64,000 nt of DNA, taken from positions 80,056-144,055 of IMG/VR virus record IMGVR_UViG_3300031950_000001. One strand, given 5' to 3'. Under the pieces are notes generated by a model. It saw only the letters and a list, made by a program, of their open reading frames with translations. It was not told the origin of the DNA and did no database searches. The translations under genes were made by a program, and so were the position numbers. The DNA comes from a virus. This document shows, piece by piece, positions 1 through 64,000 of this stretch. Position 1 is the first letter of the stretch, and each line of letters starts with the position of its first letter.

Positions 1-83
1 CGGTGGGCTGCATTCAGTAATCCCCCAGGCCTTCCTGGCCCGATAAAGAATTTCAATTAAAGTGAATTAATTCATGGAACGTT

Positions 84-150
84 GCGGGTAGCCCGGCGTC
101 GGTTCAAACAGCTTTTTTTGAAACGCCGGGCTACCCGCTTGAATTTTTTT
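84..150 (+). terminator. Strong intrinsic terminator
   Basis: Arms GCGGGTAGCCCGGCGT and ACGCCGGGCTACCCGC form a perfect 16-bp stem. Inside it, TTCAAA/TTTGAA adds further pairing, and TTGAATTTTTTT follows. It separates whatever lies to the left from the resolvase gene. Positions 1-83 show no supportable gene, only a small CCAGG/CCTGG hairpin. Confidence 0.85.
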
Positions 151-218
151 AGTGATCAGACAAGAATCGACAGTAGAATTTGCCTCGTTCTTCTATTTTT
201 TCACTTGGAGTAAGGCCT

Positions 219-665
219 ATGTTTGTTTTAGGTATTGATCCTGGTCAACGGGGCGCAATTGCGGTTCTTTCCGACTCACGAACAGGCGCAATCTTTGGAA
301 TGCCCCAAACCGAAAAGGATATATGCGAACTTCTTTTAGATATTAAAGACAAATATTCTCCTATCATGTGCTACATTGAAGACGTCCATGCAATGCCCAA
401 ACAGGGTGTATCTTCGACGTTCAAGTTTGGGCGGAACTATGGATTTCTTCGAGGTGTTCTAACCGCACTTAAGATTCCATTCGACGGAATTAGTCCTGTT
501 ACATGGCAACGTAAAATACGCTTTTCTTCTAGGGGAAACAAGAAGCTAGCCAAGCAAAAGGCGCAGAACCTATTTCCGGGCATCGAAGGTATTACAGATC
601 TTACGGCTGATGCCGTTCTAATCGCCTATAGTTGCCTATTGGACGTCACCAAGGTAAGAGAGTAA
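219..665 (+). CDS. RuvC-like Holliday junction resolvase (phage type)
   Basis: A 148-residue protein beginning MFVLGIDPGQRGAIAVL, the first acidic strand of the RuvC/RNase H fold. IEDVHAMPKQGVSS follows, carrying the second acidic residue, and DLTADAVLIAYS near the end supplies the terminal acidic pair. Phage RuvC-like enzymes of this size cleave branched DNA before packaging. The ATG at 219 is chosen over an upstream TTG at 180 because TTGGAGTAAGG lies just before it. It is the first gene after a strong terminator and is followed closely by a family of unrecognised paralogues. The family is clear; the substrate is inferred. Confidence 0.8.
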   Translation: MFVLGIDPGQRGAIAVLSDSRTGAIFGMPQTEKDICELLLDIKDKYSPIMCYIEDVHAMPKQGVSSTFKFGRNYGFLRGVLTALKIPFDGISPVTWQRKIRFSSRGNKKLAKQKAQNLFPGIEGITDLTADAVLIAYSCLLDVTKVRE

Positions 666-693
666 CTTTTTGGCTCTGTCTGGAGCAGGAGTA

Positions 694-1335
694 ATGCTTC
701 CCTGTTCTAAGCTAGAAGGAGTTATTAAATATCCGAATCTTTTATCTTTCGACTATGCGCGGGCTCGGCTGCTTGTGCATGGTTGTCTTGACGCATCGGG
801 TCGATACATTCTCGCTTATGGCAAACCTACGGGTGTAATACTTGATAAAACGGTTGTACTGCCGTATGACATTTACCCGCGGCTCTTGCACAGACTTCTT
901 GTCCGCGAGCTCTTGCCGAATACGACGGGATGGCTCTTTGCGTGCGGAGATGACTACGGCGAATTCTTCGTCGATGGCAAGCGGAAGGGAACTCGGATTC
1001 ACTTCGATCGTTACGAACCCTTTAAAGATCCGCTAAAACGCAGGAGTCTGCCCGAACTTGTTCGGCCGTCGTACGATCTGTTCGTCGAGCTTTATGAACT
1101 GATTCTCAAGATTCTCGAAATATCGCGTCCTGAGGAATTGGGTAAATGGCCGATTTACATGTACAACATAAAACACAAAGGGCGTATTGATTGTCTTTTC
1201 AACGCTGCCATGACGGAGCATCTTCGATGCGAAATCCATTTAAAATTTCGCGATATCATCCAGCCGACCGAGAAACTACTCCGACGCGGTAGTCAGACTG
1301 TAGCCCGGAAGCGAGAGCGAATATGTGCTACGTAG
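694..1335 (+). CDS. Paralogue 1 of a four-member unrecognised family
   Basis: A 213-residue protein I do not recognise. It shares a pattern with the genes at 1354, 2025 and 7561: an N-terminal KLEGVxKY block, a middle xxAYGxPxGxxxDxxxVLPY block, a Trp-Leu pair followed by an Asp-Gly turn, an ELVRPSYDL segment, and a C-terminal RDIIxPTEKxLRRG block. No signal peptide or membrane segment is seen. The start is ATG 694, preceded by GGAGCAGGAG. It is the most divergent of the three tandem copies. Function is unknown. Confidence 0.75.
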   Translation: MLPCSKLEGVIKYPNLLSFDYARARLLVHGCLDASGRYILAYGKPTGVILDKTVVLPYDIYPRLLHRLLVRELLPNTTGWLFACGDDYGEFFVDGKRKGTRIHFDRYEPFKDPLKRRSLPELVRPSYDLFVELYELILKILEISRPEELGKWPIYMYNIKHKGRIDCLFNAAMTEHLRCEIHLKFRDIIQPTEKLLRRGSQTVARKRERICAT

Positions 1336-1353
1336 TACGTAAAGGAGTCACGT

Positions 1354-2028
1354 ATGTGGAATCACATTAAACTGGAGGGCGTGCTAAGGTATCGGAGTCA
1401 GCTGACATTTGATGTTGTGATCGCTAAGCTGTTGAAAGACGGCTACTTTGACCACGTAAGCCAATCGATTTTAGCTTACGGCGAACCGGTTGGTTCCGTA
1501 TTTGACAAGGTCATCGTGTTCCCTTATGCAACATATCCGCCGTCTATATATTCGACGTTACTTTATGAGCAGCATTTGTTCGATTCAACAGGTTGGCTGT
1601 TAGCAGCTGGCGACCGTGTCGGCGAGTTCATAACCGACAAACAGACCACTCAAATCCGGTTTAGTATAGACACAGATTGGTACAAACCCATATTATGTCG
1701 TGCCGAGATTCCGGAGCTCGTTCGACCGTCGTACGATTTGCTCATACGACTTTCGTTCGTATCTCGTGTGAGATGGAGTAGCGAGGAGCATATTCAGCAA
1801 CAAGATGAATTAGCCTATCTGGATGACGGGGTCATGTACGCGACCAGGTATAATGATACTCCTATTTATGATACAATTCGTACGGAGTATTTTCGGTGCG
1901 TGATGCATGTTAAATATCGTGATATTATTGCGCCCACAGAAAAATGGCTTCGTCGAGGCGGCCAGGCGTATGCACGAAAGCTGCGCGAACGGTTCCTCAG
2001 TCGACGGAGCGCAGGAGTCTCGCCGTGA
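1354..2028 (+). CDS. Paralogue 2 of the four-member family
   Basis: A 224-residue paralogue of the preceding gene with the same blocks: KLEGVLRYRSQLTFD at the start, AYGEPVGSVFDKVIVFPY, AEIPELVRPSYDLL and HVKYRDIIAPTEKWLRRG near the end. The ATG at 1354 follows AAAGGAGTCACGT. The last 25 codons overlap an alternative reading frame, and its TGA overlaps the GTG start of the next copy. Its nucleotide sequence around the YRDIIAPTEKW block is almost the same as in paralogue 3, which points to recent duplication. Function is unknown. Confidence 0.78.
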   Translation: MWNHIKLEGVLRYRSQLTFDVVIAKLLKDGYFDHVSQSILAYGEPVGSVFDKVIVFPYATYPPSIYSTLLYEQHLFDSTGWLLAAGDRVGEFITDKQTTQIRFSIDTDWYKPILCRAEIPELVRPSYDLLIRLSFVSRVRWSSEEHIQQQDELAYLDDGVMYATRYNDTPIYDTIRTEYFRCVMHVKYRDIIAPTEKWLRRGGQAYARKLRERFLSRRSAGVSP

Positions 2029-2702
2029 TCGTTAAGCTAGAAGGCGTGCTCAAATATCGCGATCAGATCACATTTGATCGCGTAATCGCTAATCTGTTTG
2101 AATATGGGTTTTTTGATCCCGTCGAGCAATCGATTTCATCCTATGGCGAACCCATCGGCGCTGTATTTGATCGAGTTATCGTCCTCCCCTATGCGACGTA
2201 TGCGACATTGTTGAGCGATGCACTATGTGAGGAATGGTTTGCGCCAACATATCGAAGCTGGTTGTTGCGGATCGATCATCGTGGCGGCGATTTTCTAGCA
2301 GACGGACGTGTGGACGAGATACGGTTTCTCGGCAGTAAGGATTGGTTCAAACCCGTACTGCGTCGTGCCGATGTTCCTGAATTCGTGCAACCGTCCTATG
2401 ATCGCGTTGTACGATGTCTGGCCGCATTGCGGCATATTTGGGAAAAGTCCGATGGCCGCGGATGCGCGAGGCCTCCGTACGAACTGACCTGCGAAGATGA
2501 GCCGGTTTTGAGTCGCGTCAACCATGCTCCCGGCATCCATCGTAACGATGTAATTCTTATGGAGTACTTCCGATGCTTAATGCATGTTAAATATCGTGAT
2601 ATTATTGCACCTACAGAAAAGTGGCTTCGTCGAGGTTGCCGATTACGGGCAAAGCGGTTGAAAACGATAGCGGACCCGCGGTCGAAAGGAGACTCTCCGT
2701 GA
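2025..2702 (+). CDS. Paralogue 3 of the four-member family
   Basis: A 225-residue paralogue. I place the start at GTG 2025 (VIVKLEGVLKY), which overlaps the upstream stop as GTGA and has CAGGAG upstream. A longer frame opening at 1944 only reads through the previous gene. It has the family blocks YGEPIGAVFDRVIVLPY, VPEFVQPSYDRV and HVKYRDIIAPTEKWLRRG. Its own stop again overlaps the next GTG start, so the tandem copies are probably translationally coupled. Function is unknown. Confidence 0.78.
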   Translation: MIVKLEGVLKYRDQITFDRVIANLFEYGFFDPVEQSISSYGEPIGAVFDRVIVLPYATYATLLSDALCEEWFAPTYRSWLLRIDHRGGDFLADGRVDEIRFLGSKDWFKPVLRRADVPEFVQPSYDRVVRCLAALRHIWEKSDGRGCARPPYELTCEDEPVLSRVNHAPGIHRNDVILMEYFRCLMHVKYRDIIAPTEKWLRRGCRLRAKRLKTIADPRSKGDSP

Positions 2703-3574
2703 GTGAGCTGCTTTTTTATCTCGAAGAATACATAAAACAAAATGGTCGGACAAAAATAGCGGAGCTAGCACGACTATTTGGGATTGGCAGGTCAATTGTC
2801 AGAAAATACATCAGAACATCGACCATTCTCGATATTTCGGGCCCATATGCCGTATTGAGGCGGACCGTTGGGAGCGAATACGGCGAAGTCACTCCGGATG
2901 ATCTTATTACTATTCGGAAGTACGATGTACCGACGCCCGAAGAGATCGAATGCCGCAAACAGACTATTCTTGACTGTATTGATGATTCGCTTCAAACACC
3001 GTTTATTCTCGAACGTCCGGATGAGTTTACAAATCTTATTCAGGCGGTCATCGAATTCTTTACTTCATTAACAGACGAGCGGGCTAGCAGCCTTGCGATG
3101 CAGATACGTTCCGATCTTTGCGAGGAAAGGGACGAGCACAAGCTTTATAAGATCTACATCTATATCTATAGTCGCCAGTCCAGATCAATAAAGGGCTGGG
3201 CGGCATTTATCGTAAACCGAAATAATCTCATGCACGCCATGAGTGGTTGCATGCTTCGCGTATCGGTTCTTCACATGTATCTCAATATTCTTGCACGAAT
3301 TCTCCGATTTGTTAAACCTTTCTCAGCCATTCAGATTGTATCGGACAAGCGAAGTATCGATACGTTGCGGCGGAGCCTCAATACCGATCATCGCATGTCC
3401 CTAAGCGAGCGATACGCTCGAAAGAAGTTGCTGTCGCTACTATCTTCATATACTATTAGCTTTGGCATTGCCGATGATGAGATACTCCAAAATTGCCGAA
3501 ATATGGCGATTAAGGCAAGGGAGGACCTTTGTTTGTTAGGAGTTGGTAATGGCCGTGTATCGCGTTTATTGTAG
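2699..3574 (+). CDS. Protein with N-terminal helix-turn-helix
   Basis: A 291-residue protein read from GTG 2699, which overlaps the upstream stop; CGAAAGGAGACTC is the ribosome site. Residues about 18-45 (RTKIAELARLFGIGRSIVRKYI) resemble the helix-turn-helix used by small winged-helix regulators. The remainder is largely helical with no motif I recognise. Its position directly after the paralogue family suggests a regulator co-transcribed with them, but that is inference. Confidence 0.6.
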   Translation: MSELLFYLEEYIKQNGRTKIAELARLFGIGRSIVRKYIRTSTILDISGPYAVLRRTVGSEYGEVTPDDLITIRKYDVPTPEEIECRKQTILDCIDDSLQTPFILERPDEFTNLIQAVIEFFTSLTDERASSLAMQIRSDLCEERDEHKLYKIYIYIYSRQSRSIKGWAAFIVNRNNLMHAMSGCMLRVSVLHMYLNILARILRFVKPFSAIQIVSDKRSIDTLRRSLNTDHRMSLSERYARKKLLSLLSSYTISFGIADDEILQNCRNMAIKAREDLCLLGVGNGRVSRLL

Positions 3575-3902
3575 GGAGGGGCGCTACAAAGCCGTTCCGA
3601 TACGTCGGATCGACTTTCGGGCGCTTTTGTTAGGCCCGATATGGCTCGTACTCCAACGAGCTTATCTTGAAGCCTTAGCGACATTCCTCTTGCTAATTGG
3701 ACTGTGGGGCTGTGGACTCCCTCTATTTGTGGCGATTATCGTGGTGAATATGCTAGTAAGTTACATTAATTTGGTCGTCCTTGATTCCCGGTTGCAGCGA
3801 TCGGGATGGGACTACATAAGCTCAGTAGAGGCTAAAGATCCGCATACGGCGATAAAGTTGGTTTTGGACCCGTTTTTGTCTTTGAAGAAAGGAGTGAAAT
3901 GA
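3549..3902 (+). CDS. Small membrane protein, DUF2628-like
   Basis: A 117-residue protein with a hydrophobic centre (about residues 30-75) forming two or three membrane segments. The pattern FRALLLGPIWLVLQRAYLEALATFLLL matches the GP(F/I)W-L-xxRxxxEA signature of DUF2628 membrane proteins; function in that family is unknown. The ATG at 3549 follows TAGGAG and lies inside the end of the upstream gene. Its stop overlaps the next start. A role at the host membrane is possible but unsupported. Confidence 0.6.
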   Translation: MAVYRVYCREGRYKAVPIRRIDFRALLLGPIWLVLQRAYLEALATFLLLIGLWGCGLPLFVAIIVVNMLVSYINLVVLDSRLQRSGWDYISSVEAKDPHTAIKLVLDPFLSLKKGVK

Positions 3903-4237
3903 TGTTTGATGACGATCAAGTCCACGATGATTTCGATCAACAGCCAGAGCAGCCAAGTTATGATGAGTTGTCAAAACACATTGTCTTGCCTTCGAAGGTA
4001 GTAGGCGTTTTTGTGGTACCGACTCCAGGAACGTTTAAACTATCGATTTTGTGCATCCCCGAAAATGCCAAGCTCGAAGACGTAGGCAAGACGGAGCCCG
4101 CGGTACATGTCGTACTTTCGCTGCAGGACGTGGAAGCGCTGCTCCAGATGCTAAAAGACGGACTCGAAAGAGTCAAACTAGAACAAAAGGCACGATCGGC
4201 AGCGAATTATGGCCGTGAGCTGTTCGGACTGAGTTAG
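3899..4237 (+). CDS. Small acidic cytoplasmic protein
   Basis: A 112-residue protein with an Asp/Gln-rich N-terminus (MMFDDDQVHDDFDQQPEQP), a central beta-like segment and a C-terminal helix rich in Glu and Lys. No family recognised. It starts at ATGATG overlapping the previous TGA, after AAAGGAGTG. It is the last gene before a dispersed palindrome and a GC-rich hairpin, so it probably ends this transcription unit. Confidence 0.55.
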   Translation: MMFDDDQVHDDFDQQPEQPSYDELSKHIVLPSKVVGVFVVPTPGTFKLSILCIPENAKLEDVGKTEPAVHVVLSLQDVEALLQMLKDGLERVKLEQKARSAANYGRELFGLS

Positions 4238-4275
4238 CCAGGCCAAAAAACCCTACTTGTAGGGGGTAGGCTTAT

Positions 4276-4301
4276 AAAATTTGATTCCGGAATCAAATTT
4301 T
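4276..4301. repeat. Dispersed palindrome, copy 1
   Basis: A perfect 26-bp palindrome extending the shared core TTTGATTCCGGAATCAAA by AAAA/TTTT. It lies 38 bp after the stop of the small acidic protein and before the protease gene. Confidence 0.9.
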
Positions 4302-4351
4302 GGCTTGTCCGTTTTGAAAAAATCTGTTAAATTGATTTAACAAACCTCCTA

Positions 4352-4402
4352 CCTGCCCGCCCCGCGGAGCACCGCAGAACACAATCCTGCGGGGCGGGCA
4401 GG
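4352..4402 (+). promoter_or_regulatory. GC-rich hairpin upstream of the protease gene
   Basis: Arms CCTGCCCGCCCCGC and GCGGGGCGGGCAGG form a perfect 14-bp stem with a 23-nt loop. GTTTAATC follows rather than a clean U-tract. It could be a terminator or a leader structure for the protease whose ATG is at 4441. Confidence 0.6.
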
Positions 4403-4440
4403 GTTTAATCGTCCGTCCTATAACGAAAGGAGAAGGAGAA

Positions 4441-4706
4441 ATGAAGTATCGTGCAATTGTGTCGGGTCTAATGGTTCTGTCGGTTTTGGCTGTTTCGTCG
4501 CTGCGAGCGGCTGATGTTCCGCCCGATATCGAGAAGAAGCATGTCCAAATGCTCTATCCAGTCGTCCGCGTGACGGTCAAGAACGCTGGCGGCTCTGGGA
4601 CAATTCTCTATAGCGAAGATCGTGGAGATGGCTGTCAGACCTACGTTTTGACGAACTATCACGTTATCGAGGGAGCCATTAATATCGTTACCGAGTGGTC
4701 TTCGCT
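4441..4706 (+). pseudogene. Secreted trypsin-like protease, 5' part (split by IS607)
   Basis: The first 88 codons of a serine protease. There is a Sec signal peptide (about residues 1-24, ending LRAADV) and the chymotrypsin-fold block GGSGTIL followed by TNYHVI, whose His74 is the catalytic histidine. Translation then runs into an inserted element at 4707 and stops at 4770. Removing 4707-6750 rejoins the frame exactly to the 3' part, giving about 297 residues, so the insertion is recent. The start follows GAAAGGAGAAGGAGAA. An exported phage protease could act on host envelope or surface proteins; the target is unknown. Confidence 0.85.
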
Positions 4707-4860
4707 GGTTTACCAAACCTGCCTAAACCACGGCAGGTTTGGTAGGCTGCCTTTCTTCAGCCAATTTTGACGCTTCATCCAGAACTGCCCCGAAGGGTCT
4801 TACGTCCTGTCCACGTCCGTTTAGAGAGTCCGTGAACCCACTCCGGCCTCTGTTGATCAA
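4707..4860 (-). ncRNA. Probable TnpB guide RNA (omega RNA) region and right end
   Basis: In IS605/IS607 elements the RNA that guides TnpB covers the 3' end of tnpB and the right end, and its guide reads into the flank. Here the right end has a hairpin at 4713-4742 with arms CCAAACCTGCC and GGCAGGTTTGG that includes the tnpB stop codon. The RNA would then read CGAAGACCACTCGGTAACGA from the protease gene as its guide. The 5' boundary given is a guess; the 3' part is supported by the shared right end at 8640-8681. Confidence 0.5.
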
Positions 4861-5949
4861 ACGTAACGCTTCCCGCTCAATGTTCCGAGCGGCGTTCAAA
4901 TCCCTATCAGCGGTATACCCGCACTCACAAACAAACGTTCGGTCACTCAGTGCCAAGTCTGATTTGACTACACCACACATTGGGCATAGCCGACTAGAGG
5001 GGAAGAAGCGGTCAACTTTTACCAATACGCCGCCGTACCACTCGGATTTGTATCGTAACTGTCGTACAATCTCGCCAAGCCCAGCATCGGAGATTAGCAG
5101 GGCCATGCGGTGGTTACGCAGCATTCCGGCGACATTCAAATCTTCCACGCCGATAATCCGATAGGTGCGGGCGATCTCGGTCGTCATCTTGTGCAGATAA
5201 TCCAACCGCTTGTTGGCTATCCGACGATGTAGCGTCGCCAACTTCTTCTTGGTGCGGTTCCAGCGACCGCTTCCCTCTTGTCGGCGGGATAGTTCGCGGC
5301 TCAGACGCTTTAACTTTCTCAGTCTTGAGCGTAGCAGCACTTGGTTCTCGTACCGCTTGCCATCTGAGAGAACAGCCAAAGTCCTGACGCCCACGTCTAT
5401 CCCGACTGCCCCTTGTGGGTGCTTGTGTTCTGGTGGTTCGATTTCTACATTGACAGCAGCATACCAATGCCCTGCGTTCTCCGAAATAGTAACTGACTTG
5501 ATTTCACCGTTAAACCTCAACACCTCGGCCATATTGATTGGTTTATCTAACTTTTCCAACTTGAGCCAATGGCCGTCAATACGAACCCGTGTCCCGTCCA
5601 TTCTGAAGGATAATTTGGATCGTTTCTTGGACTTGAACCTGGGATAGCCCTTCTTAGTATCGCCATTCTTGCACCGGCGAAAGAACCTCGTGAATGCGTC
5701 ATCAAGATTCCGAAAGCCAGTTTCTACAGCGCATTTAGAAACGTCCAGGGCCCAGGGGAACTGCTTGCGCTTGATGGCGTTGAATTGCCTTTTCAAGGTA
5801 TAAGCTGATGGTTTCCTGCCAGCGGCATATTCTTTCTGCCACTCGGCCAAACCCCAATTGAAGGCAAATCTTGCCGTTCCGCAAGCCTTGCGCAGGTACT
5901 CGGTCTGTTGAGGCGTGGGATTAAGTCTGATTTTATGTGCTCGCTGCAT
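4723..5949 (-). CDS. tnpB: TnpB RNA-guided nuclease (IS607 type)
   Basis: About 408 residues from ATG at 5949 (MQRAHKIRLNPTPQQTEYL); an upstream ATG at 5988 is possible. The RuvC-like catalytic residues are all present: GIDVGVRTLAV (Asp), VEDLNVAGM (Glu) and DRDLNAARNI (Asp). A zinc ribbon with CPMCG and CECG lies between the last two. TnpB is a guide-RNA-directed endonuclease that helps the element persist at its site. The gene overlaps tnpA by 17 nt. All key motifs look intact, so the enzyme is likely active. This is the full-length relative of the remnant at 8458-8663. Confidence 0.92.
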   Translation of the reverse strand: MQRAHKIRLNPTPQQTEYLRKACGTARFAFNWGLAEWQKEYAAGRKPSAYTLKRQFNAIKRKQFPWALDVSKCAVETGFRNLDDAFTRFFRRCKNGDTKKGYPRFKSKKRSKLSFRMDGTRVRIDGHWLKLEKLDKPINMAEVLRFNGEIKSVTISENAGHWYAAVNVEIEPPEHKHPQGAVGIDVGVRTLAVLSDGKRYENQVLLRSRLRKLKRLSRELSRRQEGSGRWNRTKKKLATLHRRIANKRLDYLHKMTTEIARTYRIIGVEDLNVAGMLRNHRMALLISDAGLGEIVRQLRYKSEWYGGVLVKVDRFFPSSRLCPMCGVVKSDLALSDRTFVCECGYTADRDLNAARNIEREALRLINRGRSGFTDSLNGRGQDVRPFGAVLDEASKLAEERQPTKPAVV

Positions 5950-6544
5950 CGGAGCTTTCCTTCTGCCTGCGCCCGCCTCGTGCTCCATATAACCGAGACG
6001 AAAAACTTACAATGATCGTCAGAATATCCTCAATCAACTCTTCGTGCTCGTTCTTCTCTTCCGCTTCTTCCAGAACTTCTACTCTGCAACCTACGCCATT
6101 GAAGAATCGCTCAATGGTTCGGAAACCAAAGCGGGTCAATCTATCTCGATGTTCAACTACAACCTTTTTGATTTTACCTTTGCAAGCCGCGTCTATGATC
6201 TTGAAGAACTGGCGGCGATTGTCGTTTAGACCAGAAGCAATCTCGGAACAGTCTAACACAATGCGATAACCGCGCTCCCTACAGGCTTCTATCAGCCTTT
6301 CATGCTGGCGGGTAAGATTCTCTACTTGCTTTTGTGTAGATACACGAGCATACAAGGCTACGTCCTTCTCGGTTACAGTAACACCATCCGATATAGACAG
6401 GAGCTTTTCAATCTCGGCACTATCATAGCGACGATGCCCGCCAGCAGTACGGTGTTCAGTCAGCTTTCCATCCCTGAGCCACCGATGCAAGGTGGTCTTG
6501 GAGAGCCGATACTTCTGCTCGACTTCCGATTGCCTCAACAACAT
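5933..6544 (-). CDS. tnpA: IS607-family serine transposase
   Basis: A 203-residue protein with an N-terminal MerR-like helix-turn-helix (KYRLSKTTLHRWLRDGKL) and the small serine recombinase domain. YARVSTQKQ carries the catalytic serine, and EHRDRLTRFG carries the conserved arginines. The C-terminus (ILTIIVSFSSRLYGARGGRRQ) is the usual helix of the family. It acts on the element ends to move it through a circular intermediate. It lies upstream of and overlaps tnpB, as in other IS607 members. It appears intact. Confidence 0.92.
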   Translation of the reverse strand: MLLRQSEVEQKYRLSKTTLHRWLRDGKLTEHRTAGGHRRYDSAEIEKLLSISDGVTVTEKDVALYARVSTQKQVENLTRQHERLIEACRERGYRIVLDCSEIASGLNDNRRQFFKIIDAACKGKIKKVVVEHRDRLTRFGFRTIERFFNGVGCRVEVLEEAEEKNEHEELIEDILTIIVSFSSRLYGARGGRRQKESSDAAST

Positions 6545-6677
6545 CAGCCATTACCTCATTCAGCCAAGTCTCATAGTCCTGTTTGTCCGGTACGGATTCA
6601 AATGGCGGGTCAACCTCGATTCTTTCACCGTTGACCAGTACGTAATCCTCACCAATTTCATTTATAGTATAGCGCAT
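6456..6677 (-). CDS. Small ORF at the head of the IS607 element
   Basis: A 73-residue frame starting MRYTINEIGEDYVLVNGERIEVDPP, acidic, with no family I recognise. It has a good ribosome site (AAGGAGACAAAG) just before its ATG and overlaps the start of tnpA by 89 nt. The element's best promoter overlaps this start codon, so transcripts from that promoter would lack it. In the copy at 63874 the same start is kept but the frame ends after five codons. It may be a former accessory gene or a translated leader. Confidence 0.45.
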   Translation of the reverse strand: MRYTINEIGEDYVLVNGERIEVDPPFESVPDKQDYETWLNEVMADVVEAIGSRAEVSALQDHLASVAQGWKAD

Positions 6678-6694
6678 CTTTGTCTCCTTGTCAA
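6666..6694 (-). promoter_or_regulatory. Sigma-70-type promoter of the IS607 element
   Basis: On the minus strand TTGACA is followed by a 17-nt spacer and TATACT, a near-consensus promoter pointing into tnpA and tnpB. It overlaps the ribosome site and ATG of the small leading ORF. Confidence 0.7.
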
Positions 6695-6750
6695 GTGTTA
6701 TTGGTATGTTTGTAGCGGTATAGTCAGTTATTTGAAAACAGCTTTAACCT

Positions 6751-7378
6751 CCAGCAAGACGTGAAGCGGGAAGTCAACGACGAAGTCAAGGTTGAAATTT
6801 TCCGCTACACGCAAGGAAGTCGTCAAGACTTTAGTGACGCTTGTCAGGCGGAAATTGTAGCCAATTCGAAAGAAGAGGATTTGGCACTTTTACGCCTTAA
6901 GACCTCCCGCAAGATCGATCACGTCGCGAAAATGCTTCCCGAAAACGTCAGGGTTTACATTTTCCAGCCGATCTATGCGGTAGGATGCTCGCTGCCGCAT
7001 CCGCCGATTGCAACAAAGGGCGAGATTAACTATCTCGATGACGTTATTGATAAGCGTACTTATTGGATGGGAACGGCCAACATCGTCTTCGGTAATAGCG
7101 GTGGCGCCGTCTTTACCGAACATAACGGGGACTATTATTTCATTGGCGTCCCTAGCCGGGTTGCCGGCAGCTGGACGCAGATCTTCCCTCATATGGGATG
7201 GTTCATCCCGATCACGCGAGTTAGAAACTGGGCTAAGGCCGAGCATCTTGAGTTTCTGATTGATCCGAAGGTCAAGCCTTCGGATTGCTTTGCCAAGCGC
7301 GAGCAATTGCGCAAAGAAGCCGAACTGCGGATTTCGGCACAAAAGAAAGGCGAGCCAACTCCAGCGCCGAAGCCTTAA
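6751..7378 (+). pseudogene. Secreted trypsin-like protease, 3' part
   Basis: This is the continuation of the protease begun at 4441. The catalytic aspartate is in KEEDLALLRLKTS and the nucleophile in FGNSGGAVF, so all three catalytic residues survive across the two halves. A frame from GTG 6761 is open, but it would lack the signal peptide and catalytic histidine and should be inactive. The C-terminal 40 residues are charged. The gene is followed by a terminator at 7404. A paralogous fragment of the same region lies at 8318-8457. Confidence 0.82.
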
Positions 7379-7403
7379 AACAATCTGATTAGCATTTCGA
7401 CTA

Positions 7404-7456
7404 AAACAAAAAACGTCCAGCCACGCTGTTTTGTGACTGGTTGGACGTTTTTGTTT
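7404..7456 (+). terminator. Intrinsic terminator after the protease gene
   Basis: AAACAAAAAACGTCCA pairs with TGGACGTTTTTGTTT, with further CAC/GTG pairing inside. The A-rich arm and U-rich arm suit termination in both directions. Confidence 0.75.
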
Positions 7457-7499
7457 CAACGGCATTTCGTTGAGTCGATCTGGACGTGACTCTTCGTTT

Positions 7500-7522
7500 G
7501 AGATCGTCTTCACGACGATCTC
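7500..7522 (+). promoter_or_regulatory. Perfect hairpin upstream of paralogue 4
   Basis: GAGATCGTC, loop TTCAC, GACGATCTC: a perfect 9-bp stem 38 nt before the GTG start at 7561. The rest of 7457-7560 holds a smaller CAACG/CGTTG hairpin and the ribosome site. It may be a leader structure. Confidence 0.5.
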
Positions 7523-7560
7523 GTTCTTCGTTATTCCCGCTTTCACGAGGAGGCTTTCTT

Positions 7561-8241
7561 GTGACTCGTGTTATGTTCGAGGGGGTTATCGTATACCCCA
7601 ATCAGATTTCTTGCGACCGTATTAAAAAGCTGCTCCAGTCTTACATGGACGAGACGGGGTCGTATATCGTTACGGATAACCAGCCATCCGCCGTCTTTGT
7701 AGACACCGCCATTGTGTTTCCTGGCGATTACTATGACGGCTTTGATGACCTTGTCCCGGAGCTGTTTTATAACGGAGAAGGATGGTTGTTATGGCACACA
7801 CCGGCGCTCCAGCTTGTAGGCTTTATTCTCGATGGTCGCGAGATGGAAGGAACGGACTATGATTCTTACATTAAGTATGTTATAAATACAGGTAAGGTAC
7901 CAAAAGTACCGCCTTCTCTAAGGCCGATTTGGCAAAGATACAGGTCGAGTCGAACGGAGCTCTATCAGCTGATTGGGCGCTATTATAAACACTCATTTCC
8001 TAATTTTGAGTTTATTGATCATTATTGCAAAGTATATGGCGGTGATAGGAATGCGATTCTACGGTGTTGGATCGAGTCTATTGTGTGCCATAGCCGATGC
8101 TTCTTCCGACACAAATATCGTCGGGAGATAAAGCCGACGATGAGCATTTTTAGGAAAGGCGTTAGATTATTGGACGCGCTTCTTTTGAACAAGGGCGTTA
8201 CGTTGTTGGATGCACTGAAGTCGCAATCGAGCGGAAACTAA
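7561..8241 (+). CDS. Paralogue 4 of the unrecognised family
   Basis: A 226-residue relative of the genes at 694, 1354 and 2025. FEGVIVYPNQISCDRIKKLL matches the N-terminal block, and PSAVFVDTAIVFPGDYY, GEGWLLW, a Phe-Ile-Leu-Asp-Gly turn and RHKYRREIKPTMSIFRKG match the later blocks. I start it at GTG 7561, preceded by GAGGAGG; a frame opening at 7486 has no ribosome site. It is separated from its paralogues by the protease gene and has its own leader hairpins. It is more diverged, so this duplication is older. Confidence 0.72.
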   Translation: MTRVMFEGVIVYPNQISCDRIKKLLQSYMDETGSYIVTDNQPSAVFVDTAIVFPGDYYDGFDDLVPELFYNGEGWLLWHTPALQLVGFILDGREMEGTDYDSYIKYVINTGKVPKVPPSLRPIWQRYRSSRTELYQLIGRYYKHSFPNFEFIDHYCKVYGGDRNAILRCWIESIVCHSRCFFRHKYRREIKPTMSIFRKGVRLLDALLLNKGVTLLDALKSQSSGN

Positions 8242-8278
8242 CATTTTTACTCAAAATGGGTGGTAAGGAGTACCGCCT

Positions 8279-8304
8279 AAAATTTGATTCCGGAATCAAA
8301 TTTT
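8279..8304. repeat. Dispersed palindrome, copy 2
   Basis: A perfect 26-bp palindrome around TTTGATTCCGGAATCAAA followed by TTAGC. It lies 37 bp after paralogue 4 and directly before the protease remnant. Confidence 0.9.
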
Positions 8305-8317
8305 TTAGCTAGTCGCA

Positions 8318-8457
8318 TTGGGACTATTGCGGTTAAAGACCAGTCGACAGGTGCCGCATGTGGCCAAACTACTGCCAGTCGAAGCGAAGGTGTATATCTT
8401 TCAGCCGATTTATGCGGCGGGATGTTCTCTCCTGCATCCGCCGATTGCTACGAAAGG
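8318..8457 (+). pseudogene. Fragment of a second trypsin-like protease
   Basis: About 46 codons (LGLLRLKTSRQVPHVAKLLP to CSLLHPPIATKG) closely match the protease at 6751. The match covers the segment just after the catalytic aspartate up to the Pro-rich loop. The 5' part is missing and the 3' end is joined at 8458 to TnpB sequence. A duplicated protease gene therefore once stood here. The divergence from the first copy is modest. Confidence 0.8.
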
Positions 8458-8681
8458 ACCAGAACACAAGCATCCGCATCGGATATTTGAATGCCGCTCG
8501 AAACATTGAGCGGGAAGCGCTACTTGTGATCAACAGAGGCCGGAGTGGGTTCACGGACTCTCTAAACGGACGTGGACAGGACGTAAGACCCTTCGGGGCA
8601 GTCCTGGATGAAGCGTCAAAATTGGCCGACGAACGGCGGCCTTCCATTCCTGCCGTGGTTTAGGCAGGTTTGGTAAACCAG
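8458..8681 (+). mobile_element. Decayed IS607 copy: TnpB remnant and right end
   Basis: The protease fragment ends in PEHKHP, which matches a mid-TnpB segment of the intact copy. It is followed by an internal deletion and then NAARNIEREA through the C-terminus (DEASKLADERRPSIPAVV, stop at 8661). The right end GGCAGGTTTGGTAAACC-AG follows. tnpA, the left end and most of the RuvC domain are gone. The orientation is opposite to the intact copy. The right-end hairpin arm is partly eroded. Confidence 0.85.
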
Positions 8682-8873
8682 TGGCAAGTGTTTGCGCCAG
8701 TAACTTGCACACAGAAGTCGCCGGTGCCGTGTCTGATATGGCAGTGGGATGCGGGGCGCATGTGTCTGCGCAATGGCAATAGTCCGCTAGTGATTCATGT
8801 GTCTGGGCGTGGGAAACCGTACTTGAGCGCATGGGATAACATGATGCGTAATCGGTGGTCATGTCGGGAGTAA
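8682..8873 (+). pseudogene. Orphan 3' gene fragment after the decayed IS607
   Basis: An open frame continues from the IS right end for 64 codons (WQVFAPVTCTQKSPVPCLIW and on to NRWSCRE). No start or ribosome site of its own is seen. It is probably the tail of whatever gene the decayed element entered. It shows no similarity I recognise. Confidence 0.4.
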
Positions 8874-8995
8874 GGTGTAGTGTGGGCTGATCGGCAGGTT
8901 GGCGGCTAAGCCTGCCAATGAACCGACACCGGCGCCACCAGCGCAGCAACCGTGATCATACTTGCATAAAGAACGAGAAGGTCTATCATTTGGGA

Positions 8996-9652
8996 GTGCG
9001 GCCTGTGGCGAACTATACCATTTTTTACCGTTGTGACGATGGCGCTGGTCCGTTTTATACACCTGGTACCAATTTTTCCGGCGTTTATCGCGCGTGGTTT
9101 GATGGGCGTTATTATCGCGTAGATCATTATAGCGACGTTCCGGAGGGGGATTACCTCGTCGTAGGGACTCGGGACTATTACAGTTCCGAGTGCCCGCCAA
9201 GAGATTCCTTTACCATTTTCTATCGTTGTAGAGATAATGCAGGACCATACTCCAGATATGGCACTAATTACTCCGGCGTTTATTACAATTGGCATGATCT
9301 GTGTCATTATCGCGTAGATCATTATAGCGATATTCCGGAAGGGAATTACTTCTACGGCTTGGACCCGGACTATTACGGTTCCGAGTGCCCGCCAGGCGAT
9401 TTTACTATTTTCTATCGTTGTGGCGATAATGCGGGACCATACTACGCAGCTTCCACTAAGTACTCCGGCGTTTATTACTATCCGGGTGATGAGCAGTATT
9501 ACCGCGTCGATCATTATAGTTGGCAGCCCGAGGGCGAGGGGCTCGCCGGCTGGCGATTGTCTTATTACGGTCCCACTTGTCCAGGCGGCCCTTCTTTTAA
9601 CCCTGCTTGGGCGCTTTATACCAATACTTATATAGGGAACGGCCATGTATAA
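8996..9652 (+). CDS. Tyr-rich protein of three tandem 60-residue repeats
   Basis: The protein is built from three copies of a unit of about 60 residues. Each opens F/YTIFYRCxDxAGPxY, continues with xxYSGVYxxW and YYRVDHYSxxPEG, and ends YYGSECPP. Tyr, Gly and Asp are abundant and each unit has two Cys. The frame is open from ATG 8918, but the best ribosome site (TTGGGAG) favours a GTG near 8996-9005. Its stop overlaps the ATG of the fibre gene that follows, so it is probably a co-translated virion surface or fibre-tip protein. No family recognised. Confidence 0.65.
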   Translation: MRPVANYTIFYRCDDGAGPFYTPGTNFSGVYRAWFDGRYYRVDHYSDVPEGDYLVVGTRDYYSSECPPRDSFTIFYRCRDNAGPYSRYGTNYSGVYYNWHDLCHYRVDHYSDIPEGNYFYGLDPDYYGSECPPGDFTIFYRCGDNAGPYYAASTKYSGVYYYPGDEQYYRVDHYSWQPEGEGLAGWRLSYYGPTCPGGPSFNPAWALYTNTYIGNGHV

Positions 9653-11963
9653 GAAAAACGATCCCAGTCCGAAACCTATCAAGGCCAAAGTCGTCAAGGC
9701 CTCTGATGGCTCCGGTATCACATCTGGAGTTACGGCGTACCACATTACCGGTACGAGCCGTACTACCGGCAGTGGGAGCCTAACCCATATTGCGAACGGC
9801 TTATGGTCTTATACGCCAACGCAGAGCGAGACCAACTACAACGAATTCGCAATCGAGTTTTACCATGCGGACGCCGTAGCTAGGGGTCCAATCGTTCAGG
9901 TCTTTACGTCCAGCAAGCTTGTTTCCGAATTGAATGATCTCGCAAAGACGGATATCCTCAGCGACGGCGTAGCCTTCCCAGGCGCTCGTATCGATGCGGC
10001 CATCTCTAGCCGTCTGGCTACAGGCGATAGCAGGCTCAATTACTTGGATGCCTCGATTTCGAGCCGATTGGCCTCGACGGATAGCCGACTCAACAACCTC
10101 GATGCCGCTATTTCGAGCAGGCTGGCTACGAATGATTCGAGGCTTAATAATCTCGATGCTACCATTTCGAGCCGTGCGTCAGCGACGTATTACACCAGCG
10201 AACGAGCGGCCAAACTCGATTATCTGGATGCTTCCATCAGCAGTCGACTAGCTTCGTCGGCTTATACGGCTCCGGATAACGCCGGGATTGCGGCGATTAA
10301 AGCGAAGACCGATAAGCTCACCTTTAATGAAGGGAACGCTGTCTATGCTTATGGTTCGACGGGCGGCGCGTCGGCTGAAGAGGTTTGGACCTACTCCAAT
10401 AGATCGCTCACCGATAAATCCGGATTCTCCTTAACTTCAGATTATAATGCGGCGAAAAATGCTGCCTCTCAGTCGACGGTCGATGCGATTAAAGCGCAAA
10501 CCGACAAGCTGCAATTCACTACCGAAAACTACGTAAAAGCCAAAGCGGAAATCGTCGGTGATAAAACTGGCTATGGTCTTACAACCGACTACGACCGTGC
10601 AAAAACAGCGTTGGCCGTCTCTGAATACACCGCCCCCGATAACGCAAGCATTACGGCTATTAAGACGCAAACCGATAAATTACAGTTCAATGCTGCCAAT
10701 GACGTAAAAGCTACACTGGATGGCGAAACCGTTACCGTTTCCACCAATCAGGACAAGACTGGCTATTCCTTGACATCGGACTATGATGCCGCAAAAACAG
10801 CGGCTAGCCAGTCTACGGTTAATGCTATCAAGACCAAAACCGACAAACTCACGTTTAATGAATCTAATGCGGTCTATGCGTACGGACCCGCAGGGGGCGG
10901 AGCGTCTGCTGAAGAGGTCTGGACGTACTCCAACCGATCCTTGACCGACAAGTCGGGCTTCTCGCTGACCTCGGACTACAACGCTGCGAAGACTGCCGCG
11001 TCGCAGTCAACAGTTGATGCGATTAAATCGAAGACCGATAAACTCACATTTAATGAATCTAATGCCGTCTATGCCTATGGCTCAACTGGCGGTGCATCTG
11101 CCGAAGAAGTCTGGACGTATTCTAACCGATCTCTTACGGATAAGTCGAATTTCTCGCTTACTTCGGACTACAATGCAGCAAAGACTGCCGCTTCGCAGTC
11201 AACAGTTGATGCTATCAAGGCCAAGACGGATCGTCTGCAATTTACGACCGACAACGACGTTAAAGCAACCCTTGACGGCGAGAAAGTTACTGTTCAGTCG
11301 AACGAAGACAAGACAGGTTACTCGCTAACCTCTGCTTATGATGCCGCCAAAAATGCCGCTTCGCAATCTACGGCTGATGCTATTAAGGCCAAAACCGACA
11401 AACTCACATTCAACGACTCGAACGCAGTCTACGCCTACGGAGCCGGTGGCGCGTCGGCAGCCGAAGTGTGGTCGTATTCGACACGATCGCTTACTGATAA
11501 GGCAGGGTTCTCGCTAACCTCCGATTATGATGCCGCCAAGACGGCTGCGTCGCAGTCATCGGTCAACGCCATTCTTAATAAGATGGCTGCAACAGTGGTG
11601 ATCGTTAGTCCGCTTAATCCTGTATCCAAGCAAATAACCCTAATCAAAGGCGATTCGTACGAAGCCGAAGATAACCGTGATATACGATTTATGCTCGGTC
11701 CTACGCCAGACTTGTCTTCGTATTCACTCACATTTACAGCTGTTGAGACGGAAAGAGGCGCGTTCGTTATTGAAAAGACGCCGAGGCGTATTATACAAGA
11801 TAATCATCAGATTCTATCTATCGAACTCACGTCGGCAGATACGGCTAATTTGCCCGTCGGACCGAATTCACTCGAATATAATATAAAAGCTGCAAAGAGT
11901 GACGGTGATAAAATCACACTTGTTATGGGATCGATAACGGTCATCGAAGGCCGCGTTCGATAA
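9645..11963 (+). CDS. Repetitive tail-fibre-like protein
   Basis: A 772-residue protein. The N-terminal 110 residues look beta-rich (KAKVVKASDGSGITSGVTAY). Then come short ISSRLATxDSRLNNLDA heptad-like repeats (about residues 120-200). Next are several copies of a module of about 70 residues containing AIKxKTDKLTFNESNAVYAYG, EEVWTYSNRSLTDK and YNAAKTAASQSTVDAI. The last 120 residues are non-repetitive (KQITLIKGDSYEAEDNRDI), resembling the beta domains of phage appendage proteins. This layout suits a trimeric coiled-coil fibre or baseplate appendage. It starts at ATG 9645 inside the previous stop and ends before a terminator. Confidence 0.75.
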   Translation: MYKKNDPSPKPIKAKVVKASDGSGITSGVTAYHITGTSRTTGSGSLTHIANGLWSYTPTQSETNYNEFAIEFYHADAVARGPIVQVFTSSKLVSELNDLAKTDILSDGVAFPGARIDAAISSRLATGDSRLNYLDASISSRLASTDSRLNNLDAAISSRLATNDSRLNNLDATISSRASATYYTSERAAKLDYLDASISSRLASSAYTAPDNAGIAAIKAKTDKLTFNEGNAVYAYGSTGGASAEEVWTYSNRSLTDKSGFSLTSDYNAAKNAASQSTVDAIKAQTDKLQFTTENYVKAKAEIVGDKTGYGLTTDYDRAKTALAVSEYTAPDNASITAIKTQTDKLQFNAANDVKATLDGETVTVSTNQDKTGYSLTSDYDAAKTAASQSTVNAIKTKTDKLTFNESNAVYAYGPAGGGASAEEVWTYSNRSLTDKSGFSLTSDYNAAKTAASQSTVDAIKSKTDKLTFNESNAVYAYGSTGGASAEEVWTYSNRSLTDKSNFSLTSDYNAAKTAASQSTVDAIKAKTDRLQFTTDNDVKATLDGEKVTVQSNEDKTGYSLTSAYDAAKNAASQSTADAIKAKTDKLTFNDSNAVYAYGAGGASAAEVWSYSTRSLTDKAGFSLTSDYDAAKTAASQSSVNAILNKMAATVVIVSPLNPVSKQITLIKGDSYEAEDNRDIRFMLGPTPDLSSYSLTFTAVETERGAFVIEKTPRRIIQDNHQILSIELTSADTANLPVGPNSLEYNIKAAKSDGDKITLVMGSITVIEGRVR

Positions 11964-11997
11964 CACGAGAATTCCGTTTATCCGCTCTTGACACGGA

Positions 11998-12033
11998 CAC
12001 CTCGACGGCATAGATTAGTCGAGGTGTTTTTTT
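11998..12033 (+). terminator. Intrinsic terminator after the fibre gene
   Basis: CACCTCGAC and GTCGAGGTG form a perfect 9-bp stem with an 11-nt loop followed by seven Ts. It separates the fibre unit from the replication unit. Confidence 0.92.
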
Positions 12034-12055
12034 GTCCCTGCTTGGAGGGTCTGTA

Positions 12056-13549
12056 GTGAAGGCACTAATCACGGTTGGAGGTCCTCTTATCTCTATCGCT
12101 GCCGATGAGCAGACGCCGCTTACCGGTTCGATCGTCGAAAAGATCACCAAACCGCTCATCTTTACCAAGATTAAACTCAATTATCATCGAGGCAATCTCA
12201 ACAAGCATCCGGAACGATGTGTTCTCTATCATGTTGACGAACAAGGTAAGATTTGGTGTCATCGTGGCTGGATCGACAAAATTCACCGTATGCTCTTGTC
12301 AGAGGGATATGAAGTTACTATAAAAGAGGATTGGCCGCCGCTGGCGCGACCCGACTGCTATACAGAAGATATCCAAGCGTTGGCAAATAGCCTCCAATTC
12401 CGGCCTAAACAGATTGAATGCATTGCGGCTTTGATCGCAAGAATTAGAGACCGACGAGGTGGTGTTGTTGTCGCTCCTCCAGCGTTTGGAAAGACAAAGC
12501 TCATCTCGGCGTTGTGCGTTCTCTATCCTAAGGCGAAGATCGATATCATTACGCACGGTAACGAGCTCATTGAGGACCTTTATCGGCATGTTCTAAAGCT
12601 GACCCCGGACGTCGGTGTTATCGCCAAAGGAAGCTGCGACAAGCGTCGAGTAACGATTATCTCGGATATGAGTTTGAAGTATTCGGATGGAGACGCAGAT
12701 ATTGTATTGGCAGATGAAGTTCATAAACTCATGACGGATCGTGCGGTGAAGGAATTGGCAAGATACGATCACGCGTGTATGTTTGGATTTACGGCTACGC
12801 CCGACACACGGCTGGATAATGCCCATCGCCGAATGGAGGGGCTATTTGGTCCAGTGATCTTTCAGGTCGATTGGGAAGAGGCTGTCCGGCTCGGGGTCGT
12901 TGTTCCCATTCACGTCTATATGCTTCATATCGATTCCGGTGTTCCGGTATCGAAATATTACCGCAGCCAAATTAGTATGAAACGCTTTGCGTATTGGCGA
13001 AATACGGTTCGTAATCGCCGAATTGCCGAAGCCGCCCGAAACTTTGTTAAAGCTGGGCTTCAGACCCTCATCCTAGTTGAAACCGTTGAGCATATGGTGT
13101 ATCTTAAGGAGCTCCTTCCCGAATTTCAGGTCTGCTACAGCAACATGAATTTAGACCGTCCGGCCATGAAATTCCTTCGAAGCCGCGGATTGCTGGAGAA
13201 TGTTCCAAAACTTTCTTACCGCGATCGAATGGACGTCAAAGCGCGATTCGAGAATCGTGATATAATGGGTTGTATCGCCACTACAATTTGGACGCAGGGT
13301 GTTAGCTTCGATAGTCTTCAGGTTCTTATCCGTGCTGATGGCGGCTATAGCGAGACCAATAACCAACAATGGCCTGGCCGCGTCGCCAGAATTGATCCGA
13401 AAACCAATAAATCGTATGGTATTCTGGTAGATTGCTTCGACGAGTTCGATGTTTGGACCAAGGCCAGGTCTTTCGCTCGCCTCAGGAGCTATCGCAGCAA
13501 TGGCTGGCAAATCTCCCATCATCGGCCCAGTGAAACGCCTACCTTCTGA
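12056..13549 (+). CDS. UvsW-like superfamily 2 helicase
   Basis: A 497-residue protein with Walker A APPAFGKTKL (about residue 142), the DEAD-type box LADEVHKL and motif III FGFTATP. A C-terminal helicase domain carries GVSFDSLQVLIRA and QWPGRVARIDP, the QxxGRxxR motif. Phage proteins of this kind (T4 UvsW type) unwind recombination and replication intermediates. The GTG at 12056 follows CTTGGAGGG; the frame opens slightly upstream inside the terminator. It heads the replication and recombination cluster. The family is sure, the exact role inferred. Confidence 0.85.
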   Translation: MKALITVGGPLISIAADEQTPLTGSIVEKITKPLIFTKIKLNYHRGNLNKHPERCVLYHVDEQGKIWCHRGWIDKIHRMLLSEGYEVTIKEDWPPLARPDCYTEDIQALANSLQFRPKQIECIAALIARIRDRRGGVVVAPPAFGKTKLISALCVLYPKAKIDIITHGNELIEDLYRHVLKLTPDVGVIAKGSCDKRRVTIISDMSLKYSDGDADIVLADEVHKLMTDRAVKELARYDHACMFGFTATPDTRLDNAHRRMEGLFGPVIFQVDWEEAVRLGVVVPIHVYMLHIDSGVPVSKYYRSQISMKRFAYWRNTVRNRRIAEAARNFVKAGLQTLILVETVEHMVYLKELLPEFQVCYSNMNLDRPAMKFLRSRGLLENVPKLSYRDRMDVKARFENRDIMGCIATTIWTQGVSFDSLQVLIRADGGYSETNNQQWPGRVARIDPKTNKSYGILVDCFDEFDVWTKARSFARLRSYRSNGWQISHHRPSETPTF

Positions 13550-14204
13550 AATTCTTGCCACTTCGACGGTTCAAGCAAAGAATGAATTCGATCTCGAAAA
13601 GATAATCCGTGACTGCTATGTTGCAAATCGAAAGTATTACGTCGGCGATAGTCAATCCAAGTACGGAGATACGCAGACCCGATGGGACATGCCGTCCAGG
13701 AAGGACGGCCTTACCACCTGGGGCCGAATAGCTCGATTTCTTATCGAACATAATATCGATGATGTTCATCGCTATGTTCACGCCCAGTTTGCTGCCAGCG
13801 ATAATCCAGCTGCACTCTACCCTCCATTTCTCATCGGCGGGAATGCCCTCAAAGCCTATCATGAGTACAATAGTACTGCGGATGAACGGCTAAGGTCGAG
13901 TCTTCATGCGGAGATCTCTCGATTTAGAACGGAAGTTGTCTTAAACTCGAAGCCAGGTATGACTACGGAAGAGTGTTGGCGGTTTGTTTTGATGAATTCG
14001 GGCAATAGTATTTCGCCGCTCTTGCGTTATCTGTGTGCTGTCGATATTGGAGCTATGGATTTGGCGAAGTTTTGGTATGACGCTGCTATGTTGCAAGTCA
14101 TCATGGATCCACGCGGATATATCCGCGTATGGGACGATTGTTTCAACGGGCGTATCAAAACGTTGATTACCGGGGCCGGAATTTTGATTCCGGAATCAAA
14201 ATAA
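13500..14204 (+). CDS. Unrecognised protein of the replication cluster
   Basis: About 234 residues from ATG 13500, overlapping the helicase end by 50 nt, with CAGGAG upstream. It is soluble, mostly helical and contains YYVGDSQSKYGDTQTRWDMP and a Trp-rich C-terminal segment (GYIRVWDDCFNGRIK). No family recognised. The last codons (ILIPESK) and the stop are supplied by a copy of the dispersed palindrome, which shows these repeats can insert into or define gene ends. Its place between two helicases suggests a replication accessory role. Confidence 0.6.
   Translation: MAGKSPIIGPVKRLPSEILATSTVQAKNEFDLEKIIRDCYVANRKYYVGDSQSKYGDTQTRWDMPSRKDGLTTWGRIARFLIEHNIDDVHRYVHAQFAASDNPAALYPPFLIGGNALKAYHEYNSTADERLRSSLHAEISRFRTEVVLNSKPGMTTEECWRFVLMNSGNSISPLLRYLCAVDIGAMDLAKFWYDAAMLQVIMDPRGYIRVWDDCFNGRIKTLITGAGILIPESK
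14181..14202. repeat. Dispersed palindrome, copy 3 (encodes a gene end)
   Basis: A 22-bp palindrome with the TTTGATTCCGGAATCAAA core. It is translated as the last residues of the upstream gene and overlaps its TAA. Confidence 0.88.
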
Positions 14205-14214
14205 GGAGTCTCCA

Positions 14215-15753
14215 ATGCAGCAGAACAGCCGTTTAGACCTCATTCTGTCCTATGTGATTCACAACCCTGCCTTTGCACGAACGGCATTTACACAGCTTAC
14301 GGACGAGCATTTTAATCTGATGACCGAACAGCACTATCGGCTATTGTGGCAATTTCTAAAAATCTATTACCAGCAGTTTAGTAGCGTTCCGAGCCAAAGC
14401 GTACTGAAAGATAGCATTAAAGCGCTTAGTCGAGAAAATACGATTATCTCAAAGCTAGAAGACAGCGTCCTTCAGCTTATTGATACCCTTTACAGTCGAC
14501 CTTCAAGCGATTTCCAAGATACCGCTCATGCAAATCGCGTTTTGCAGGATTTCTTAGGAGAAGTACTCAAGCGAAACCTAGCCAAGAACCTTGAGCTCGC
14601 GTCCGATGCGCCGACGATTAAACTACCTAAGATCCTTCAAGAAGCCGAGGAGAAGTTGCGCCACATCTCGACGATTACAAATCCGGTCCCGACCGGGTCG
14701 ATCGTCGATGCCCTTTTCCAGCAAGACGTAGGCGACATTGTACTGACTGGTCTGCCATTTATTGACGACCACATGAAAATGCGGACAAAAAACGTAAATG
14801 TTCTTTTAGGGCCGACAGGCGGCGGCAAGACGACGCTTGCGTGCCAGATCCTAACCCAAGCAGCTCTAACCCTATATGCCGATGACCGTTTTCTCGGCAG
14901 AGAGCCGTCGGGATGGTTCGCGTATTTTGGATATGAAGGTCCTATAGGCCGATCAGCATCCCTGATGATGAGTTATGCGGCCAGAATCCCAAGAAATGTA
15001 TTAGTTAATCTACGTAGCCTAGACGAGCTTTCAACGACCGAGAGACCAAGTGATTCCGATAGAGAACTTAGAAATCGAGGTGAAATACCGAGACTTGTCG
15101 GACAACGAGAGCGATTTGAAGAAGCCCAAAGCATCTTATCCAAGTACGTTAAAATATTTGACTTTTCCGGAGGAAAAGATAAAGACGGTCGATCATACGG
15201 ACATGGCGGTATCGACGAAATCGCCTCATTTGTCGACCATCATTGCAGTCAAACAAAGCTCCTGCCGAAGCTAATCGTTATCGATTGGGCAGGGATGGTT
15301 GTCCAGCGTTATATTAGTGCCCATAATCAGTCCGATAAAAACCTGATCATAGAACTGGGTCGGTTTGTTGATAAGGTCTATAATAAAATTGCGAGTCCGT
15401 ATAACTGCGTTGTGCTTGTCGTTCATCAGCTAAGAGGGGCCGTCCAACGCAACAAAACCATGTGCATGTCCGCCACCCACGCGGATGCGGCATGGTGCTC
15501 GGATTTTGGGGTTAACGCTTCGTACGTTTTCTGTCTTGGCGATAAAGACCCTGATACGAACGTCTGTCTGTTGCGATGGACAAAGACGCGGGACGGCAAG
15601 ACTCCGCCTCCCATCGTTTGCCAGTTGGACGGCGAACTCTCTCGATTTGTGACCGTTGATGACCTTTATCAATACGACTACGTCATTAAGCAGATTGTGC
15701 CGCGTGAGAAAGAGACGAGCCGAAAACCTCGTGTGTTTAGCGTCGATTTTTAG
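14215..15753 (+). CDS. DnaB-like replicative helicase
   Basis: A 512-residue protein. Residues 1-150 resemble the DnaB N-terminal helical domain (NPAFARTAFTQLTDEHFNLM). The RecA-like motor follows with Walker A LLGPTGGGKTTLACQ (about residues 197-212), WFAYFGYEG, Walker B LIVIDWAGMV and VVLVVHQLRG, the sensor segment of DnaB and T4 gp41 helicases. It would unwind the fork 5' to 3' as a hexamer with the primase encoded directly downstream. The ATG at 14215 follows AAGGAGTC. Confidence 0.88.
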   Translation: MQQNSRLDLILSYVIHNPAFARTAFTQLTDEHFNLMTEQHYRLLWQFLKIYYQQFSSVPSQSVLKDSIKALSRENTIISKLEDSVLQLIDTLYSRPSSDFQDTAHANRVLQDFLGEVLKRNLAKNLELASDAPTIKLPKILQEAEEKLRHISTITNPVPTGSIVDALFQQDVGDIVLTGLPFIDDHMKMRTKNVNVLLGPTGGGKTTLACQILTQAALTLYADDRFLGREPSGWFAYFGYEGPIGRSASLMMSYAARIPRNVLVNLRSLDELSTTERPSDSDRELRNRGEIPRLVGQRERFEEAQSILSKYVKIFDFSGGKDKDGRSYGHGGIDEIASFVDHHCSQTKLLPKLIVIDWAGMVVQRYISAHNQSDKNLIIELGRFVDKVYNKIASPYNCVVLVVHQLRGAVQRNKTMCMSATHADAAWCSDFGVNASYVFCLGDKDPDTNVCLLRWTKTRDGKTPPPIVCQLDGELSRFVTVDDLYQYDYVIKQIVPREKETSRKPRVFSVDF

Positions 15754-15765
15754 AAGGAGCGTTTC

Positions 15766-16890
15766 GTGTTGCCTCTAAACGTCGAGCTTTATTCGATTCT
15801 CGAAAAAACCTTTGGATCCGTAAAGATCGCCAAAACCGGCGAACCGTTCCGCTATAATGCCGGAACGTTTGCCGGTTCTTCTTTTTTCGAAATCATCGAT
15901 TACGGTGAAACGTACCGAGTCTGCTGTCCGTTCTGTCTGAAACGGGGCGATCCTGATCACCGCTACCGGCTATGGATCAGCCATGTTTGGGGCTGTTACA
16001 TGCCCGAGTTGGATCGCAGACTATGGACAGCGGCAAAGTGCTTTCATAATGACTGCTTGGCAGATAAAGACGCGCTCAACGCGCTTATCGACATGGTTTT
16101 TATCTCGACATACAACATTTCGACGACGGATTTCGTGTATCCGGAAATAGAAGAACGAACGATTCCAGACCTTCCAGGCGAGTGTATTCCTCTTACTCAG
16201 CTTCCACCAGATCATAAAGCTATCGTCTTTTTGAAGCAGCGGAATTTTGATCCAGCGGAGCTATTTTCAAAATTTGGGGTGATGTACTGCCATAACTCAT
16301 CACAGTACCCTTATGCTATCGACAAACTCGTCTTTCCGATCGACTTTGAAGGCCGACGAGTAGGTTGGCAATGCCGTTATATTGGCAATTCACCCAAGAA
16401 CATGCCAAAGTATTTCTCGGCTCCCGGAATGAGCATTAGCCGCTATGTCTACAACTATGATACGGCCAAAAACCACCCGTATGGGGTAATCGTGGAAGGG
16501 GTTTTCGACGCCATTCGAATCGGCTATGCGATTGCTGTTTTTGGAAAGACCATAAGCCGAGCGCAACTTTCACTTATTACCTCTACATGGAACAAATGCC
16601 TTGTATTCCTTGACCCCGATGCTGCCTATGACGCCGAGAAGATTGTCAGTACTTTGCGGCAGAACGGCGTCAAGGCGATTGCAATTACCGGGCATCCATC
16701 CGATCCCGGAAAGATGCCTGCGGAAATATGCCATCAGTGGATCGACAAAGCTTTGACGACGCTGGAACATGATAATACCCCCTCGATCGAGGGATCCGAA
16801 GAGCCCTTTGCGGATTACAGTACGGCTATTGAGCAGACAATTCGTCGTCTCGAGGCCAGCCGCAATGGACATGAGCAGCCCAAAATTTGA
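15766..16890 (+). CDS. DnaG-like primase with zinc ribbon and Toprim
   Basis: A 374-residue protein. The N-terminal zinc-binding part has CCPFC and CFHNDC, the pattern used by bacterial and T7 primases to read template triplets. A Toprim core follows with VIVEGVFDAIRIG (catalytic Glu) and LVFLDPDAA (metal-binding Asp pair). It follows the replicative helicase by 12 nt, the usual helicase-primase pairing. The start is taken as GTG 15766 after GAAGGAGCG. The stop TGA lies inside a dispersed palindrome. Confidence 0.88.
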   Translation: MLPLNVELYSILEKTFGSVKIAKTGEPFRYNAGTFAGSSFFEIIDYGETYRVCCPFCLKRGDPDHRYRLWISHVWGCYMPELDRRLWTAAKCFHNDCLADKDALNALIDMVFISTYNISTTDFVYPEIEERTIPDLPGECIPLTQLPPDHKAIVFLKQRNFDPAELFSKFGVMYCHNSSQYPYAIDKLVFPIDFEGRRVGWQCRYIGNSPKNMPKYFSAPGMSISRYVYNYDTAKNHPYGVIVEGVFDAIRIGYAIAVFGKTISRAQLSLITSTWNKCLVFLDPDAAYDAEKIVSTLRQNGVKAIAITGHPSDPGKMPAEICHQWIDKALTTLEHDNTPSIEGSEEPFADYSTAIEQTIRRLEASRNGHEQPKI

Positions 16891-16907
16891 TTCCGGAATC
16901 AAATTTT
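16882..16907. repeat. Dispersed palindrome, copy 4 (holds the primase stop)
   Basis: A perfect 26-bp palindrome; the TGA within TTTGATT is the primase stop codon. Confidence 0.9.
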
Positions 16908-16928
16908 GATGCGAAAAGGCAAACCGAC

Positions 16929-16964
16929 GGCATTTAATATTGGGAGGGCGGTTTCGGGCCGCCC
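16929..16964 (+). promoter_or_regulatory. GGCATTTAATATTGG motif abutting a hairpin
   Basis: GGCATTTAATATTGGGA at 16929 is followed by a GGGCGG/CCGCCC hairpin at 16946-16964, 39 nt before the polymerase GTG. The same motif and arrangement occur at 46064 and 53779, so this is probably a phage promoter or RNA-processing site. Confidence 0.5.
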
Positions 16965-17002
16965 GCGGCGATGTTTGTTAGCTAGTCGAAGGAGAGCCCG
17001 TC

Positions 17003-19909
17003 GTGTTTGACGTCCTAAGGACTTGCGCACCAGAAGACCTCATGAATCTTGCTACGACGAGGTCAAGACTAACCGGGGAGCGGCTAGAGGACGCTCTCCT
17101 AGGTCTATGCTACGATTTCATTCAATCTAAAGGCAATCACTCGATTTCGATTCGATACAAGACCGCGTCGTACCATTTCCCAGTGTTAGGCGGGCATTTG
17201 TGGAATGGCCGTCCCGGCAGGTCGGATATTGTCATTATTGGTAAAAATCCAGGCTCGACCGAAATGGCGTTCGGCTGTAATTTCGTCGGCCCTAGCGGCG
17301 AAGTCCTTCGCGAAGCTCTTAAGGAGCTAGGATTTACCGACGATCAGTTTAAGTCGATCTATGTTACGAACGTTATCAAGTGGTACCCGAAGTCCATTCC
17401 AAATAACGCCTTTCCGGCAAATTGGATGGAAGTTGGTCGATTCATTTTAGCTCTGGAGCTCATTCAGATAAAACCGAAGATCATCCTTTTATTAGGTACG
17501 GATGCCGTTAAAGCCGTTCTCGGCTCAAAATACACGCTGAAGGGCTGCCTTCATAAAGAACTACGACGGAAAATCACAGATACGCACGAAGCGAGGGTCT
17601 TTGTCGCTACCCATCCTGCAGCGATAGCCCGGAATCGGGAGCTATTTAAGCTTTTCGTGTCCGAGCTCGCCGATTTCGCAGGAGCCATTCTGAATAGGCA
17701 ATTTCCGACTCGGAATAGCCAAATTAAGATCGACGTTATTCGCCGAGCCGAAGACCTGCAAAAGCTTGTCAATGAGATTAAGCAAACGCCTGGTCTGATA
17801 AAGCTTGCCGTAGACCTCGAATGGGAAGGCCAATTCCCGGTTAATAAAGGTGCCTACGTCAGGACCATTCAGCTTTCGCATCGACCCGACTATGCCGTCG
17901 TTATCCTACTTCATGACGTAGACGGCAAGCCCTGTTTTCAGCCTTCTGTCGAGGCTGCAACAGAGCTTTTGAAGGAAATCTTCTCGTTACCGAATCTTCA
18001 GATCGGAGGTGCCAATATCGCAGCGGACTATCCTTGGCTGAAATCCCTTGGGATCGATATTCTCGAACCACGAGGAACGATCCCTGAAGACGCAACCGGA
18101 CCAGACTATCCGGGGATTTTTGACGTCGCATTGGCGGAGCATTCGTATAACGAGAATGCTCGATATGATCTGGAAAGTCTGGCCGTTTCGCGTTGCGGTT
18201 TTAAGCCGTGGTCCGAAGAGCTTGAAAAATGGAAACGGAAACGCTGCAATGAATTGAACATTACCGAAAAGCAGCTCTCCGGGTACGGCGCATGCCCGGA
18301 TCATATTCTTATCCCCTATGCCGCAACGGACGCTGCGGCAACGCGAAGTCTTATGGATGTTTATTCTGCGGTTTTAGAGACCGGCGATCCTGCAACCGGA
18401 AATGATGTCTTTCAAGTTTTCAAGGTATCAATGAAAGGGCTTGCCGCCGTCATGCATATGCATGATGTCGGCGTTAAGGTCAATAAAAACCAAATTGATA
18501 AACTCACGCTTTCGTACATGGAAGTGCTCCATGAGCGGCTTGAGGAATTTCGCGCAAAAATCAATTGGCCAGACTTCAATCCCCGTAGCTACTATCATGT
18601 AACGGAATTCCTGTTTGGCGACGCGTTGACCCGAAAGGTTGATGCGGAGGGCCGGCGCATTCGCGTACGGCCTACTGGAGCGCTGACGCTCAACTTAACG
18701 CCGATCAAAACCACGAACAAAAAATCGTGGTCTGGAAGTCCCATCGAAAATCCGAGTACGGATAAAGAGGTTTGCGGTATTTTGGCCCTTCAGCATCCGC
18801 TGGCAGGCGAGCTTCGGGACATTAAATTCATTGATCACGTCCTTAAAAGCGTCCTACGGCTTCCCAAACGCGACGGGGACAAGTTTATTACCGATGAAGA
18901 TGGCAATCTAGACTATGATGAAGGGATTGCCTCATTCATATGCGACGATGGACGGATTCATGGCATGTTCTCGATCCTCGCCGAAACCGGTCGGCTCCGA
19001 AGTTCCCGACCCAATCTGCAAAATATGGCCAAAAGCCGCGAAAGCGCTTATGAGGCCATTGCCAAAGATAAATATCCTGGTCCTATCCGTAGCATTTTTA
19101 CGGCGGAACCCGGCTATCTGCTTATTGAAGCAGATTTCAAAGTAGCCGAGGTCTTCTGTCTCGCCGTAATGTCCCAAGATCCGCTACTTTTAGAGCATTG
19201 TATGCGGGCAACGCTGCCCGAAAGCGATCCCAATTATTACGATATCCACTCCAATGTAGCCGTAAACGCCTTCCATCTCGACTGTGCGCCGACGAAGAAA
19301 GCCCTTGCTGCGATTGGTAAAGCCCACCTAAGAGTGGGGGCTAAAGCCGTACTCTTTGGAGGGATGTATGGCCGTGGCGCCGACGCCATTGCCAGACAGT
19401 GCCAACAGGAGGGAGTCCATCTTACCGTCGAGGACGCCGAAAAGATCATGAATGCGATCTTTTCGACCTATAAAGATGCGGCGCACTATCTGGAAACCTT
19501 AGAGGCGAGGGTTGACAGCCCTGGCTGGATTAGGACATACTTTGGTCGGATTCGGCATTTCTTCCCCTCTGCCGATCCGGCAGAACAAGGGCATCAGAGA
19601 CGGCAAGCTCGCAATTTTGTTATGCAATCCACCGTGGCGGACGCCATGAATCTGACTCTGTATGCCCTATATTGTAATCAGGCTCGTAAGCAATTAGGAT
19701 ATAGGATCGTGCTGCAGATGCACGATGCGTTTTTGTTGGAGGTACCCGAAAAGTATGTCGACGTTGTTGCGAAGGAGATCATTCCAAAGTGTGTCGAAAG
19801 CGTTCGCTTTCGACCGTGCACTCCCGATGGAGAGCCATATGGATCTTACTATCATTTCTGTCCAGAGGTTGATGTCTATGAACAATGGGGCGTTCCTTTG
19901 AAGCGTTGA
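17003..19909 (+). CDS. Uracil-DNA glycosylase / 3'-5' exonuclease / DNA polymerase A fusion
   Basis: 968 residues in three parts. About 60-235 is a uracil-DNA-glycosylase-superfamily domain: IGKNPGSTEMAFGCNF, GPSGEVLREAL and the C-terminal THPAAIARN loop. The Cys of iron-sulfur families are not evident. About 255-480 is a DEDDy exonuclease: LAVDLEWE, NIAADYPWL and YAATDAAATRSL. The rest is the family A polymerase: motif A ADFKVAEVFCLA, motif B RVGAKAVLFGGMYG and motif C QMHDAFLLEV. The usual motif C is HDE, so the Glu is replaced by Ala. Start GTG 17003 follows GAAGGAGAG. This is the likely replicative polymerase with built-in uracil surveillance. Confidence 0.88.
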   Translation: MFDVLRTCAPEDLMNLATTRSRLTGERLEDALLGLCYDFIQSKGNHSISIRYKTASYHFPVLGGHLWNGRPGRSDIVIIGKNPGSTEMAFGCNFVGPSGEVLREALKELGFTDDQFKSIYVTNVIKWYPKSIPNNAFPANWMEVGRFILALELIQIKPKIILLLGTDAVKAVLGSKYTLKGCLHKELRRKITDTHEARVFVATHPAAIARNRELFKLFVSELADFAGAILNRQFPTRNSQIKIDVIRRAEDLQKLVNEIKQTPGLIKLAVDLEWEGQFPVNKGAYVRTIQLSHRPDYAVVILLHDVDGKPCFQPSVEAATELLKEIFSLPNLQIGGANIAADYPWLKSLGIDILEPRGTIPEDATGPDYPGIFDVALAEHSYNENARYDLESLAVSRCGFKPWSEELEKWKRKRCNELNITEKQLSGYGACPDHILIPYAATDAAATRSLMDVYSAVLETGDPATGNDVFQVFKVSMKGLAAVMHMHDVGVKVNKNQIDKLTLSYMEVLHERLEEFRAKINWPDFNPRSYYHVTEFLFGDALTRKVDAEGRRIRVRPTGALTLNLTPIKTTNKKSWSGSPIENPSTDKEVCGILALQHPLAGELRDIKFIDHVLKSVLRLPKRDGDKFITDEDGNLDYDEGIASFICDDGRIHGMFSILAETGRLRSSRPNLQNMAKSRESAYEAIAKDKYPGPIRSIFTAEPGYLLIEADFKVAEVFCLAVMSQDPLLLEHCMRATLPESDPNYYDIHSNVAVNAFHLDCAPTKKALAAIGKAHLRVGAKAVLFGGMYGRGADAIARQCQQEGVHLTVEDAEKIMNAIFSTYKDAAHYLETLEARVDSPGWIRTYFGRIRHFFPSADPAEQGHQRRQARNFVMQSTVADAMNLTLYALYCNQARKQLGYRIVLQMHDAFLLEVPEKYVDVVAKEIIPKCVESVRFRPCTPDGEPYGSYYHFCPEVDVYEQWGVPLKR

Positions 19910-19921
19910 GAGGAGCTGCAG

Positions 19922-20203
19922 ATGTATGTCAATCACAACGAAGTCTGCCCCGTTTGCAGGTACCATCGATTCATTGTTCAATTCAAAAATGAATACGACA
20001 TGGACTGTATATGTCCCATGTGCGGCTATCGAATAGCACCCGAATATCCTGATCTTCGGTATATTGATATGATTCGAGATAAGGTAAGAAAATTGACAGA
20101 GGAAGAAGAAGACGAGATTTATAAAGCATATTTCGAGACGGGTTATAGTTATTTGGAACGGGTTTTTCTGGGTTTTGGTAAAAAGGAGAAGGACGATGTT
20201 TGA
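19922..20203 (+). CDS. Small zinc-ribbon protein
   Basis: A 93-residue protein with CPVC near residue 9 and CICPMCGY near residue 35, a four-Cys zinc ribbon, followed by a charged helix. The ATG at 19922 follows GAGAGGAGCTGCAG, 12 nt after the polymerase stop, so they are co-transcribed. Its end overlaps the next gene by 8 nt. It could be a replication or transcription accessory factor; no precise family recognised. Confidence 0.65.
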   Translation: MYVNHNEVCPVCRYHRFIVQFKNEYDMDCICPMCGYRIAPEYPDLRYIDMIRDKVRKLTEEEEDEIYKAYFETGYSYLERVFLGFGKKEKDDV

Positions 20204-21188
20204 GTTTGACGAAACTGTCGGTCGTTCAACGGTTCTGTTGAAAAACGAATTCGAGGGAAAGTATGGTATCGTATACCCCATTTGGGGTAGTGCGACGAAT
20301 GTTTTCCGAATCTTGCCTGGAAGACTGCCAAACGGTGATCTCGTTAACGGCGTATCGTACAACGGTCGGTGCGGTCCGTGGATTCATCTAGTCTACGGAA
20401 TGACCGTTACGTCGCCGACACGCCAGAAGACGTTCTTTATTGGCGACCGGGCGACGCATGATGAGTACAGCATGCAGAGGTCATTGGCCTACCAAGTGTA
20501 CTCAACCGTTTATGACGTGATTGCCAGCGGCAGCAAGCCCGAATGGCGGGAATATAATCTTATAAGGCTCCGTGGCGAGGCGTTTGATGCGACTCGTCCG
20601 ACAGTACTTCGCAGACCGGGCATATTTTACCTTGTGTTTGCCGAAGTGCTTGAGCACAGCCAAAAAGAGAGCATAAGCCCAAATCCGCCTGTCGTACTTG
20701 TACTGACGCAGACGGCAGGACAGGCACTGGTTATGGCGGCCAGGAAGGCGTTCAGTCTTGGCAAGGATATCGTTAAGGACGGCATTAAGGTCAATATTCG
20801 ACCCACCCATCTTGGTTCCCCGTATCCGGCTCTTTGTACCGAAAAGGGCAATGCCGGATTTGCGGTAGATATTCTAGCAGAGGCGATTCCTCATCCAATA
20901 AGTGAGGAAACGCTAACCCAAATCCGGCCGTGGTCCGAGATCCTCAAATTTGCGTCGGACGACGAGCAGAAGGAGATCTTCCGCGAGATGCTGCCTCGTG
21001 ACGTAGTTAAATACCTCTTCGGCGAAGATGCTGTCGAGGATTCGCCCGCTTTCGATGACATTCCGTTCGATGTGCCGGATACGGGTCCTACCCCGTTACA
21101 ATCCGAACAACCGGCGGACGATATGAAGACAATCGATATTCTCAGACAGTCGATCGAGGCGTTCCATAAGAAATATAAAATCGAATAA
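20196..21188 (+). CDS. Unrecognised replication-cluster protein, possible ssDNA-binding role
   Basis: A 330-residue protein from ATG 20196 (MFEFDETVGRSTVLLKNEF) after AAAAGGAGAAGGACG. The first 220 residues look like a mixed alpha/beta domain. The last 90 are acidic and flexible (DDIPFDVPDTGPTPLQSEQP). Its position between polymerase and UvsX and its acidic tail are what one would expect of a phage single-strand binding protein. There is no motif that proves it, so I leave the function open. Confidence 0.55.
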   Translation: MFEFDETVGRSTVLLKNEFEGKYGIVYPIWGSATNVFRILPGRLPNGDLVNGVSYNGRCGPWIHLVYGMTVTSPTRQKTFFIGDRATHDEYSMQRSLAYQVYSTVYDVIASGSKPEWREYNLIRLRGEAFDATRPTVLRRPGIFYLVFAEVLEHSQKESISPNPPVVLVLTQTAGQALVMAARKAFSLGKDIVKDGIKVNIRPTHLGSPYPALCTEKGNAGFAVDILAEAIPHPISEETLTQIRPWSEILKFASDDEQKEIFREMLPRDVVKYLFGEDAVEDSPAFDDIPFDVPDTGPTPLQSEQPADDMKTIDILRQSIEAFHKKYKIE

Positions 21189-21243
21189 CGGGAAATAGTG
21201 CGTGAGGAGCACGGACAGGACGTCCGTGTCGCCTTCTTTTTGC

Positions 21244-21269
21244 AAAATTTGATTCCGGAATCAAATTTT
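21244..21269. repeat. Dispersed palindrome, copy 5
   Basis: A perfect 26-bp palindrome followed by TTGGAGGAG, just upstream of the UvsX/RecA gene. Confidence 0.9.
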
Positions 21270-21284
21270 TTGGAGGAGTTGGTG

Positions 21285-22541
21285 ATGGGTCGCCCTATGG
21301 ACGATAGTCTCGAAAGCGCCTTAAAGGTGCTTCAAAGCAAGCTTTCGCGGGAGTCCAAGATGGTCAGCAATAGCCCGACATTAATGGTGGGCTTGCCTGT
21401 TCCATCTCTGGCGATTCGATATCTATTGCAAAATACAGGGCTACCGTTGGGCGTTGTTTACCATCTTGTCGGTCCGCCCGCATCATTTAAATCCACGCTT
21501 GCGGTGGAGATTGCCAGATGGCATCATGCTTGCGGCGGTGCTGTCATTATTTGCGAAGCCGAGACAAAACCGACGCCTGTTCTTCGAGAAAGCATTCTAG
21601 GCAAAGACCCGCCCCGGGTCCTTGTCCATGAATGCCTATTTCTTGAAGAATGGCAAAAGGTTATCCTCGAAGCCGTCAAAATCATGCAAGATAGACAAGG
21701 CGACACTCAAAAACCGGTCGCCTTTATCGTCGATAGCTATATGGGTAAATTGCCTCGCAAGCTTTATGACGACGTTTTGCGGCAAGGATTTGCCCAACGT
21801 CATTTTGGCGAGGCAGCTATGCTTATCGGCGACTGGTTAAGTGCCTATACCTCCACCGTGCAGGGATATCCCTATAACCTAATAGGGGTAAATCATCTTA
21901 AAGAGTCCGTTCATCCCATTACCGGGATGCCTGTCTATCGCACTCCGGGTGGTCAGTATTTGCGGCATCAAAACTCGATTGAAATCCGAGTAAACCGCAG
22001 CAAAACGGAGCAGCGGAAGGCAGGTGATCTGGTCTACTATGAGACGCTCATTCAGCTTTATACGTCAAAAAACTGTCGCGGTGCGCAGGACAAGAAGATC
22101 GCCGTCGTTTTGCGCCAATGGAACGAAGTTGTCGATGATAAGCCTACGCTTATCAGCAATTTTGAGTGGTGGGAAGCCGCCACCTGGATGCTCTACGACG
22201 GAACAGGAATGCCAAAAACAGACTGCGAAATCCTGCTTCCGAAAGTAAAGAAGGTCATTGACGTCAAAAAGCGTTCGCGAGGCGATCTCTTCTACTGCGA
22301 GCAGTTAGGAATTCCTCAATCGGATCCGATTCCGGCACATGAAATGGGCCTTAAGATCGAGGAGCGTGAAGACATCCTTCACGAGCTCTACAAAATATTC
22401 GGCATTAACGTTATGGATCTCTATAACGCCGAGCAGCCGCTACTGAAGAGATCCGTAACTACGGGCGACGACTATGACAGTCCGATGGAGACGATGAAAG
22501 AGGGTATCCCTGACCTTAGTTTTGAAGGGGACGAGGTGTGA
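21285..22541 (+). CDS. UvsX/RecA-like recombinase
   Basis: About 418 residues from ATG 21285, preceded by GGAGGAG. A longer frame reads through the palindrome and is rejected. Walker A is GPPASFKST, with Phe in place of the usual Gly as in T4 UvsX. FIVDSYMGKLP is the Walker B region and NLIGVNHLKES a sensor-like segment. The protein would coat single-stranded DNA and drive strand exchange during recombination-dependent replication, together with the UvsW-like helicase at 12056. The stop overlaps the next start. Confidence 0.85.
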   Translation: MGRPMDDSLESALKVLQSKLSRESKMVSNSPTLMVGLPVPSLAIRYLLQNTGLPLGVVYHLVGPPASFKSTLAVEIARWHHACGGAVIICEAETKPTPVLRESILGKDPPRVLVHECLFLEEWQKVILEAVKIMQDRQGDTQKPVAFIVDSYMGKLPRKLYDDVLRQGFAQRHFGEAAMLIGDWLSAYTSTVQGYPYNLIGVNHLKESVHPITGMPVYRTPGGQYLRHQNSIEIRVNRSKTEQRKAGDLVYYETLIQLYTSKNCRGAQDKKIAVVLRQWNEVVDDKPTLISNFEWWEAATWMLYDGTGMPKTDCEILLPKVKKVIDVKKRSRGDLFYCEQLGIPQSDPIPAHEMGLKIEEREDILHELYKIFGINVMDLYNAEQPLLKRSVTTGDDYDSPMETMKEGIPDLSFEGDEV

Positions 22542-23779
22542 GCGGTCAAACTCCTTTTTGGTCGTTTGTCGAAACGTTATTGGAAATTGACCCTGAAACG
22601 ACAATTGTGGACGCAAGACAGTCCGTTGTCGGCCAGATTCCAATCGGGAAACCGGTTAGGATCGAAAAGGCCCGTCCGGACACACACTATAATTTCCTTA
22701 TTGTCGACGGCAAAGGACTTCAGAAGTGCAAGTCCGAAATTGCCAGCTTAACGTTCGATAATTTGGTCGTTCTTTCCGAAGGGACAAAGAACGATGAAGC
22801 GTTGAATTTTATGACATTTGTGGATGCTCATTTCGAGTCGGTTCCCGATATTTCGATGTATCTACCCGATTGTACCATTGAAAAGAACTGTCCCTATAAA
22901 TGGTTGTTTGCGTGTCGAATTACGGCGAAGAAGGAGGAAGCTATGTCTTTGGAACCTGAAACTGTGCCGGTTAGTCAGCCAAATCTCGAAGACAGCTCGA
23001 ACGAGCTTATGCCGAGTCCATCCGGCGATGCGGTCGTAGACCACACTATTGAGGGGTTTGGGGCCGTAAATCTCGACGGGCTGTACGACTTTGAGAAGCC
23101 AATTGTTTCTCAGATATGCGAACATATCAATGAGCATGTAAAACGAACGTTAGAGTGGTATTGGAAACTGGGAAAACTGGTGTATAAGCTAAAGCGCGAA
23201 GAGGATAAACATAATTGTTCGTTTCACGAGCGACTCGAAGTCTTACGACAGATGCTCGATAATCGTACGATCCGGACGCTTTTAAACGCAAAAATGATTT
23301 ATGAACGATGGTCGAATCTGGAAGAGTTCAAGAAGGTCATTAGCTATAACGAAAGCCCTGAACGTCAAGGTATGCTGAGCTTTCGTCATTTACTTGCTCT
23401 TGCCCGGATCGACGATGACGAGAAAGTCGATGAGCTTGCCCAGGCTGTCGTCACTAAAGGAATTGCCGCGCAGGAGCTGGAAGCGATACTGATAGGTAAA
23501 ACAGGCAAGCGTCGCGGTCCGGGTCGAGGTGTTAATGTTCCTGAATCCATCGAGGAAAGGCTATATAAATTAAATAGACATGCAGCCGCGTTTCGCAAAG
23601 TTCTCGAGGCGCTTTATGCGGGCGGAAAGTTTGCTTCTGATTTAGAACAATTGAACGTCGACGATGAAATAGAGCTCGTAATAGTGAATGCAATAGATGC
23701 GTTAGAAGATATATCGTCAATGGCGCAGGTTCTACTGCAGACGTTTGATAAAATGACCCGTAGTAAAGATCGAGATTAA
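22538..23779 (+). CDS. Unrecognised protein coupled to the recombinase
   Basis: A 413-residue protein starting at GTG 22538, overlapping the recombinase stop. Residues about 1-135 are a mixed domain. About 135-185 is an acidic, Ser/Pro-rich linker. The C-terminal 220 residues are helical and basic, including RHLLALARIDDDEKVDELAQ and GKRRGPGRGVNVPESIEERL. The tail is reminiscent of ParB-like or recombination mediator helices, but I do not recognise a family. Translational coupling to UvsX suggests a loader or partner role. A terminator follows at 23804. Confidence 0.55.
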   Translation: MSGQTPFWSFVETLLEIDPETTIVDARQSVVGQIPIGKPVRIEKARPDTHYNFLIVDGKGLQKCKSEIASLTFDNLVVLSEGTKNDEALNFMTFVDAHFESVPDISMYLPDCTIEKNCPYKWLFACRITAKKEEAMSLEPETVPVSQPNLEDSSNELMPSPSGDAVVDHTIEGFGAVNLDGLYDFEKPIVSQICEHINEHVKRTLEWYWKLGKLVYKLKREEDKHNCSFHERLEVLRQMLDNRTIRTLLNAKMIYERWSNLEEFKKVISYNESPERQGMLSFRHLLALARIDDDEKVDELAQAVVTKGIAAQELEAILIGKTGKRRGPGRGVNVPESIEERLYKLNRHAAAFRKVLEALYAGGKFASDLEQLNVDDEIELVIVNAIDALEDISSMAQVLLQTFDKMTRSKDRD

Positions 23780-23803
23780 AAATTCGCATCCGGGATTTTT
23801 CTT

Positions 23804-23832
23804 GGCCTGAAGGACGTCAGGCCGCATTTTTT
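23804..23832 (+). terminator. Intrinsic terminator
   Basis: GGCCTGA, loop AGGACG, TCAGGCC, then GCA and six Ts. It closes the recombination unit. Positions 23833-23928 show no gene. Confidence 0.85.
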
Positions 23833-23928
23833 AATCCGAAAATTCCTGCCCGCCCGACGACGCGGTCGGCCAGTTACTGGCTGAAAAGTCGTCATTTTAA
23901 CCCTCCCATTTTACTTTTTGATTTTATT

Positions 23929-24373
23929 CCGGGGACCTGGCGGTCGCCGGGGACTAGAAGCGTCTCAAAAATGAGACATTTCTAGATGACAATCGGAAAT
24001 AGCGTCTGTTCGGCAGGCGCGCATTTCAAGAAGGTTTTAGCCAGACGCATTGTCGTCTATGGCCGAAAGAATATTCGACCGACGACCGCCAAATTGTAGC
24101 CAGCAGCATAACGGCCGTTGGCAGATTAGTTGTATCGGCCCATCAGATCGCCCGCGCCAGTGTGCTAGGCGAACATTTATCGTGTTTAACTATGGGCGGC
24201 GAATGGCTAAAAAGGAGATTAAAACTATCGGTAGGGTTCAGAACGAACCTTTACCCTGCCGACAGTATTCTACGGGCCCGCAGGAAGCCCGATTACGCTA
24301 TTTTGCGACTGTTATTCTAGAAATATCTCATTTTTGAGGCGCTTCTAGTCCCCGGCGACCGCCAGGTCCCCGG
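23929..24373. ncRNA. 445-bp element closed by 58-bp inverted repeats; probable structured RNA or origin
   Basis: The first 58 bases (23929-23986) and last 58 (24316-24373) are reverse complements with two differences. Each arm holds an inner hairpin built on GTCTCA/TGAGAC flanked by CTAGAA/TTCTAG. The inside folds further: GACAAT plus GCGTCTG (23988-24008) pair with CAGACGC plus ATTGTC (24042-24054). TCGGTAGGG pairs with CCCTGCCGA around a GGTTC/GAACC hairpin. CGGGC pairs with GCCCG near the 3' side. No convincing ORF is present. Nested helices suggest a structured RNA; a replication origin, a packaging site or a mobile MITE-like unit are alternatives. Confidence 0.6.
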
Positions 24374-24408
24374 GGTCGGGGGCGCTTAGCTATTAAAGGT
24401 CGGGAAAA

Positions 24409-25149
24409 ATGGTTGGTAAATTCGCTGTCGATGGGCGTCGGCGTCCTTATCCTCCGCTGAAAGTAATTAAGCGTTTGGCCGATAAAATCTACAGCAATCT
24501 TCTCTTGTTTGCGGATAAGCCGATTCAGCAGGAGGAGATCGTCAAAATCGGCCAGCGGCTGATCGAGATTTTTAAGCCGCCCGATGAGAAAACGCTCTTT
24601 GACTGTCTCATACCTATTTATAATCAGACACTAAACAAATACGAAATCGAGCGGTTCGCTTGGCGATTGGCGGCTAATGCTCGGCGAATCCGGAATTCGA
24701 TTCCGGTGTCTTTTTGGTTTGGTCAGACAAAAGAAGAGCCGGCAATTTGTCAGTTTATTGCCCCAGAGGAAGAAGGCGATGTTAGGCAAGGTTTTATGCG
24801 GTACTGTGTACTTACAGGTCCCGCAGCTACCATTACCGGACGTATCTTTATCAACAGTTCTCGAAGATATCGTATTTATCGTGCAAGCAGCGTGAACGAT
24901 CATCTGCGTCTTCGCTATCTATCGGCGGCAACATTTACGTGCCTTCTCATTCCGTCGCGAGCATCCTATCCGATGATCGATCCTTGGACTATCGGATGTA
25001 CGAACAAACTTACCGCGCGTAACAAAAAACTTTTCGATCTCTGGTTACAAGCACGACGGGAACGGGTCGAAATAAAAGCTAGAAATGCCTATTATGTTCC
25101 GGTTATATTAAAGGATGGTTATACAAAAGACCTCGTAATTTCTTTTTAG
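24409..25149 (+). CDS. Unrecognised basic protein
   Basis: A 246-residue protein with an Arg/Lys-rich N-terminus (DGRRRPYPPLKVIKRLADKI) and a basic C-terminal half. No motif recognised. The ATG at 24409 follows the structured element by 35 nt and has only a weak ribosome site (GGTCGGGAAAA), so the element may sit in its leader. It is followed after 21 nt by another small gene. A nucleic-acid-binding role is possible from charge alone. Confidence 0.6.
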   Translation: MVGKFAVDGRRRPYPPLKVIKRLADKIYSNLLLFADKPIQQEEIVKIGQRLIEIFKPPDEKTLFDCLIPIYNQTLNKYEIERFAWRLAANARRIRNSIPVSFWFGQTKEEPAICQFIAPEEEGDVRQGFMRYCVLTGPAATITGRIFINSSRRYRIYRASSVNDHLRLRYLSAATFTCLLIPSRASYPMIDPWTIGCTNKLTARNKKLFDLWLQARRERVEIKARNAYYVPVILKDGYTKDLVISF

Positions 25150-25170
25150 CTATTCAAGAAGGAGGCGGCA

Positions 25171-25608
25171 ATGCTCCAGTTTCGTCCGATCGGTAATCCG
25201 TCCGAAGTACCGTTTTACAATCCTGAGCGCGATCTTGCGCATGTTGGACCGCTACTAATCCGAGAGGCAATTGCGCAACTTGAGCCGTCTGCGCGCGAAT
25301 TCTGGTTCAATGACTATCTGACTAAGAACAATGTTAGTGATGCGCAGCTTGCCGTAGCGGCAGAACGGATTGCGAAAGCCCTGAGCGACATGACAACCGA
25401 TGCAAGGATCGCCCTAGGCCATGCGGGATTTTTCGACCTTCCTATCGAAGTGCAAATAGCTGTTTATACGAAAATTGGCCAAGTATTTCTTGCCGCAACC
25501 CATACGGCCATACGTTGGACGCTTGATGAGAGCGTAACAAAAGCTCCTATTGCAGACCGAATTCAAGATGCTGCCCAAACCATCTCTTCGACAATCAAAA
25601 TCGAGTAA
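25171..25608 (+). CDS. Unrecognised small protein
   Basis: A 145-residue, mainly helical protein (REAIAQLEPSAREFWFNDYL) with no recognised family. ATG 25171 follows AAGGAGGCGGCA, a strong ribosome site. Its stop TAATG overlaps the next start. It lies between the recombination and packaging modules. Confidence 0.6.
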   Translation: MLQFRPIGNPSEVPFYNPERDLAHVGPLLIREAIAQLEPSAREFWFNDYLTKNNVSDAQLAVAAERIAKALSDMTTDARIALGHAGFFDLPIEVQIAVYTKIGQVFLAATHTAIRWTLDESVTKAPIADRIQDAAQTISSTIKIE

Positions 25609-26873
25609 TGCCTACGTTTCCTCGTCCGTACCTCAGTGAAAATCTCGTGATGCCGCTTCCGACGGACATTGTCTGTCCGTCATGCTGCGGTGTGGCCACA
25701 GTTTATCTTGACTCTCGTCATATGCCGATTATTTACTGCCGCAAATGCGGACTGCAGTCGTTTATCAGTCTTTTTGATAAAGACGATCAAAGGCGTTGGT
25801 TCGAGCGACCATTCTTGCCGTCTCGACCGATTGAAGATAACGACTTGCCCGCGTTTACTGTATGGCTAAAGCGTTACTTTGATCCTCTTCTTTCAACAGC
25901 GGATGCACCGACGTTGCTTCGTCAGATTTTCTGTCGTATTGAGAAAAGATGGAAACGGTTCGCCTGCCCAGTGTATCATTGCGAAGGCCTTGTGACCGGA
26001 TATGTTTCGCTAAGCAATCGCTCATTCTATGTGCATCGAAACTACGACAATAGCACAGGCGGAATTTTGCCGCGGGCTGACGTCTTTAGGAGCAATCGAG
26101 CTATCTTTATTTCGCCGATCGATGCGCTGCGCTGCTATGTCATAAACGCACGACAGAAAGGCAGTATTGATATTCCTATATACGCGGTTATTCAACGGGA
26201 ATTAAAAATAAAATATCGCTGGCATGATCCTCCTTCGCCATTACTGCCTCTACTTAACATCAATCGAAAGTGCGAGATGATTTTTGCCATTCCCGCTGGT
26301 AGCGCCGCCAAGACGATAAATAGGATCGTTCGTGCCGCGAACGTGCTCAACGCATTTGTTTCAGCATACGACCCCGAAGAGTTTGATGACGTCGATAGCC
26401 TTATTGCTACCATCGAACGTCGCGCGCAGCCTGCCAGTAACGCGTATTTCCTTATTAGCAACAGGAAGTTTTTCCTTCAAAAGGACAAACTCGTTACCGC
26501 CGATCTAAGCGAATATGATGGCGTACTACTTTTGGGTGGGGGTCTATACGTAATTAAGCGCGAGAATTGTATTCTTGACGCTACTAAATTAGAACCGATC
26601 ACCAATTTTGGTTTCAAAGTTGTCGGCTGCACCAGCAGGCGTTTGCTTGTCGATGTAACCTATATTGACGGAACAAAACTTAGAATTTCCGTGTCGCTTG
26701 AACTGCTACGAATATCGGCACAGATGCTTAGAAAGGCGATCATACGTGCCTTAAACGCTGCTGGAAAAGTCCCCTTTATCCGTTGTTCGAGCAATCTATT
26801 AATGTATATTCTCCTAACAACGGCGAATCCCGAGGTAAATCTAGCATCGTACGTTCGGCACATGGTAAGATGA
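25608..26873 (+). CDS. Zinc-ribbon protein of unknown function
   Basis: A 421-residue protein whose N-terminus has CPSC (about residue 24) and CRKCGL (about residue 46), a zinc ribbon. The rest is alpha/beta with ISPIDALRCYVI and several beta-rich segments. The start ATG overlaps the upstream stop. The arrangement of a zinc ribbon before an alpha/beta domain is seen in primases and recombination proteins, but I do not see a complete Toprim or polymerase motif set. Function is left open. Confidence 0.55.
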   Translation: MPTFPRPYLSENLVMPLPTDIVCPSCCGVATVYLDSRHMPIIYCRKCGLQSFISLFDKDDQRRWFERPFLPSRPIEDNDLPAFTVWLKRYFDPLLSTADAPTLLRQIFCRIEKRWKRFACPVYHCEGLVTGYVSLSNRSFYVHRNYDNSTGGILPRADVFRSNRAIFISPIDALRCYVINARQKGSIDIPIYAVIQRELKIKYRWHDPPSPLLPLLNINRKCEMIFAIPAGSAAKTINRIVRAANVLNAFVSAYDPEEFDDVDSLIATIERRAQPASNAYFLISNRKFFLQKDKLVTADLSEYDGVLLLGGGLYVIKRENCILDATKLEPITNFGFKVVGCTSRRLLVDVTYIDGTKLRISVSLELLRISAQMLRKAIIRALNAAGKVPFIRCSSNLLMYILLTTANPEVNLASYVRHMVR

Positions 26874-26921
26874 AAAAAACTGGGAGTTTCCGTTGTCATC
26901 TAACTGTAAAGGGGTAAGATT

Positions 26922-27320
26922 ATGTGTCGATGCAACGTAGAAACACGTAGAGACGCTTGTGACATGCTGCAAAAAGGTCTCATGCGGTTTGCGACTGGAG
27001 CCGTGCGCAGTACCGACGCCGAAGGTGAACGGTGGGATCTGATTACTCCGATTGGTTTAAGGCGTCTAGCCCAAACCTGCGCCGAAGGGGCTGCGAAATA
27101 CGGCGAATATAATTGGCAGAAAGGTATTCCGGCTAGCGTAATGCTCAATCATGCGATACGGCATCTATATCTGTATTTGGCGGGGGATACAAACGAAGAT
27201 CATCTTGCCCATGCGGCGTGGAATATCCTGGGCGTGTGTCATTTTGAAGAAGTTATGCCCGAAATGATCGACATTCCCACTCGACGTCGCGAAAAAACAA
27301 ACGACGACAAAGCTGAGTAA
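26922..27320 (+). CDS. MazG-like dATP/dGTP diphosphohydrolase
   Basis: A 132-residue protein with the phage signature RWDLITPIGLRRLAQTCAEGAAKYGEYNW, then MLNHAIRHLYLYLAGDTNEDHLAHAAWNI. This is the arrangement of the dATP/dGTP diphosphohydrolase N-terminal family (DUF5664-like). These enzymes hydrolyse purine deoxynucleoside triphosphates, and relatives take part in base-modification pathways. The ATG at 26922 follows AAAGGGGTAAGATT. It precedes the terminase. A link with the HD hydrolase at 54432 is possible. Confidence 0.72.
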   Translation: MCRCNVETRRDACDMLQKGLMRFATGAVRSTDAEGERWDLITPIGLRRLAQTCAEGAAKYGEYNWQKGIPASVMLNHAIRHLYLYLAGDTNEDHLAHAAWNILGVCHFEEVMPEMIDIPTRRREKTNDDKAE

Positions 27321-27396
27321 CGCGTGTCTGTGGCGGCGTTTTGTGGCAGCGTGGAATCTGGCCTTCTTTTGCTGTTAGACCGCGATTTTCAATCCC

Positions 27397-29172
27397 ATGG
27401 CTTCCGACGTCGTTAAATCCGATTCCGTTCCACAAGCTGCGGTCGCCGTCGATCCCAAGGAAATTCTCGAAAAGCTTGCCAAAACGGTTCAAGCCAACGA
27501 CAACACCAGCGCGCTTCTTCCGGTTCTTTTCTCGTTAAACGGCGAACCGCTTCGGCTGGAAGATCATTTTGTTTTCAAGCCGCTTTTTAACCTCCACCAG
27601 CCGATGGAAACGGTTCTGATGTGCGGTCGTCAAGTAGGGAAAACTACCAATATCGCGGTTCAGAGCCTTCTATTAGCCGCCAGCCTTCCCTACTTTACGG
27701 TTACCGTGGTCTTCCCTCGGGAAATTCATGCCGCCCGATTCAGTACCCTTTATCTTAGCCCGCTTCTCCGCTCATCAGTTATAAGCGATATTTTGATGGG
27801 CAAGGATAGCGTGGATCAGGTGTTCCAGAAAGACTTTACGAACGGATCCCATATCATCCTGACCTATGCTTACGATAATCCCGATCGAACACGTGGTATT
27901 GCGGCAACACGGCTATTGTGTGACGAAACACAAGATATGCTCCTTACGTCTATTGAAATCATTAAAGAGACGCTTTCTCATGCCAAATTTGGCGTACAGG
28001 CCCTTTATGCCGGAACTCCGAAAACGACAAGCAACACCTTAGCCACCCTCTGGTACCGAAGCAGCCAAGCGGAATGGTTTATACGTTGTACCCATTGTAC
28101 GACAAACGGTAAACCGACTTGGAACATTCCCTCGCCGGATCATCATTTAGAGAAGCTTCTGGGACCCGTCCATGAGAAAATTTCCGAAAGATACCCTGCC
28201 TTACTGTGTCATAAATGCCGACAACCGATTTCGCCGCGAAACGGGCAATGGGTCCATCGATATCGAGATAGGATCCCCGATTTTACGGGGTATCACGTCC
28301 CCCAAATTCTTCTTCCGCATCATTATGCCAACCCTAGAAACTGGGCAACGCTTCTAAAGAAGACGAACGGTCCAACATACATCTTCTACAACGAGGTCAT
28401 GGGGTGGCCATATGATGCTGCAGCCGCCATTGTAAGCGAGCAAGATTTGATCCGTGCCTCTACATTAGGGGAAAATAAAGATGAACTTGCGGTCCAAGAG
28501 GCTAAAAAATATACGGTTACGGCTCTTGGTGTAGACTGGGGCGGCGGCGGGGAGGATATGACGAGCTTTACCACCCTTGCGCTTGTAGGCCTCTGTCCGG
28601 ACGGCAAATTGCACGTCATTTGGGGGAAAAGGCTTCTTACGCCAAACGATCATCTTCGTGAGGCCGCCGAAATCTGCCGGTATTGCTGTTACTTTAACCC
28701 TACTTTTCTGGCCCACGACTACGGCGGAGGAGGTACGGTTCGTGAGACAATCCTTGTAAATGCCGGCTTTCCGGACCACAAAATCGTCCCCATGTTATAT
28801 GCGGGAACGAGCATGGCGGCCGTTTATAAGGTTAAAGAGCCGAACGAGCTTAACCCTCGTTCTTACATCCTCATTAATAAAACAAAGACCATTCAGATAC
28901 TTTGTGCGCTTATCAAACTTGGCCAGATTAGATTTTTTGCTTATAACAGGCAGAATCCGCAGGAATGCTTAACGGCCGATTTTCTGAATTTGAAAGAAGA
29001 GCGTACCGTTTCTCTCGTCCGCGAGCGCTATCATATCTCTAAGCAAACCGGCTCTATCGACGATTTCGTTCACGCCGTCAACTATGCGTGCATTGCCATA
29101 TGGCTAAATACGCGCTGGCCCGATATGGCAAATGCCGTGGCTGAATACGCGTCGGAGCAACTCGTCGAATAA
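27397..29172 (+). CDS. Terminase large subunit
   Basis: 591 residues. The packaging ATPase has Walker A CGRQVGKTTNI (about residues 73-83) and Walker B RLLCDETQDM. A treble-clef-like insert with CTHC and CHKCRQ lies near residues 230-290. The nuclease domain follows: GVDWGGGGEDMTSF, AHDYGGGGT and IDDFVHAVNYA supply the acidic residues. It packages DNA into proheads and cuts it. No small terminase was recognised next to it. ATG 27397 has a poor ribosome site. It begins the virion morphogenesis region. Confidence 0.92.
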   Translation: MASDVVKSDSVPQAAVAVDPKEILEKLAKTVQANDNTSALLPVLFSLNGEPLRLEDHFVFKPLFNLHQPMETVLMCGRQVGKTTNIAVQSLLLAASLPYFTVTVVFPREIHAARFSTLYLSPLLRSSVISDILMGKDSVDQVFQKDFTNGSHIILTYAYDNPDRTRGIAATRLLCDETQDMLLTSIEIIKETLSHAKFGVQALYAGTPKTTSNTLATLWYRSSQAEWFIRCTHCTTNGKPTWNIPSPDHHLEKLLGPVHEKISERYPALLCHKCRQPISPRNGQWVHRYRDRIPDFTGYHVPQILLPHHYANPRNWATLLKKTNGPTYIFYNEVMGWPYDAAAAIVSEQDLIRASTLGENKDELAVQEAKKYTVTALGVDWGGGGEDMTSFTTLALVGLCPDGKLHVIWGKRLLTPNDHLREAAEICRYCCYFNPTFLAHDYGGGGTVRETILVNAGFPDHKIVPMLYAGTSMAAVYKVKEPNELNPRSYILINKTKTIQILCALIKLGQIRFFAYNRQNPQECLTADFLNLKEERTVSLVRERYHISKQTGSIDDFVHAVNYACIAIWLNTRWPDMANAVAEYASEQLVE

Positions 29173-29253
29173 GTTATAATAAGATAAGTGAGAAATTAGA
29201 TTCCGGAATTTTAGCAGCCTACGATGAATACCCTTTTTGGGGGGTTTCGTCAG

Positions 29254-29275
29254 AATTTGATTCCGGAATCAAATT
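29254..29275. repeat. Dispersed palindrome, copy 6
   Basis: A 22-bp palindrome followed by TTTTTTA, between terminase and the next gene. A degenerate half-copy (AGATTCCGGAATTTT) lies near 29198-29212. Confidence 0.88.
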
Positions 29276-29308
29276 TTTTAAAATGTTACGAACGTCAAGA
29301 ATCGTAAT

Positions 29309-29332
29309 AAATTTGATTCCGGAATCAAATTT
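29309..29332. repeat. Dispersed palindrome, copy 7
   Basis: A perfect 24-bp palindrome followed by TTTTAAC, 24 bp before the next ATG. It is one of two copies in the 184-bp gap after terminase. Confidence 0.9.
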
Positions 29333-29356
29333 TTTAACTCTATCGGAGGCAAGACG

Positions 29357-30526
29357 ATGGCATTTCTTGACCAGCGATCTGACAAAAGCGGCCAAAAAAC
29401 CGCCAGTATTATGACGAGTTTCCAGGCGCCAGCGTTTGTAAAGTCGGCATCGTTAGATCAAATCATGGGTAAGGAGGCCAAGGGTAGTCTTGACTATGCG
29501 GATCCGTATCATAAACGCTACCCGATTACAAATCCGGCAGCGATATGGATGTCGGCTGCCTATTTTTGGCTTGAAAAGAACGCCGATGAAGACGTAGAAC
29601 GTCGTATTATTGAGGCTGCCGAATTATTCAATATTAAAGATGAGGTTCTTCAGCTCAAAAGCGAAATCTCAAAGACCCTCGAAAAGCAGGCCGCTGACGA
29701 GGAAGTTTCCGACGATTACTTTGCCTTGGTCAAAGAAGTTGCTGGGCACAAGCGCCGTTACTATCCGCTTCGTAACCGCCAGGAAGTGAAAGTAGCGGCC
29801 CGATACTTTAACGAAAACCGGGCGAGCATTCCTCGGTTTGAAGACCGCTATCAGATGGCCAACAAAATTCTTGCGGCGGCCGAGCGAGAAGGCGTTTACA
29901 TCGGAGATGAGTTGGACGCACTTCTCAAATCGGCTTGTATCGGAGTACCGTCCTTTGACGGACTCTGCAAAGTAATCCGAAACCGGGTCAATATGGCTAA
30001 GGTCGATGGCAAATACGATCTTGCTGTCGAATTGGAGGAACTGGCCAAGAAGGTAACGCATCTCGAAAAAACGGCTTCGCTGAATATTGGCGAGGTTCAG
30101 GCAGTTCTGGAGCTTATCGATAATCTCGATAATACAAATAGGTGGACCCGCCATTACCATTTAGCGGGGCTTCCCGAAGATTATATCTTTACGGTTACGG
30201 AAAAGAGCGCTGAGTTAGTGAATATCGTCGTCAACCCCGATACGGGTGCTATTTATAACGCCGATGCTTTTAAGGACCTTACGCCTTCTTCGCTCATCCC
30301 ATCCCTCGGAGAAGATTTTGTTAAGTTGGCTTCAGATCCGGACGTTGATCGGTTCGATCAAAATCGGCTTCAAGAAGCGCTTTCGAACTATGGTTATGGT
30401 GCGATTTTCGATGACGTAATGGCGAGTCTAGGGATCGCCCCTATCATGAAAGTCGAGAAGGGTTATCAGATTCCGGACTATATGTGGTCAAGGTTGGCAC
30501 GCTATGGACGACCAATTGCAAGTTGA
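29357..30526 (+). CDS. Unrecognised virion-region protein
   Basis: A 389-residue acidic protein, strongly helical, with long charged helices (about residues 75-130 and 220-250). It contains YHKRYPITNPAAIWMSAAYFWLEKN early and a compact C-terminal domain. ATG 29357 follows TCGGAGGCAAGACG. It lies between terminase and portal, where head-assembly or internal proteins are common, but no family is recognised. Confidence 0.65.
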   Translation: MAFLDQRSDKSGQKTASIMTSFQAPAFVKSASLDQIMGKEAKGSLDYADPYHKRYPITNPAAIWMSAAYFWLEKNADEDVERRIIEAAELFNIKDEVLQLKSEISKTLEKQAADEEVSDDYFALVKEVAGHKRRYYPLRNRQEVKVAARYFNENRASIPRFEDRYQMANKILAAAEREGVYIGDELDALLKSACIGVPSFDGLCKVIRNRVNMAKVDGKYDLAVELEELAKKVTHLEKTASLNIGEVQAVLELIDNLDNTNRWTRHYHLAGLPEDYIFTVTEKSAELVNIVVNPDTGAIYNADAFKDLTPSSLIPSLGEDFVKLASDPDVDRFDQNRLQEALSNYGYGAIFDDVMASLGIAPIMKVEKGYQIPDYMWSRLARYGRPIAS

Positions 30527-30848
30527 TGCTAGCGTTATTGAAGGTTTGGCCGTGGCACTTAAACAGGCCGCAGAGGCTATGAAAAATATCGATAAATCGA
30601 AGCTTTACCTTGTCATTGCTTCTGTAACCGGCCGACCTTCTGTATTTGAATTTGACTCGATTGAGCAGTGTAAGGCCAAAGTGGCCGAACTGCACCAAGA
30701 AAAGAAAGACTATCCTCTCTTTGTTTATTTGTTTGAAGGTAGGAAGTGGAGCGTCCGTAATAGTCCTCTGTCTCTAGTGTCTCCCGATGGCCAGTTTTAT
30801 CTTATTCGTCCTGAGTCTATAACCGAGGAGCAAGTCGATGTCATCTGA
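30504..30848 (+). CDS. Unrecognised small protein
   Basis: A 114-residue acidic protein overlapping the previous gene by 23 nt, with a helical N-terminus and a beta-rich centre (LYLVIASVTGRPSVFEFDSI). No strong ribosome site precedes ATG 30504. It overlaps the next gene by 11 nt. The tight overlaps suggest translation coupling within the head cluster. Confidence 0.55.
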   Translation: MDDQLQVDASVIEGLAVALKQAAEAMKNIDKSKLYLVIASVTGRPSVFEFDSIEQCKAKVAELHQEKKDYPLFVYLFEGRKWSVRNSPLSLVSPDGQFYLIRPESITEEQVDVI

Positions 30849-31497
30849 CGTTCCTGAAACCGAGGTTTCCTTGCTTCAGAACGAGGATAAATATAAAGCT
30901 TTAGGAATACAGATTGTCGAGGATGACGTTCATGTCGTCGGAAAAGGCATGTTTTACAGCGTCCCAAAGTCTAAAGGAGGTGTTATGACCTGGTATAACC
31001 CAAACAAAGTCGAAACGGTAATCGTAGATCCGGGTACTGAGTTTGAGCGGATATTTAACCCGACAACCGGAAGGTCGGAACCTTCCAAAGGAGCTGCCGA
31101 ACTTTTAAAAGCAGTAATCCAAGAACACGGTAGCGGTCCTCCGTCCGCAAGTCCAGGATATGCTCAGCCAGCTTTTGTTCCGGAAACCATTCATAAAAAC
31201 GAGCTAAAGGTAACCTTCGCTGTTACTGGTTCGCCAATCCTAATTACAAGTCGGTATTACAAACACATCATTACCGAGAACAAGCGATTCATCATTCTCA
31301 TTAAGTCATTGGCCGATAGAGGCGAAGAGATGCTTGATTTTGTCTCTTCAAACGAGTCGACCATCGGCATTCATGTGGACGGGCTCGACAGCGTTCTCGT
31401 AACGACAACTGCCGAGTATACCGCTTTTGAATTTAACGGGTTCAAATTCCAAATCTTTAAGATTCTTGACGAACGATTTCCAGGCAGGCCGTCATGA
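30838..31497 (+). CDS. Unrecognised protein upstream of portal
   Basis: A 219-residue protein with a small N-terminal domain, a flexible Pro/Gly/Ser segment (HGSGPPSASPGYAQPAF, about residues 97-115) and a C-terminal beta-rich domain. ATG 30838 follows GAGGAGCAAGTCG. The stop overlaps the portal start. No family recognised. Confidence 0.6.
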   Translation: MSSDVPETEVSLLQNEDKYKALGIQIVEDDVHVVGKGMFYSVPKSKGGVMTWYNPNKVETVIVDPGTEFERIFNPTTGRSEPSKGAAELLKAVIQEHGSGPPSASPGYAQPAFVPETIHKNELKVTFAVTGSPILITSRYYKHIITENKRFIILIKSLADRGEEMLDFVSSNESTIGIHVDGLDSVLVTTTAEYTAFEFNGFKFQIFKILDERFPGRPS

Positions 31498-33416
31498 TTG
31501 ATAACCCATTCCAGACAACCGGTGCTGGGCCGTTTGGAGACGCCTATACTTATCGTGCCCGCTTTCAACCATTTCCAGCGCCTTGGTTTGATTATGCTAG
31601 CACCCAGCTTCCTGCGACGCTATGGGATGCTCTGCGTTGGTGTGAGTTTCTCGTAACGACGCAGCCGGTCTATAGATCGGCGATTGAACGAATCATTTCC
31701 TACTTTATTACTGAAATCGAGGTTACCGGCACCGATCGAGAAGGAAAACGGAGCTATAAAGACCTCCTTGAGAACGTCTTAGGCATTTATGGCCATTTAA
31801 AGTCGTTCGGTCTGGACTATTTCACGTATGGCAACTCTTTTGTTAGCGTCATCGCTCCGTTCGAGAAGTTTGCCAGGTGTACCAATAAGGAATGCTCGTT
31901 TGAGACAACCGTTCTTCGTCTTTTCGACAATAAAGATAACAACAAAGCACGATGGACCGACGGCGAGCTTTTCGCAACATGCCCTGCCTGCAAAAGGAAT
32001 GTCAAATGGCACGTCATTTCGCGACGTAATTTAACTGCCGAAAAGCTCGTTATAAAGCGTTGGTCGCCATTTGAGATCGAAATCGAATTCGATCCCTTCT
32101 CCGGCGCAACACGACATATTTGGCGTATTCCAGCCTACTTTAGAACCGAAGTCGCGAAAGGCTCTCCTCTTACCATCGCCAATGCACCGGATGAAGTTTT
32201 GCTAGCGGCTACGCGGAATCAGAATATCCGGTTCTATCCTTCGGAGATTTTCCACGCCAAAGTACCTACTTTGGCGGGGCATATCCTCCGCGGATGGGGT
32301 ATAAGTCCCGTTTTGGCGCATTTCAGGCAGGCGTGGCTTGTCGCACTGTTCCATAGACATAACGAAGCTGTTGCGCTTGACTACATCATTCCGCTACGGA
32401 TTCTTACCCCCGCAACGAGGGGAGGGGCATTAGGGGATTCGCTAATGGCGGGGGATGCGGGCATTATTTCGCAACAGCTTCATTTTGCCGTTCAAGCCCG
32501 TAGATACGATCCGACTAGTTGGGCTATCTTTCCGTTTCCGGTTCAATATCAATTTGTGGGAGCAGAAGCTAGTCATTTAGCCCCGGTTCAGCTGTTGGAT
32601 TATGTGCGTGCCGAGCTTTTAGAATCTGTCGGCATCCCGATGGAGCTTTATCGAGGCTCGTTGTCAGTTCAAGCCGCCCCAGCAGCATTACGACTGTTTG
32701 AGGCGAACTGGTCTTACATTATTCATATCTTTAACCGGTTCTTGCAATGGGTTGCAGATAAGATTGCTGCCCTCTTAGATTGGGACCGAGTCCAGGTCAA
32801 GCTGGTTAAGCCGTCCATTAGTGATGACATCAATAAACAGCTGGCCAAGATACAGCTTATGCAAGCTGGGCTGGTCTCCAAGCAAACCGCCCTCAAAGCG
32901 CTCGGCATCGAAGATTTCCTCGAAGAGACGCAGCAGGCTCTTACGGAGGAGAAACAGCTCACGACACTGCTCGAAAAGAGCAAGGAGGATATCGAAAAGA
33001 GCCAAGCTATGCGTCAATTGCTAAGCTTGCCTGCAGGGGCCGGAGAGCAAGCCGCGCAGGGCGCAGTTATTGGTGGTCCTCCTCCCGCGGTAATGGGGGG
33101 AGGCATGCCTCCACAGCAGGGTGGCGGCGGAGGTGCTCCTCAAGGTCCGATGCCGATGCCTGGCCCAGTGTCGCCTACGGATCAAGTGCTGGCACAGCTG
33201 ACTATGCGTCAATCGACCATGACCGTCCAAGATTTGGAACAGGTCGCTACAACGTTTGCTCAGCAGCTTATGCAGATGCCGCTTGGTCAGCGTATTAGCG
33301 AACTGAGACGGCTTCGGGTGAAGAATCCTACTGTCCATGCCCTTGTTAAAGCAAAAGTCGAGGAAATGGACCGTGAAATGACGCGACGGGCAAGACAGAC
33401 GATGATGCCGCGCTAG
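31494..33416 (+). CDS. Portal protein
   Basis: A 640-residue protein with the portal pattern: an N-terminal stretch YRSAIERIISYFITEIEVTG, LKSFGLDYFTYGNSFVSVI, then YPSEIFHAKVPTLAGHILRGWGISPVL and LLDYVRAELLESVGIPMELYRG. A four-Cys insert (CTNKEC, CPACKR) sits near residues 125-170. The C-terminal 130 residues hold a Gly/Pro/Met-rich linker and a helical tail. Portals form the dodecameric DNA channel in the head. ATG 31494 overlaps the upstream stop; the stop is just before a palindrome. Confidence 0.85.
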   Translation: MIDNPFQTTGAGPFGDAYTYRARFQPFPAPWFDYASTQLPATLWDALRWCEFLVTTQPVYRSAIERIISYFITEIEVTGTDREGKRSYKDLLENVLGIYGHLKSFGLDYFTYGNSFVSVIAPFEKFARCTNKECSFETTVLRLFDNKDNNKARWTDGELFATCPACKRNVKWHVISRRNLTAEKLVIKRWSPFEIEIEFDPFSGATRHIWRIPAYFRTEVAKGSPLTIANAPDEVLLAATRNQNIRFYPSEIFHAKVPTLAGHILRGWGISPVLAHFRQAWLVALFHRHNEAVALDYIIPLRILTPATRGGALGDSLMAGDAGIISQQLHFAVQARRYDPTSWAIFPFPVQYQFVGAEASHLAPVQLLDYVRAELLESVGIPMELYRGSLSVQAAPAALRLFEANWSYIIHIFNRFLQWVADKIAALLDWDRVQVKLVKPSISDDINKQLAKIQLMQAGLVSKQTALKALGIEDFLEETQQALTEEKQLTTLLEKSKEDIEKSQAMRQLLSLPAGAGEQAAQGAVIGGPPPAVMGGGMPPQQGGGGGAPQGPMPMPGPVSPTDQVLAQLTMRQSTMTVQDLEQVATTFAQQLMQMPLGQRISELRRLRVKNPTVHALVKAKVEEMDREMTRRARQTMMPR

Positions 33417-33440
33417 AAATTTGATTCCGGAATCAAATTT
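33417..33440. repeat. Dispersed palindrome, copy 8 (leader of the next gene)
   Basis: A perfect 24-bp palindrome ending directly at ATG 33441. GGAA inside it is the only purine stretch available as a ribosome site. Confidence 0.9.
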
Positions 33441-33794
33441 ATGGAAATCTTTTGGATTCACGAGCTTCCAAAGGATCCGCAATCTCTCGTGATCCCCGGC
33501 GTTCCGTCTCTTTATGAGCGACTATATGAAGATGAGGAGGCGGAGCGGAAGGATATTCTACGCTGTTTCATGCAACTTAAGTCCGAACTAGCATTGACTC
33601 AAGAGTCGATTGACGTTGATGACTTAAAACCGGTCGATGTGTTAAACGAGAATGTTTACGACGAGCAGCCACATGTAATAGTCAATGTGCCGAAAAAAGA
33701 GGATGGGTCGGATGATCAAGACGAGCGTGCTACGCCAGCGAATTTACTTCAAGCGCTTCGCCGCTTGAGTACGGATAGAAAAGGGTCGAAATAA
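33441..33794 (+). CDS. Unrecognised acidic protein
   Basis: A 117-residue acidic protein (YERLYEDEEAERKDILRCFM) with a C-terminal acidic/basic tail. ATG 33441 directly follows a dispersed palindrome with no conventional ribosome site. Its stop overlaps the ATG of the 997-residue protein as TAATG. It is possibly a small head-associated or chaperone protein; no family recognised. Confidence 0.55.
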   Translation: MEIFWIHELPKDPQSLVIPGVPSLYERLYEDEEAERKDILRCFMQLKSELALTQESIDVDDLKPVDVLNENVYDEQPHVIVNVPKKEDGSDDQDERATPANLLQALRRLSTDRKGSK

Positions 33795-36787
33795 TGGGTC
33801 TTAGCTACGAGGCAATAAGATGGTTGCTCGACCTTTTAATGACGAAAACGGCGCAGCAGATACAACCGCTTGTGTTGCCGCCGAACCTCCATGGCAACGA
33901 TTCTATGCAGTTGCCTCGCCCCGATGATTCTATACGACAGGGAACTAATGGTCCTTTTACGGGGCCGCAGTTGACTCTCCGCGCCGCTGATCCTAGGCAG
34001 TCTAGCATTAATAATTTGTTTAATCCTCAGTGGCCATATTCCCCCGGCAAGACGTCTACGCCGGAGGGATCTTGGAATCGTTTTGGTCGTGCGGAGTCCG
34101 CCGGTGCCACTCTTTTTGGTCCTCGGTACGAATTTGAGTCTTTGCTAAGGCTCCCTCCGGCTGGTCCTTTGCGTGTTCAACCACTTGCTAGCGAGCCATT
34201 CGCTAGTAATCGGCCGCCGCATGAGCTCCTGAATATAAGTGGTCACGGAGGTGACTGGACTATACCTGCGCGGGAGCCGCAAAACAGTTTAGTACTATAT
34301 CTTAATCGGCGTTACGACGATGCGGTAATGGATGAATCGCTAAGTCATGTCGACCTCTTTCGTTTTAAGGATTTTCCTAGGGCTATGGAGGAGTATCTCA
34401 AGCTATTGACCGGGCAAGATAATATGTTTTATCGTATGAATCTTAGAACCGCAGAGCGCGGCTCTCTTGACGCGTCTAACATTCTCGTTGCATTGTTTAG
34501 CCGCCGCCCTCTTGACCCGTCTAACAGTCCCATCGCATTGTTTGACGGACTGAACCGAACTATCGATCAGTACAGATACGTACAAGGTCATCCGCGTCAC
34601 GGTTCCGCGTCTCGATTTATTTCGCGGGTCAACGAGAAACTGAAGGCTATTCCAACTCCGCTAGATGCTGGGTCGTATGCTTTTTTCGGTGAGGTACCCG
34701 AATATACCTTGGGTGCAATGGCCGCATACGGGACGCCCGGGAGAGATCGTCCAGAACATTACACGTCTGCTATTGTACCGTTGATATGGCAACCGATTAC
34801 ATGGCCTCCGCTACATGAGTCGTTCCACATCGGTACCATGTCAGCGTACGCTGGCGCAGGGCTTCTAGCTCTGCAACTGCTTTCATGGATTCCGCATCCT
34901 TCTGCGGGAGCCGTTCGTGGAGTTGCGGCGAATGCTCGTCATGCGCTGCGGCTACTTCAGCATGGCGCACACCGACTTGGACGCGTTAGTGGCTATGTCG
35001 CATCGAATATCGTGTGGCCGATTATCTTGCCGGACATTTTTAAGGACACTACCACGGGGGTCATAAGCGCTTGGAAGACCCTTGTCGACGATCCCGATTA
35101 TCGCGTACTGACATTAAATAATACGCTCACCCATTTCGCTTGTCGTACTCCGATTATAGGCCCCGACGGTCGCATGTCGACATTTTGGGATGCTAGCTAT
35201 GATATCCCGCACATGATGCGCAATCCGCTTATGCGCTCGTTCTTTAGTACGAAAGTCGCCGCGGGGGCGCTTGGGGTGTGGCCTGATGATCCTCAATATA
35301 ATGATGTTCTGTCCGAAGCGAGTGACCGCATACCCGAACGTGTTCATAAGGTACGACACGAGATGAGTCCAACGTACCGTATATCCGCCGAAAGCATGAC
35401 CGTTCTAACATTAACGACACCGTTACTATTTCCGAATACCGATTTTGCACCGGTGACACACATCTATGCTGATCGTGTCGAAGAAAGAGAGGTCCTTCAT
35501 GGGATCATAGAGAAGTATAAAGATCAATATGCAAAAATGCAGCCGAACGACCCAGCATACGATGCAAGGGTAAAACGAGGGGCTTCTCTATTGGCGTCTA
35601 ATTGGGAGAAGTTGCAAGAGCCGGATCTAAGGGTCGCAAACCAGTTTGTTGGCGACATGCAGGTAGCCGCAAGCGGCCGTGGTCTTAAATATCACGTCTT
35701 GCCGAAATTGATGATGGCTAGGTATCCGGGATCGGAGATTTTAGCAGATATCTTCCGTCCCGGCCAGACGTCCACACCGATAGAAAACGAAATCCGCAGC
35801 TTGACGCTTTCGGAAGCTGAACTTGCCAAGTATACATTTCGACTTTTGTCGTATATGAACGTTGCATCGGATGAACGTGGTAGGATATGGTTTAGCTTCG
35901 ATGCCGAAGCGTTAAAGACGGACGCGGATCGAGCCACGTTTTTTAACGATGCTGCCAAATTTAGTGTCTTACTTGAATGGTATCTAAACCGTGGTATAAA
36001 TCAACTGCAGGCAGAACAGCTTCAGAATCCTCATCTCGAAATGGTCCGTAAAGCTGACGACATCGCTCAGCGCTTAATTAGGGACCTAGGCGGTAGCCTA
36101 TCGGAAGCGACTGAGCAAGGTGCAAGTACGCTGCAGGCCCTGCGCAATCCAACTATTAGGCATTTAGTTTACAGCCGAATCTTTAACGCAGAATGGGTTG
36201 CAACGCAACTTGCTCTTTCGCCTTCGGAAAACGATCGAAAACAAATTTTTAACAACGTGTATAGATATAGCCCATTTATTGCTGTACAAGCGCGCCAGTT
36301 GCAACTCGATAAGGAATGGCAGAGACAACAATACCGTGCTACTGGCAACGCTCAAATACTCGACGAATCGTTGCGGGACCAGGTTGACCAGTTGGAGGAG
36401 CCCTTCTATTTTGCATATGCGGCAGCGACCAAAGATGCGCAAGTTACGGCTGCATTTACGCCTATGGATATGTCACTTGGCGCACTTGCCAAACAAATGG
36501 CATATCGGTGGGTGCCACAACCAAAATGGATGGTTGCCTGTTTCCAGGCTAGAGACGCGATTGCCGCTGCTCCTCTATTCCATCGCTACACGTTATTGTT
36601 GTATCCAGTTGCAGCATTCGCCCGAGGCTACGTTGATAGAACTGGGAAAGCATATAAAGAACACGCTATCGCGGCGGCCGACGAGGAACTGGCTCGTGGG
36701 TCGGACTTTGCCCAACTACTAAACGCGGGGCCTGCACGGACCGGCGAAGTTGTTTTATTGCTGAGGGAGTTGTTACCTAAGAAGTGA
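33794..36787 (+). CDS. Large unrecognised virion-region protein
   Basis: A 997-residue protein. The N-terminal 150 residues are Pro/Asn/Gly-rich and probably flexible. A hydrophobic stretch (about 350-380, GAGLLALQLLSWIPHP) may be membrane-active. LHESFHIG near residue 340 has the HExxH spacing of metalloproteases, though one such match by chance is not rare. A local duplication (SLDASNILVALFSRRPLDPSNSPIALF) lies near residue 230. The C-terminal 350 residues are helical. Size and position suggest an internal or ejected virion protein. Confidence 0.6.
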   Translation: MGLSYEAIRWLLDLLMTKTAQQIQPLVLPPNLHGNDSMQLPRPDDSIRQGTNGPFTGPQLTLRAADPRQSSINNLFNPQWPYSPGKTSTPEGSWNRFGRAESAGATLFGPRYEFESLLRLPPAGPLRVQPLASEPFASNRPPHELLNISGHGGDWTIPAREPQNSLVLYLNRRYDDAVMDESLSHVDLFRFKDFPRAMEEYLKLLTGQDNMFYRMNLRTAERGSLDASNILVALFSRRPLDPSNSPIALFDGLNRTIDQYRYVQGHPRHGSASRFISRVNEKLKAIPTPLDAGSYAFFGEVPEYTLGAMAAYGTPGRDRPEHYTSAIVPLIWQPITWPPLHESFHIGTMSAYAGAGLLALQLLSWIPHPSAGAVRGVAANARHALRLLQHGAHRLGRVSGYVASNIVWPIILPDIFKDTTTGVISAWKTLVDDPDYRVLTLNNTLTHFACRTPIIGPDGRMSTFWDASYDIPHMMRNPLMRSFFSTKVAAGALGVWPDDPQYNDVLSEASDRIPERVHKVRHEMSPTYRISAESMTVLTLTTPLLFPNTDFAPVTHIYADRVEEREVLHGIIEKYKDQYAKMQPNDPAYDARVKRGASLLASNWEKLQEPDLRVANQFVGDMQVAASGRGLKYHVLPKLMMARYPGSEILADIFRPGQTSTPIENEIRSLTLSEAELAKYTFRLLSYMNVASDERGRIWFSFDAEALKTDADRATFFNDAAKFSVLLEWYLNRGINQLQAEQLQNPHLEMVRKADDIAQRLIRDLGGSLSEATEQGASTLQALRNPTIRHLVYSRIFNAEWVATQLALSPSENDRKQIFNNVYRYSPFIAVQARQLQLDKEWQRQQYRATGNAQILDESLRDQVDQLEEPFYFAYAAATKDAQVTAAFTPMDMSLGALAKQMAYRWVPQPKWMVACFQARDAIAAAPLFHRYTLLLYPVAAFARGYVDRTGKAYKEHAIAAADEELARGSDFAQLLNAGPARTGEVVLLLRELLPKK

Positions 36788-36793
36788 TTCAAT

Positions 36794-37279
36794 ATGACCT
36801 TTATCGACGTATTAAACACTAAGATCGCAGACTTTGCTGCCGACCCGGATAAGGTTTTGTCCGAATCGGCAGATGACTTATTACGTCGTCTTGACGTCGG
36901 TTCGCCGTCCACAGACGACGTCGCGACGTCTCTTATATATTTTGTTGCCACGTATGGGCTTAATCAGCTACGTCATATTCCTTTGGAAAGAATGTTAGAA
37001 TTAATTTATAGGGGCGAACTCCCAGAAACGCCTACGGAAATTGCAGTTATTGTTTCGTCTGCCCTAAAGCTTGATAAGTTCGACTACAGTACGTTAGGCG
37101 GAAGTCGTGTATTGGATTTTTGGACTGAGCTTACAGTCCAAGATCGTCTGTGTACGATTGCGGGCGTGCCGGATATTGTATTTGACGCGTTAAAGAAGTG
37201 TGTCGAGTCGGAAGATCGTGCAGAGGCAATCATTTTGGCTTTGGTTAGTCACATGAAATCACTCCTAAAGGTCGATTAG
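36794..37279 (+). CDS. Unrecognised small acidic protein
   Basis: A 161-residue, mostly helical acidic protein (ADPDKVLSESADDLLRRLDV) starting 6 nt after the large gene. No family recognised. Its ribosome site is weak (AAGAAGTGATTCAAT), which suggests coupling to the upstream gene. Confidence 0.55.
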   Translation: MTFIDVLNTKIADFAADPDKVLSESADDLLRRLDVGSPSTDDVATSLIYFVATYGLNQLRHIPLERMLELIYRGELPETPTEIAVIVSSALKLDKFDYSTLGGSRVLDFWTELTVQDRLCTIAGVPDIVFDALKKCVESEDRAEAIILALVSHMKSLLKVD

Positions 37280-37294
37280 TCGGAGAGGTACATC

Positions 37295-37543
37295 ATGTTT
37301 AAGAAAGGAAAAATAAAGAAGATTTTCCACGACAAAGGGTATGGTTTCATCGTACCCAATGGTGGGGGTGCAGATGTCTTTTTCCATGTCAAATCCTACG
37401 TCGGCGATATTCCTTTTACCGAACTTCAGCCCGGTTATGAAATCGAATATGAAGATTACATCGTCAATTCGCGAATCCGAACCAAATTAGTCAAGTTTAC
37501 AAAGGACATCAGTGATGACACCGTTAACACTTCAGGATCGTGA
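37295..37543 (+). CDS. Cold-shock-domain protein
   Basis: An 82-residue protein close to CspA: MFKKGKIKKIFHDKGYGFIV and GGGADVFFHVKSY contain the RNP1 (KGYGFI) and RNP2 (VFFH) RNA-binding motifs. ATG 37295 follows CGGAGAGGTACATC. Such proteins bind single-stranded RNA or DNA and act as chaperones of RNA structure. In a phage it may support translation or act on structured RNAs. The next gene overlaps its end. Confidence 0.82.
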   Translation: MFKKGKIKKIFHDKGYGFIVPNGGGADVFFHVKSYVGDIPFTELQPGYEIEYEDYIVNSRIRTKLVKFTKDISDDTVNTSGS

Positions 37544-37838
37544 ATGGGTAACTGCCGTTATTGAATCCACCGTTGCCAAGGCAATGATTGAGTTTAAGGA
37601 TGAAAATGCAAAGCTCAGGGAAGAACTTATTGCTACAACAAGGGATCTATCAAAGTCCTTGGAGGAATACGTCCATCGACAGCTCAAGGAGTGTCAGACA
37701 ACTTGTCGAGAACGACAGTATGGTTTTCTCCAACATCTCATTGCCGGAGCCGTAGGTGGATTGGTCGTAGGTGCTGCTACGAACGGACATAATATTTTTA
37801 GTATCATACAGGGAATCATTCGATATATTTTCTCGTGA
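37515..37838 (+). CDS. Small coiled-coil membrane protein
   Basis: About 107 residues from ATG 37515. A long helix predicted to form a coiled coil (about 20-60) is followed by CQTTCRERQYG and one hydrophobic Gly-rich segment (FLQHLIAGAVGGLVVGAATN). This layout resembles small phage membrane proteins associated with lysis or head assembly, but no holin family is recognised. Confidence 0.55.
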   Translation: MTPLTLQDREWVTAVIESTVAKAMIEFKDENAKLREELIATTRDLSKSLEEYVHRQLKECQTTCRERQYGFLQHLIAGAVGGLVVGAATNGHNIFSIIQGIIRYIFS

Positions 37839-37901
37839 TTTTCATTCCCTCCTTGAGCGTGCGGGTTTGCTCGACTGCTTCCTGGCATTGGACGTCGAAA
37901 A

Positions 37902-39677
37902 ATGCCCGAAAAGCCGAAACCGCAACAACCGGTCGTGCAACAACAGCAGCAGGTCGAAGAAGGCCCTGGGATGCTGGAGCAGGCGCTCAGCATCCTTAAA
38001 ATGTTCCTGTTTATGTATGCCGCGAGCGCCGGCCTTGTCCCTAGAAGCGAGGCGGCAAAACGTAGTTTACAGGCCTTTAGACAACAGATAAAAGCACGAG
38101 GCGACATAGTTCCACTGGAGCAGAAAGAAGTCGACAAAATCGTCAATACCGTGGCGCGCTGGTTCGGATTTCCTTCCATAGAGCAGGTTCCCGAAAAAAA
38201 TCGACAACTAATTTACGAAGTTGCTAGATACGTCAACTGGTTCGCGCCAGAGATAACGGACTATGTGCTCGCGCCGACCGGCAGTTTTTCGCAGCTATAT
38301 TCCTATCTTGGTGCAGGGTTCCAAAAATTTGATCCTACTCTTAGTCGCGTAGGACCCAACGGGAAGCCCCTGTTTCAAGAAGTTGGCGAATGGATCATCG
38401 ATAAATTCTACGCGAACGCCAATTTACGTGATAATAGGTTTATTGCTCTAACGGGCGGGATGCCGGCCGGCGCGTTCGGCGAGATGGTCTATCATTTAAT
38501 CACGTTGGGATTGGTTCCCTTTAACGAATCCTATAACGAGATTATTTCTGCCATTAATCGACACGCCCCGGCAGTTGTAAGAACAGGGCTTCTGCTGCAG
38601 AGCCTTGGCAAATCAAATATCGATATTAGCGACGCCGTAACGGCTTATAATTCTTTTCTTGCTATGCTCGCTCCCGAAAAGATTGGCGGGACCCCGGCCG
38701 AGCAAATTGAACGACTACGGCATACAATCGCTCGGCTTAAAGCTACTTTTGCTCCTAAAGGACCGGGTGAACTTTCTACGGAAGAAGCGCTGAAGAAAGA
38801 TGCCGAGCGTATTGTAAAAGCCATCAACTCTATGGGAGGACGATGGTACGGCACCTTAGTATACGCCCTTCAGAACGGATTTGTAAGTCCAGCGTCGATA
38901 GCCGGGCGAATGGCTTCGCAGATTTTAAGCGGCCGGCCCGTTCCCGTTTTCAATTCGAATCAGGTATATAGCGCCCTTGTTCGAAGTGGCGTTCGCCCGG
39001 CGGATGCCGTCGTCATGCTCCAGAGTCCCAATATCTATAAGCCCTATTTTAATGATCCTCGACTGCAGCACGCCCTGCGAGGCGCTCAGTGGATGGAGTT
39101 TAATCGAAATATGAGTTGGCTCGAGGCCGCGCTCCGTCGTGGAGGGGTTTCCCCAGGACTTGCCCATGAGGCAGCGATGGCAAATTTTGCGGCTCTTGTT
39201 GGCTATACTTTGCCCGAAGCACGACAAATATTAGGACGGTATGATCCGACGTTGTTCGATAAGATACAGCAACTTACCGAAGAGAATCTCCGACGTCCTG
39301 AATCCTTGATACTAGGACGAAACGACTTAGCAGTAAGAGCGGTTAGTACTATTAAAGACATAGCGCAGAACCCCCCAAAAGATTGGTTCCAAGCACTCTT
39401 GCGCGTTATAGGCGGACTCTACGATTACGCTCCGGTAGAACTAGAAATGCCGCCTGCGGAAATACCGCCGCCCGGAGCTCCGGCGGCTTCGGGACTTGGT
39501 CATCTAACCGGAGGACCAGCAGGCCAGTTGTTTGGTCAATTCGGCCGTCAGGGATATGGAACAACCGGTGGACTAGGTGTACCTATCGTTAATGCAGTGG
39601 CGGGAACATTTACCGAATGGCCGCCTAAACCGCCAAGCGGGGCGGGGCCTCGGCCGTTAGGACAGCCTATAGCGTAA
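37902..39677 (+). CDS. Large unrecognised virion-region protein
   Basis: A 591-residue protein with a Pro/Gln-rich start (MPEKPKPQQPVVQQQQQVEE), a hydrophobic helix (ILKMFLFMYAASAGLV) and a mainly helical body. The Pro/Gly-rich C-terminus (residues about 510-591) holds GGPAGQLFGQFGRQGYGTTG. It lies between a small membrane protein and the ligase and is probably virion-associated. No enzymatic motif is seen. ATG 37902 has a weak ribosome site. Confidence 0.6.
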   Translation: MPEKPKPQQPVVQQQQQVEEGPGMLEQALSILKMFLFMYAASAGLVPRSEAAKRSLQAFRQQIKARGDIVPLEQKEVDKIVNTVARWFGFPSIEQVPEKNRQLIYEVARYVNWFAPEITDYVLAPTGSFSQLYSYLGAGFQKFDPTLSRVGPNGKPLFQEVGEWIIDKFYANANLRDNRFIALTGGMPAGAFGEMVYHLITLGLVPFNESYNEIISAINRHAPAVVRTGLLLQSLGKSNIDISDAVTAYNSFLAMLAPEKIGGTPAEQIERLRHTIARLKATFAPKGPGELSTEEALKKDAERIVKAINSMGGRWYGTLVYALQNGFVSPASIAGRMASQILSGRPVPVFNSNQVYSALVRSGVRPADAVVMLQSPNIYKPYFNDPRLQHALRGAQWMEFNRNMSWLEAALRRGGVSPGLAHEAAMANFAALVGYTLPEARQILGRYDPTLFDKIQQLTEENLRRPESLILGRNDLAVRAVSTIKDIAQNPPKDWFQALLRVIGGLYDYAPVELEMPPAEIPPPGAPAASGLGHLTGGPAGQLFGQFGRQGYGTTGGLGVPIVNAVAGTFTEWPPKPPSGAGPRPLGQPIA

Positions 39678-39701
39678 GAAACAGCGACAAGGACAAAAAA
39701 A

Positions 39702-39719
39702 TTTGATTCCGGAATCAAA
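39702..39719. repeat. Dispersed palindrome, copy 9 (leader of the ligase gene)
   Basis: The 18-bp core with slightly uneven flanks, ending 3 bp before ATG 39723. As at 33417, GGAA inside the core is the only ribosome-site candidate. Confidence 0.88.
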
Positions 39720-39722
39720 ATT

Positions 39723-42014
39723 ATGGCCTTCGCACCAGGCATTCAAGACAGATACCGGTTTGGCGACTATACGGCGCTAAAGCCTGGCCAGTTTGCGACT
39801 CTTGTCATTCAAGAGCATCATGCCAAGCGGGCCGGAAAGCACTACGATATTCGTCTCGGAACACCGGAGCTGGGTCTTTTTTCCTGGTCATCCCGAAAGT
39901 TTCTGCCCGATATCAGTGATAAAATACTCGCCGTCCAGCAACCTCTTCATGATTATGATTACAAAGACTATGTCGGGCCAATCGACGCAGGATATGGCGC
40001 TGGAGATGTAAGAAAAGTCCTCGAGACATCCGTTCTTGTTACGAATGTTACCCCGGACTCGATTAGCTTTACGACTGCGGAGGAACGCCTCCCTTCTAGG
40101 TTTACGCTTGTAAGGGATAAACGAGACCCCCGTCGGTGGTATCTTATTAATAATACGCCGTCTGAGTATCCCGATTACACAAAACCTCGGATGAAATACG
40201 TAGATACCGAGGAAGTCGATAAATTTATCGACAAAATGAAAAACGGGGATACGCTGCAGGAAAAGATCGACGGCGCGCACGGGATCGTTCGGCTGCTGAA
40301 GGATACGGTTGAGGTCTATAGCGTCAGGAAATCCGTTACCGGCCGTCCAATCGTACATACCGAGCGCATTTTCGGTGGAAGACCTAAGATACAGCTGCCA
40401 CCGGAAATCAGGGATTCGATTCTGGGTGGCGAAATCCGGGCGGAACGCGAAGGCAAAGCCACGGCGCCCCAGGAATTAGGTTCATTTCTAAACTCTGCCA
40501 TCGCCAAAAGCCTTATCAAACAGCTACAGACCGATACAAAACTCAAAGTATCGTTATTCGATATAGTCCGATTGGGGGGGAAGCCAGTAACCGATAAGGA
40601 CTATCAGGAGCGACTCAAGCTTTTACAAGAAAAAGTATTGCCGCATCTTCCTCGAGACACCTTCGATATTGTTCAAACCGCGACCACGCCTGATGCGGCT
40701 CGAAAGCTCTGGAATAGCATTCTCAAAGGCGAGAACCCAAGAACTGAAGAGGGGGTTATTCTCCGTCCTGCCGGAAAAGAACCGCTTAAAGCTAAATTGG
40801 TTACGGAATTTAACGTTTATATCCGAGGTATCTTTCCTGGCGAAGGGAAGTATCGGAACAAAGCTGCCGGCGGTTTTTACTATTCCTTCGAGCCAGATGG
40901 GCCTATCGTTGGTTACGTCGGAACAGGGTTTAGTGATGAATTTCGCGAAGAACTTTTCCGGAATCCGGAGAACTATATTGGACGGGTTGCAAGAATAAAA
41001 GCGCAAGGTCAGTTCCCCTCAGGAGCACTTCGTGCGCCTGTCTTTATTGCCATTGACGAAGATAAACCGCAAGTTGCCGTGCCGCCAGCTACTCCGCCGA
41101 GAGGCGTAAAGGTGGCATATTTAAACATTATTGACGATCCGGAGCACCGCGGCAAATGGCTGAATGTCTTCGATGAGATTAAGGAATTGGTTGATAAATA
41201 TAAAGACAAGGCTGTTGAGGCCTGGAAGAACGGTCAATTATATATCGAAACGGATAAAGGAATCATCAAAATAGCCGGTACAAGCTGGTCGCCGGTAGGA
41301 TGGGTTTATGATGCGATGGAATTGATGACGCAACCTATTGGTGGACCGACTCCGCTTTCGATGAGTCTTGCCGGCGGCGTGCTCTCCGGTACCATTTCGG
41401 CGCTTACGGCTTTGGGCATAGGCACGCTTCTGAATCTCTTTGAAGGCAAAAAGAAAATTGTCAATACGAAAAAATTAGTTACGCGCGCTGCAATTTTAGG
41501 CGCAATTTTAGGGGCCCTTCCTGGACTATCGGTCGGGATTTCGCGACGCATGAGCGGCGGTGATTGGAAAGGTTTTTTTGAGCCGTGGCCAGAAAAGGCG
41601 GTGGAGTCAAAAGCAGCAGCCGATGGGATGGAACGTGTCGCTCAAGAGCTTACGATTCAGTATCCTCCTCTTACGCCTATTGACCAAAGAACCAAGGAGC
41701 CCGTCGATATCGCGCCCATTTATATCGTCAATGAGCCCCATTGGCGGGATGTTGTTCTGCGAGACCCTTATCTTACCGAAATTGAAAAAGCCGTTGTCGC
41801 CGCACCTGTCTATGCGACTGCTTTAGCGGCCGGTAGAAACTCCGTAACCCCAGGAGAAATAGCATATACTGCCCTAAAAGCCGGTCTTGGTGCTATAATA
41901 GGCCATAAGATAGGCACTCTTGCCGGGGCAATTCTAGCTCTCAGCCCGGAATTTCGCGAAAAGCTTCAGCAAAGCGGGATGCTTGCTGGAATTCTAAAGA
42001 CAGTTATAACTTGA
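39723..42014 (+). CDS. 3'-phosphoesterase-DNA ligase fusion with hydrophobic C-terminal domain
   Basis: 763 residues. About 20-160 is a LigD-type phosphoesterase domain: LVIQEHHAKRAGKHYDIRLG, FSWSS and YGAGDVRKVLE. About 175-375 is an ATP-dependent ligase adenylation domain: EKIDGAHG with Lys181 as likely nucleophile, LGGEIRAE, LFDIVRLGGK, EEGVILRP and LKAKLV. An OB-like domain follows to about 465. The remaining 300 residues are unrelated and hold Gly/Ala-rich hydrophobic segments near 550, 595 and 735. It would clean and seal broken ends. The C-terminal tail and its place among virion genes suggest a membrane- or capsid-associated enzyme. Confidence 0.82.
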   Translation: MAFAPGIQDRYRFGDYTALKPGQFATLVIQEHHAKRAGKHYDIRLGTPELGLFSWSSRKFLPDISDKILAVQQPLHDYDYKDYVGPIDAGYGAGDVRKVLETSVLVTNVTPDSISFTTAEERLPSRFTLVRDKRDPRRWYLINNTPSEYPDYTKPRMKYVDTEEVDKFIDKMKNGDTLQEKIDGAHGIVRLLKDTVEVYSVRKSVTGRPIVHTERIFGGRPKIQLPPEIRDSILGGEIRAEREGKATAPQELGSFLNSAIAKSLIKQLQTDTKLKVSLFDIVRLGGKPVTDKDYQERLKLLQEKVLPHLPRDTFDIVQTATTPDAARKLWNSILKGENPRTEEGVILRPAGKEPLKAKLVTEFNVYIRGIFPGEGKYRNKAAGGFYYSFEPDGPIVGYVGTGFSDEFREELFRNPENYIGRVARIKAQGQFPSGALRAPVFIAIDEDKPQVAVPPATPPRGVKVAYLNIIDDPEHRGKWLNVFDEIKELVDKYKDKAVEAWKNGQLYIETDKGIIKIAGTSWSPVGWVYDAMELMTQPIGGPTPLSMSLAGGVLSGTISALTALGIGTLLNLFEGKKKIVNTKKLVTRAAILGAILGALPGLSVGISRRMSGGDWKGFFEPWPEKAVESKAAADGMERVAQELTIQYPPLTPIDQRTKEPVDIAPIYIVNEPHWRDVVLRDPYLTEIEKAVVAAPVYATALAAGRNSVTPGEIAYTALKAGLGAIIGHKIGTLAGAILALSPEFREKLQQSGMLAGILKTVIT

Positions 42015-42080
42015 GCATCGTACCAGGACCGGATTATAATTGAAAAGAAGTAACGACACCCCTCTTTTGGAGAAGTAGTC

Positions 42081-43100
42081 ATGCGATATCTTGTCGGTTT
42101 TTCGGTCCTTTTACTCTCTATTGTTGGCTGCGGAAAGGACAACCCACCTATGCCTCCACGACCGCCCGACGAACTCGATATTTCCTTCAACGGCCCAACG
42201 AACATTTCTTATGGGGAACTTGCGACGATTTCGATTTCAGGCTTGCCGTTGGAAGTCGTTAACAGTGCCAAGGTTTATGTCTGGCCTCGAGATGAAGTCA
42301 AACTCGTACCGGCCATTTCATGGGATTCGAAACCGTTTGTCTTCTTTTCCTCGACCAAACCTGCCAAATATCTCCTTTGGATCACCGTCAATACGGGAAA
42401 GCTAGTAGGCTATGCCGAATGGCCTATTGAAGTAGGTGTACCGCCCGGCCCCGAACCTAAGCCTGAACCCAAGCCAGAACCGAAACCAGAGCCCGAGCCC
42501 AAGCCCGAACCGAAACCTGCGCCTAAACCCGAACCCAAGCCCGAACCGAAACCTGAGCCTAAACCCGAACCCAAGCCCGAACCGAAACCTGAGCCTAAAC
42601 CCGAACCCAAGCCCGAACCTGTTGCGGAAAAAGTCTGGGGCGTTCTGATCGTCGAAGAAAGCAGCAAGCGTACCCCTCAGATCGCATCCGTCATTTTCTC
42701 GCAAGATGTCGATAGATACGTCAAGTCCAAAGGCTGGGGATTCTATAAATTAGATAAGGACATCGTTACTCCTGACAATGCGCCGCCTAAGGAATATGTT
42801 GATTGGATTAAGCTGGCCGTCCAGAAAGGAATTCCTTATGTCTTCGTGATTTCCGAAAAAGGAAAGCGACTGCGAGAATTTCCGCTTCCTGCAACTGCAG
42901 ACGGGCTATTGCGAGAATTGACCAATTGCGGGAAGGATAACTATGACGAAGTGAAACGATGGTTGCAAGAGACGTCGCCGCCTCCAAAGAAACAGGAAAG
43001 CGGCGTCAAGTGGACCATTCCTCAAAGCCCGTCAGGCGTTTCATGGCCTACTACATGTCCGTCTGGAACCTGTCCTAGCAGATATTTTATTAATTTCTAA
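42081..43100 (+). CDS. Lipoprotein with a Pro-Glu-Pro-Lys spacer
   Basis: A 339-residue protein. [17 protein letters not shown] is a lipoprotein signal with lipobox SIVGC, so Cys17 would be the first mature residue. A small beta domain follows. About residues 128-180 are tandem PEPKPEPK repeats, a rigid spacer seen in TonB-like and cell-wall-spanning proteins. The C-terminal domain (about 183-310) resembles a thioredoxin-like or periplasmic domain but has no CxxC. ATG 42081 follows TTTGGAGAAG. It may change the infected cell envelope. Confidence 0.72.
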
Positions 43101-43121
43101 TTCCGCAAAGGGATTCCAATC

Positions 43122-43937
43122 ATGGCCGATAGCTACAAAGGTTTTCATTTTGGGTTGCTACCCCGTACGGTAGCGTACGGTGACGTCAGTCCGATCTACT
43201 CCGAAGTCATGCCTGTGATTCCGAGGGATCAATGGCAAGACTTCACGTTATCGCACTATATTCCAAGAATTCTCGACCAAGACGGACAAGGAAGCTGTGT
43301 TGCCGCCTCTGGCGTAGCTTCGGTAATGCTTTGTAGGCTACAGACTGGACTGAAAGACGTTGAGCTTTCCATTGGTAGTCTTTACGGGCAGATCAACGGC
43401 GGGGTTGATGGTGGTTCCACGTTAGACCGATCAATCACAGCACTTACAAAAGTAGGTTGCTGCCCGGTCAGATTAATTCCCCATTATGAATGGCGGCCTA
43501 GTCGATGGCCCAGGAACTGGAAAGAAGAGGCAAAGAAATACCGAATTACCGAAAGCTACGATTGCACCAACTTTGATGAGATTTGCTCGGCTATTCTATC
43601 TGGATTTGCTGTGTCGTATGGTATTCCTGTAACCAAAGGTTTTGTCGAAAACGTATCAAAGGATGGCTTCGTTCCAGAAAGTGTAACCAATGTTGTTGGC
43701 CTTCATGCGCTATTAGGGGTTGGGTTGAAAAAACACAACGGTAAATGGTGGGTTGAAACACAGAATTCATGGGGTGAAAAATGGGGCAATAACGGTATGT
43801 GCTATGTTCCTGAGTCCTATTTCAAAACCCGGTATGGTGTAGATGCGTGGGCGATCCGCGTTACGACGTTTAGCGCGAAGGATAGTGAAAATGGAAATAA
43901 AGAAGTTCGAGTACGTAAACGCCGAAAAGCTTCATAA
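43122..43937 (+). CDS. Papain-like (C1A type) cysteine protease
   Basis: A 271-residue protein. ILDQDGQGSCVAASGVASVM contains the oxyanion Gln56 and catalytic Cys59. VVGLHALLGVGL carries the catalytic His, and VETQNSWGEKWGNNGM the Asn and the conserved NSWG box. No signal peptide or prodomain is evident, so it may act inside the cell or the virion, for example in maturation or on host proteins. ATG 43122 follows AAAGGGATTCCAATC. The end overlaps the next gene. Confidence 0.85.
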   Translation: MADSYKGFHFGLLPRTVAYGDVSPIYSEVMPVIPRDQWQDFTLSHYIPRILDQDGQGSCVAASGVASVMLCRLQTGLKDVELSIGSLYGQINGGVDGGSTLDRSITALTKVGCCPVRLIPHYEWRPSRWPRNWKEEAKKYRITESYDCTNFDEICSAILSGFAVSYGIPVTKGFVENVSKDGFVPESVTNVVGLHALLGVGLKKHNGKWWVETQNSWGEKWGNNGMCYVPESYFKTRYGVDAWAIRVTTFSAKDSENGNKEVRVRKRRKAS

Positions 43938-44331
43938 GGTCTTAAGTACTTCAACGCCCTTCATGGAAGGTTTCTTCGCCTATCGTGAGAAAATCGGAGA
44001 GGAAGATAACCCTTATAAGTTTGGTACAGAAAACTACTGGGCCTGGCGGCATGGGTGGTATCAAGCCAAGAAAGAAGACGAAGGGCCCTTTTGGCGCAAC
44101 AAGTATGTGATTAACGGCATTATTCTTCTGGCTATTGCTGCTGTCACGGTACTTGCCGATTTCTTCCCTGCGTCTCCTATGATTACGTCGTTTGTTGTGG
44201 CGTGTTACGGTATTGCGTCCATACTTCTTCGGAACGCTTTTGTCGTCAATATCCGTGCTCCAGTAAAGTCGACATATGAGTCGCCACACGAGAACTCGAC
44301 CGAAAGCGCCAAAACGAACAGCCAAGCATAA
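43891..44331 (+). CDS. Membrane protein with two transmembrane helices
   Basis: About 146 residues from ATG 43891, inside the end of the protease gene. The N-terminal 75 residues are soluble. YVINGIILLAIAAVTVLADF and MITSFVVACYGIASILL are two closely spaced membrane helices, followed by a Ser/Thr/Lys-rich tail. A holin-like role is possible given the hairpin of helices, but most holins lack so large a soluble front. Not assigned to a family. Confidence 0.6.
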   Translation: MEIKKFEYVNAEKLHKVLSTSTPFMEGFFAYREKIGEEDNPYKFGTENYWAWRHGWYQAKKEDEGPFWRNKYVINGIILLAIAAVTVLADFFPASPMITSFVVACYGIASILLRNAFVVNIRAPVKSTYESPHENSTESAKTNSQA

Positions 44332-45199
44332 AGTCGTAGAAGCCTGCGTCGTCGTATCCGATCTTCATTGTGGCTGTCAATTGGGCTTGTGCCACGAGAA
44401 GAGCATTCTTCTTGACGAAGGGGGCTTTTACACTCCCTCCGAACTTCAGCAAAAATTGTGGAAATGGTGGCGCGAATTTTGGGATGAATGGGTTCCGTTT
44501 GTTACAGGAAATGAACCGTATTGTGTCGTCGTTAATGGCGATGTTATCGACGGGGTTCATCATCGATCCGTAACGCAAATTACGCATAATTTGGCCGATC
44601 AGATCAAAATTGCGCACCTGATTCTATCCGAAGTTGCCGAGCGTTGTGATCATCGATTGTTCTTCATTCGTGGCACGGAGGCTCATGCCGGCCCTAGCGC
44701 CGAATATGAGGAGCTTTTGGCGAAAGAGTTGGGGGCAATAAAGGCTAGAGACGGCAAATCATCCCGGTACGACCTTCTTTTAGAAATAGGCGGAGGGCTG
44801 GCTCATTTTGCCCATCACATTTCTGTGTCCGGGTCGATGCACTATGAAAGCACGGCCCTGATGAAGGAGCTATCGGAGTCCTTCGTTGAGTGTACGCGAT
44901 GGGGATCACGACATCCTGATATGATTGTGCGAAGCCATCGGCACCGCCACATGGAAGTACGGTGTTATACGGCTTCTGGGTTGACGACGGTTGTCACCAC
45001 GCCAGGATGGCAACTAAAAACACCGTTTGCCTACAAAATGCCTGGTGCAAGACCGGCTCTTCCCCAGATAGGGGGTATTGTGATAAGATGGCATAAAAAT
45101 ACCCTGTTTACTCAGGCGTTTATCAAAAACATTCAACATGCAGAACCGGAGTTAGTCTATGTCAAGAAGTCAAATCACCGTCGACGAGTTACTTCGTGA
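44276..45199 (+). CDS. Calcineurin-like metallophosphoesterase
   Basis: A 307-residue protein with VVSDLHCG (Asp and His of motif I), VVNGDVIDG (motif II), FIRGTEAHAG in the place of GNHE, LAHFAHH and RSHRHRHME in the place of GHTH. The deviation in the third motif is notable. The fold and metal centre are clear; the substrate (nucleotide, nucleic acid or protein) is not. ATG 44276 lies in the end of the upstream gene. Confidence 0.82.
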   Translation: MSRHTRTRPKAPKRTAKHKVVEACVVVSDLHCGCQLGLCHEKSILLDEGGFYTPSELQQKLWKWWREFWDEWVPFVTGNEPYCVVVNGDVIDGVHHRSVTQITHNLADQIKIAHLILSEVAERCDHRLFFIRGTEAHAGPSAEYEELLAKELGAIKARDGKSSRYDLLLEIGGGLAHFAHHISVSGSMHYESTALMKELSESFVECTRWGSRHPDMIVRSHRHRHMEVRCYTASGLTTVVTTPGWQLKTPFAYKMPGARPALPQIGGIVIRWHKNTLFTQAFIKNIQHAEPELVYVKKSNHRRRVTS

Positions 45200-45440
45200 G
45201 ATTAAGCGTATTGAGCAGTCCCAAGATGGTATTACGACCAAAGAATTAGCCAACAAGCTTGGCGTTTCCGAAGCGACTGCTCTACGAAGGATACGGGAGC
45301 TACACGCGAGAGGCCTTATAAAAATCGGGTTTCGTCGCGCGGCAAATATTCTCGGCAATCCTACGTTTGTGCCCGTCTACACGCTCAGTGCCAAGGCGTC
45401 TCCGACTAAAAATACAAGAAGAAGGGCAAAATCAACATGA
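45159..45440 (+). CDS. Small winged-helix DNA-binding protein
   Basis: A 93-residue protein: DELLREIKRIEQSQDGITTK, then ELANKLGVSEATALRRIREL, a typical winged helix-turn-helix as in MarR or Lrp-type regulators. A basic C-terminus (KNTRRRAKST) follows. It overlaps the genes on both sides. As the clearest DNA-binding regulator in the window it is a candidate reader of the dispersed palindrome, which is pure inference. Confidence 0.72.
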   Translation: MSRSQITVDELLREIKRIEQSQDGITTKELANKLGVSEATALRRIRELHARGLIKIGFRRAANILGNPTFVPVYTLSAKASPTKNTRRRAKST

Positions 45441-46042
45441 CTATCGTCGAATCGATCCTTAAGATAATGCTTGCTATCCTTAGGATAGTATTTGGCGTAA
45501 TCGCTCTTATTGCGAACTATATTTATCAAGGAGCGAAATACATGGTCGAGAAGCATCCCGAATTCACTCTCGGTTTTATCGTGGCGTCGGCTTTATTTAT
45601 TGTCGTAATCCTTCTGACAACAAGCTGCGGACCGGGTGGGGGTGACAATGCTGTTGCCAAGGAATATTATGCGGATGCAATAAGGGCTCTGAACGGCAGA
45701 ACAATCATTATAAAAGCGCGTATTCTTGCGCGAAGTCGTGTCTATCTCAGCGGCGTAGAGACGCCTTTAGAGGACGCTCCATTTGGATCCGAAGCTCGTC
45801 AGACATTAAATCGGTTAGTTGCCGGGCAACGTATCTTTGTAAAGCAGATGAAGGGCGATCCTGACAACAGCGGCATCGTTTGGAATGAGTACGGCCAGTG
45901 CGTCCAACAGCAGCTTGTCAAAGACGGATTGGCCCGATGCACGGGTAAACTATGGCGAGCGGAAGAGGACGAGGCAAAACGTAATAAACGGGGTATATGG
46001 AGCGTTAAAAACGTCGAAGAGCTGTTTGAGGCTAAAAACTAA
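45437..46042 (+). CDS. Membrane-anchored thermonuclease (SNase-like)
   Basis: A 201-residue protein. Residues about 10-60 hold hydrophobic segments (MLAILRIVFGVIALIANYIY and LGFIVASALFIVVILLTTSC). The rest is a staphylococcal-nuclease fold: RVYLSGVETPLEDAPFGSEA, VAGQRIFVKQMKG, DPDNSGIVWNEYGQCVQQQL and DEAKRNKRGIWS. The Asp/Glu and Arg positions of the active site look partly kept. It could degrade incoming DNA at the membrane or act on host DNA. ATG 45437 overlaps the wHTH stop; a terminator follows. Confidence 0.75.
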   Translation: MTIVESILKIMLAILRIVFGVIALIANYIYQGAKYMVEKHPEFTLGFIVASALFIVVILLTTSCGPGGGDNAVAKEYYADAIRALNGRTIIIKARILARSRVYLSGVETPLEDAPFGSEARQTLNRLVAGQRIFVKQMKGDPDNSGIVWNEYGQCVQQQLVKDGLARCTGKLWRAEEDEAKRNKRGIWSVKNVEELFEAKN

Positions 46043-46063
46043 CGATAAATTAGCGAAAATTGC

Positions 46064-46113
46064 GGCATTTAATATTGGGATGGCCAAGTTAATTTGGCCA
46101 TCCCAATTTTTTT
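46064..46113 (+). terminator. Terminator preceded by the GGCATTTAATATTGG motif
   Basis: GGCATTTAATATTGGGA (46064-46080) runs into a perfect 13-bp stem, TTGGGATGGCCAA/TTGGCCATCCCAA, loop GTTAAT, then seven Ts. It ends the thermonuclease unit. The motif also occurs at 16929 and 53779. Confidence 0.88.
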
Positions 46114-46119
46114 ATTAAT

Positions 46120-46185
46120 GGGCCGGACCGGACGTTGAGGCGGGTTTTGAGCCCGTCGAAGTGGGTTCGACTCCCACCCGGCCTG
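46120..46185 (+). tRNA. tRNA-Gln(TTG)-like gene with shortened D arm
   Basis: Acceptor strands GGGCCGG and CCGGCCT pair (one G-U). The anticodon arm GCGGG-TTTTGAG-CCCGT gives anticodon TTG, and the T arm is GTGGG-TTCGACT-CCCAC. Only about 13 nt lie between acceptor and anticodon stems, too few for a normal D arm. CCA is not encoded and a T-tract follows. It may be a tRNA mimic or a decayed tRNA. Confidence 0.55.
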
Positions 46186-46195
46186 CTTTTTTAGG

Positions 46196-46247
46196 ACTGA
46201 CGACCAGCTATTCCCGCCTGGCTGGTCGTCAGTTGGTGATCGGCGGG
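46196..46247 (+). promoter_or_regulatory. Predicted H-type pseudoknot leader
   Basis: ACTGACGACCAGC pairs with GCTGGTCGTCAGT (13 bp). The loop contains CCCGCC, which is complementary to GGCGGG downstream at 46242. Together they form a pseudoknot just upstream of GGAG and the ATG at 46273. AGGCTCTTTTTTT after it could also act as a conditional terminator. It would suit control of the next gene. Confidence 0.55.
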
Positions 46248-46272
46248 AGGCTCTTTTTTTAGTGGAGATGTT

Positions 46273-46929
46273 ATGATGGATTGGGCAAGTTGGGACGATG
46301 TCATCCGCTGGGCGTTCAGCCCAGCAACCAATGTTGAGGAACTCCAGGAGGCCCTCGAAGCGGCCTCCCTAGAAGAGTTCGAGACCCGGGAACCGAAAGC
46401 GGTTTCCGAAGAGGCCAAACGGGCGGCGTACCAACTAGCGGTGGCGCTGGGTCGATGCCGGGCGTTTGGGGTCCTTGTCCCCGTGGACATAGATGGCACC
46501 TTACATCCGCAGGTAGCCATCGCCGCGGCGGAGATAGGAGAAACTTTCCTTCGACAATGGATCGAGCGCGCGGAACAATTGGGTGTCCGGTGGGTCCACG
46601 CCGAACCGGAATTGGCCGAAACAATGGGCGCCGAGTTATTAGAAGCCCGAATGGAAGCCCTCTTCGTTCTGGAGGCTCTTTCCGAAGCGCAAGATGCGAG
46701 CTGGAACGAGCCGGCTTCCGCAGAACTCGGGGATGCAGTGAATCGATACGTTGATGCGCTCGAGGCCTTCGACAAGGCCCTGCAGACCCCGGGAACCATC
46801 GGGCTGCTCTCTACCGCGGTTCACCTGCCGCTTTTGGAGAATTGGCGGCAGAGTTTAGCCGGCCATTACAAGGAGGTTTTGCCCTGGTGGCTGGACGGAA
46901 CGCTGGAGAGAGCGATCCAGCAAAATTAA
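46273..46929 (+). CDS. Unrecognised GC-rich cargo protein
   Basis: A 218-residue acidic, helical protein rich in Ala, Glu and Leu (MDWASWDDVIRWAFSPATNV). Base composition is visibly richer in G+C than its neighbours, suggesting recent acquisition. It has its own leader structure upstream and its own terminator downstream, so it is an independent moron-like unit. ATG 46273 follows GTGGAGATGTT. No family recognised; being next to an RT/RNA array, a defence or counter-defence role is conceivable. Confidence 0.65.
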   Translation: MMDWASWDDVIRWAFSPATNVEELQEALEAASLEEFETREPKAVSEEAKRAAYQLAVALGRCRAFGVLVPVDIDGTLHPQVAIAAAEIGETFLRQWIERAEQLGVRWVHAEPELAETMGAELLEARMEALFVLEALSEAQDASWNEPASAELGDAVNRYVDALEAFDKALQTPGTIGLLSTAVHLPLLENWRQSLAGHYKEVLPWWLDGTLERAIQQN

Positions 46930-46937
46930 GTTTTTCT

Positions 46938-46985
46938 GGCAGTCGTCCGGATTGTCCCCTCCGATCCGGACGGCTGCCGTTTTTT
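46938..46985 (+). terminator. Intrinsic terminator of the cargo gene
   Basis: GGCAGTCGTCCGGAT pairs with ATCCGGACGGCTGCC (one G-U), then GTTTTTT. Confidence 0.88.
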
Positions 46986-46998
46986 AGCTATGCAAAAA

Positions 46999-47016
46999 TT
47001 TGATTCCGGAATCAAA
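46999..47016. repeat. Dispersed palindrome, copy 10
   Basis: The 18-bp core with A-rich flanks, 10 bp before the first RNA unit of the array. Confidence 0.88.
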
Positions 47017-47026
47017 AATGCTACCG

Positions 47027-47185
47027 GACAAGACGGCCGTTGTGCGCTACCTCTGATAGGGGGGTCGTATTCGACCTTCTCTATTGGAGGTTAAAAAAGC
47101 AGGGGCCTTTTTTTGGGCCTGCGTGTCGAACGGCGCCCATTTCATGTGGCCCATTCGACCCGCCGCCGACAACGGCCGTCTTGTT
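47027..47185 (+). ncRNA. Array RNA unit 1 (retron-like msr-msd candidate)
   Basis: The closing stem is GACAAGACGGCCGTTGT (47027-47043) with ACAACGGCCGTCTTGT (47169-47184), then CTTTTTT. Inside, hairpin A is ACCTC/GAGGT with a GTCG-TATT-CGAC tip. Hairpin B is GCAGG/CCTGC around GGCC/GGCC-like pairs. A shorter stem C is GTCGAA/TTCGAC. The block GCCGCCG precedes the 3' arm. In retrons such terminal complementary arms (a1/a2) flank the msr and msd parts. Confidence 0.7.
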
Positions 47186-47214
47186 CTTTTTTCCTGTTTA
47201 TGCGAAAATGCGCG

Positions 47215-47389
47215 GACAAGACGGCCGTTGTGCGCTACCTCTGATAGGGGGGTCGTATTCGGCTTTCTCTATTGGAGGTTTAAAAGTCGGCCCTTGGGCT
47301 CGACTGGCGAAGGCGCTATGTCACGTGCTCCCTTTGGACGCACGTTCCTTGCGCCTCTTCGTACAGCCGCCGACAACGGCCGTCTTGTT
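47215..47389 (+). ncRNA. Array RNA unit 2
   Basis: Same closing stem (47215-47231 with 47373-47388), followed by CTTTTTTT. Hairpin A is nearly identical to unit 1, with CGAC changed to CGGC (G-U kept). Hairpin B is GTCGGCCC/GGGCTCGAC. Stem C is longer: GCGAAG..GCGC pairs with GCGC..CTTCGT, with an inner ACGTGC/GCACGT helix. CAGCCGCCG precedes the 3' arm. Confidence 0.7.
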
Positions 47390-47404
47390 CTTTTTTTCCT
47401 GTTT

Positions 47405-47657
47405 TATGCGTATTTTCTAATCGAAACAGAAAAAATACACGACGGCCGTTGTGCGCTGCCTCTGATAGGGACCGTACTCGGATTCCCTATTGGAGGCTAA
47501 AGTTGGCCTTCGGGCTTTGTCTGGCGATGTGTGCTCATTACACGTGAAACATTCCATGCTTTCGCATTCCATGTTTAGCACGTTCCATTCGACACCTCGC
47601 CAGCCGCCGACAACGGCCGTCTTGTATTTTTTCTGTTTCGATTAGAAAATACGCATA
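47405..47657 (+). ncRNA. Array RNA unit 3, with a 48-bp closing stem
   Basis: The arms at 47405-47452 and 47610-47657 are reverse complements over 48 bases with one mismatch. The usual GACGGCCGTTGT arm is thus extended outward by a 31-base perfect match. Hairpin A shows paired changes relative to units 1 and 2 (GCCTC/GAGGC; ACCG/CGG). Hairpin B is GGCC-TTCG-GGCT. Stem C begins CTGGCGA/TCGCCAG and carries the longest variable loop. Confidence 0.7.
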
Positions 47658-47814
47658 GACAAGACGGCTGCCTGTACGTGTCCTCTGAATGGACGGACCA
47701 TTCGCCAATCTGTTTTAGAGCTTAACGAAAGATTAGATTCAGCAAAAAGTAAGTGGCGATTGCGTTCCGCCAATCGACCACAACCATTTGCTTCACGACA
47801 GCAGCCGTCCTGTC
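47658..47814 (+). ncRNA. Array RNA unit 4, divergent
   Basis: Arms GACAAGACGGCTGCCTGT (47658) and ACAGCAGCCGTCCTGTC (47798) still pair although both differ from the other units. CCTCTGA is kept after the 5' arm. The inner structure is otherwise different: GAATGG-ACGGA-CCATTC and GTGGCGATTG/CAATCGACCAC hairpins. No T-tract follows; a CACGC/GCGTG hairpin does. Confidence 0.62.
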
Positions 47815-47846
47815 CACGCTCTGCGTGCAAGATAGGATAAAGCGCG

Positions 47847-48027
47847 GACAAGACGGCCGTTGTGCGTTGCCTCTGATAGGGGGTCGTATTCGGCTTTCTC
47901 TATTGGGGGTTGAAAGTTGGCCCTTGGGCTCGACTGGCGAACGTCGCATGTCACGTGCTTCCGTTAACTTTCCCGACGCACGTTCCATGCGCCTCTTCGT
48001 CCAGCCGCCGACAACGGCCGTCTTGTC
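47847..48027 (+). ncRNA. Array RNA unit 5, adjacent to the RT gene
   Basis: A perfect 17-bp closing stem (47847-47863 with 48011-48027), then CCTTTTTTT. Hairpin A is GCCTC/GGGGT with GTCG-TATT-CGGC. Hairpin B is GTTGGCCC/GGGCTCGAC. Stem C is CTGGCGAA/TTCGTCCAG with GCATG/CATGC and ACGTGC/GCACGT inside. It ends 40 nt before the reverse transcriptase start. Confidence 0.72.
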
Positions 48028-48067
48028 CCTTTTTTTATCGATTTTTGTTGCCTTCGGGAGGTGAGTG

Positions 48068-49015
48068 ATGGGCAAAGTTTATGAGCTTGGCGAGCGGGTG
48101 GTTATCGCCCGAGACCTAAATTGTCGACTGAAATATTTTAAACTGCCGCCAGGCAAGGTCTATCGGAAAGAGATCAAAAAGCCGGATGGACGAGTTCGGC
48201 TGATTTTTGTTCCCGACAAGAAGCAGAGGAAAATCTTGCGGAAGATTGCCAGGCTTCTTACGTCGAATTATCATTGGTTTATTGTCAACCGATACGACTG
48301 GCGGGATACAACGGTCCAACCGTGGCCCGTATTCGGTTTTCGACGAGGCGGTAACGTTGTTGACGCAGTATTGCCGCATTGCGGTAAGCGTTTTACGCTG
48401 TCCGTCGATATCGTTGATTTCTTTCATAACTGTTACTTGCTGGATGCCGAATCAGCCTATATGCGTAATGTGGGCCGACATCGGAATCTAAAAAGAAAAT
48501 GCAATTTTTCCGCACTGGCGTTCGATTTTGTCCGTGATCAGTTTGTATGGCCTTTCGATGCCCAGGCGAAGCCAGTCGGGCGGTTGCCCCAAGGTTTTCC
48601 AACAAGCCCTATATTATCCAACTTTGCCTTCTATCAATATGATATTGATATCTTAGAATGGTGCGGACATAACGACGTTATTTATACGCGTTATGCGGAT
48701 GATTTGTGTTTCTCATTCGACAAGCCGGAAATGGTCGACCGTGTATTGCACCTCTTGAAAAGGCTGCCTCCGCATTTTGAGTTATGCAAGATCAAACTTC
48801 AGGACGCAGCGCAAGGCAGAAAACGACTCCTTGGTCTTATGGTCGATAAAAACGGTTGTTACTTGCCGAGAAAAAAGCGACGACTATTGCGACTTTTGCT
48901 AAAGATTAATCCGGACTCGGCTCAGACGAAAGGGCTTTTGGCATGGAAGAAGTTCATTGACCGGAAAATGAACGAGTGGGTTGTCGAAGCGCACAAGCTT
49001 CTGGGAGGGTTGTAA
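48068..49015 (+). CDS. Retron-like reverse transcriptase
   Basis: 315 residues from ATG 48068 after GGGAGGT. RT motifs are in order: KPDGRVRLIFVPD (about 38-50), GFRRGG (90-95), SVDIVDFF with Asp114, LPQGFPTSPILSNF (173-186), YADDLCFS (209-216) and KRLLGLMVDKNG (252-262). Length and motif 4 match retron RTs. The hallmark NAxxH is degenerate (DAVLPH, 99-104) and VTG reads LLG (254-256). LPQGxPTSP argues against a diversity-generating RT. With five a1/a2-flanked RNA units upstream it probably copies one or more of them into multicopy single-stranded DNA. Confidence 0.85.
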   Translation: MGKVYELGERVVIARDLNCRLKYFKLPPGKVYRKEIKKPDGRVRLIFVPDKKQRKILRKIARLLTSNYHWFIVNRYDWRDTTVQPWPVFGFRRGGNVVDAVLPHCGKRFTLSVDIVDFFHNCYLLDAESAYMRNVGRHRNLKRKCNFSALAFDFVRDQFVWPFDAQAKPVGRLPQGFPTSPILSNFAFYQYDIDILEWCGHNDVIYTRYADDLCFSFDKPEMVDRVLHLLKRLPPHFELCKIKLQDAAQGRKRLLGLMVDKNGCYLPRKKRRLLRLLLKINPDSAQTKGLLAWKKFIDRKMNEWVVEAHKLLGGL

Positions 49016-49354
49016 ATGGAGCTTCTGCTGTACCAGCACACAAAGCTGACGCTGGAAAAGCCGCCAATCATCATTTCGACGCGGCAATTCACACCATCAC
49101 GGGTAAAGCTCATATTCCATCTACCTCGATCCGTACAGCTTATCCTACCAGGCGCCCATGTCGTCGATAATCGAAAGGACGATCCTAATGCATTTCATAC
49201 GGTTACCACGCTACGCAAGATAGGCGATACGATTCAAATCCGCCACGACGATAAGACGTATAGTCTTACCGTCATTAGGATGGTAAAGCAGGTTCCGTCG
49301 AATTCGCCCGAAGCGGCTCAGTCGAATTTTGTCGTCCTTTCGTTGGAGGAGTAG
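49016..49354 (+). CDS. Unrecognised small protein directly after the RT
   Basis: A 112-residue, beta-rich basic protein (LLLYQHTKLTLEKPPIIIST). Its ATG follows the RT stop with no spacing (TAAATG) and GGGAGG lies just upstream, so the two are coupled. Many retrons have an effector or accessory protein next to the RT, and this is the best candidate here. No catalytic motif or membrane segment is visible. It is also close to the MoxR gene (6 nt). Confidence 0.65.
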   Translation: MELLLYQHTKLTLEKPPIIISTRQFTPSRVKLIFHLPRSVQLILPGAHVVDNRKDDPNAFHTVTTLRKIGDTIQIRHDDKTYSLTVIRMVKQVPSNSPEAAQSNFVVLSLEE

Positions 49355-49360
49355 TGAGTT

Positions 49361-50476
49361 ATGTTCGATTCGGTCCCGTTCGTCGTAATGCAGTCTGGCG
49401 TTCCCATTTATCTGTCTGGTCCGGCTGGTAGCGGCAAGACGACTTCGATCGAGCTTGTTGCAAAACGGCTGAATCGCAAATGCTATTGCGCCATCGTCCA
49501 TCAAGGCGATCCTATCGAAGTTACGGGATTGCCTTACATCGACGTCAAAGCCGGCGTTATGAAATATACGCCACCCGAATGGGTAAAGGTGGCAAACGCC
49601 GAGCCGTCGATCATCTTCTTTGATGAGGCGTCTGGGCTGGATGAATCTTATCAGCTTCGGATGCTGACGATTCTGTCTCATCGACGAGTTGGCGCCTATT
49701 CCATCCCGGATCACACCTGGTTCGTCCTTGCCGGGAACCCGATCGAAAGCGGCACCAGCGCGTCCCTCTTCTCAATTCCATTTATTACGCGTCTCTGCTG
49801 CTTCGACTGGCAGCCCGATGACAATCTCTGGATGAACCATATGCTCACGGCAGATATGAGCTTCGATGTTGAGATTCCTGATATTCCAGTGCTGCCGAAT
49901 AATTGGACGAACTATCTTCCGGAAACCGGAAGCTATATCAATGCATTCCTAAAGACTTCACGTAACTTCGTCAGCTTCTCGGAAAAGGAGCTCAAAGGGC
50001 TGACGAATAGTCCCGTACCCACTCGTCGGAGTTGGGATTTGGCTCGTCGAGCGTTCGCAGCAGTTAAGGCCGTGAATATGGCTTCGCAGGAAAACATCTT
50101 CCGCGTTGTAAGCGGCTGCGTTGGTAGGCCGGCTGCTGGGGCGTTCTGCGAATATATTAGCAAGCTCGATCTACCGGATTCAAAAGAACTGATCCAAAAC
50201 GCCGCCCGCGGCATGGAGGTTCTGAAACGCTTCCGGTTGGACCAGATTTATATTATCGTAAGTTCCGCTTGTATCGCCGTGGATCTTAATGATCCGGTCG
50301 AACGAAGGGGAATCTTCAATATTATTAACGAGCTCTACAACAATGGTCAGGCCGAATTCTCGGCGCTTATGATCCATTTGTTGACGAAACGAGAACCTCA
50401 GCTCGAACTTCCGCCGGAACTCGTATCTCGGCTGATGCCGCTGGCGTCTAAGATTCGGGCTGCAAAGGGCAACTAA
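49361..50476 (+). CDS. MoxR-type AAA+ ATPase
   Basis: 371 residues with Walker A YLSGPAGSGKTTSI (about residues 17-30), Walker B IIFFDEASGL and a sensor LAGNPIESG. MoxR ATPases work with von Willebrand A proteins to remodel or load metals into partner proteins; the next gene encodes exactly such a protein. ATG 49361 follows GGAGGAGTAGTGAGTT. It may belong to the same transcript as the RT. Confidence 0.85.
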   Translation: MFDSVPFVVMQSGVPIYLSGPAGSGKTTSIELVAKRLNRKCYCAIVHQGDPIEVTGLPYIDVKAGVMKYTPPEWVKVANAEPSIIFFDEASGLDESYQLRMLTILSHRRVGAYSIPDHTWFVLAGNPIESGTSASLFSIPFITRLCCFDWQPDDNLWMNHMLTADMSFDVEIPDIPVLPNNWTNYLPETGSYINAFLKTSRNFVSFSEKELKGLTNSPVPTRRSWDLARRAFAAVKAVNMASQENIFRVVSGCVGRPAAGAFCEYISKLDLPDSKELIQNAARGMEVLKRFRLDQIYIIVSSACIAVDLNDPVERRGIFNIINELYNNGQAEFSALMIHLLTKREPQLELPPELVSRLMPLASKIRAAKGN

Positions 50477-50487
50477 GGAGTACCGAG

Positions 50488-51840
50488 ATGACCAATTTTG
50501 AAGACCTTTCGGTTGCCAAGCTGCAGGCAGCCACAAAGTTCCCTTACCTTAAGGAGCTTATTCTCGAAATGCCAGTGGTTATCGTAGACCACCCGGCATT
50601 AAGTACAGCCGCGATTTCGGACCGAATGGTACTTTATGTGAGCCGACAGATCGTCGATGAGGATATCTTGTTGCTTCCGTACGTGATTGCGCGGGATATC
50701 TTCCATCTAATCCTACGGCATGCAAAAAGGTACGAGCAATTCACCATATGCTCCCCGGCAGTTTGGACAGTAGCAGCCCGAATGGCCATCTTCAGCTTTA
50801 TGCGTCAGATGCCGGGCAGCTTATACGCCGATTTTGCAGAGCGATTCCTCATTGATCCTAACCATTACGGCCTCCCGCTCTATCTAACAGCAGAGGAGTA
50901 TGCCGAGCTGTTGACGTCTAAAGATCTGCCTCCGGTCATGCAACAACAACTTCAGCAGATGACTAACTTAGTTCAACAGCTTCAATCACGAGGTCAATCT
51001 CAGTCTGCGCCAACCGATTCATCTTCACAACCCAGCAAAGATGAAGTCAATCGTTTGCCAGCATATCAAAGCGGTTCTTGCGTTCATGGCCAGAAGCAGC
51101 CGTGGGAAACGGGCGAAAAGGACAGCCATGCCCCACCGGAACCGACGCTGGCTACTATGATCGATACCGTAAAAGAAGCCATCGCGCATATGCAGCGTGG
51201 GATTTCGCATGGTAACGTGCTTCGAGAGCTTGAGGAGTACGGGCATACTGCCGGTATTGGACATCTTCTTAAGCTCTTGACGGAGGCCCATCGTACCGCG
51301 CATAAAAGCGGTGGCTCGAACCTTGATATCACGAAAGTCCGTCGTCGGCAATATCTTGAGCAATATCGACATGGCTACGTATTGCCGCCATTTACGAAAA
51401 ACCATGTTCGCGTCGGCATTCTCGTCGATACTTCAGGTAGCATGGAACTTGAGACCGAATTGCGCATGTGCATCCAATGCGTGAACTCCTTCCTGGCTTC
51501 GGGGGAGTACAACGAAGTCATGTTTTACTCCGGCGATACGGACGTGAGCAACACTCAAAAGCTCTGTCGAGGCCAAAAGCCGATTCTTATCGGCGCCGGC
51601 GGTACCGACGTCGGAAAAATGATTGCCCAGATCGAAGAAATGAATCGAGGCAAGCCGTTGGATTACCTGGTCGTATTTACCGACGGCTGGACGCCTTGGG
51701 GGAATGAACCCGAAACGATGAAAGTGATCGCCGTGATTACAAAACCCGATCATTGGAGCATCCCCGAATGGGTTCAATATATAACCATTGATGAGCTATT
51801 CCCCCATTTACGAAGGAGAACGAGTCGTGGCAATGTCTAA
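50488..51840 (+). CDS. VWA-domain protein, DUF2201-like
   Basis: 450 residues. The first 130 resemble the metallopeptidase-like N-terminal domain of DUF2201, but the zinc motif is degenerate (RDIFHLILRHAKR lacks the first His-Glu). A Gln/Ser-rich linker lies near residues 150-215. From about 310 the VWA domain has the metal-ion motif LVDTSGSM and later GAGGTDVGKM and VVFTDGWTPWG. It is the partner of the MoxR ATPase 12 nt upstream. Targets are unknown. Confidence 0.8.
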   Translation: MTNFEDLSVAKLQAATKFPYLKELILEMPVVIVDHPALSTAAISDRMVLYVSRQIVDEDILLLPYVIARDIFHLILRHAKRYEQFTICSPAVWTVAARMAIFSFMRQMPGSLYADFAERFLIDPNHYGLPLYLTAEEYAELLTSKDLPPVMQQQLQQMTNLVQQLQSRGQSQSAPTDSSSQPSKDEVNRLPAYQSGSCVHGQKQPWETGEKDSHAPPEPTLATMIDTVKEAIAHMQRGISHGNVLRELEEYGHTAGIGHLLKLLTEAHRTAHKSGGSNLDITKVRRRQYLEQYRHGYVLPPFTKNHVRVGILVDTSGSMELETELRMCIQCVNSFLASGEYNEVMFYSGDTDVSNTQKLCRGQKPILIGAGGTDVGKMIAQIEEMNRGKPLDYLVVFTDGWTPWGNEPETMKVIAVITKPDHWSIPEWVQYITIDELFPHLRRRTSRGNV

Positions 51841-52825
51841 AACGTCGGAAAGCCTAATGCTCGAACGTATCGAGCATCGAATTGATAACGCGACAGAATT
51901 TACCCCCGAAATGCTGCCTTACCTACCTCCAGAAGAGGTGGTAAAGCACTATGATGACTATCCCGTAGCAGGCGTGCTCTACGCATACGGTCTGCTTACG
52001 GACGAACAAAAACAAGACGCGGCGGAGCGTTGTCCTGAAGCGCTCCTGGAGACGCAAATCCATACCATATCGCCAGAACTACGGGCGCGTGCAATCCAAA
52101 ACGCGCCTATTTTCGCGGCGACCCAGGTCTGTGCATATCTAACCAAGGAGGAGTGTGCCAGAATATTGGACTATATTCTAGAGCGTAAGCTCTATACGCT
52201 CGTAAATATCCCTGTCTTGTGCGCCACTCTGCTAACGGTATTAAAGGTGCGCGGCAAGAAACGCAAAAAGGCCGAAGAGGCTATTAAAATAGCTGCGAAC
52301 AACCTTAAGGCGTTTCTGGTCAGCAACCACGAGATCATGATTCCGAGCATCCTGTCTTACCTTGTCGGAGCCCATTCCCGCGGTAACGCCAGGCTGGCGT
52401 ATAAGTTTTATACCACGCTGGACCTCGACGAGGAGCAGATTCCGGCCAATCTTCAATGTACGCCGGTCACTCAATCCTATCTGTTGGAGCCGTATATCCC
52501 ACGAGGGTATACGGTTGCCGAATATAGATATACGCTACCGCCGTTGTTTAATCCGGCAGTGCTCAACCTTAAAATCAAATCCTTACTGCATCTTCAGAAC
52601 AAAGATCTTACCGAAAGCCTGGTTCCGGCGCTGGATTTATTCTATCGTGCGCCATTTGCGGTCGATCCTTCCGTAGTCCTATCTTTAGGCGAACGGCTAT
52701 TGCTGACCGCGTTTTATCACAAGTTCAAGCAGTTCGCCAGGCACATGTTGTCCGATGAGAAAATCCATAGTTTGGATAGTCGGTACGTCGTCAAGGCAGT
52801 TGACGATGTTTTTACCAGGAGCTAG
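51827..52825 (+). CDS. Unrecognised helical-repeat-like protein
   Basis: About 332 residues from GTG 51827 or ATG 51833, after GAAGGAGAACGA, overlapping the VWA gene end. It is almost wholly helical, with runs such as EVVKHYDDYPVAGVLYAYGL that suggest alpha-solenoid repeats. No family recognised. It probably belongs to the MoxR/VWA unit, perhaps as a scaffold. Confidence 0.6.
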   Translation: MAMSKTSESLMLERIEHRIDNATEFTPEMLPYLPPEEVVKHYDDYPVAGVLYAYGLLTDEQKQDAAERCPEALLETQIHTISPELRARAIQNAPIFAATQVCAYLTKEECARILDYILERKLYTLVNIPVLCATLLTVLKVRGKKRKKAEEAIKIAANNLKAFLVSNHEIMIPSILSYLVGAHSRGNARLAYKFYTTLDLDEEQIPANLQCTPVTQSYLLEPYIPRGYTVAEYRYTLPPLFNPAVLNLKIKSLLHLQNKDLTESLVPALDLFYRAPFAVDPSVVLSLGERLLLTAFYHKFKQFARHMLSDEKIHSLDSRYVVKAVDDVFTRS

Positions 52826-52828
52826 GGA

Positions 52829-53671
52829 ATGATCTTTTCAAGACGAACGTTCGACGACCTAGGCCAAATTAAGGCCATTCATACTTCGCCCAAGTTTGAC
52901 TTTATATTCCAGCATTTTGCAAAGAATGCTAGCGAAGGACGCAAGCTGAGATTTCGGCTGGCCTATGAACTAGGCAACATTGAAGATATCGTCCGTTTAA
53001 TGCCAGCCCATCTTGCGCCCAGCTTTCTTAAAACGAAGCCCTCTTACTTTATAAACAACGAAGATAACTTCATTATTGATGTTTATCCGGAATTGAACGA
53101 TAAGCTCCGAAAGCACTATCGAGAGCGATTTACGAAACTGGTCCGGGACGATCACACCGAAAAGGCGTTTGATAGTGCGTTTGAAGACGTAACAGAAAAG
53201 GAGCATGTCTGTAAATCGGTGGAGCATGACGACCCGATTATAGGGTCCATGATCTCCCACGAGATCCGACAAGCCTGCTACTTTGTCGGTTACTTCGACA
53301 AAAAGAAGAAAATCGGCTTCGCCGACGCATGCCAGCTATGCTGCGCAAAGAGCTTTAAGAAAATTGTGGACGAAGGACGGTTCTTTCTTCCGTCCATCCG
53401 TCCGTTCTTCATTGAGGACAAGCACATGCCAAGGAGAATATCGCTACTGACGATTATGTCCCGTAAGAACTATGTTCCCTATATTTTGGCATACTACGCC
53501 AGAGCAAGCCTTTTCAACCGCGCAATGGAGAGCAAAATGTATGATCTAGCCGAAGCCATTGCGTTCCGATATATCGGCATGATGCCTTTGGAGCAGATTC
53601 AGCGACTGAAAGATATTTCGGGATTTTACGACGTTTTCATGGCGTTTAAGGACACGTCTGAGGATAGTTAA
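52829..53671 (+). CDS. Unrecognised helical protein
   Basis: A 280-residue, basic and helical protein starting 3 nt after the previous gene (ATG 52829, after AGGAGCTAGGGA). It has Lys/Arg/Glu-rich helices and CQLCC near residue 170. No family recognised. It may be a distant relative of the gene before it. It is the last gene of the unit before a palindrome and a strong terminator. Confidence 0.6.
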   Translation: MIFSRRTFDDLGQIKAIHTSPKFDFIFQHFAKNASEGRKLRFRLAYELGNIEDIVRLMPAHLAPSFLKTKPSYFINNEDNFIIDVYPELNDKLRKHYRERFTKLVRDDHTEKAFDSAFEDVTEKEHVCKSVEHDDPIIGSMISHEIRQACYFVGYFDKKKKIGFADACQLCCAKSFKKIVDEGRFFLPSIRPFFIEDKHMPRRISLLTIMSRKNYVPYILAYYARASLFNRAMESKMYDLAEAIAFRYIGMMPLEQIQRLKDISGFYDVFMAFKDTSEDS

Positions 53672-53672
53672 A

Positions 53673-53700
53673 AAAAATTTGATTCCGGAATCAAATTTTT
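53673..53700. repeat. Dispersed palindrome, copy 11
   Basis: The longest copy: 28 bp of perfect palindrome, right after the stop at 53671. Confidence 0.9.
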
Positions 53701-53709
53701 GGACCCGTT

Positions 53710-53776
53710 GCCCGGCGATGAGGGTGAGGACGCATGGTCCTACTAGTTGCACCCTCGTCGCCGGGCATGTTTTTTT
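53710..53776 (+). terminator. Strong two-part terminator hairpin
   Basis: GCCCGGCGATGAGGGTG pairs with CACCCTCGTCGCCGGGC (one G-U) around an inner AGGAC/GTCCT hairpin, followed by ATG and seven Ts. Confidence 0.88.
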
Positions 53777-53778
53777 GT

Positions 53779-53834
53779 GGCATTTAATAATGGCGGTCAT
53801 TTTTACGTCCGAAAAATGGCCGCTCAATTTTTTT
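53779..53834 (+). promoter_or_regulatory. GGCATTTAATA motif and hairpin
   Basis: GGCATTTAATAATGG (53779-53793) runs into GCGGTCATTTTT/AAAAATGGCCGC, loop ACGTCCG, then TCAATTTTTTT. It is the third copy of the motif-plus-hairpin pair. The hairpin with its T-tract could be a terminator. Confidence 0.6.
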
Positions 53835-53924
53835 AACTGTGGCAACAAAGACCTGCTGCTGATGGTTTCCTTCTATGGCAGAGGGATGGCGGCGGGTCCT
53901 AAGGTTTTTCGTCGGGAGACGGTT

Positions 53925-54146
53925 ATGATTACGTTCGACGGCGAACAGGAAAGGCTGTTGTACGAAGCGTTAATGTCGTTTGTGGAGGCAGCGGATGCCG
54001 CCAAGGTAGGCCTAATGGATTTGACGATTGCCAGAAGCCAAAAAGCTGCTACACTGTTTGCGACGGTGCTTGGGGTATTAAAAGAAGGCGAAGATCCGTT
54101 AGACAGCATAGCACGGTTTTGGAGATCAGTCGCTAGTTATGTGTGA
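53925..54146 (+). CDS. Small unrecognised protein
   Basis: A 73-residue, helical protein (MITFDGEQERLLYEALMSFV). ATG 53925 follows GTCGGGAGACGG. A longer frame opening at 53679 inside the palindrome runs through the terminator and is rejected as the true start. No family recognised. The gap to the tRNA (54147-54239) holds a GCTAAA-type hairpin with a T-tract and CCCCGTACGGGG. Confidence 0.55.
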   Translation: MITFDGEQERLLYEALMSFVEAADAAKVGLMDLTIARSQKAATLFATVLGVLKEGEDPLDSIARFWRSVASYV

Positions 54147-54215
54147 CTGCGCTCCGGCTAAAGCTAGGGCTTTTTTAGCGACGATACTCCCCGTACGGGG
54201 GGATAAATGAAAATT

Positions 54216-54233
54216 TTTGATTCCGGAATCAAA
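54216..54233. repeat. Dispersed palindrome, copy 12
   Basis: The 18-bp core, 6 bp before the tRNA gene. Confidence 0.88.
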
Positions 54234-54239
54234 TTTCTC

Positions 54240-54313
54240 GGGCCCGTAGCTCGGCGGCAAGAGCAGGGGACTCATAATTCCCTTGGTCGCAGGTTCGAAT
54301 CCTGCCGGGCCTA
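54240..54313 (+). tRNA. tRNA with CAT anticodon (Met or Ile2)
   Basis: Acceptor GGGCCCG/CGGGCCT, D arm GCTC-GGCGGCAA-GAGC, anticodon arm GGGGA-CTCATAA-TTCCC, T arm GCAGG-TTCGAAT-CCTGC. All arms pair well. The loop gives CAT. The sequence alone does not separate elongator Met from Ile2. CCA is not encoded; TATTTTTTAG follows. Confidence 0.92.
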
Positions 54314-54368
54314 TTTTTTAGCTATGGGTCATCGCGGCTATCGAACACGTTTTGTTAGCGACGAAAAC

Positions 54369-54397
54369 GCCTTATAATAAGAGTAAGGCATCTTTTG
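54369..54397 (+). terminator. Possible weak terminator
   Basis: GCCTTA and TAAGGC form a 6-bp stem followed by ATCTTTTG, between the tRNA and the HD hydrolase gene. Confidence 0.45.
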
Positions 54398-54431
54398 TAA
54401 TTGTTTTCCCCTGTCCTGAAAGGCTCTTTGT

Positions 54432-55061
54432 ATGTCCCGTTTTCGCTTTGCCGGTAAGCTAGAAACAGCGTCTGGGCGTGTGGTTGATGTCAGAAACTTC
54501 GACGTTTCCGACGTCCGATGGGATGAAATCTGTCATGCCCTCTCCAATTTAGCCCGGTATCAAGGGCATAGCCTTTCTTTTTTTAGCGTTCTCAGCCACA
54601 GCGTCCTTTCCTATCTGATCGCCAAAAGGCTATGGCCTGAAGATCTCGATCTTCAAATTGCCGTATTAATTCATGACGCTGCCGAGGCCTATATTGGGGA
54701 TATGATTCGGCCCATTCGGGCACTTCCAGGAATGTACGTCCATAAAAAATACGAACGCGCCATTATGGCGAAAATCCTCGAAGCTGCAAAGCTTGACCCT
54801 GGTTTTCTCGATGACGAGCGGGTCAAAATCGCGGATAACCTTGCGTTGGCTTATGAAGTAATATCACTCATGCCTTCTGGAGGCCAGCTGGATATTTGGA
54901 AGCCATTCTTTAAAACGTATGAGCTCTATCACGACAAATTTCGTCTGACATGGTTGGACTGGCTCAAAGTCAATTGGTTTGCCCGACGAACCTTTTTAAA
55001 AGCTCTGGAGAAACATTATGCTCGAAAACTCGATTCTGGATGTCCTACTCCGCAAACGTAA
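54432..55061 (+). CDS. HD-domain phosphohydrolase, YfbR/DatZ-like
   Basis: A 209-residue protein of a family common in phages: ETASGRVVDVRNFDVSDVRW, HALSNLARYQGHSLSFFSVL, SHSVLSYLIA and AVLIHDAAEAYIGDMIRPIR. These supply the H...HD...D metal residues. Relatives remove phosphates from deoxynucleotides; DatZ enzymes degrade dATP in phages that replace adenine with diaminopurine. No purZ gene is in this window, so that role is only a possibility. ATG 54432 follows a weak GAAAGGCTC. Its end overlaps the sigma factor gene. Confidence 0.8.
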   Translation: MSRFRFAGKLETASGRVVDVRNFDVSDVRWDEICHALSNLARYQGHSLSFFSVLSHSVLSYLIAKRLWPEDLDLQIAVLIHDAAEAYIGDMIRPIRALPGMYVHKKYERAIMAKILEAAKLDPGFLDDERVKIADNLALAYEVISLMPSGGQLDIWKPFFKTYELYHDKFRLTWLDWLKVNWFARRTFLKALEKHYARKLDSGCPTPQT

Positions 55062-55839
55062 AACTCAGGAAGCTGACCAGACCCGTTCGAGCTATCGGTT
55101 CAAAGAGGAAGAATATCTTCCACTTTACGAAACCTGGGTTAAGACAAAGTCTCCCGATGCCTTAACCGTGCTGGTGGATAAACTGAGCCCTCTTCTCGAC
55201 TATGCCATTCATTACTATGCGTCGGATATTGCCAGCTCGCCGAGTCTACGAATAAAAGCCAAGAAATTGCTCATCGACGCCATCAAGTCCTACGATCCGT
55301 CCAAGGGGCTTTTAACGCATCACGTCTTCCTCAATTTACAGAGACTAAAACGGATCGGCGGCCAGACGCGGCAGATCATCCGTCAATCCGAACAAGTCTC
55401 AATGGACCTTAATATGTTAAATCAAGCCGAAGAGGAGCTTATCCAGACCCTTGGAAGGTTGCCAAATACCGAAGAACTGGCGGATTATACAGGACTGTCG
55501 ATAGAACGAATTAAGCGGATTCGACAAAAGGCTGTTATGCCACTTCCCGAAGCGACAACAGTTAGGCAGACCGCAGAAGGATTGTCTGAGTTGCCTACGC
55601 AGGCGCTTGGTCAAGGTCAGGACGTATTTACCCAGCTTCTAGAGCTTGCCTATATTGATGCTGATCCGGTTGATAAAGCCATTATGGAATTGTATTATGG
55701 ACTTCACGGGCGCCCACGGATGTCCCAAAAAGACATTGCCAATAAGCTTCGACTCAGTCCCGGCCGGGTAAGCCAACGGATCTCCGAAATTGAAGAGCGG
55801 GTTAAATATTGGTACGATCTTCAAAGAGGCAATCTATGA
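55018..55839 (+). CDS. Sigma-70-family transcription factor
   Basis: A 273-residue protein. Region 2-like helices include KAKKLLIDAIKSYDPSKGLL. Region 3 is QTLGRLPNTEELADYTGLSI. Region 4 is DKAIMELYYGLHGRPRMSQK followed by DIANKLRLSPGRVSQRISEI, the helix-turn-helix for the -35 element. It probably redirects host RNA polymerase to late phage promoters, as T4 gp55 does. It lies just upstream of the baseplate genes. ATG 55018 overlaps the HD gene. Confidence 0.82.
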   Translation: MLENSILDVLLRKRKTQEADQTRSSYRFKEEEYLPLYETWVKTKSPDALTVLVDKLSPLLDYAIHYYASDIASSPSLRIKAKKLLIDAIKSYDPSKGLLTHHVFLNLQRLKRIGGQTRQIIRQSEQVSMDLNMLNQAEEELIQTLGRLPNTEELADYTGLSIERIKRIRQKAVMPLPEATTVRQTAEGLSELPTQALGQGQDVFTQLLELAYIDADPVDKAIMELYYGLHGRPRMSQKDIANKLRLSPGRVSQRISEIEERVKYWYDLQRGNL

Positions 55840-56195
55840 GTAATATTTTCGACGTATGGCAGGATATGGTCTACACGGGGTTTGGGTTTAGTGATTGGTT
55901 CAAACCCTGTGATGACTTAAATGACGGCGGCAAGTCAGCTTATGAGAAATTCAAAGGAGCTTGTGGCCCTACTCCTGCCGATCTACTCCGCGAAAACCGT
56001 CCTAGCGACGGGACGATGATTAAACGGCAGCTGATCCATGCCCACGGCCTTGCCATGTATCGTGCCTTTCTTCTTCGTAATCTGACTGCTAGCCGCGCAT
56101 TTATTATTGCCGATAACCGGACCCATCAGCCGATCCAATTCATGCAGGCGATTGCAGACAACTTTGAAGTGCCCGGGAAGGAACGAACCATATGA
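55836..56195 (+). CDS. Unrecognised baseplate-cluster protein
   Basis: A 119-residue protein from ATG 55836 (overlap ATGA with the sigma gene; AAAGAGGCAATCT upstream). It contains GFGFSDWFKPCDDLNDGGKS and a helical C-terminus. It is coupled to the gp25-like gene that follows. Probably a small baseplate or tail component, by position only. Confidence 0.55.
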   Translation: MSNIFDVWQDMVYTGFGFSDWFKPCDDLNDGGKSAYEKFKGACGPTPADLLRENRPSDGTMIKRQLIHAHGLAMYRAFLLRNLTASRAFIIADNRTHQPIQFMQAIADNFEVPGKERTI

Positions 56196-56629
56196 TTTAC
56201 GATTTATGTCTTTATGAAAAGAATGCGGATGGGCTGTTGGTGGCTTTATACCCGCCTTACAAAGCCGCCGATACGAAATCGGGCTATCTTAACCAGCTAA
56301 TCTATGCCTTTCTGATTACCGATTACGGATCCAACGCCACAGACCCGGCATTTGGGTCTAATTTTGTATCCACCTGCAAGCAGCTTTATTCGAACAGTAG
56401 GTTGGTCGAACGTGTCGTCGTGGATATTCTGCGCGCAGCAATGAAGAACTTCATTACCTGGTACTATCTCAATGTTTTAAATAGCTTTGTTGCACCTACG
56501 GAAGTTGATACGCAAATAACCCTGCTGAATGCGACAATTGAGAACAGAATACTAACTGTCCAAGTGGGTTTGTCCAAGCTTGACGATACGTCGGTCTCTT
56601 GCCGCTATCAGTTTGATTTAACTACGTAG
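56192..56629 (+). CDS. gp25/gpW-like baseplate wedge protein
   Basis: A 145-residue protein with the lysozyme-like gp25 pattern: LNQLIYAFLITDYGSNATDP and AFGSNFVSTCKQ in the first half, a helix of the form RVVVDILRAAMKNF, and a beta-rich C-terminus (TQITLLNATIENRILTVQVG). In contractile tails this protein joins the baseplate to the sheath. It overlaps the upstream stop and precedes the J-like gene, the standard order. Confidence 0.7.
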   Translation: MIYDLCLYEKNADGLLVALYPPYKAADTKSGYLNQLIYAFLITDYGSNATDPAFGSNFVSTCKQLYSNSRLVERVVVDILRAAMKNFITWYYLNVLNSFVAPTEVDTQITLLNATIENRILTVQVGLSKLDDTSVSCRYQFDLTT

Positions 56630-56664
56630 TTGTTTGGTATTTTTAGATTTTCCGGAGACACACG

Positions 56665-58272
56665 ATGGCCGATTCTGCTGCTATCCGACAGACATTGCTG
56701 AGCGTTTTGGCTTCGCAATTTCCTGATATCGCCTTTAAAAACAACATACTAGACCGTCTTTTGGTTCAGCCGGCGACGGCGATTTATGGTTATCTTCAGG
56801 ACGAAATTAGTAAGAAGCTTGCGGCTGTCAATCTTCAGGATATTCTTGAGGATAAAGCCGATGAAGAAGCCGCGTTATCGTTTTTTAAAGGCTTAGGCAT
56901 CTCGATTAGTAATGGCTCCTTCGCTAATGGCTTTGCGCACGTTATCCTGACGGACGGCGCAGTTATCACAGTTCCCAAAGAAACCCGATTTCGTACGGCG
57001 AATGGATTGGAGTTCGTTTCAACCGAACTTATTCGTGCCATTCCATCGGAAGAATACCGAACAAGCCCTGACGACCAGTTGATGTCTAGATTTGGTTCTT
57101 ATTGGTCATTTCAGGTGCCGCTAAAGGCTGTAGAGGTCGGCGCAAAATACAATATCCAAGAAAATACCGAGCTGACAACGACTCTTCAGATTCCCAACCT
57201 GTATAGCATCCTGTCTTCTCTCTTTTACGGCGGAACCAATGCCGAAACGGCCAAAGATGTCGCTAATCGGCTTATTGCAGGGCTTGGAGTGAAGGGACTT
57301 GCCAATAATGGTCAAGTTCTGGCCCTACTGAAGTCCCCGTCCAATAACCCTTATTATGACAATCAGCTTCAGAATACAATCTCGGTTTCTACCGTCGGGG
57401 CCAATGATGCCGAAATGCAGCGTGATCGGAGGGGTATACTGCCCGTCTCTATAGGGGGAAAAATAGATATTTATGTGCGGACGGCTCGGCAGCCACTACT
57501 TGCGACAAAACGGATCACTGCCAGGCTTATCGATATTAATAGTAATGGCAACGGAATATGGGAATTTGTTATTGCTCGAAGTCTATGCCCGGTTGCTTAT
57601 CGCGCCGTGCAAGTCCGGCCGCTAAATTCGCTTCCGTCGGATCCCGGCTATGCAATTACGTCGCAGACGGTATCTCTTGATCTTAGTAACACAGGATTTC
57701 CGTTCGTACCGAATATTGCGAACACCATTGAAGGGGCGTTTTCTCCGTTCTGCAAAATAACGGTTGATTTTATTGACACGGATACGCGCGTCGAGCCCGG
57801 CCAGATTGGTAATCGAACGCAGGATTACTATGCTACGATCCAATACATGCCTGCTATCGACGCGGCCCAGAAATATCTTTCCTGCGACCAGATTCGACCT
57901 ATTGGGCTTGATGTTTTAGTAAAGGCCCCGTTTTTGTGTTTTACTTCTGTGGTCGTTTCTTTGACGAAAAATGTCTCGACTGAAGTCAAGAATCTTCTTA
58001 AAGGAAAGATTGCCGAATTTATCAACCTCCGAGATTTTAGAGAATGCATCTATGCTAGCAGCCTCTCGGCTCAGATTGCTGGTCTTTTACCCCCCGATAC
58101 GGGGATAACGAATATAACCATAGGAGGTTCCATCCTTCTACCGTACCTTACGACGTATACGATCAATCCTTCGACCAGCCTTTGCATTCCGACTCTAAAT
58201 AACTACGGAATTTCAGCGAAAAATACCATTTTTGTCCAAACGACAGATCAGATTTCCTTCGTCGTCAGCTAA
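56665..58272 (+). CDS. Baseplate J-like protein
   Basis: A 535-residue protein. The N-terminus (LLVQPATAIYGYLQDEISKK and DKADEEAALSFFKGLGI) and DGAVITVPKETRFRTANGLE form the J/gp47 signature. GANDAEMQRDRRGILPVSIG and a C-terminal domain (LSAQIAGLLPPDTGITNITI) follow. It links the baseplate wedges and confirms a contractile tail. ATG 56665 follows TCCGGAGACACACG. The stop is directly before a palindrome. Confidence 0.82.
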   Translation: MADSAAIRQTLLSVLASQFPDIAFKNNILDRLLVQPATAIYGYLQDEISKKLAAVNLQDILEDKADEEAALSFFKGLGISISNGSFANGFAHVILTDGAVITVPKETRFRTANGLEFVSTELIRAIPSEEYRTSPDDQLMSRFGSYWSFQVPLKAVEVGAKYNIQENTELTTTLQIPNLYSILSSLFYGGTNAETAKDVANRLIAGLGVKGLANNGQVLALLKSPSNNPYYDNQLQNTISVSTVGANDAEMQRDRRGILPVSIGGKIDIYVRTARQPLLATKRITARLIDINSNGNGIWEFVIARSLCPVAYRAVQVRPLNSLPSDPGYAITSQTVSLDLSNTGFPFVPNIANTIEGAFSPFCKITVDFIDTDTRVEPGQIGNRTQDYYATIQYMPAIDAAQKYLSCDQIRPIGLDVLVKAPFLCFTSVVVSLTKNVSTEVKNLLKGKIAEFINLRDFRECIYASSLSAQIAGLLPPDTGITNITIGGSILLPYLTTYTINPSTSLCIPTLNNYGISAKNTIFVQTTDQISFVVS

Positions 58273-58273
58273 T

Positions 58274-58293
58274 TTTTGATTCCGGAATCAAAA
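58274..58293. repeat. Dispersed palindrome, copy 13
   Basis: A 20-bp palindrome directly after the J-like gene stop. Confidence 0.88.
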
Positions 58294-58327
58294 TTCTTTA
58301 CGTATTACGGGCTGACGGATTAGTAAT

Positions 58328-58351
58328 AAATTTGATTCCGGAATCAAATTT
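58328..58351. repeat. Dispersed palindrome, copy 14
   Basis: A perfect 24-bp palindrome 15 bp before ATG 58366; the second of a pair in this 93-bp gap. Confidence 0.9.
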
Positions 58352-58365
58352 TTCGGAGCTGGGTC

Positions 58366-60075
58366 ATGGTTGCGACTTGGAGAAACAATACAGCGGCAGA
58401 TCGAACGATCAGCCAAATTTATACGCCGCTCGATATCCCGACTGCTGATGTCCCCGTTTCCATCGAATCATTCCTATCGAGCCGGGATAACTTTACGGCC
58501 TCGATGCCAGGTCATGAAGAGCTAGTACTCGCTATCTTTCAGTCCCACTATAAGCTCTATGATCTCCTTCAATCGGACCTTCAGTTTGAGTTTAGTTCGG
58601 TTTTAGACTCCTTATCCTCGTTAATGAAATATAGGCATCTGCCTCTTCTTGTTGAAACCTCTGATATCGAACACGTCGATAACCAGTATAGAGTTAAGCT
58701 CCCTTCCCATATATTTCAGATTGGCGCTATTGTAAATAAACCCTTTGAGCCTACCGTTACTTGGGATGATGAGTTCTATATTGACGGGGATTATCTCTAC
58801 TTTCTGTCTGATCCGCGTAGTATTTTTCAGGGCTATTATGCAGGCAGCGGGAAATACTTTTATGTCCTATGGCTTAAAGATGTCATTGTCTTAGACACCC
58901 GGCTTTTGGACCGTTTCTTTACCTATCTTCCCGGATTTTCAAATCGAAGCCTTGATTATTACTACGACCGCGTCTTATTCACCAAGTTGGCCATCGAGAT
59001 CTTAGGAAAGGGGCTTACTCCCAATAGGCTCAGAGGACTGGCAGGACTCTATTATGGCATTCCCGTTTCGATTGCGGAAACGGAAACCATTGCCGATATT
59101 CAAGCCACAAGCGATGGCTGGCTTGTCGTTACGGACAAAACCAAATATCAGGTCTCTAACGGTTTTGAGCTTGCCGTTACCGAAGGAACTAAACTAACCC
59201 GATGGACTCCTCTTGTAGCCAATTTCGACGTTATTGATTTTCATGATGGCGTCGTACCGTCTTATTTGCCCAAACTACCCATCTATCCAGACAGCTTTCT
59301 TACGGTAATATCTGCGGAACGTGCTACCGAGAATGGTCAGCCTCGAGAATTAGAAAATCTCAATCAAAGACTTGCCGAAAGCGGCGTGATGCTGTCGGTC
59401 GGTCTACGCAATATTCTTTATGCCGTAAACAATACGGTTGCTACCACAATCGAGCAAACGGAGCGAGGAACCGAGATTAGCTGGCCGCTAGAAGGTGATC
59501 CTGATGACGTTGCACTGTTTTGGAGCAGGGTGCGGGAGCGGGAAAGAGCGTCGGGGGTTATGCTCTATGATTTATTACGTCAGTATTATAATGACCTAAG
59601 CACCATAAATCCGGCGGAAGTAATGGCAAGATTCTTTTATCGACAAGCCGTCGTCATCTTATTGCCGAATGTTATTTCTGCCTCGTCCGCCTTTATCGAA
59701 ATCGTCGATGGACTAACCGATTCATCGCGTCCTATTTTCCAACTTTCGGTTTCGAATTTGCCGCGATGGACATCCAGCGACGGTTTGCAACAGGCAGAAA
59801 CGGAAACCATTCCATCTACAATTCCTGCTACCAAGACTGCGGATCGGCCCGAGACTACATCGCGCTATTGGGTTGTGATGGATTGCAAGGTTTTTGATCT
59901 TGTCTATATCCCGTCATTGCAGGACGAGCTCCCGCAATATTTGGAGAAAATTGTTAAAATCGAGATGAAAGATTATTCGATCTGTGGGCTTGTTGTCTTG
60001 ACGAGATCCTTCGATATTGAATTTGACGAGCCTGCACGCATTGCTGCCGTGTTAGACACGTGTAGTCAATGTTAA
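58366..60075 (+). CDS. Large baseplate or tail protein
   Basis: A 569-residue protein, mixed alpha/beta, with an aromatic-rich middle (RLLDRFFTYLPGFSNRSLDY) and LRGLAGLYYGIPVSIAETET, which resembles segments of phage tail/baseplate proteins around gp48 or tail-fibre attachment. ATG 58366 follows TTTTTCGGAGCTGGGTC. It follows the J-like gene and precedes the Ser-rich surface protein, so a baseplate role is likely. The family is not firmly recognised. Confidence 0.6.
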   Translation: MVATWRNNTAADRTISQIYTPLDIPTADVPVSIESFLSSRDNFTASMPGHEELVLAIFQSHYKLYDLLQSDLQFEFSSVLDSLSSLMKYRHLPLLVETSDIEHVDNQYRVKLPSHIFQIGAIVNKPFEPTVTWDDEFYIDGDYLYFLSDPRSIFQGYYAGSGKYFYVLWLKDVIVLDTRLLDRFFTYLPGFSNRSLDYYYDRVLFTKLAIEILGKGLTPNRLRGLAGLYYGIPVSIAETETIADIQATSDGWLVVTDKTKYQVSNGFELAVTEGTKLTRWTPLVANFDVIDFHDGVVPSYLPKLPIYPDSFLTVISAERATENGQPRELENLNQRLAESGVMLSVGLRNILYAVNNTVATTIEQTERGTEISWPLEGDPDDVALFWSRVRERERASGVMLYDLLRQYYNDLSTINPAEVMARFFYRQAVVILLPNVISASSAFIEIVDGLTDSSRPIFQLSVSNLPRWTSSDGLQQAETETIPSTIPATKTADRPETTSRYWVVMDCKVFDLVYIPSLQDELPQYLEKIVKIEMKDYSICGLVVLTRSFDIEFDEPARIAAVLDTCSQC

Positions 60076-60100
60076 TGTTCTGAAAAAAAGGGCTGGTTCG

Positions 60101-61354
60101 ATGGGTCGTTATGCGATGTTAGGGTTTCCGCCGCTAGATCCTGCAATATGCGCACTTAGCGCAAGCAGCAGTTCTAGTTCATCGTCGAGTTGTGAATACC
60201 CGTACTGCATTTATGTGGATGGAGAGATCACGCCTAATACGGCCATTGGCGAGTACTTCCAGTATGACGGGTTCTACAACGGCAGGCCGCAATGGAAAAT
60301 CGCTTCGGATATCGAATGGTATATCCGTTGGTATGGCTTGGGCTGGATCATTGGCTTGTGGCCTACTGGTGGCCGCGGCGAGCCCAACATATACTGGCTG
60401 AATCCGGAGGGTGATGGGCCGCTCGGCCAATACACTGTCAATAGCGGCACGGAGGGAACGGCGATTGCCCGTGAGTGCGCGGAATCCATCAGTAGCAGTT
60501 CTAGTGCATGCGGTTGTGGAGGTGTAACTACAACTCTTTATGCCCTTGAAAATGTGCCGACCGTGGAAAATGGTTGCCTAAAGTTTACAATTGTCGCGCT
60601 CGAGTTTCAGAATGGTTGTTTATGCCATTGGGACGTGGTGGACGAGGTGAGGGCTAAAATTTGTGACACATCCTCAAGCAGTTCTAGTGAAAGTAGCTCT
60701 GAATCCAGCAGTGAGAGCAGTTCAGGGTCCAGCTCGGAGAGCAGCTCCGAATCCAGCTCTGAATCCAGATCGGAATCCAGCTCCGAATCGAGTTCGGAGT
60801 CGAGGTCAGAGTCCGGCTCAGAGCGTAGCTCTGAATCCAGTTCTGAGTCGCGTTCGGAATCCGGCAGCGAGAGTCGCTCTGAATCCAGTTCTGAAAGCCG
60901 TTTGGAGAGTGGCTCGGAATCGAGCAGTGAAAGTCGGTCCGAATCCAGCAATGAGAGCAGTGGATGCAATGGTCGCGATTGCTTGAACTGTCTCAACGGG
61001 AAAGCTCCTGCACAATTTCAGGTAACAATCTCAGGAGTACGCAATAATTCCTGCTCGGACTGCACCGTATTCAATGGAACTTTTGTGGTACAGCAGGATC
61101 CGCGATTTCCATGTACGTATCGGGCTGCTTTGCCATACGCTTGCCACACAGACTTTAACGAAGTGGTGGTAGAAATATTCGACACAGGAGTGGAGGTTCG
61201 CTTGCTGGTCTGGGGTGAACCAGAAGCCCAATGGGGGCGCGAAGGCTCTGCTCCGCCCTGTTGTTCTTTAGATGAAATGCTTCCTCGCTGGTACGGCTCG
61301 AATATCGGTTTTTGCGATACTCGACAAGCTACCTGCCATATTAAAAGCCTATGA
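60101..61354 (+). CDS. Cys-rich surface protein with Ser-rich linkers
   Basis: A 417-residue protein. A first Ser run (SASSSSSSSSSCEYP, about residues 20-34) leads to a domain with several Trp and Tyr. A second short Ser run separates a small Cys-containing domain. About residues 190-290 are almost only Ser, Glu and Arg. The C-terminal domain has paired Cys (NGRDCLNCLNGKAP, NNSCSDCTVFNGT, CCSL). This looks like an extended fibre or spike with disulphide or metal-bound ends on flexible stalks. ATG 60101 follows AAAAGGGCTGG weakly. The stop overlaps the next gene. Confidence 0.65.
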   Translation: MGRYAMLGFPPLDPAICALSASSSSSSSSSCEYPYCIYVDGEITPNTAIGEYFQYDGFYNGRPQWKIASDIEWYIRWYGLGWIIGLWPTGGRGEPNIYWLNPEGDGPLGQYTVNSGTEGTAIARECAESISSSSSACGCGGVTTTLYALENVPTVENGCLKFTIVALEFQNGCLCHWDVVDEVRAKICDTSSSSSSESSSESSSESSSGSSSESSSESSSESRSESSSESSSESRSESGSERSSESSSESRSESGSESRSESSSESRLESGSESSSESRSESSNESSGCNGRDCLNCLNGKAPAQFQVTISGVRNNSCSDCTVFNGTFVVQQDPRFPCTYRAALPYACHTDFNEVVVEIFDTGVEVRLLVWGEPEAQWGREGSAPPCCSLDEMLPRWYGSNIGFCDTRQATCHIKSL

Positions 61355-63330
61355 GAGAAATGATGTACCAACCTTGCGACTTGGAACACGTAGGTGATTG
61401 CCGATGGCAATGCCGTCGATGCGGTCGATCGGTAGTTACGTTTCGTCGGGCCGATGGAACAGAAGCTCCCCCTCCGCTAGACAGCATGCCGCCATGCGGC
61501 TGGGCGACGACCGTTTGGGAAACGAAAGGCCATTATTGGGTAGAACAGGCCCCGCCGATTGGCGTTCCGTCGCCCGAACGGAAGTTCCGTTGCCAACGGT
61601 GCGGCCAAGTCCTTTCGCTCCCGCCGACGTCGGATGCTCAGACCCTCTTGGCCCAGCAACCCCCTTGCCCGGCCCAGCCCAGCCCGCCGCCTGAGCAACA
61701 GGTGGCCGCGTCGAATGGCGCGCCAGATCAACCGCCAGACCTGCTCCAGAGGGCGTGGCGTTATTCCAAGGCCCTAGCCGGGTGGATTGCCGAAGGGCGG
61801 CCTACACGGTCTACAGAAGAAATTGAGCGGCTATTGGCCATTTGCCGAGCCTGTCCCCATTACGACGCAAAAGCCGAAATCTGTCGGGTATGTGGTTGCC
61901 GGGTTACTACGGCAAAAGAAGCCTGGCGTAACAAACTGGCGATGGCCACCGAGGCCTGTCCTCTGAAAAAATGGGGGATAAAGCTCTCCCCGGAGGAGAT
62001 TAAAAACTTCGTGGAACGAGTCTACGTGATTAACCTCAAAACCCGCCCGGATCGCCTAAAAACTTTCCTGGACCGGCTGGAGCAGTACGGTTGGCCATTT
62101 CCCGATCCGATCATCTACCCAGCCATCGATGGCAACAAGGTAGGCGTACCGCCGGAGTTTACCCAAGGCGGCGGCGCCTATGGTTGCCGCATGAGTCATC
62201 TGCGCATCCTCCAAGATTGCCTCATGGAGGATGTAAAAACCGTTCTGATTCTCGAAGACGACGCCGAAATCACCGAAGGCTTCACAGACCGGGTAGCCGA
62301 ATTCTTGGCCAAGGTCCCCCAGGATTGGGAAGGCATTATGCTGGGCGGCCAGCACCATACCTCTCCGAAAGAGACTGGCATTCCCGGCGTGGTCCGGGTC
62401 CAGTATGCCCAACGGACCCATGCCTATATCGCCCGGCCAAGTTACATGAAAGCCCTTCAGCAGCGGTGGGGCAATTGCACCGTCCATATCGACTGGGCCA
62501 TGAAAGACTGGCAGCATACCCGAATTGTGTATGCTCCTGATCCCTGGCTCATTGGGCAAGCCGGAGGGCGATCCGACATCCGGGGCGCCGTAAAACCCAG
62601 GGAATGGTGGTCATCGGCAGCCCCACCTGCCCCCAGTACCAGCAAACTTCCGCCTGGACCGAAACCGGTGATTCTTTTGCGGGCAAGCCGTCCAGTTGCC
62701 GAACAGCTTCAGCGGTTCGGCTGGCATGGCGGATATAGCCGGGATCGACAAACCGGCTACGACAGCGGCCTAAAAGACATTGCCCGGCAATCCAAAGAAG
62801 TAAGACCCCGCCGTCTCCGGGAGTGGATTCAATTGGTCGGTCGTGAAGCCGACGACGCCTACGCCCTCTGTACCATTTGGCACCCAGAAATCACCATCGA
62901 AGATGTTCGGGCTGCCCATTCGGGTCCAATCCTGGAAATCCAGGTCGAACAGGACAACGTCGAAGCCGCCGTGGAAGCAGCGTTCGATCAGCTGCCATCC
63001 GAGTGGCGGGAATACTTGGAAACTAACCCGGCTCCCAATCAACCGCCGGTGGTCTTGCTCAACGCCCCGGAGGAAACGGCCCACGAGCTCCAGGAGAAAC
63101 ATCGCTGGCTTTGCGCCCGGCTTCCCGAACCGCTTCCCGAAGCCAATCAACTTCAGCGTTGGATCGCCCGACTCCGCCGACAGGCCGCCCAAGAGGGCAA
63201 AGCCCTTGCCCTTTACGGCCTATCCGTGTTCGATCTACCCCCCTTAAAAATCCCCACCGAACCCATCACCGCCCATACGGCAGAAGAAGCCATGGGACAG
63301 TTCTTAATGGAAGGGAAAAACTATGGTTAA
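61351..63330 (+). CDS. Glycosyltransferase family 25-like protein with zinc-finger front
   Basis: 659 residues. CDLEHVGDCRWQCRRCGR and FRCQRCGQVL are repeated Cys motifs at the N-terminus. CRACPHYDAKAEICRVCGCR is a further cluster near residues 168-190. From about 225, VYVINLKTRPDRLKTFLDRL, GAYGCRMSHLRILQDC and VLILEDDAEIT match GT25 enzymes. The last 220 residues are an added domain. The gene is GC-richer than the phage core and may be acquired. It could glycosylate virion proteins, host surface or DNA. Confidence 0.78.
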   Translation: MREMMYQPCDLEHVGDCRWQCRRCGRSVVTFRRADGTEAPPPLDSMPPCGWATTVWETKGHYWVEQAPPIGVPSPERKFRCQRCGQVLSLPPTSDAQTLLAQQPPCPAQPSPPPEQQVAASNGAPDQPPDLLQRAWRYSKALAGWIAEGRPTRSTEEIERLLAICRACPHYDAKAEICRVCGCRVTTAKEAWRNKLAMATEACPLKKWGIKLSPEEIKNFVERVYVINLKTRPDRLKTFLDRLEQYGWPFPDPIIYPAIDGNKVGVPPEFTQGGGAYGCRMSHLRILQDCLMEDVKTVLILEDDAEITEGFTDRVAEFLAKVPQDWEGIMLGGQHHTSPKETGIPGVVRVQYAQRTHAYIARPSYMKALQQRWGNCTVHIDWAMKDWQHTRIVYAPDPWLIGQAGGRSDIRGAVKPREWWSSAAPPAPSTSKLPPGPKPVILLRASRPVAEQLQRFGWHGGYSRDRQTGYDSGLKDIARQSKEVRPRRLREWIQLVGREADDAYALCTIWHPEITIEDVRAAHSGPILEIQVEQDNVEAAVEAAFDQLPSEWREYLETNPAPNQPPVVLLNAPEETAHELQEKHRWLCARLPEPLPEANQLQRWIARLRRQAAQEGKALALYGLSVFDLPPLKIPTEPITAHTAEEAMGQFLMEGKNYG

Positions 63331-63873
63331 TATCTATTGCTATTGGGAAGGGGAAAAGCCACCGTATATCCAAGTTTGTGAGGACCTTTTGCGAGCCTAC
63401 CATCCGAATTTAGTGGTGGTGGATCCGCCAACTCTCCATACCATGAAATTCCCCCGCGATGTATGGGATGCAATCCGCAACTGGAACGTAGCGAACCGCT
63501 CCGATGTCATTCGTTGCTGGCTTCTCAAGCAATTTGGGGGCATGTGGTGTGATATTGACTGCATACCGGTTCACTCGTTTTCCGTATTTCTGCAGATTGC
63601 TCAAACTACACCTGCAGGAGTAGCAGCGTACGCTTCGACAGATAACACGATTGGGGTCGGGTTTATCGCAGCCCGGCCTGGCAGCGAAGCTATCGAACGA
63701 TGGTGGCAAGCGATTCTCCGGGTTTTTCAGGAACAACGACACCCCCGTTGGTTGGAAGTAAGCACAGAGCCGTTCACTCGTATTGTGTCCGAAATTGGCC
63801 GTGATCAATTTGCATTATGGCCGCTGGCACACATTTCCCCAGTGGTCTGGCGTGACACGGAACGTTTTTTAAT
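63323..63873 (+). pseudogene. GT32-like glycosyltransferase, cut by an IS607 end
   Basis: The first 184 codons of a DxD sugar transferase: WNVANRSDVIRCWLLKQFGG and MWCDIDCIPV, the catalytic DxD region of the Gly_transf_sug family. The frame then enters the left end of an IS607 element (AGGTTAAAGC) at 63874 and stops at 63898, so the C-terminus is lost. The rest of the gene may lie beyond the element, outside the window. It is coupled to the GT25 gene (8-nt overlap). Confidence 0.75.
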
Positions 63874-64000
63874 GGAGGTTAAAGCTGTTTTCAAATAACT
63901 AACTATACCGCTACAAACATACCAATAACACTTGACAAGAGACAAAGATGCGATATACTAATTGGTAAGGATTACCTGCTGGTCGACAGTGAAATAATCG
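63874..64000 (+). mobile_element. Left end of a third IS607 copy (continues past the window)
   Basis: The sequence matches the left end of the copy at 4707-6750 base for base over most of its length, including AGGTTAAAGC, the promoter and the leading ORF start. It has small deletions. The small ORF is broken (MRYTNW then stop), so this copy has decayed at least there. Orientation is plus. Confidence 0.88.
63932..63959 (+). promoter_or_regulatory. IS607 promoter, third copy
   Basis: TTGACA, a 16-nt spacer and TATACT; one base of spacer shorter than in the intact element. Confidence 0.65.

Follow-up and report, generated by a model that had tools for sequence, protein, structure and literature searches.

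The stretch of DNA analyzed in this work (the window; 64,000 nt, bases 80056-144055 of a 144-kb virus record) probably carries a phage-encoded retron-like system, in which one reverse transcriptase (RT) serves an array of msr-msd-like RNAs; this reading is inferred from sequence, as there are no msDNA or transcript data for it. A preliminary description had placed five structured units bounded by complementary arms head to tail ahead of the RT gene, and this arrangement was borne out, with the units at 47026-48028 and the RT at 48068-49015, all on the plus strand. Unit 1 (47026-47186) has its a1 arm at 47026-47043, a candidate branch G at 47044, and its a2 arm at 47169-47186, and it contains hairpins A and B and stem C. 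Unit 2 (47214-47390) has a1 at 47214-47231, a candidate branch G at 47232, and a2 at 47373-47390, and unit 3 (47403-47659) has extended arms around a core at 47436-47627, with a candidate branch G at 47453. The arms of unit 4 (47657-47818) have diverged and still pair (GACAAGACGGCTGC with GCAGCCGTCCTGTC), and an A (47676) occupies the branch position. Finally, unit 5 (47846-48028) has a1 at 47846-47863, a candidate branch G at 47864, and a2 at 48011-48028, and its end is separated from the start of the RT by 39 nt. The arms measure 18, 18, 50, 14, and 18 bp in units 1-5, respectively. Hairpin A, hairpin B, the variable stem C, and the constant 3' block are all present as described earlier; before the 3' arm, units 2, 3, and 5 end with AGCCGCCG and unit 1 with CGCCGCCG. 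A T-run follows close behind the a2 arm in units 1, 2, 3, and 5 and is absent behind unit 4.

Five units were observed, compared with 0.3 in shuffled copies of the region, and 111 other 1100-nt stretches of the window contained 0-2 units when arms of at least 11 bp were accepted and at most one when the minimum was raised to 14 bp. The predicted fold of unit 1 (MFE -94.2, z -9.2) lies far below that of shuffled sequences, the fold of unit 5 reaches z -6.6 against shuffles, and both folds contain stem C, an msd-type hairpin before a2. The a1 arm and hairpin A are 84-97% identical among units 1, 2, 3, and 5, while stem C is only 54-83% identical, with many large indels. Unit 4 is the diverged member (50-55% identity), in which the base after the arm has changed from G to A. 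A covariance model built from the five units found exactly those five in the 144-kb record, with unit 4 scoring 100.7 bits; the hits on the minus strand correspond to these units too, as expected from arms that are inverted repeats, and the arms of the units also match one another because a palindromic core, ACGGCCGT, is common to four of them. The compensated change from ACCTC paired with GAGGT to GCCTC paired with GAGGC, put forward earlier as evidence for RNA structure, proved real (columns 25/67, AU twice and GC in unit 3), and a double change in at least one unit was observed at 8 of the 49 consensus pairs. These eight pairs alone are modest evidence, since only five related sequences are available, and the folding z-scores add to it. 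No match to the units was found in Rfam, which is uninformative since an Eco1-type viral locus (L068) is missed there as well.

The same locus is present in a second phage, L011, a 135.5-kb contig that was reached via its MoxR gene. The gene order in the window is SNase-array-RT-small ORF-MoxR-VWA. A staphylococcal-nuclease-like gene (SNase; 45437-46042) lies upstream of the array, with a 218-aa ORF (46273-46929) between the two, and a pair of genes for a MoxR-type ATPase and a VWA-domain protein starts at 49361, downstream of the 112-aa small ORF. In L011, the order is likewise nuclease, about 1.08 kb of non-coding DNA, RT, small ORF, MoxR, and VWA, with identities to the window of 54% for the RT, 41% for the small ORF, and 73% for MoxR. 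The non-coding stretch of L011 has no DNA match to the window array. However, the covariance model matched one L011 unit (26.1 bits, E 1.6e-4), so the link between the unit model and a related RT, whose absence would have refuted the preliminary description, does exist. By direct inspection, a whole array of four to five units was found at the same place, consisting of unit a (3701-3841), unit b (inner arms 3983-4076, outer arms 3956-4096), unit c (4094-4255), unit e (4473-4655), and an element d without the junction (about 4308-4403). The arms of units a, b, c, and e are unrelated to each other and to those of the window, yet each pairs with its partner, which indicates that the layout of the array is retained despite sequence turnover. 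It is very unlikely that the repeats function at the DNA level, whether by forming cruciforms, as sites of replication or recombination, or as mobile repeats that are decaying next to an ordinary RT. The arms are indeed near-perfect inverted repeats, and four units have the ACGGCCGT core in common, but the inner hairpins are conserved and carry double changes, no copies exist elsewhere in the 144-kb record, and four unrelated arm sequences in the L011 units would not be allowed for a DNA-binding site. A coding function of the array was also rejected, because its overlapping 126- and 138-aa ORFs (TTG starts) are not kept in L011. Exact-peptide scans for the RT in viral contigs and bacterial genomes returned only L011, as did the DFFHNC pattern, and the RT lineage is represented by two genomes only in the collections searched. 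A search of viral contigs with a 19-mer arm pattern gave nine matches, all without a 3' arm and resembling one protein-coding family, and these were dismissed as chance.

The branch G that follows a1 usually stands in an AGC context, and the base before it is usually A or C. In the array, the G directly after a1 is present in four of the five window units and in four L011 units, the base before it is T, and its context is TGC and not AGC. In retrons, the a1/a2 arms comprise 8-30 bases, the branching G is the base directly 3' of a1, and the msd hairpin is approximately 10-50 bp long (PMC6868368). The arms of 14-18 bp (50 in unit 3) and the position of the ncRNAs upstream of the RT meet the a1/a2 criterion. 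Reading inward from the arms, window units 1, 2, 3, and 5 and L011 units a, b, c, and e all have the junction T/GC...CG/A (slashes mark the arm ends), in which a2 is preceded by CG. Among 3228 background pairs of 8-bp arms with similar spacing, GC...CG occurred in 39 and T/GC...CG/A in 5 (0.15%). The presence of this junction in eight units means that, of all features of these RNAs, the expected priming place is retained most consistently. The same procedure applied to viral Eco1-type loci (L064, L068, L069, L083, and L094) gave TGCGCACCCTTA/GC...CG/TAAGGGTGCGCA or near variants, that is, CCTTA/GC...CG/TAAGG, and two more loci (L055 and L087) gave GC...CG too. The Eco1 5' part has an exact match in 48 E. 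coli genomes. Unit 4, with A at the branch position, may be dead or primed otherwise.

The RT (315 aa, 48068-49015) most likely starts at the ATG at 48068, behind GGGAGGTGAG, with an alternative GTG start at 48065. The motifs LPQGFPTSP and YADD, named in the preliminary description, are present. In PADLOC, the best models for this protein are all retron RTs, and in NCBIfam it scored 109 bits with retron_St85_RT versus 36 with group II introns and 34 with Drt2. The first value is below the NCBIfam cut-off of its family (235), and the other two fall short of cut-offs of 300 and 390, so the requirements for a maturase-type RT and for the DRT2 / DRT9 family are not met. The AlphaFold2 model (pLDDT 84.5, pTM 0.85) was obtained from a 38-sequence run, which replaced a poor two-sequence run (pLDDT 47), and it predicts a complete RT fold with the catalytic YADD. 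This fold is closest to those of retron-Ec86, Eco7, and Eco2, with 7v9x as the best Foldseek match; ranks 1-15 in the PDB are all retron RTs (Ec86, E 2.7e-15), whereas DRT2 appears at rank 16 and a group II RT at rank 18. In the tree, the window and L011 RTs group together (99) within an 11-member group of viral RTs (100), among viral retron-like RTs and separate from group II introns and DGR, and the DGR control sequence clusters with the group II introns. The exact neighbor of the RT is unsure because of long branches and a quick tree. No near-copy of the array that could form a DGR TR/VR pair was found in the rest of the window. Profiles and the modeled fold agree in pointing to a retron-type RT, and placement in a non-retron clade that never uses flanking RNAs, which would have counted against the preliminary description, is opposed by PADLOC, NCBIfam, fold, and tree alike.

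The strict retron motifs are nevertheless not intact. The region X motif NAXXH reads AVLPH in the window and AAIPH in L011, with H kept and N lost, and in region Y only the G of VTG is kept (LLG and ILG, respectively). Among 16 validated retrons, NAXXH is found in 14, with both outliers also changed at N, and VTG deviates in two, by one residue each (PMC6868368). The retron character claimed earlier thus stands by profile, fold, and tree but not by NAXXH and VTG, so we term the RT retron-like without claiming every textbook criterion. The RT is very unlikely to employ a non-retron mechanism on the units, such as the rolling-circle concatemers of DRT2, the protein-primed homopolymer of DRT9, or self-priming. 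Retron-like profiles do overlap DRT2 (34 bits; fold rank 16), which likewise has a neighboring ncRNA (PMC12039810), but profile and fold clearly prefer retrons and the unit architecture is that of msr-msd. An improbable but not negligible alternative is that the units escape reverse transcription and serve regulation as structured RNAs (in attenuation, or as an RNA sponge or scaffold) to which the RT or some other phage protein binds. The T-run directly behind a2 in four of the five units could act in transcription, msDNA is unproven, and the altered NAXXH and VTG would fit such a role; the catalytic YADD and the complete RT fold speak against it, and the Eco1-type junction, placed precisely where the arm ends in eight units from the two phages, matches the requirements of a priming site and would be pointless in a regulatory hairpin.

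A small protein coupled to the RT was also part of the preliminary description, and the 112-aa ORF (49016-49354, plus strand) does begin at the base right after the RT stop codon. Its function is unknown, and it had no match in PADLOC, Pfam, NCBIfam, or the PDB. No known retron effector adjoins the RT, and this ORF is the sole coupled gene. In front of the array lies an 18-bp palindrome, TTTGATTCCGGAATCAAA (46999-47016, no strand assigned), a probable phage promoter or operator element that ends 9 nt upstream of unit 1 and is likely the transcription start of the array. The record contains 33 copies, one of them with a single change, while the reversed-pattern control gave 0. The copies are mostly located just 5' of ORFs, and one lies 6 nt before the tRNA-Met at 54240; the 13 further copies in the window are at 4280, 8283, 14183, 16886, 21248, 29256, 29312, 33420, 39702, 53678, 54216, 58275, and 58331. 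In the related record, TTTGACTCCGGAGTCAAA occurs 30 times, with one symmetric base pair altered throughout the set, as if the palindromes had co-evolved with a phage regulator. Between the SNase-like gene and the 218-aa ORF, a tRNA-like element (46120-46185) scored 29.2 bits with the Rfam tRNA model, just at the cut-off, and was missed by ARAGORN; it resembles a tRNA with a shortened D-arm and the anticodon is probably TTG. The record carries genes for terminase, DNA polymerase I, a DnaB-like helicase, DNA ligase, and baseplate proteins. A tyrosine integrase was searched for and not found in the phage, which makes a lytic phage likely without proving it. The protein encoded at 61351-63330 has weak matches to phage glucosyltransferase families and is possibly a DNA or surface modification gene product.

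We hypothesize that transcription of the array starts from the palindrome at 46999, with the T-runs behind units 1, 2, 3, and 5 as possible 3' ends, and that each unit folds independently. The RT would bind the conserved 5' (msr-like) hairpin, so the msr that it binds is expected in the a1 arm and hairpin A. DNA synthesis would be primed by the 2'-OH of the G that follows a1, at the conserved C that lies two bases upstream of a2, and copying of the variable stem would produce four, or possibly five, distinct RNA-linked single-stranded DNAs in each infected cell; these msDNAs would have the RNA end in common and differ in the DNA hairpin. One RT and a constant RNA handle that give different DNA products is the simplest reading, although RNA-linked DNA has not been shown. 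A natural array would supply a family of paired RNAs from which the features recognized by the RT (constant part) and those altered by selection (variable DNA part) could be learned. On a more speculative level, because the RNA and RT-binding part is constant while the DNA part is diversified and evolves fast, the msDNAs most likely act on outside targets. They are most likely decoys or competitors in phage-host conflict, which is more speculative, as the purpose is only inferred; the decoy or sensor functions proposed in the preliminary description remain inference as well. Speculatively, counter-defense is the purpose that we would name first, without granting it an even chance, and a role in shutting out rival phages, for which the small ORF would supply the effector, is somewhat less probable, on a par with all other purposes together. 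The phage setting raises the testable idea of msDNA directed against host or competitor systems.

Of 79 other viral retron-like RTs, most adjoin no unit or a single one. In three viral contigs, the RT is preceded by repeated structured RNAs of a different kind, which lack the long a1/a2 arms and whose link to the RT is not established. In the first (L039, 101 kb), about 1 kb of non-coding DNA (2988-3976) 5' of a retron-like RT contains three CTAGGTAG hairpins, each followed by a variable stem. In L080 (94 kb), the stretch directly 5' of a type XIII-like retron RT (2443-3340 is the stretch) holds ten GGAAAGGTAGGC-type elements separated by differing hairpins, which is perhaps another multi-RNA RT system; matches to its motif in L116 and L118 lay within repetitive DNA without an RT and were rejected. 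In L030 (90 kb), two 46-nt repeats (3625-3807), each followed by a different hairpin, lie directly 5' of a short retron-like RT. Separately, contig L031 has a 70-nt direct repeat (3162-3231 and 3528-3597, 99% identical) 5' of a retron-like RT. It is conceivable, though we would sooner doubt than assert it, that multi-template retrons are a distinct viral strategy, in which one retron-type RT makes changing msDNA sets from an array as decoys, competitors, or sensors against hosts and rival phages, and that more than one viral RT lineage acquired such arrays (the lineage of the window and L011, and possibly those of L039, L080, and L030).

The usual description of a retron comprises a single RT with one ncRNA and one effector. 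Retron-Eco1 (Ec86, type II-A) resembles the phage system in the msr-msd upstream of the RT, the a1/a2 duplex, the junction a1/GC...CG/a2 (in Eco1, its G is the branching base), the approximately 145 nt between the arms, and the RT fold. On the other hand, it has one ncRNA and not five, arms of 12 bp and not 14-50 bp, and a known effector where none is known here, and it belongs to bacterial or prophage defense, whereas the array sits within core genes of a large phage in which no integrase was detected. Most retron RTs have NAXXH and VTG intact, and in the phage RT both are altered. The best-scoring RT profiles (96-109 bits) are those of retron type III-A, Ec107-like, and St85 RTs in PADLOC and NCBIfam, but the phage RT is below the curated NCBIfam cut-off and no matching effector genes adjoin it. 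The antiviral RTs DRT2 and DRT9 are similar in combining an RT with a neighboring structured ncRNA, and they differ in lacking the a1/a2 branch-G architecture and in being more distant by profile and fold. No natural retron with several ncRNAs was found in the literature searched, only engineered arrays, and since coverage was partial this is weak evidence of absence; within these limits, a natural multi-template array is new relative to known retrons. Engineered retron arrays were made by man for multi-site editing (Gonzalez-Delgado et al., 2024, cited in PMC12405507 and PMC12548924). As far as the accessible part of that literature describes them, they likewise provide several templates per retron system, whereas the phage array is natural and conserved in two phages. 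It would mean that a single RT can be supplied with several templates in nature as well, a setup that until now engineers have constructed by hand.
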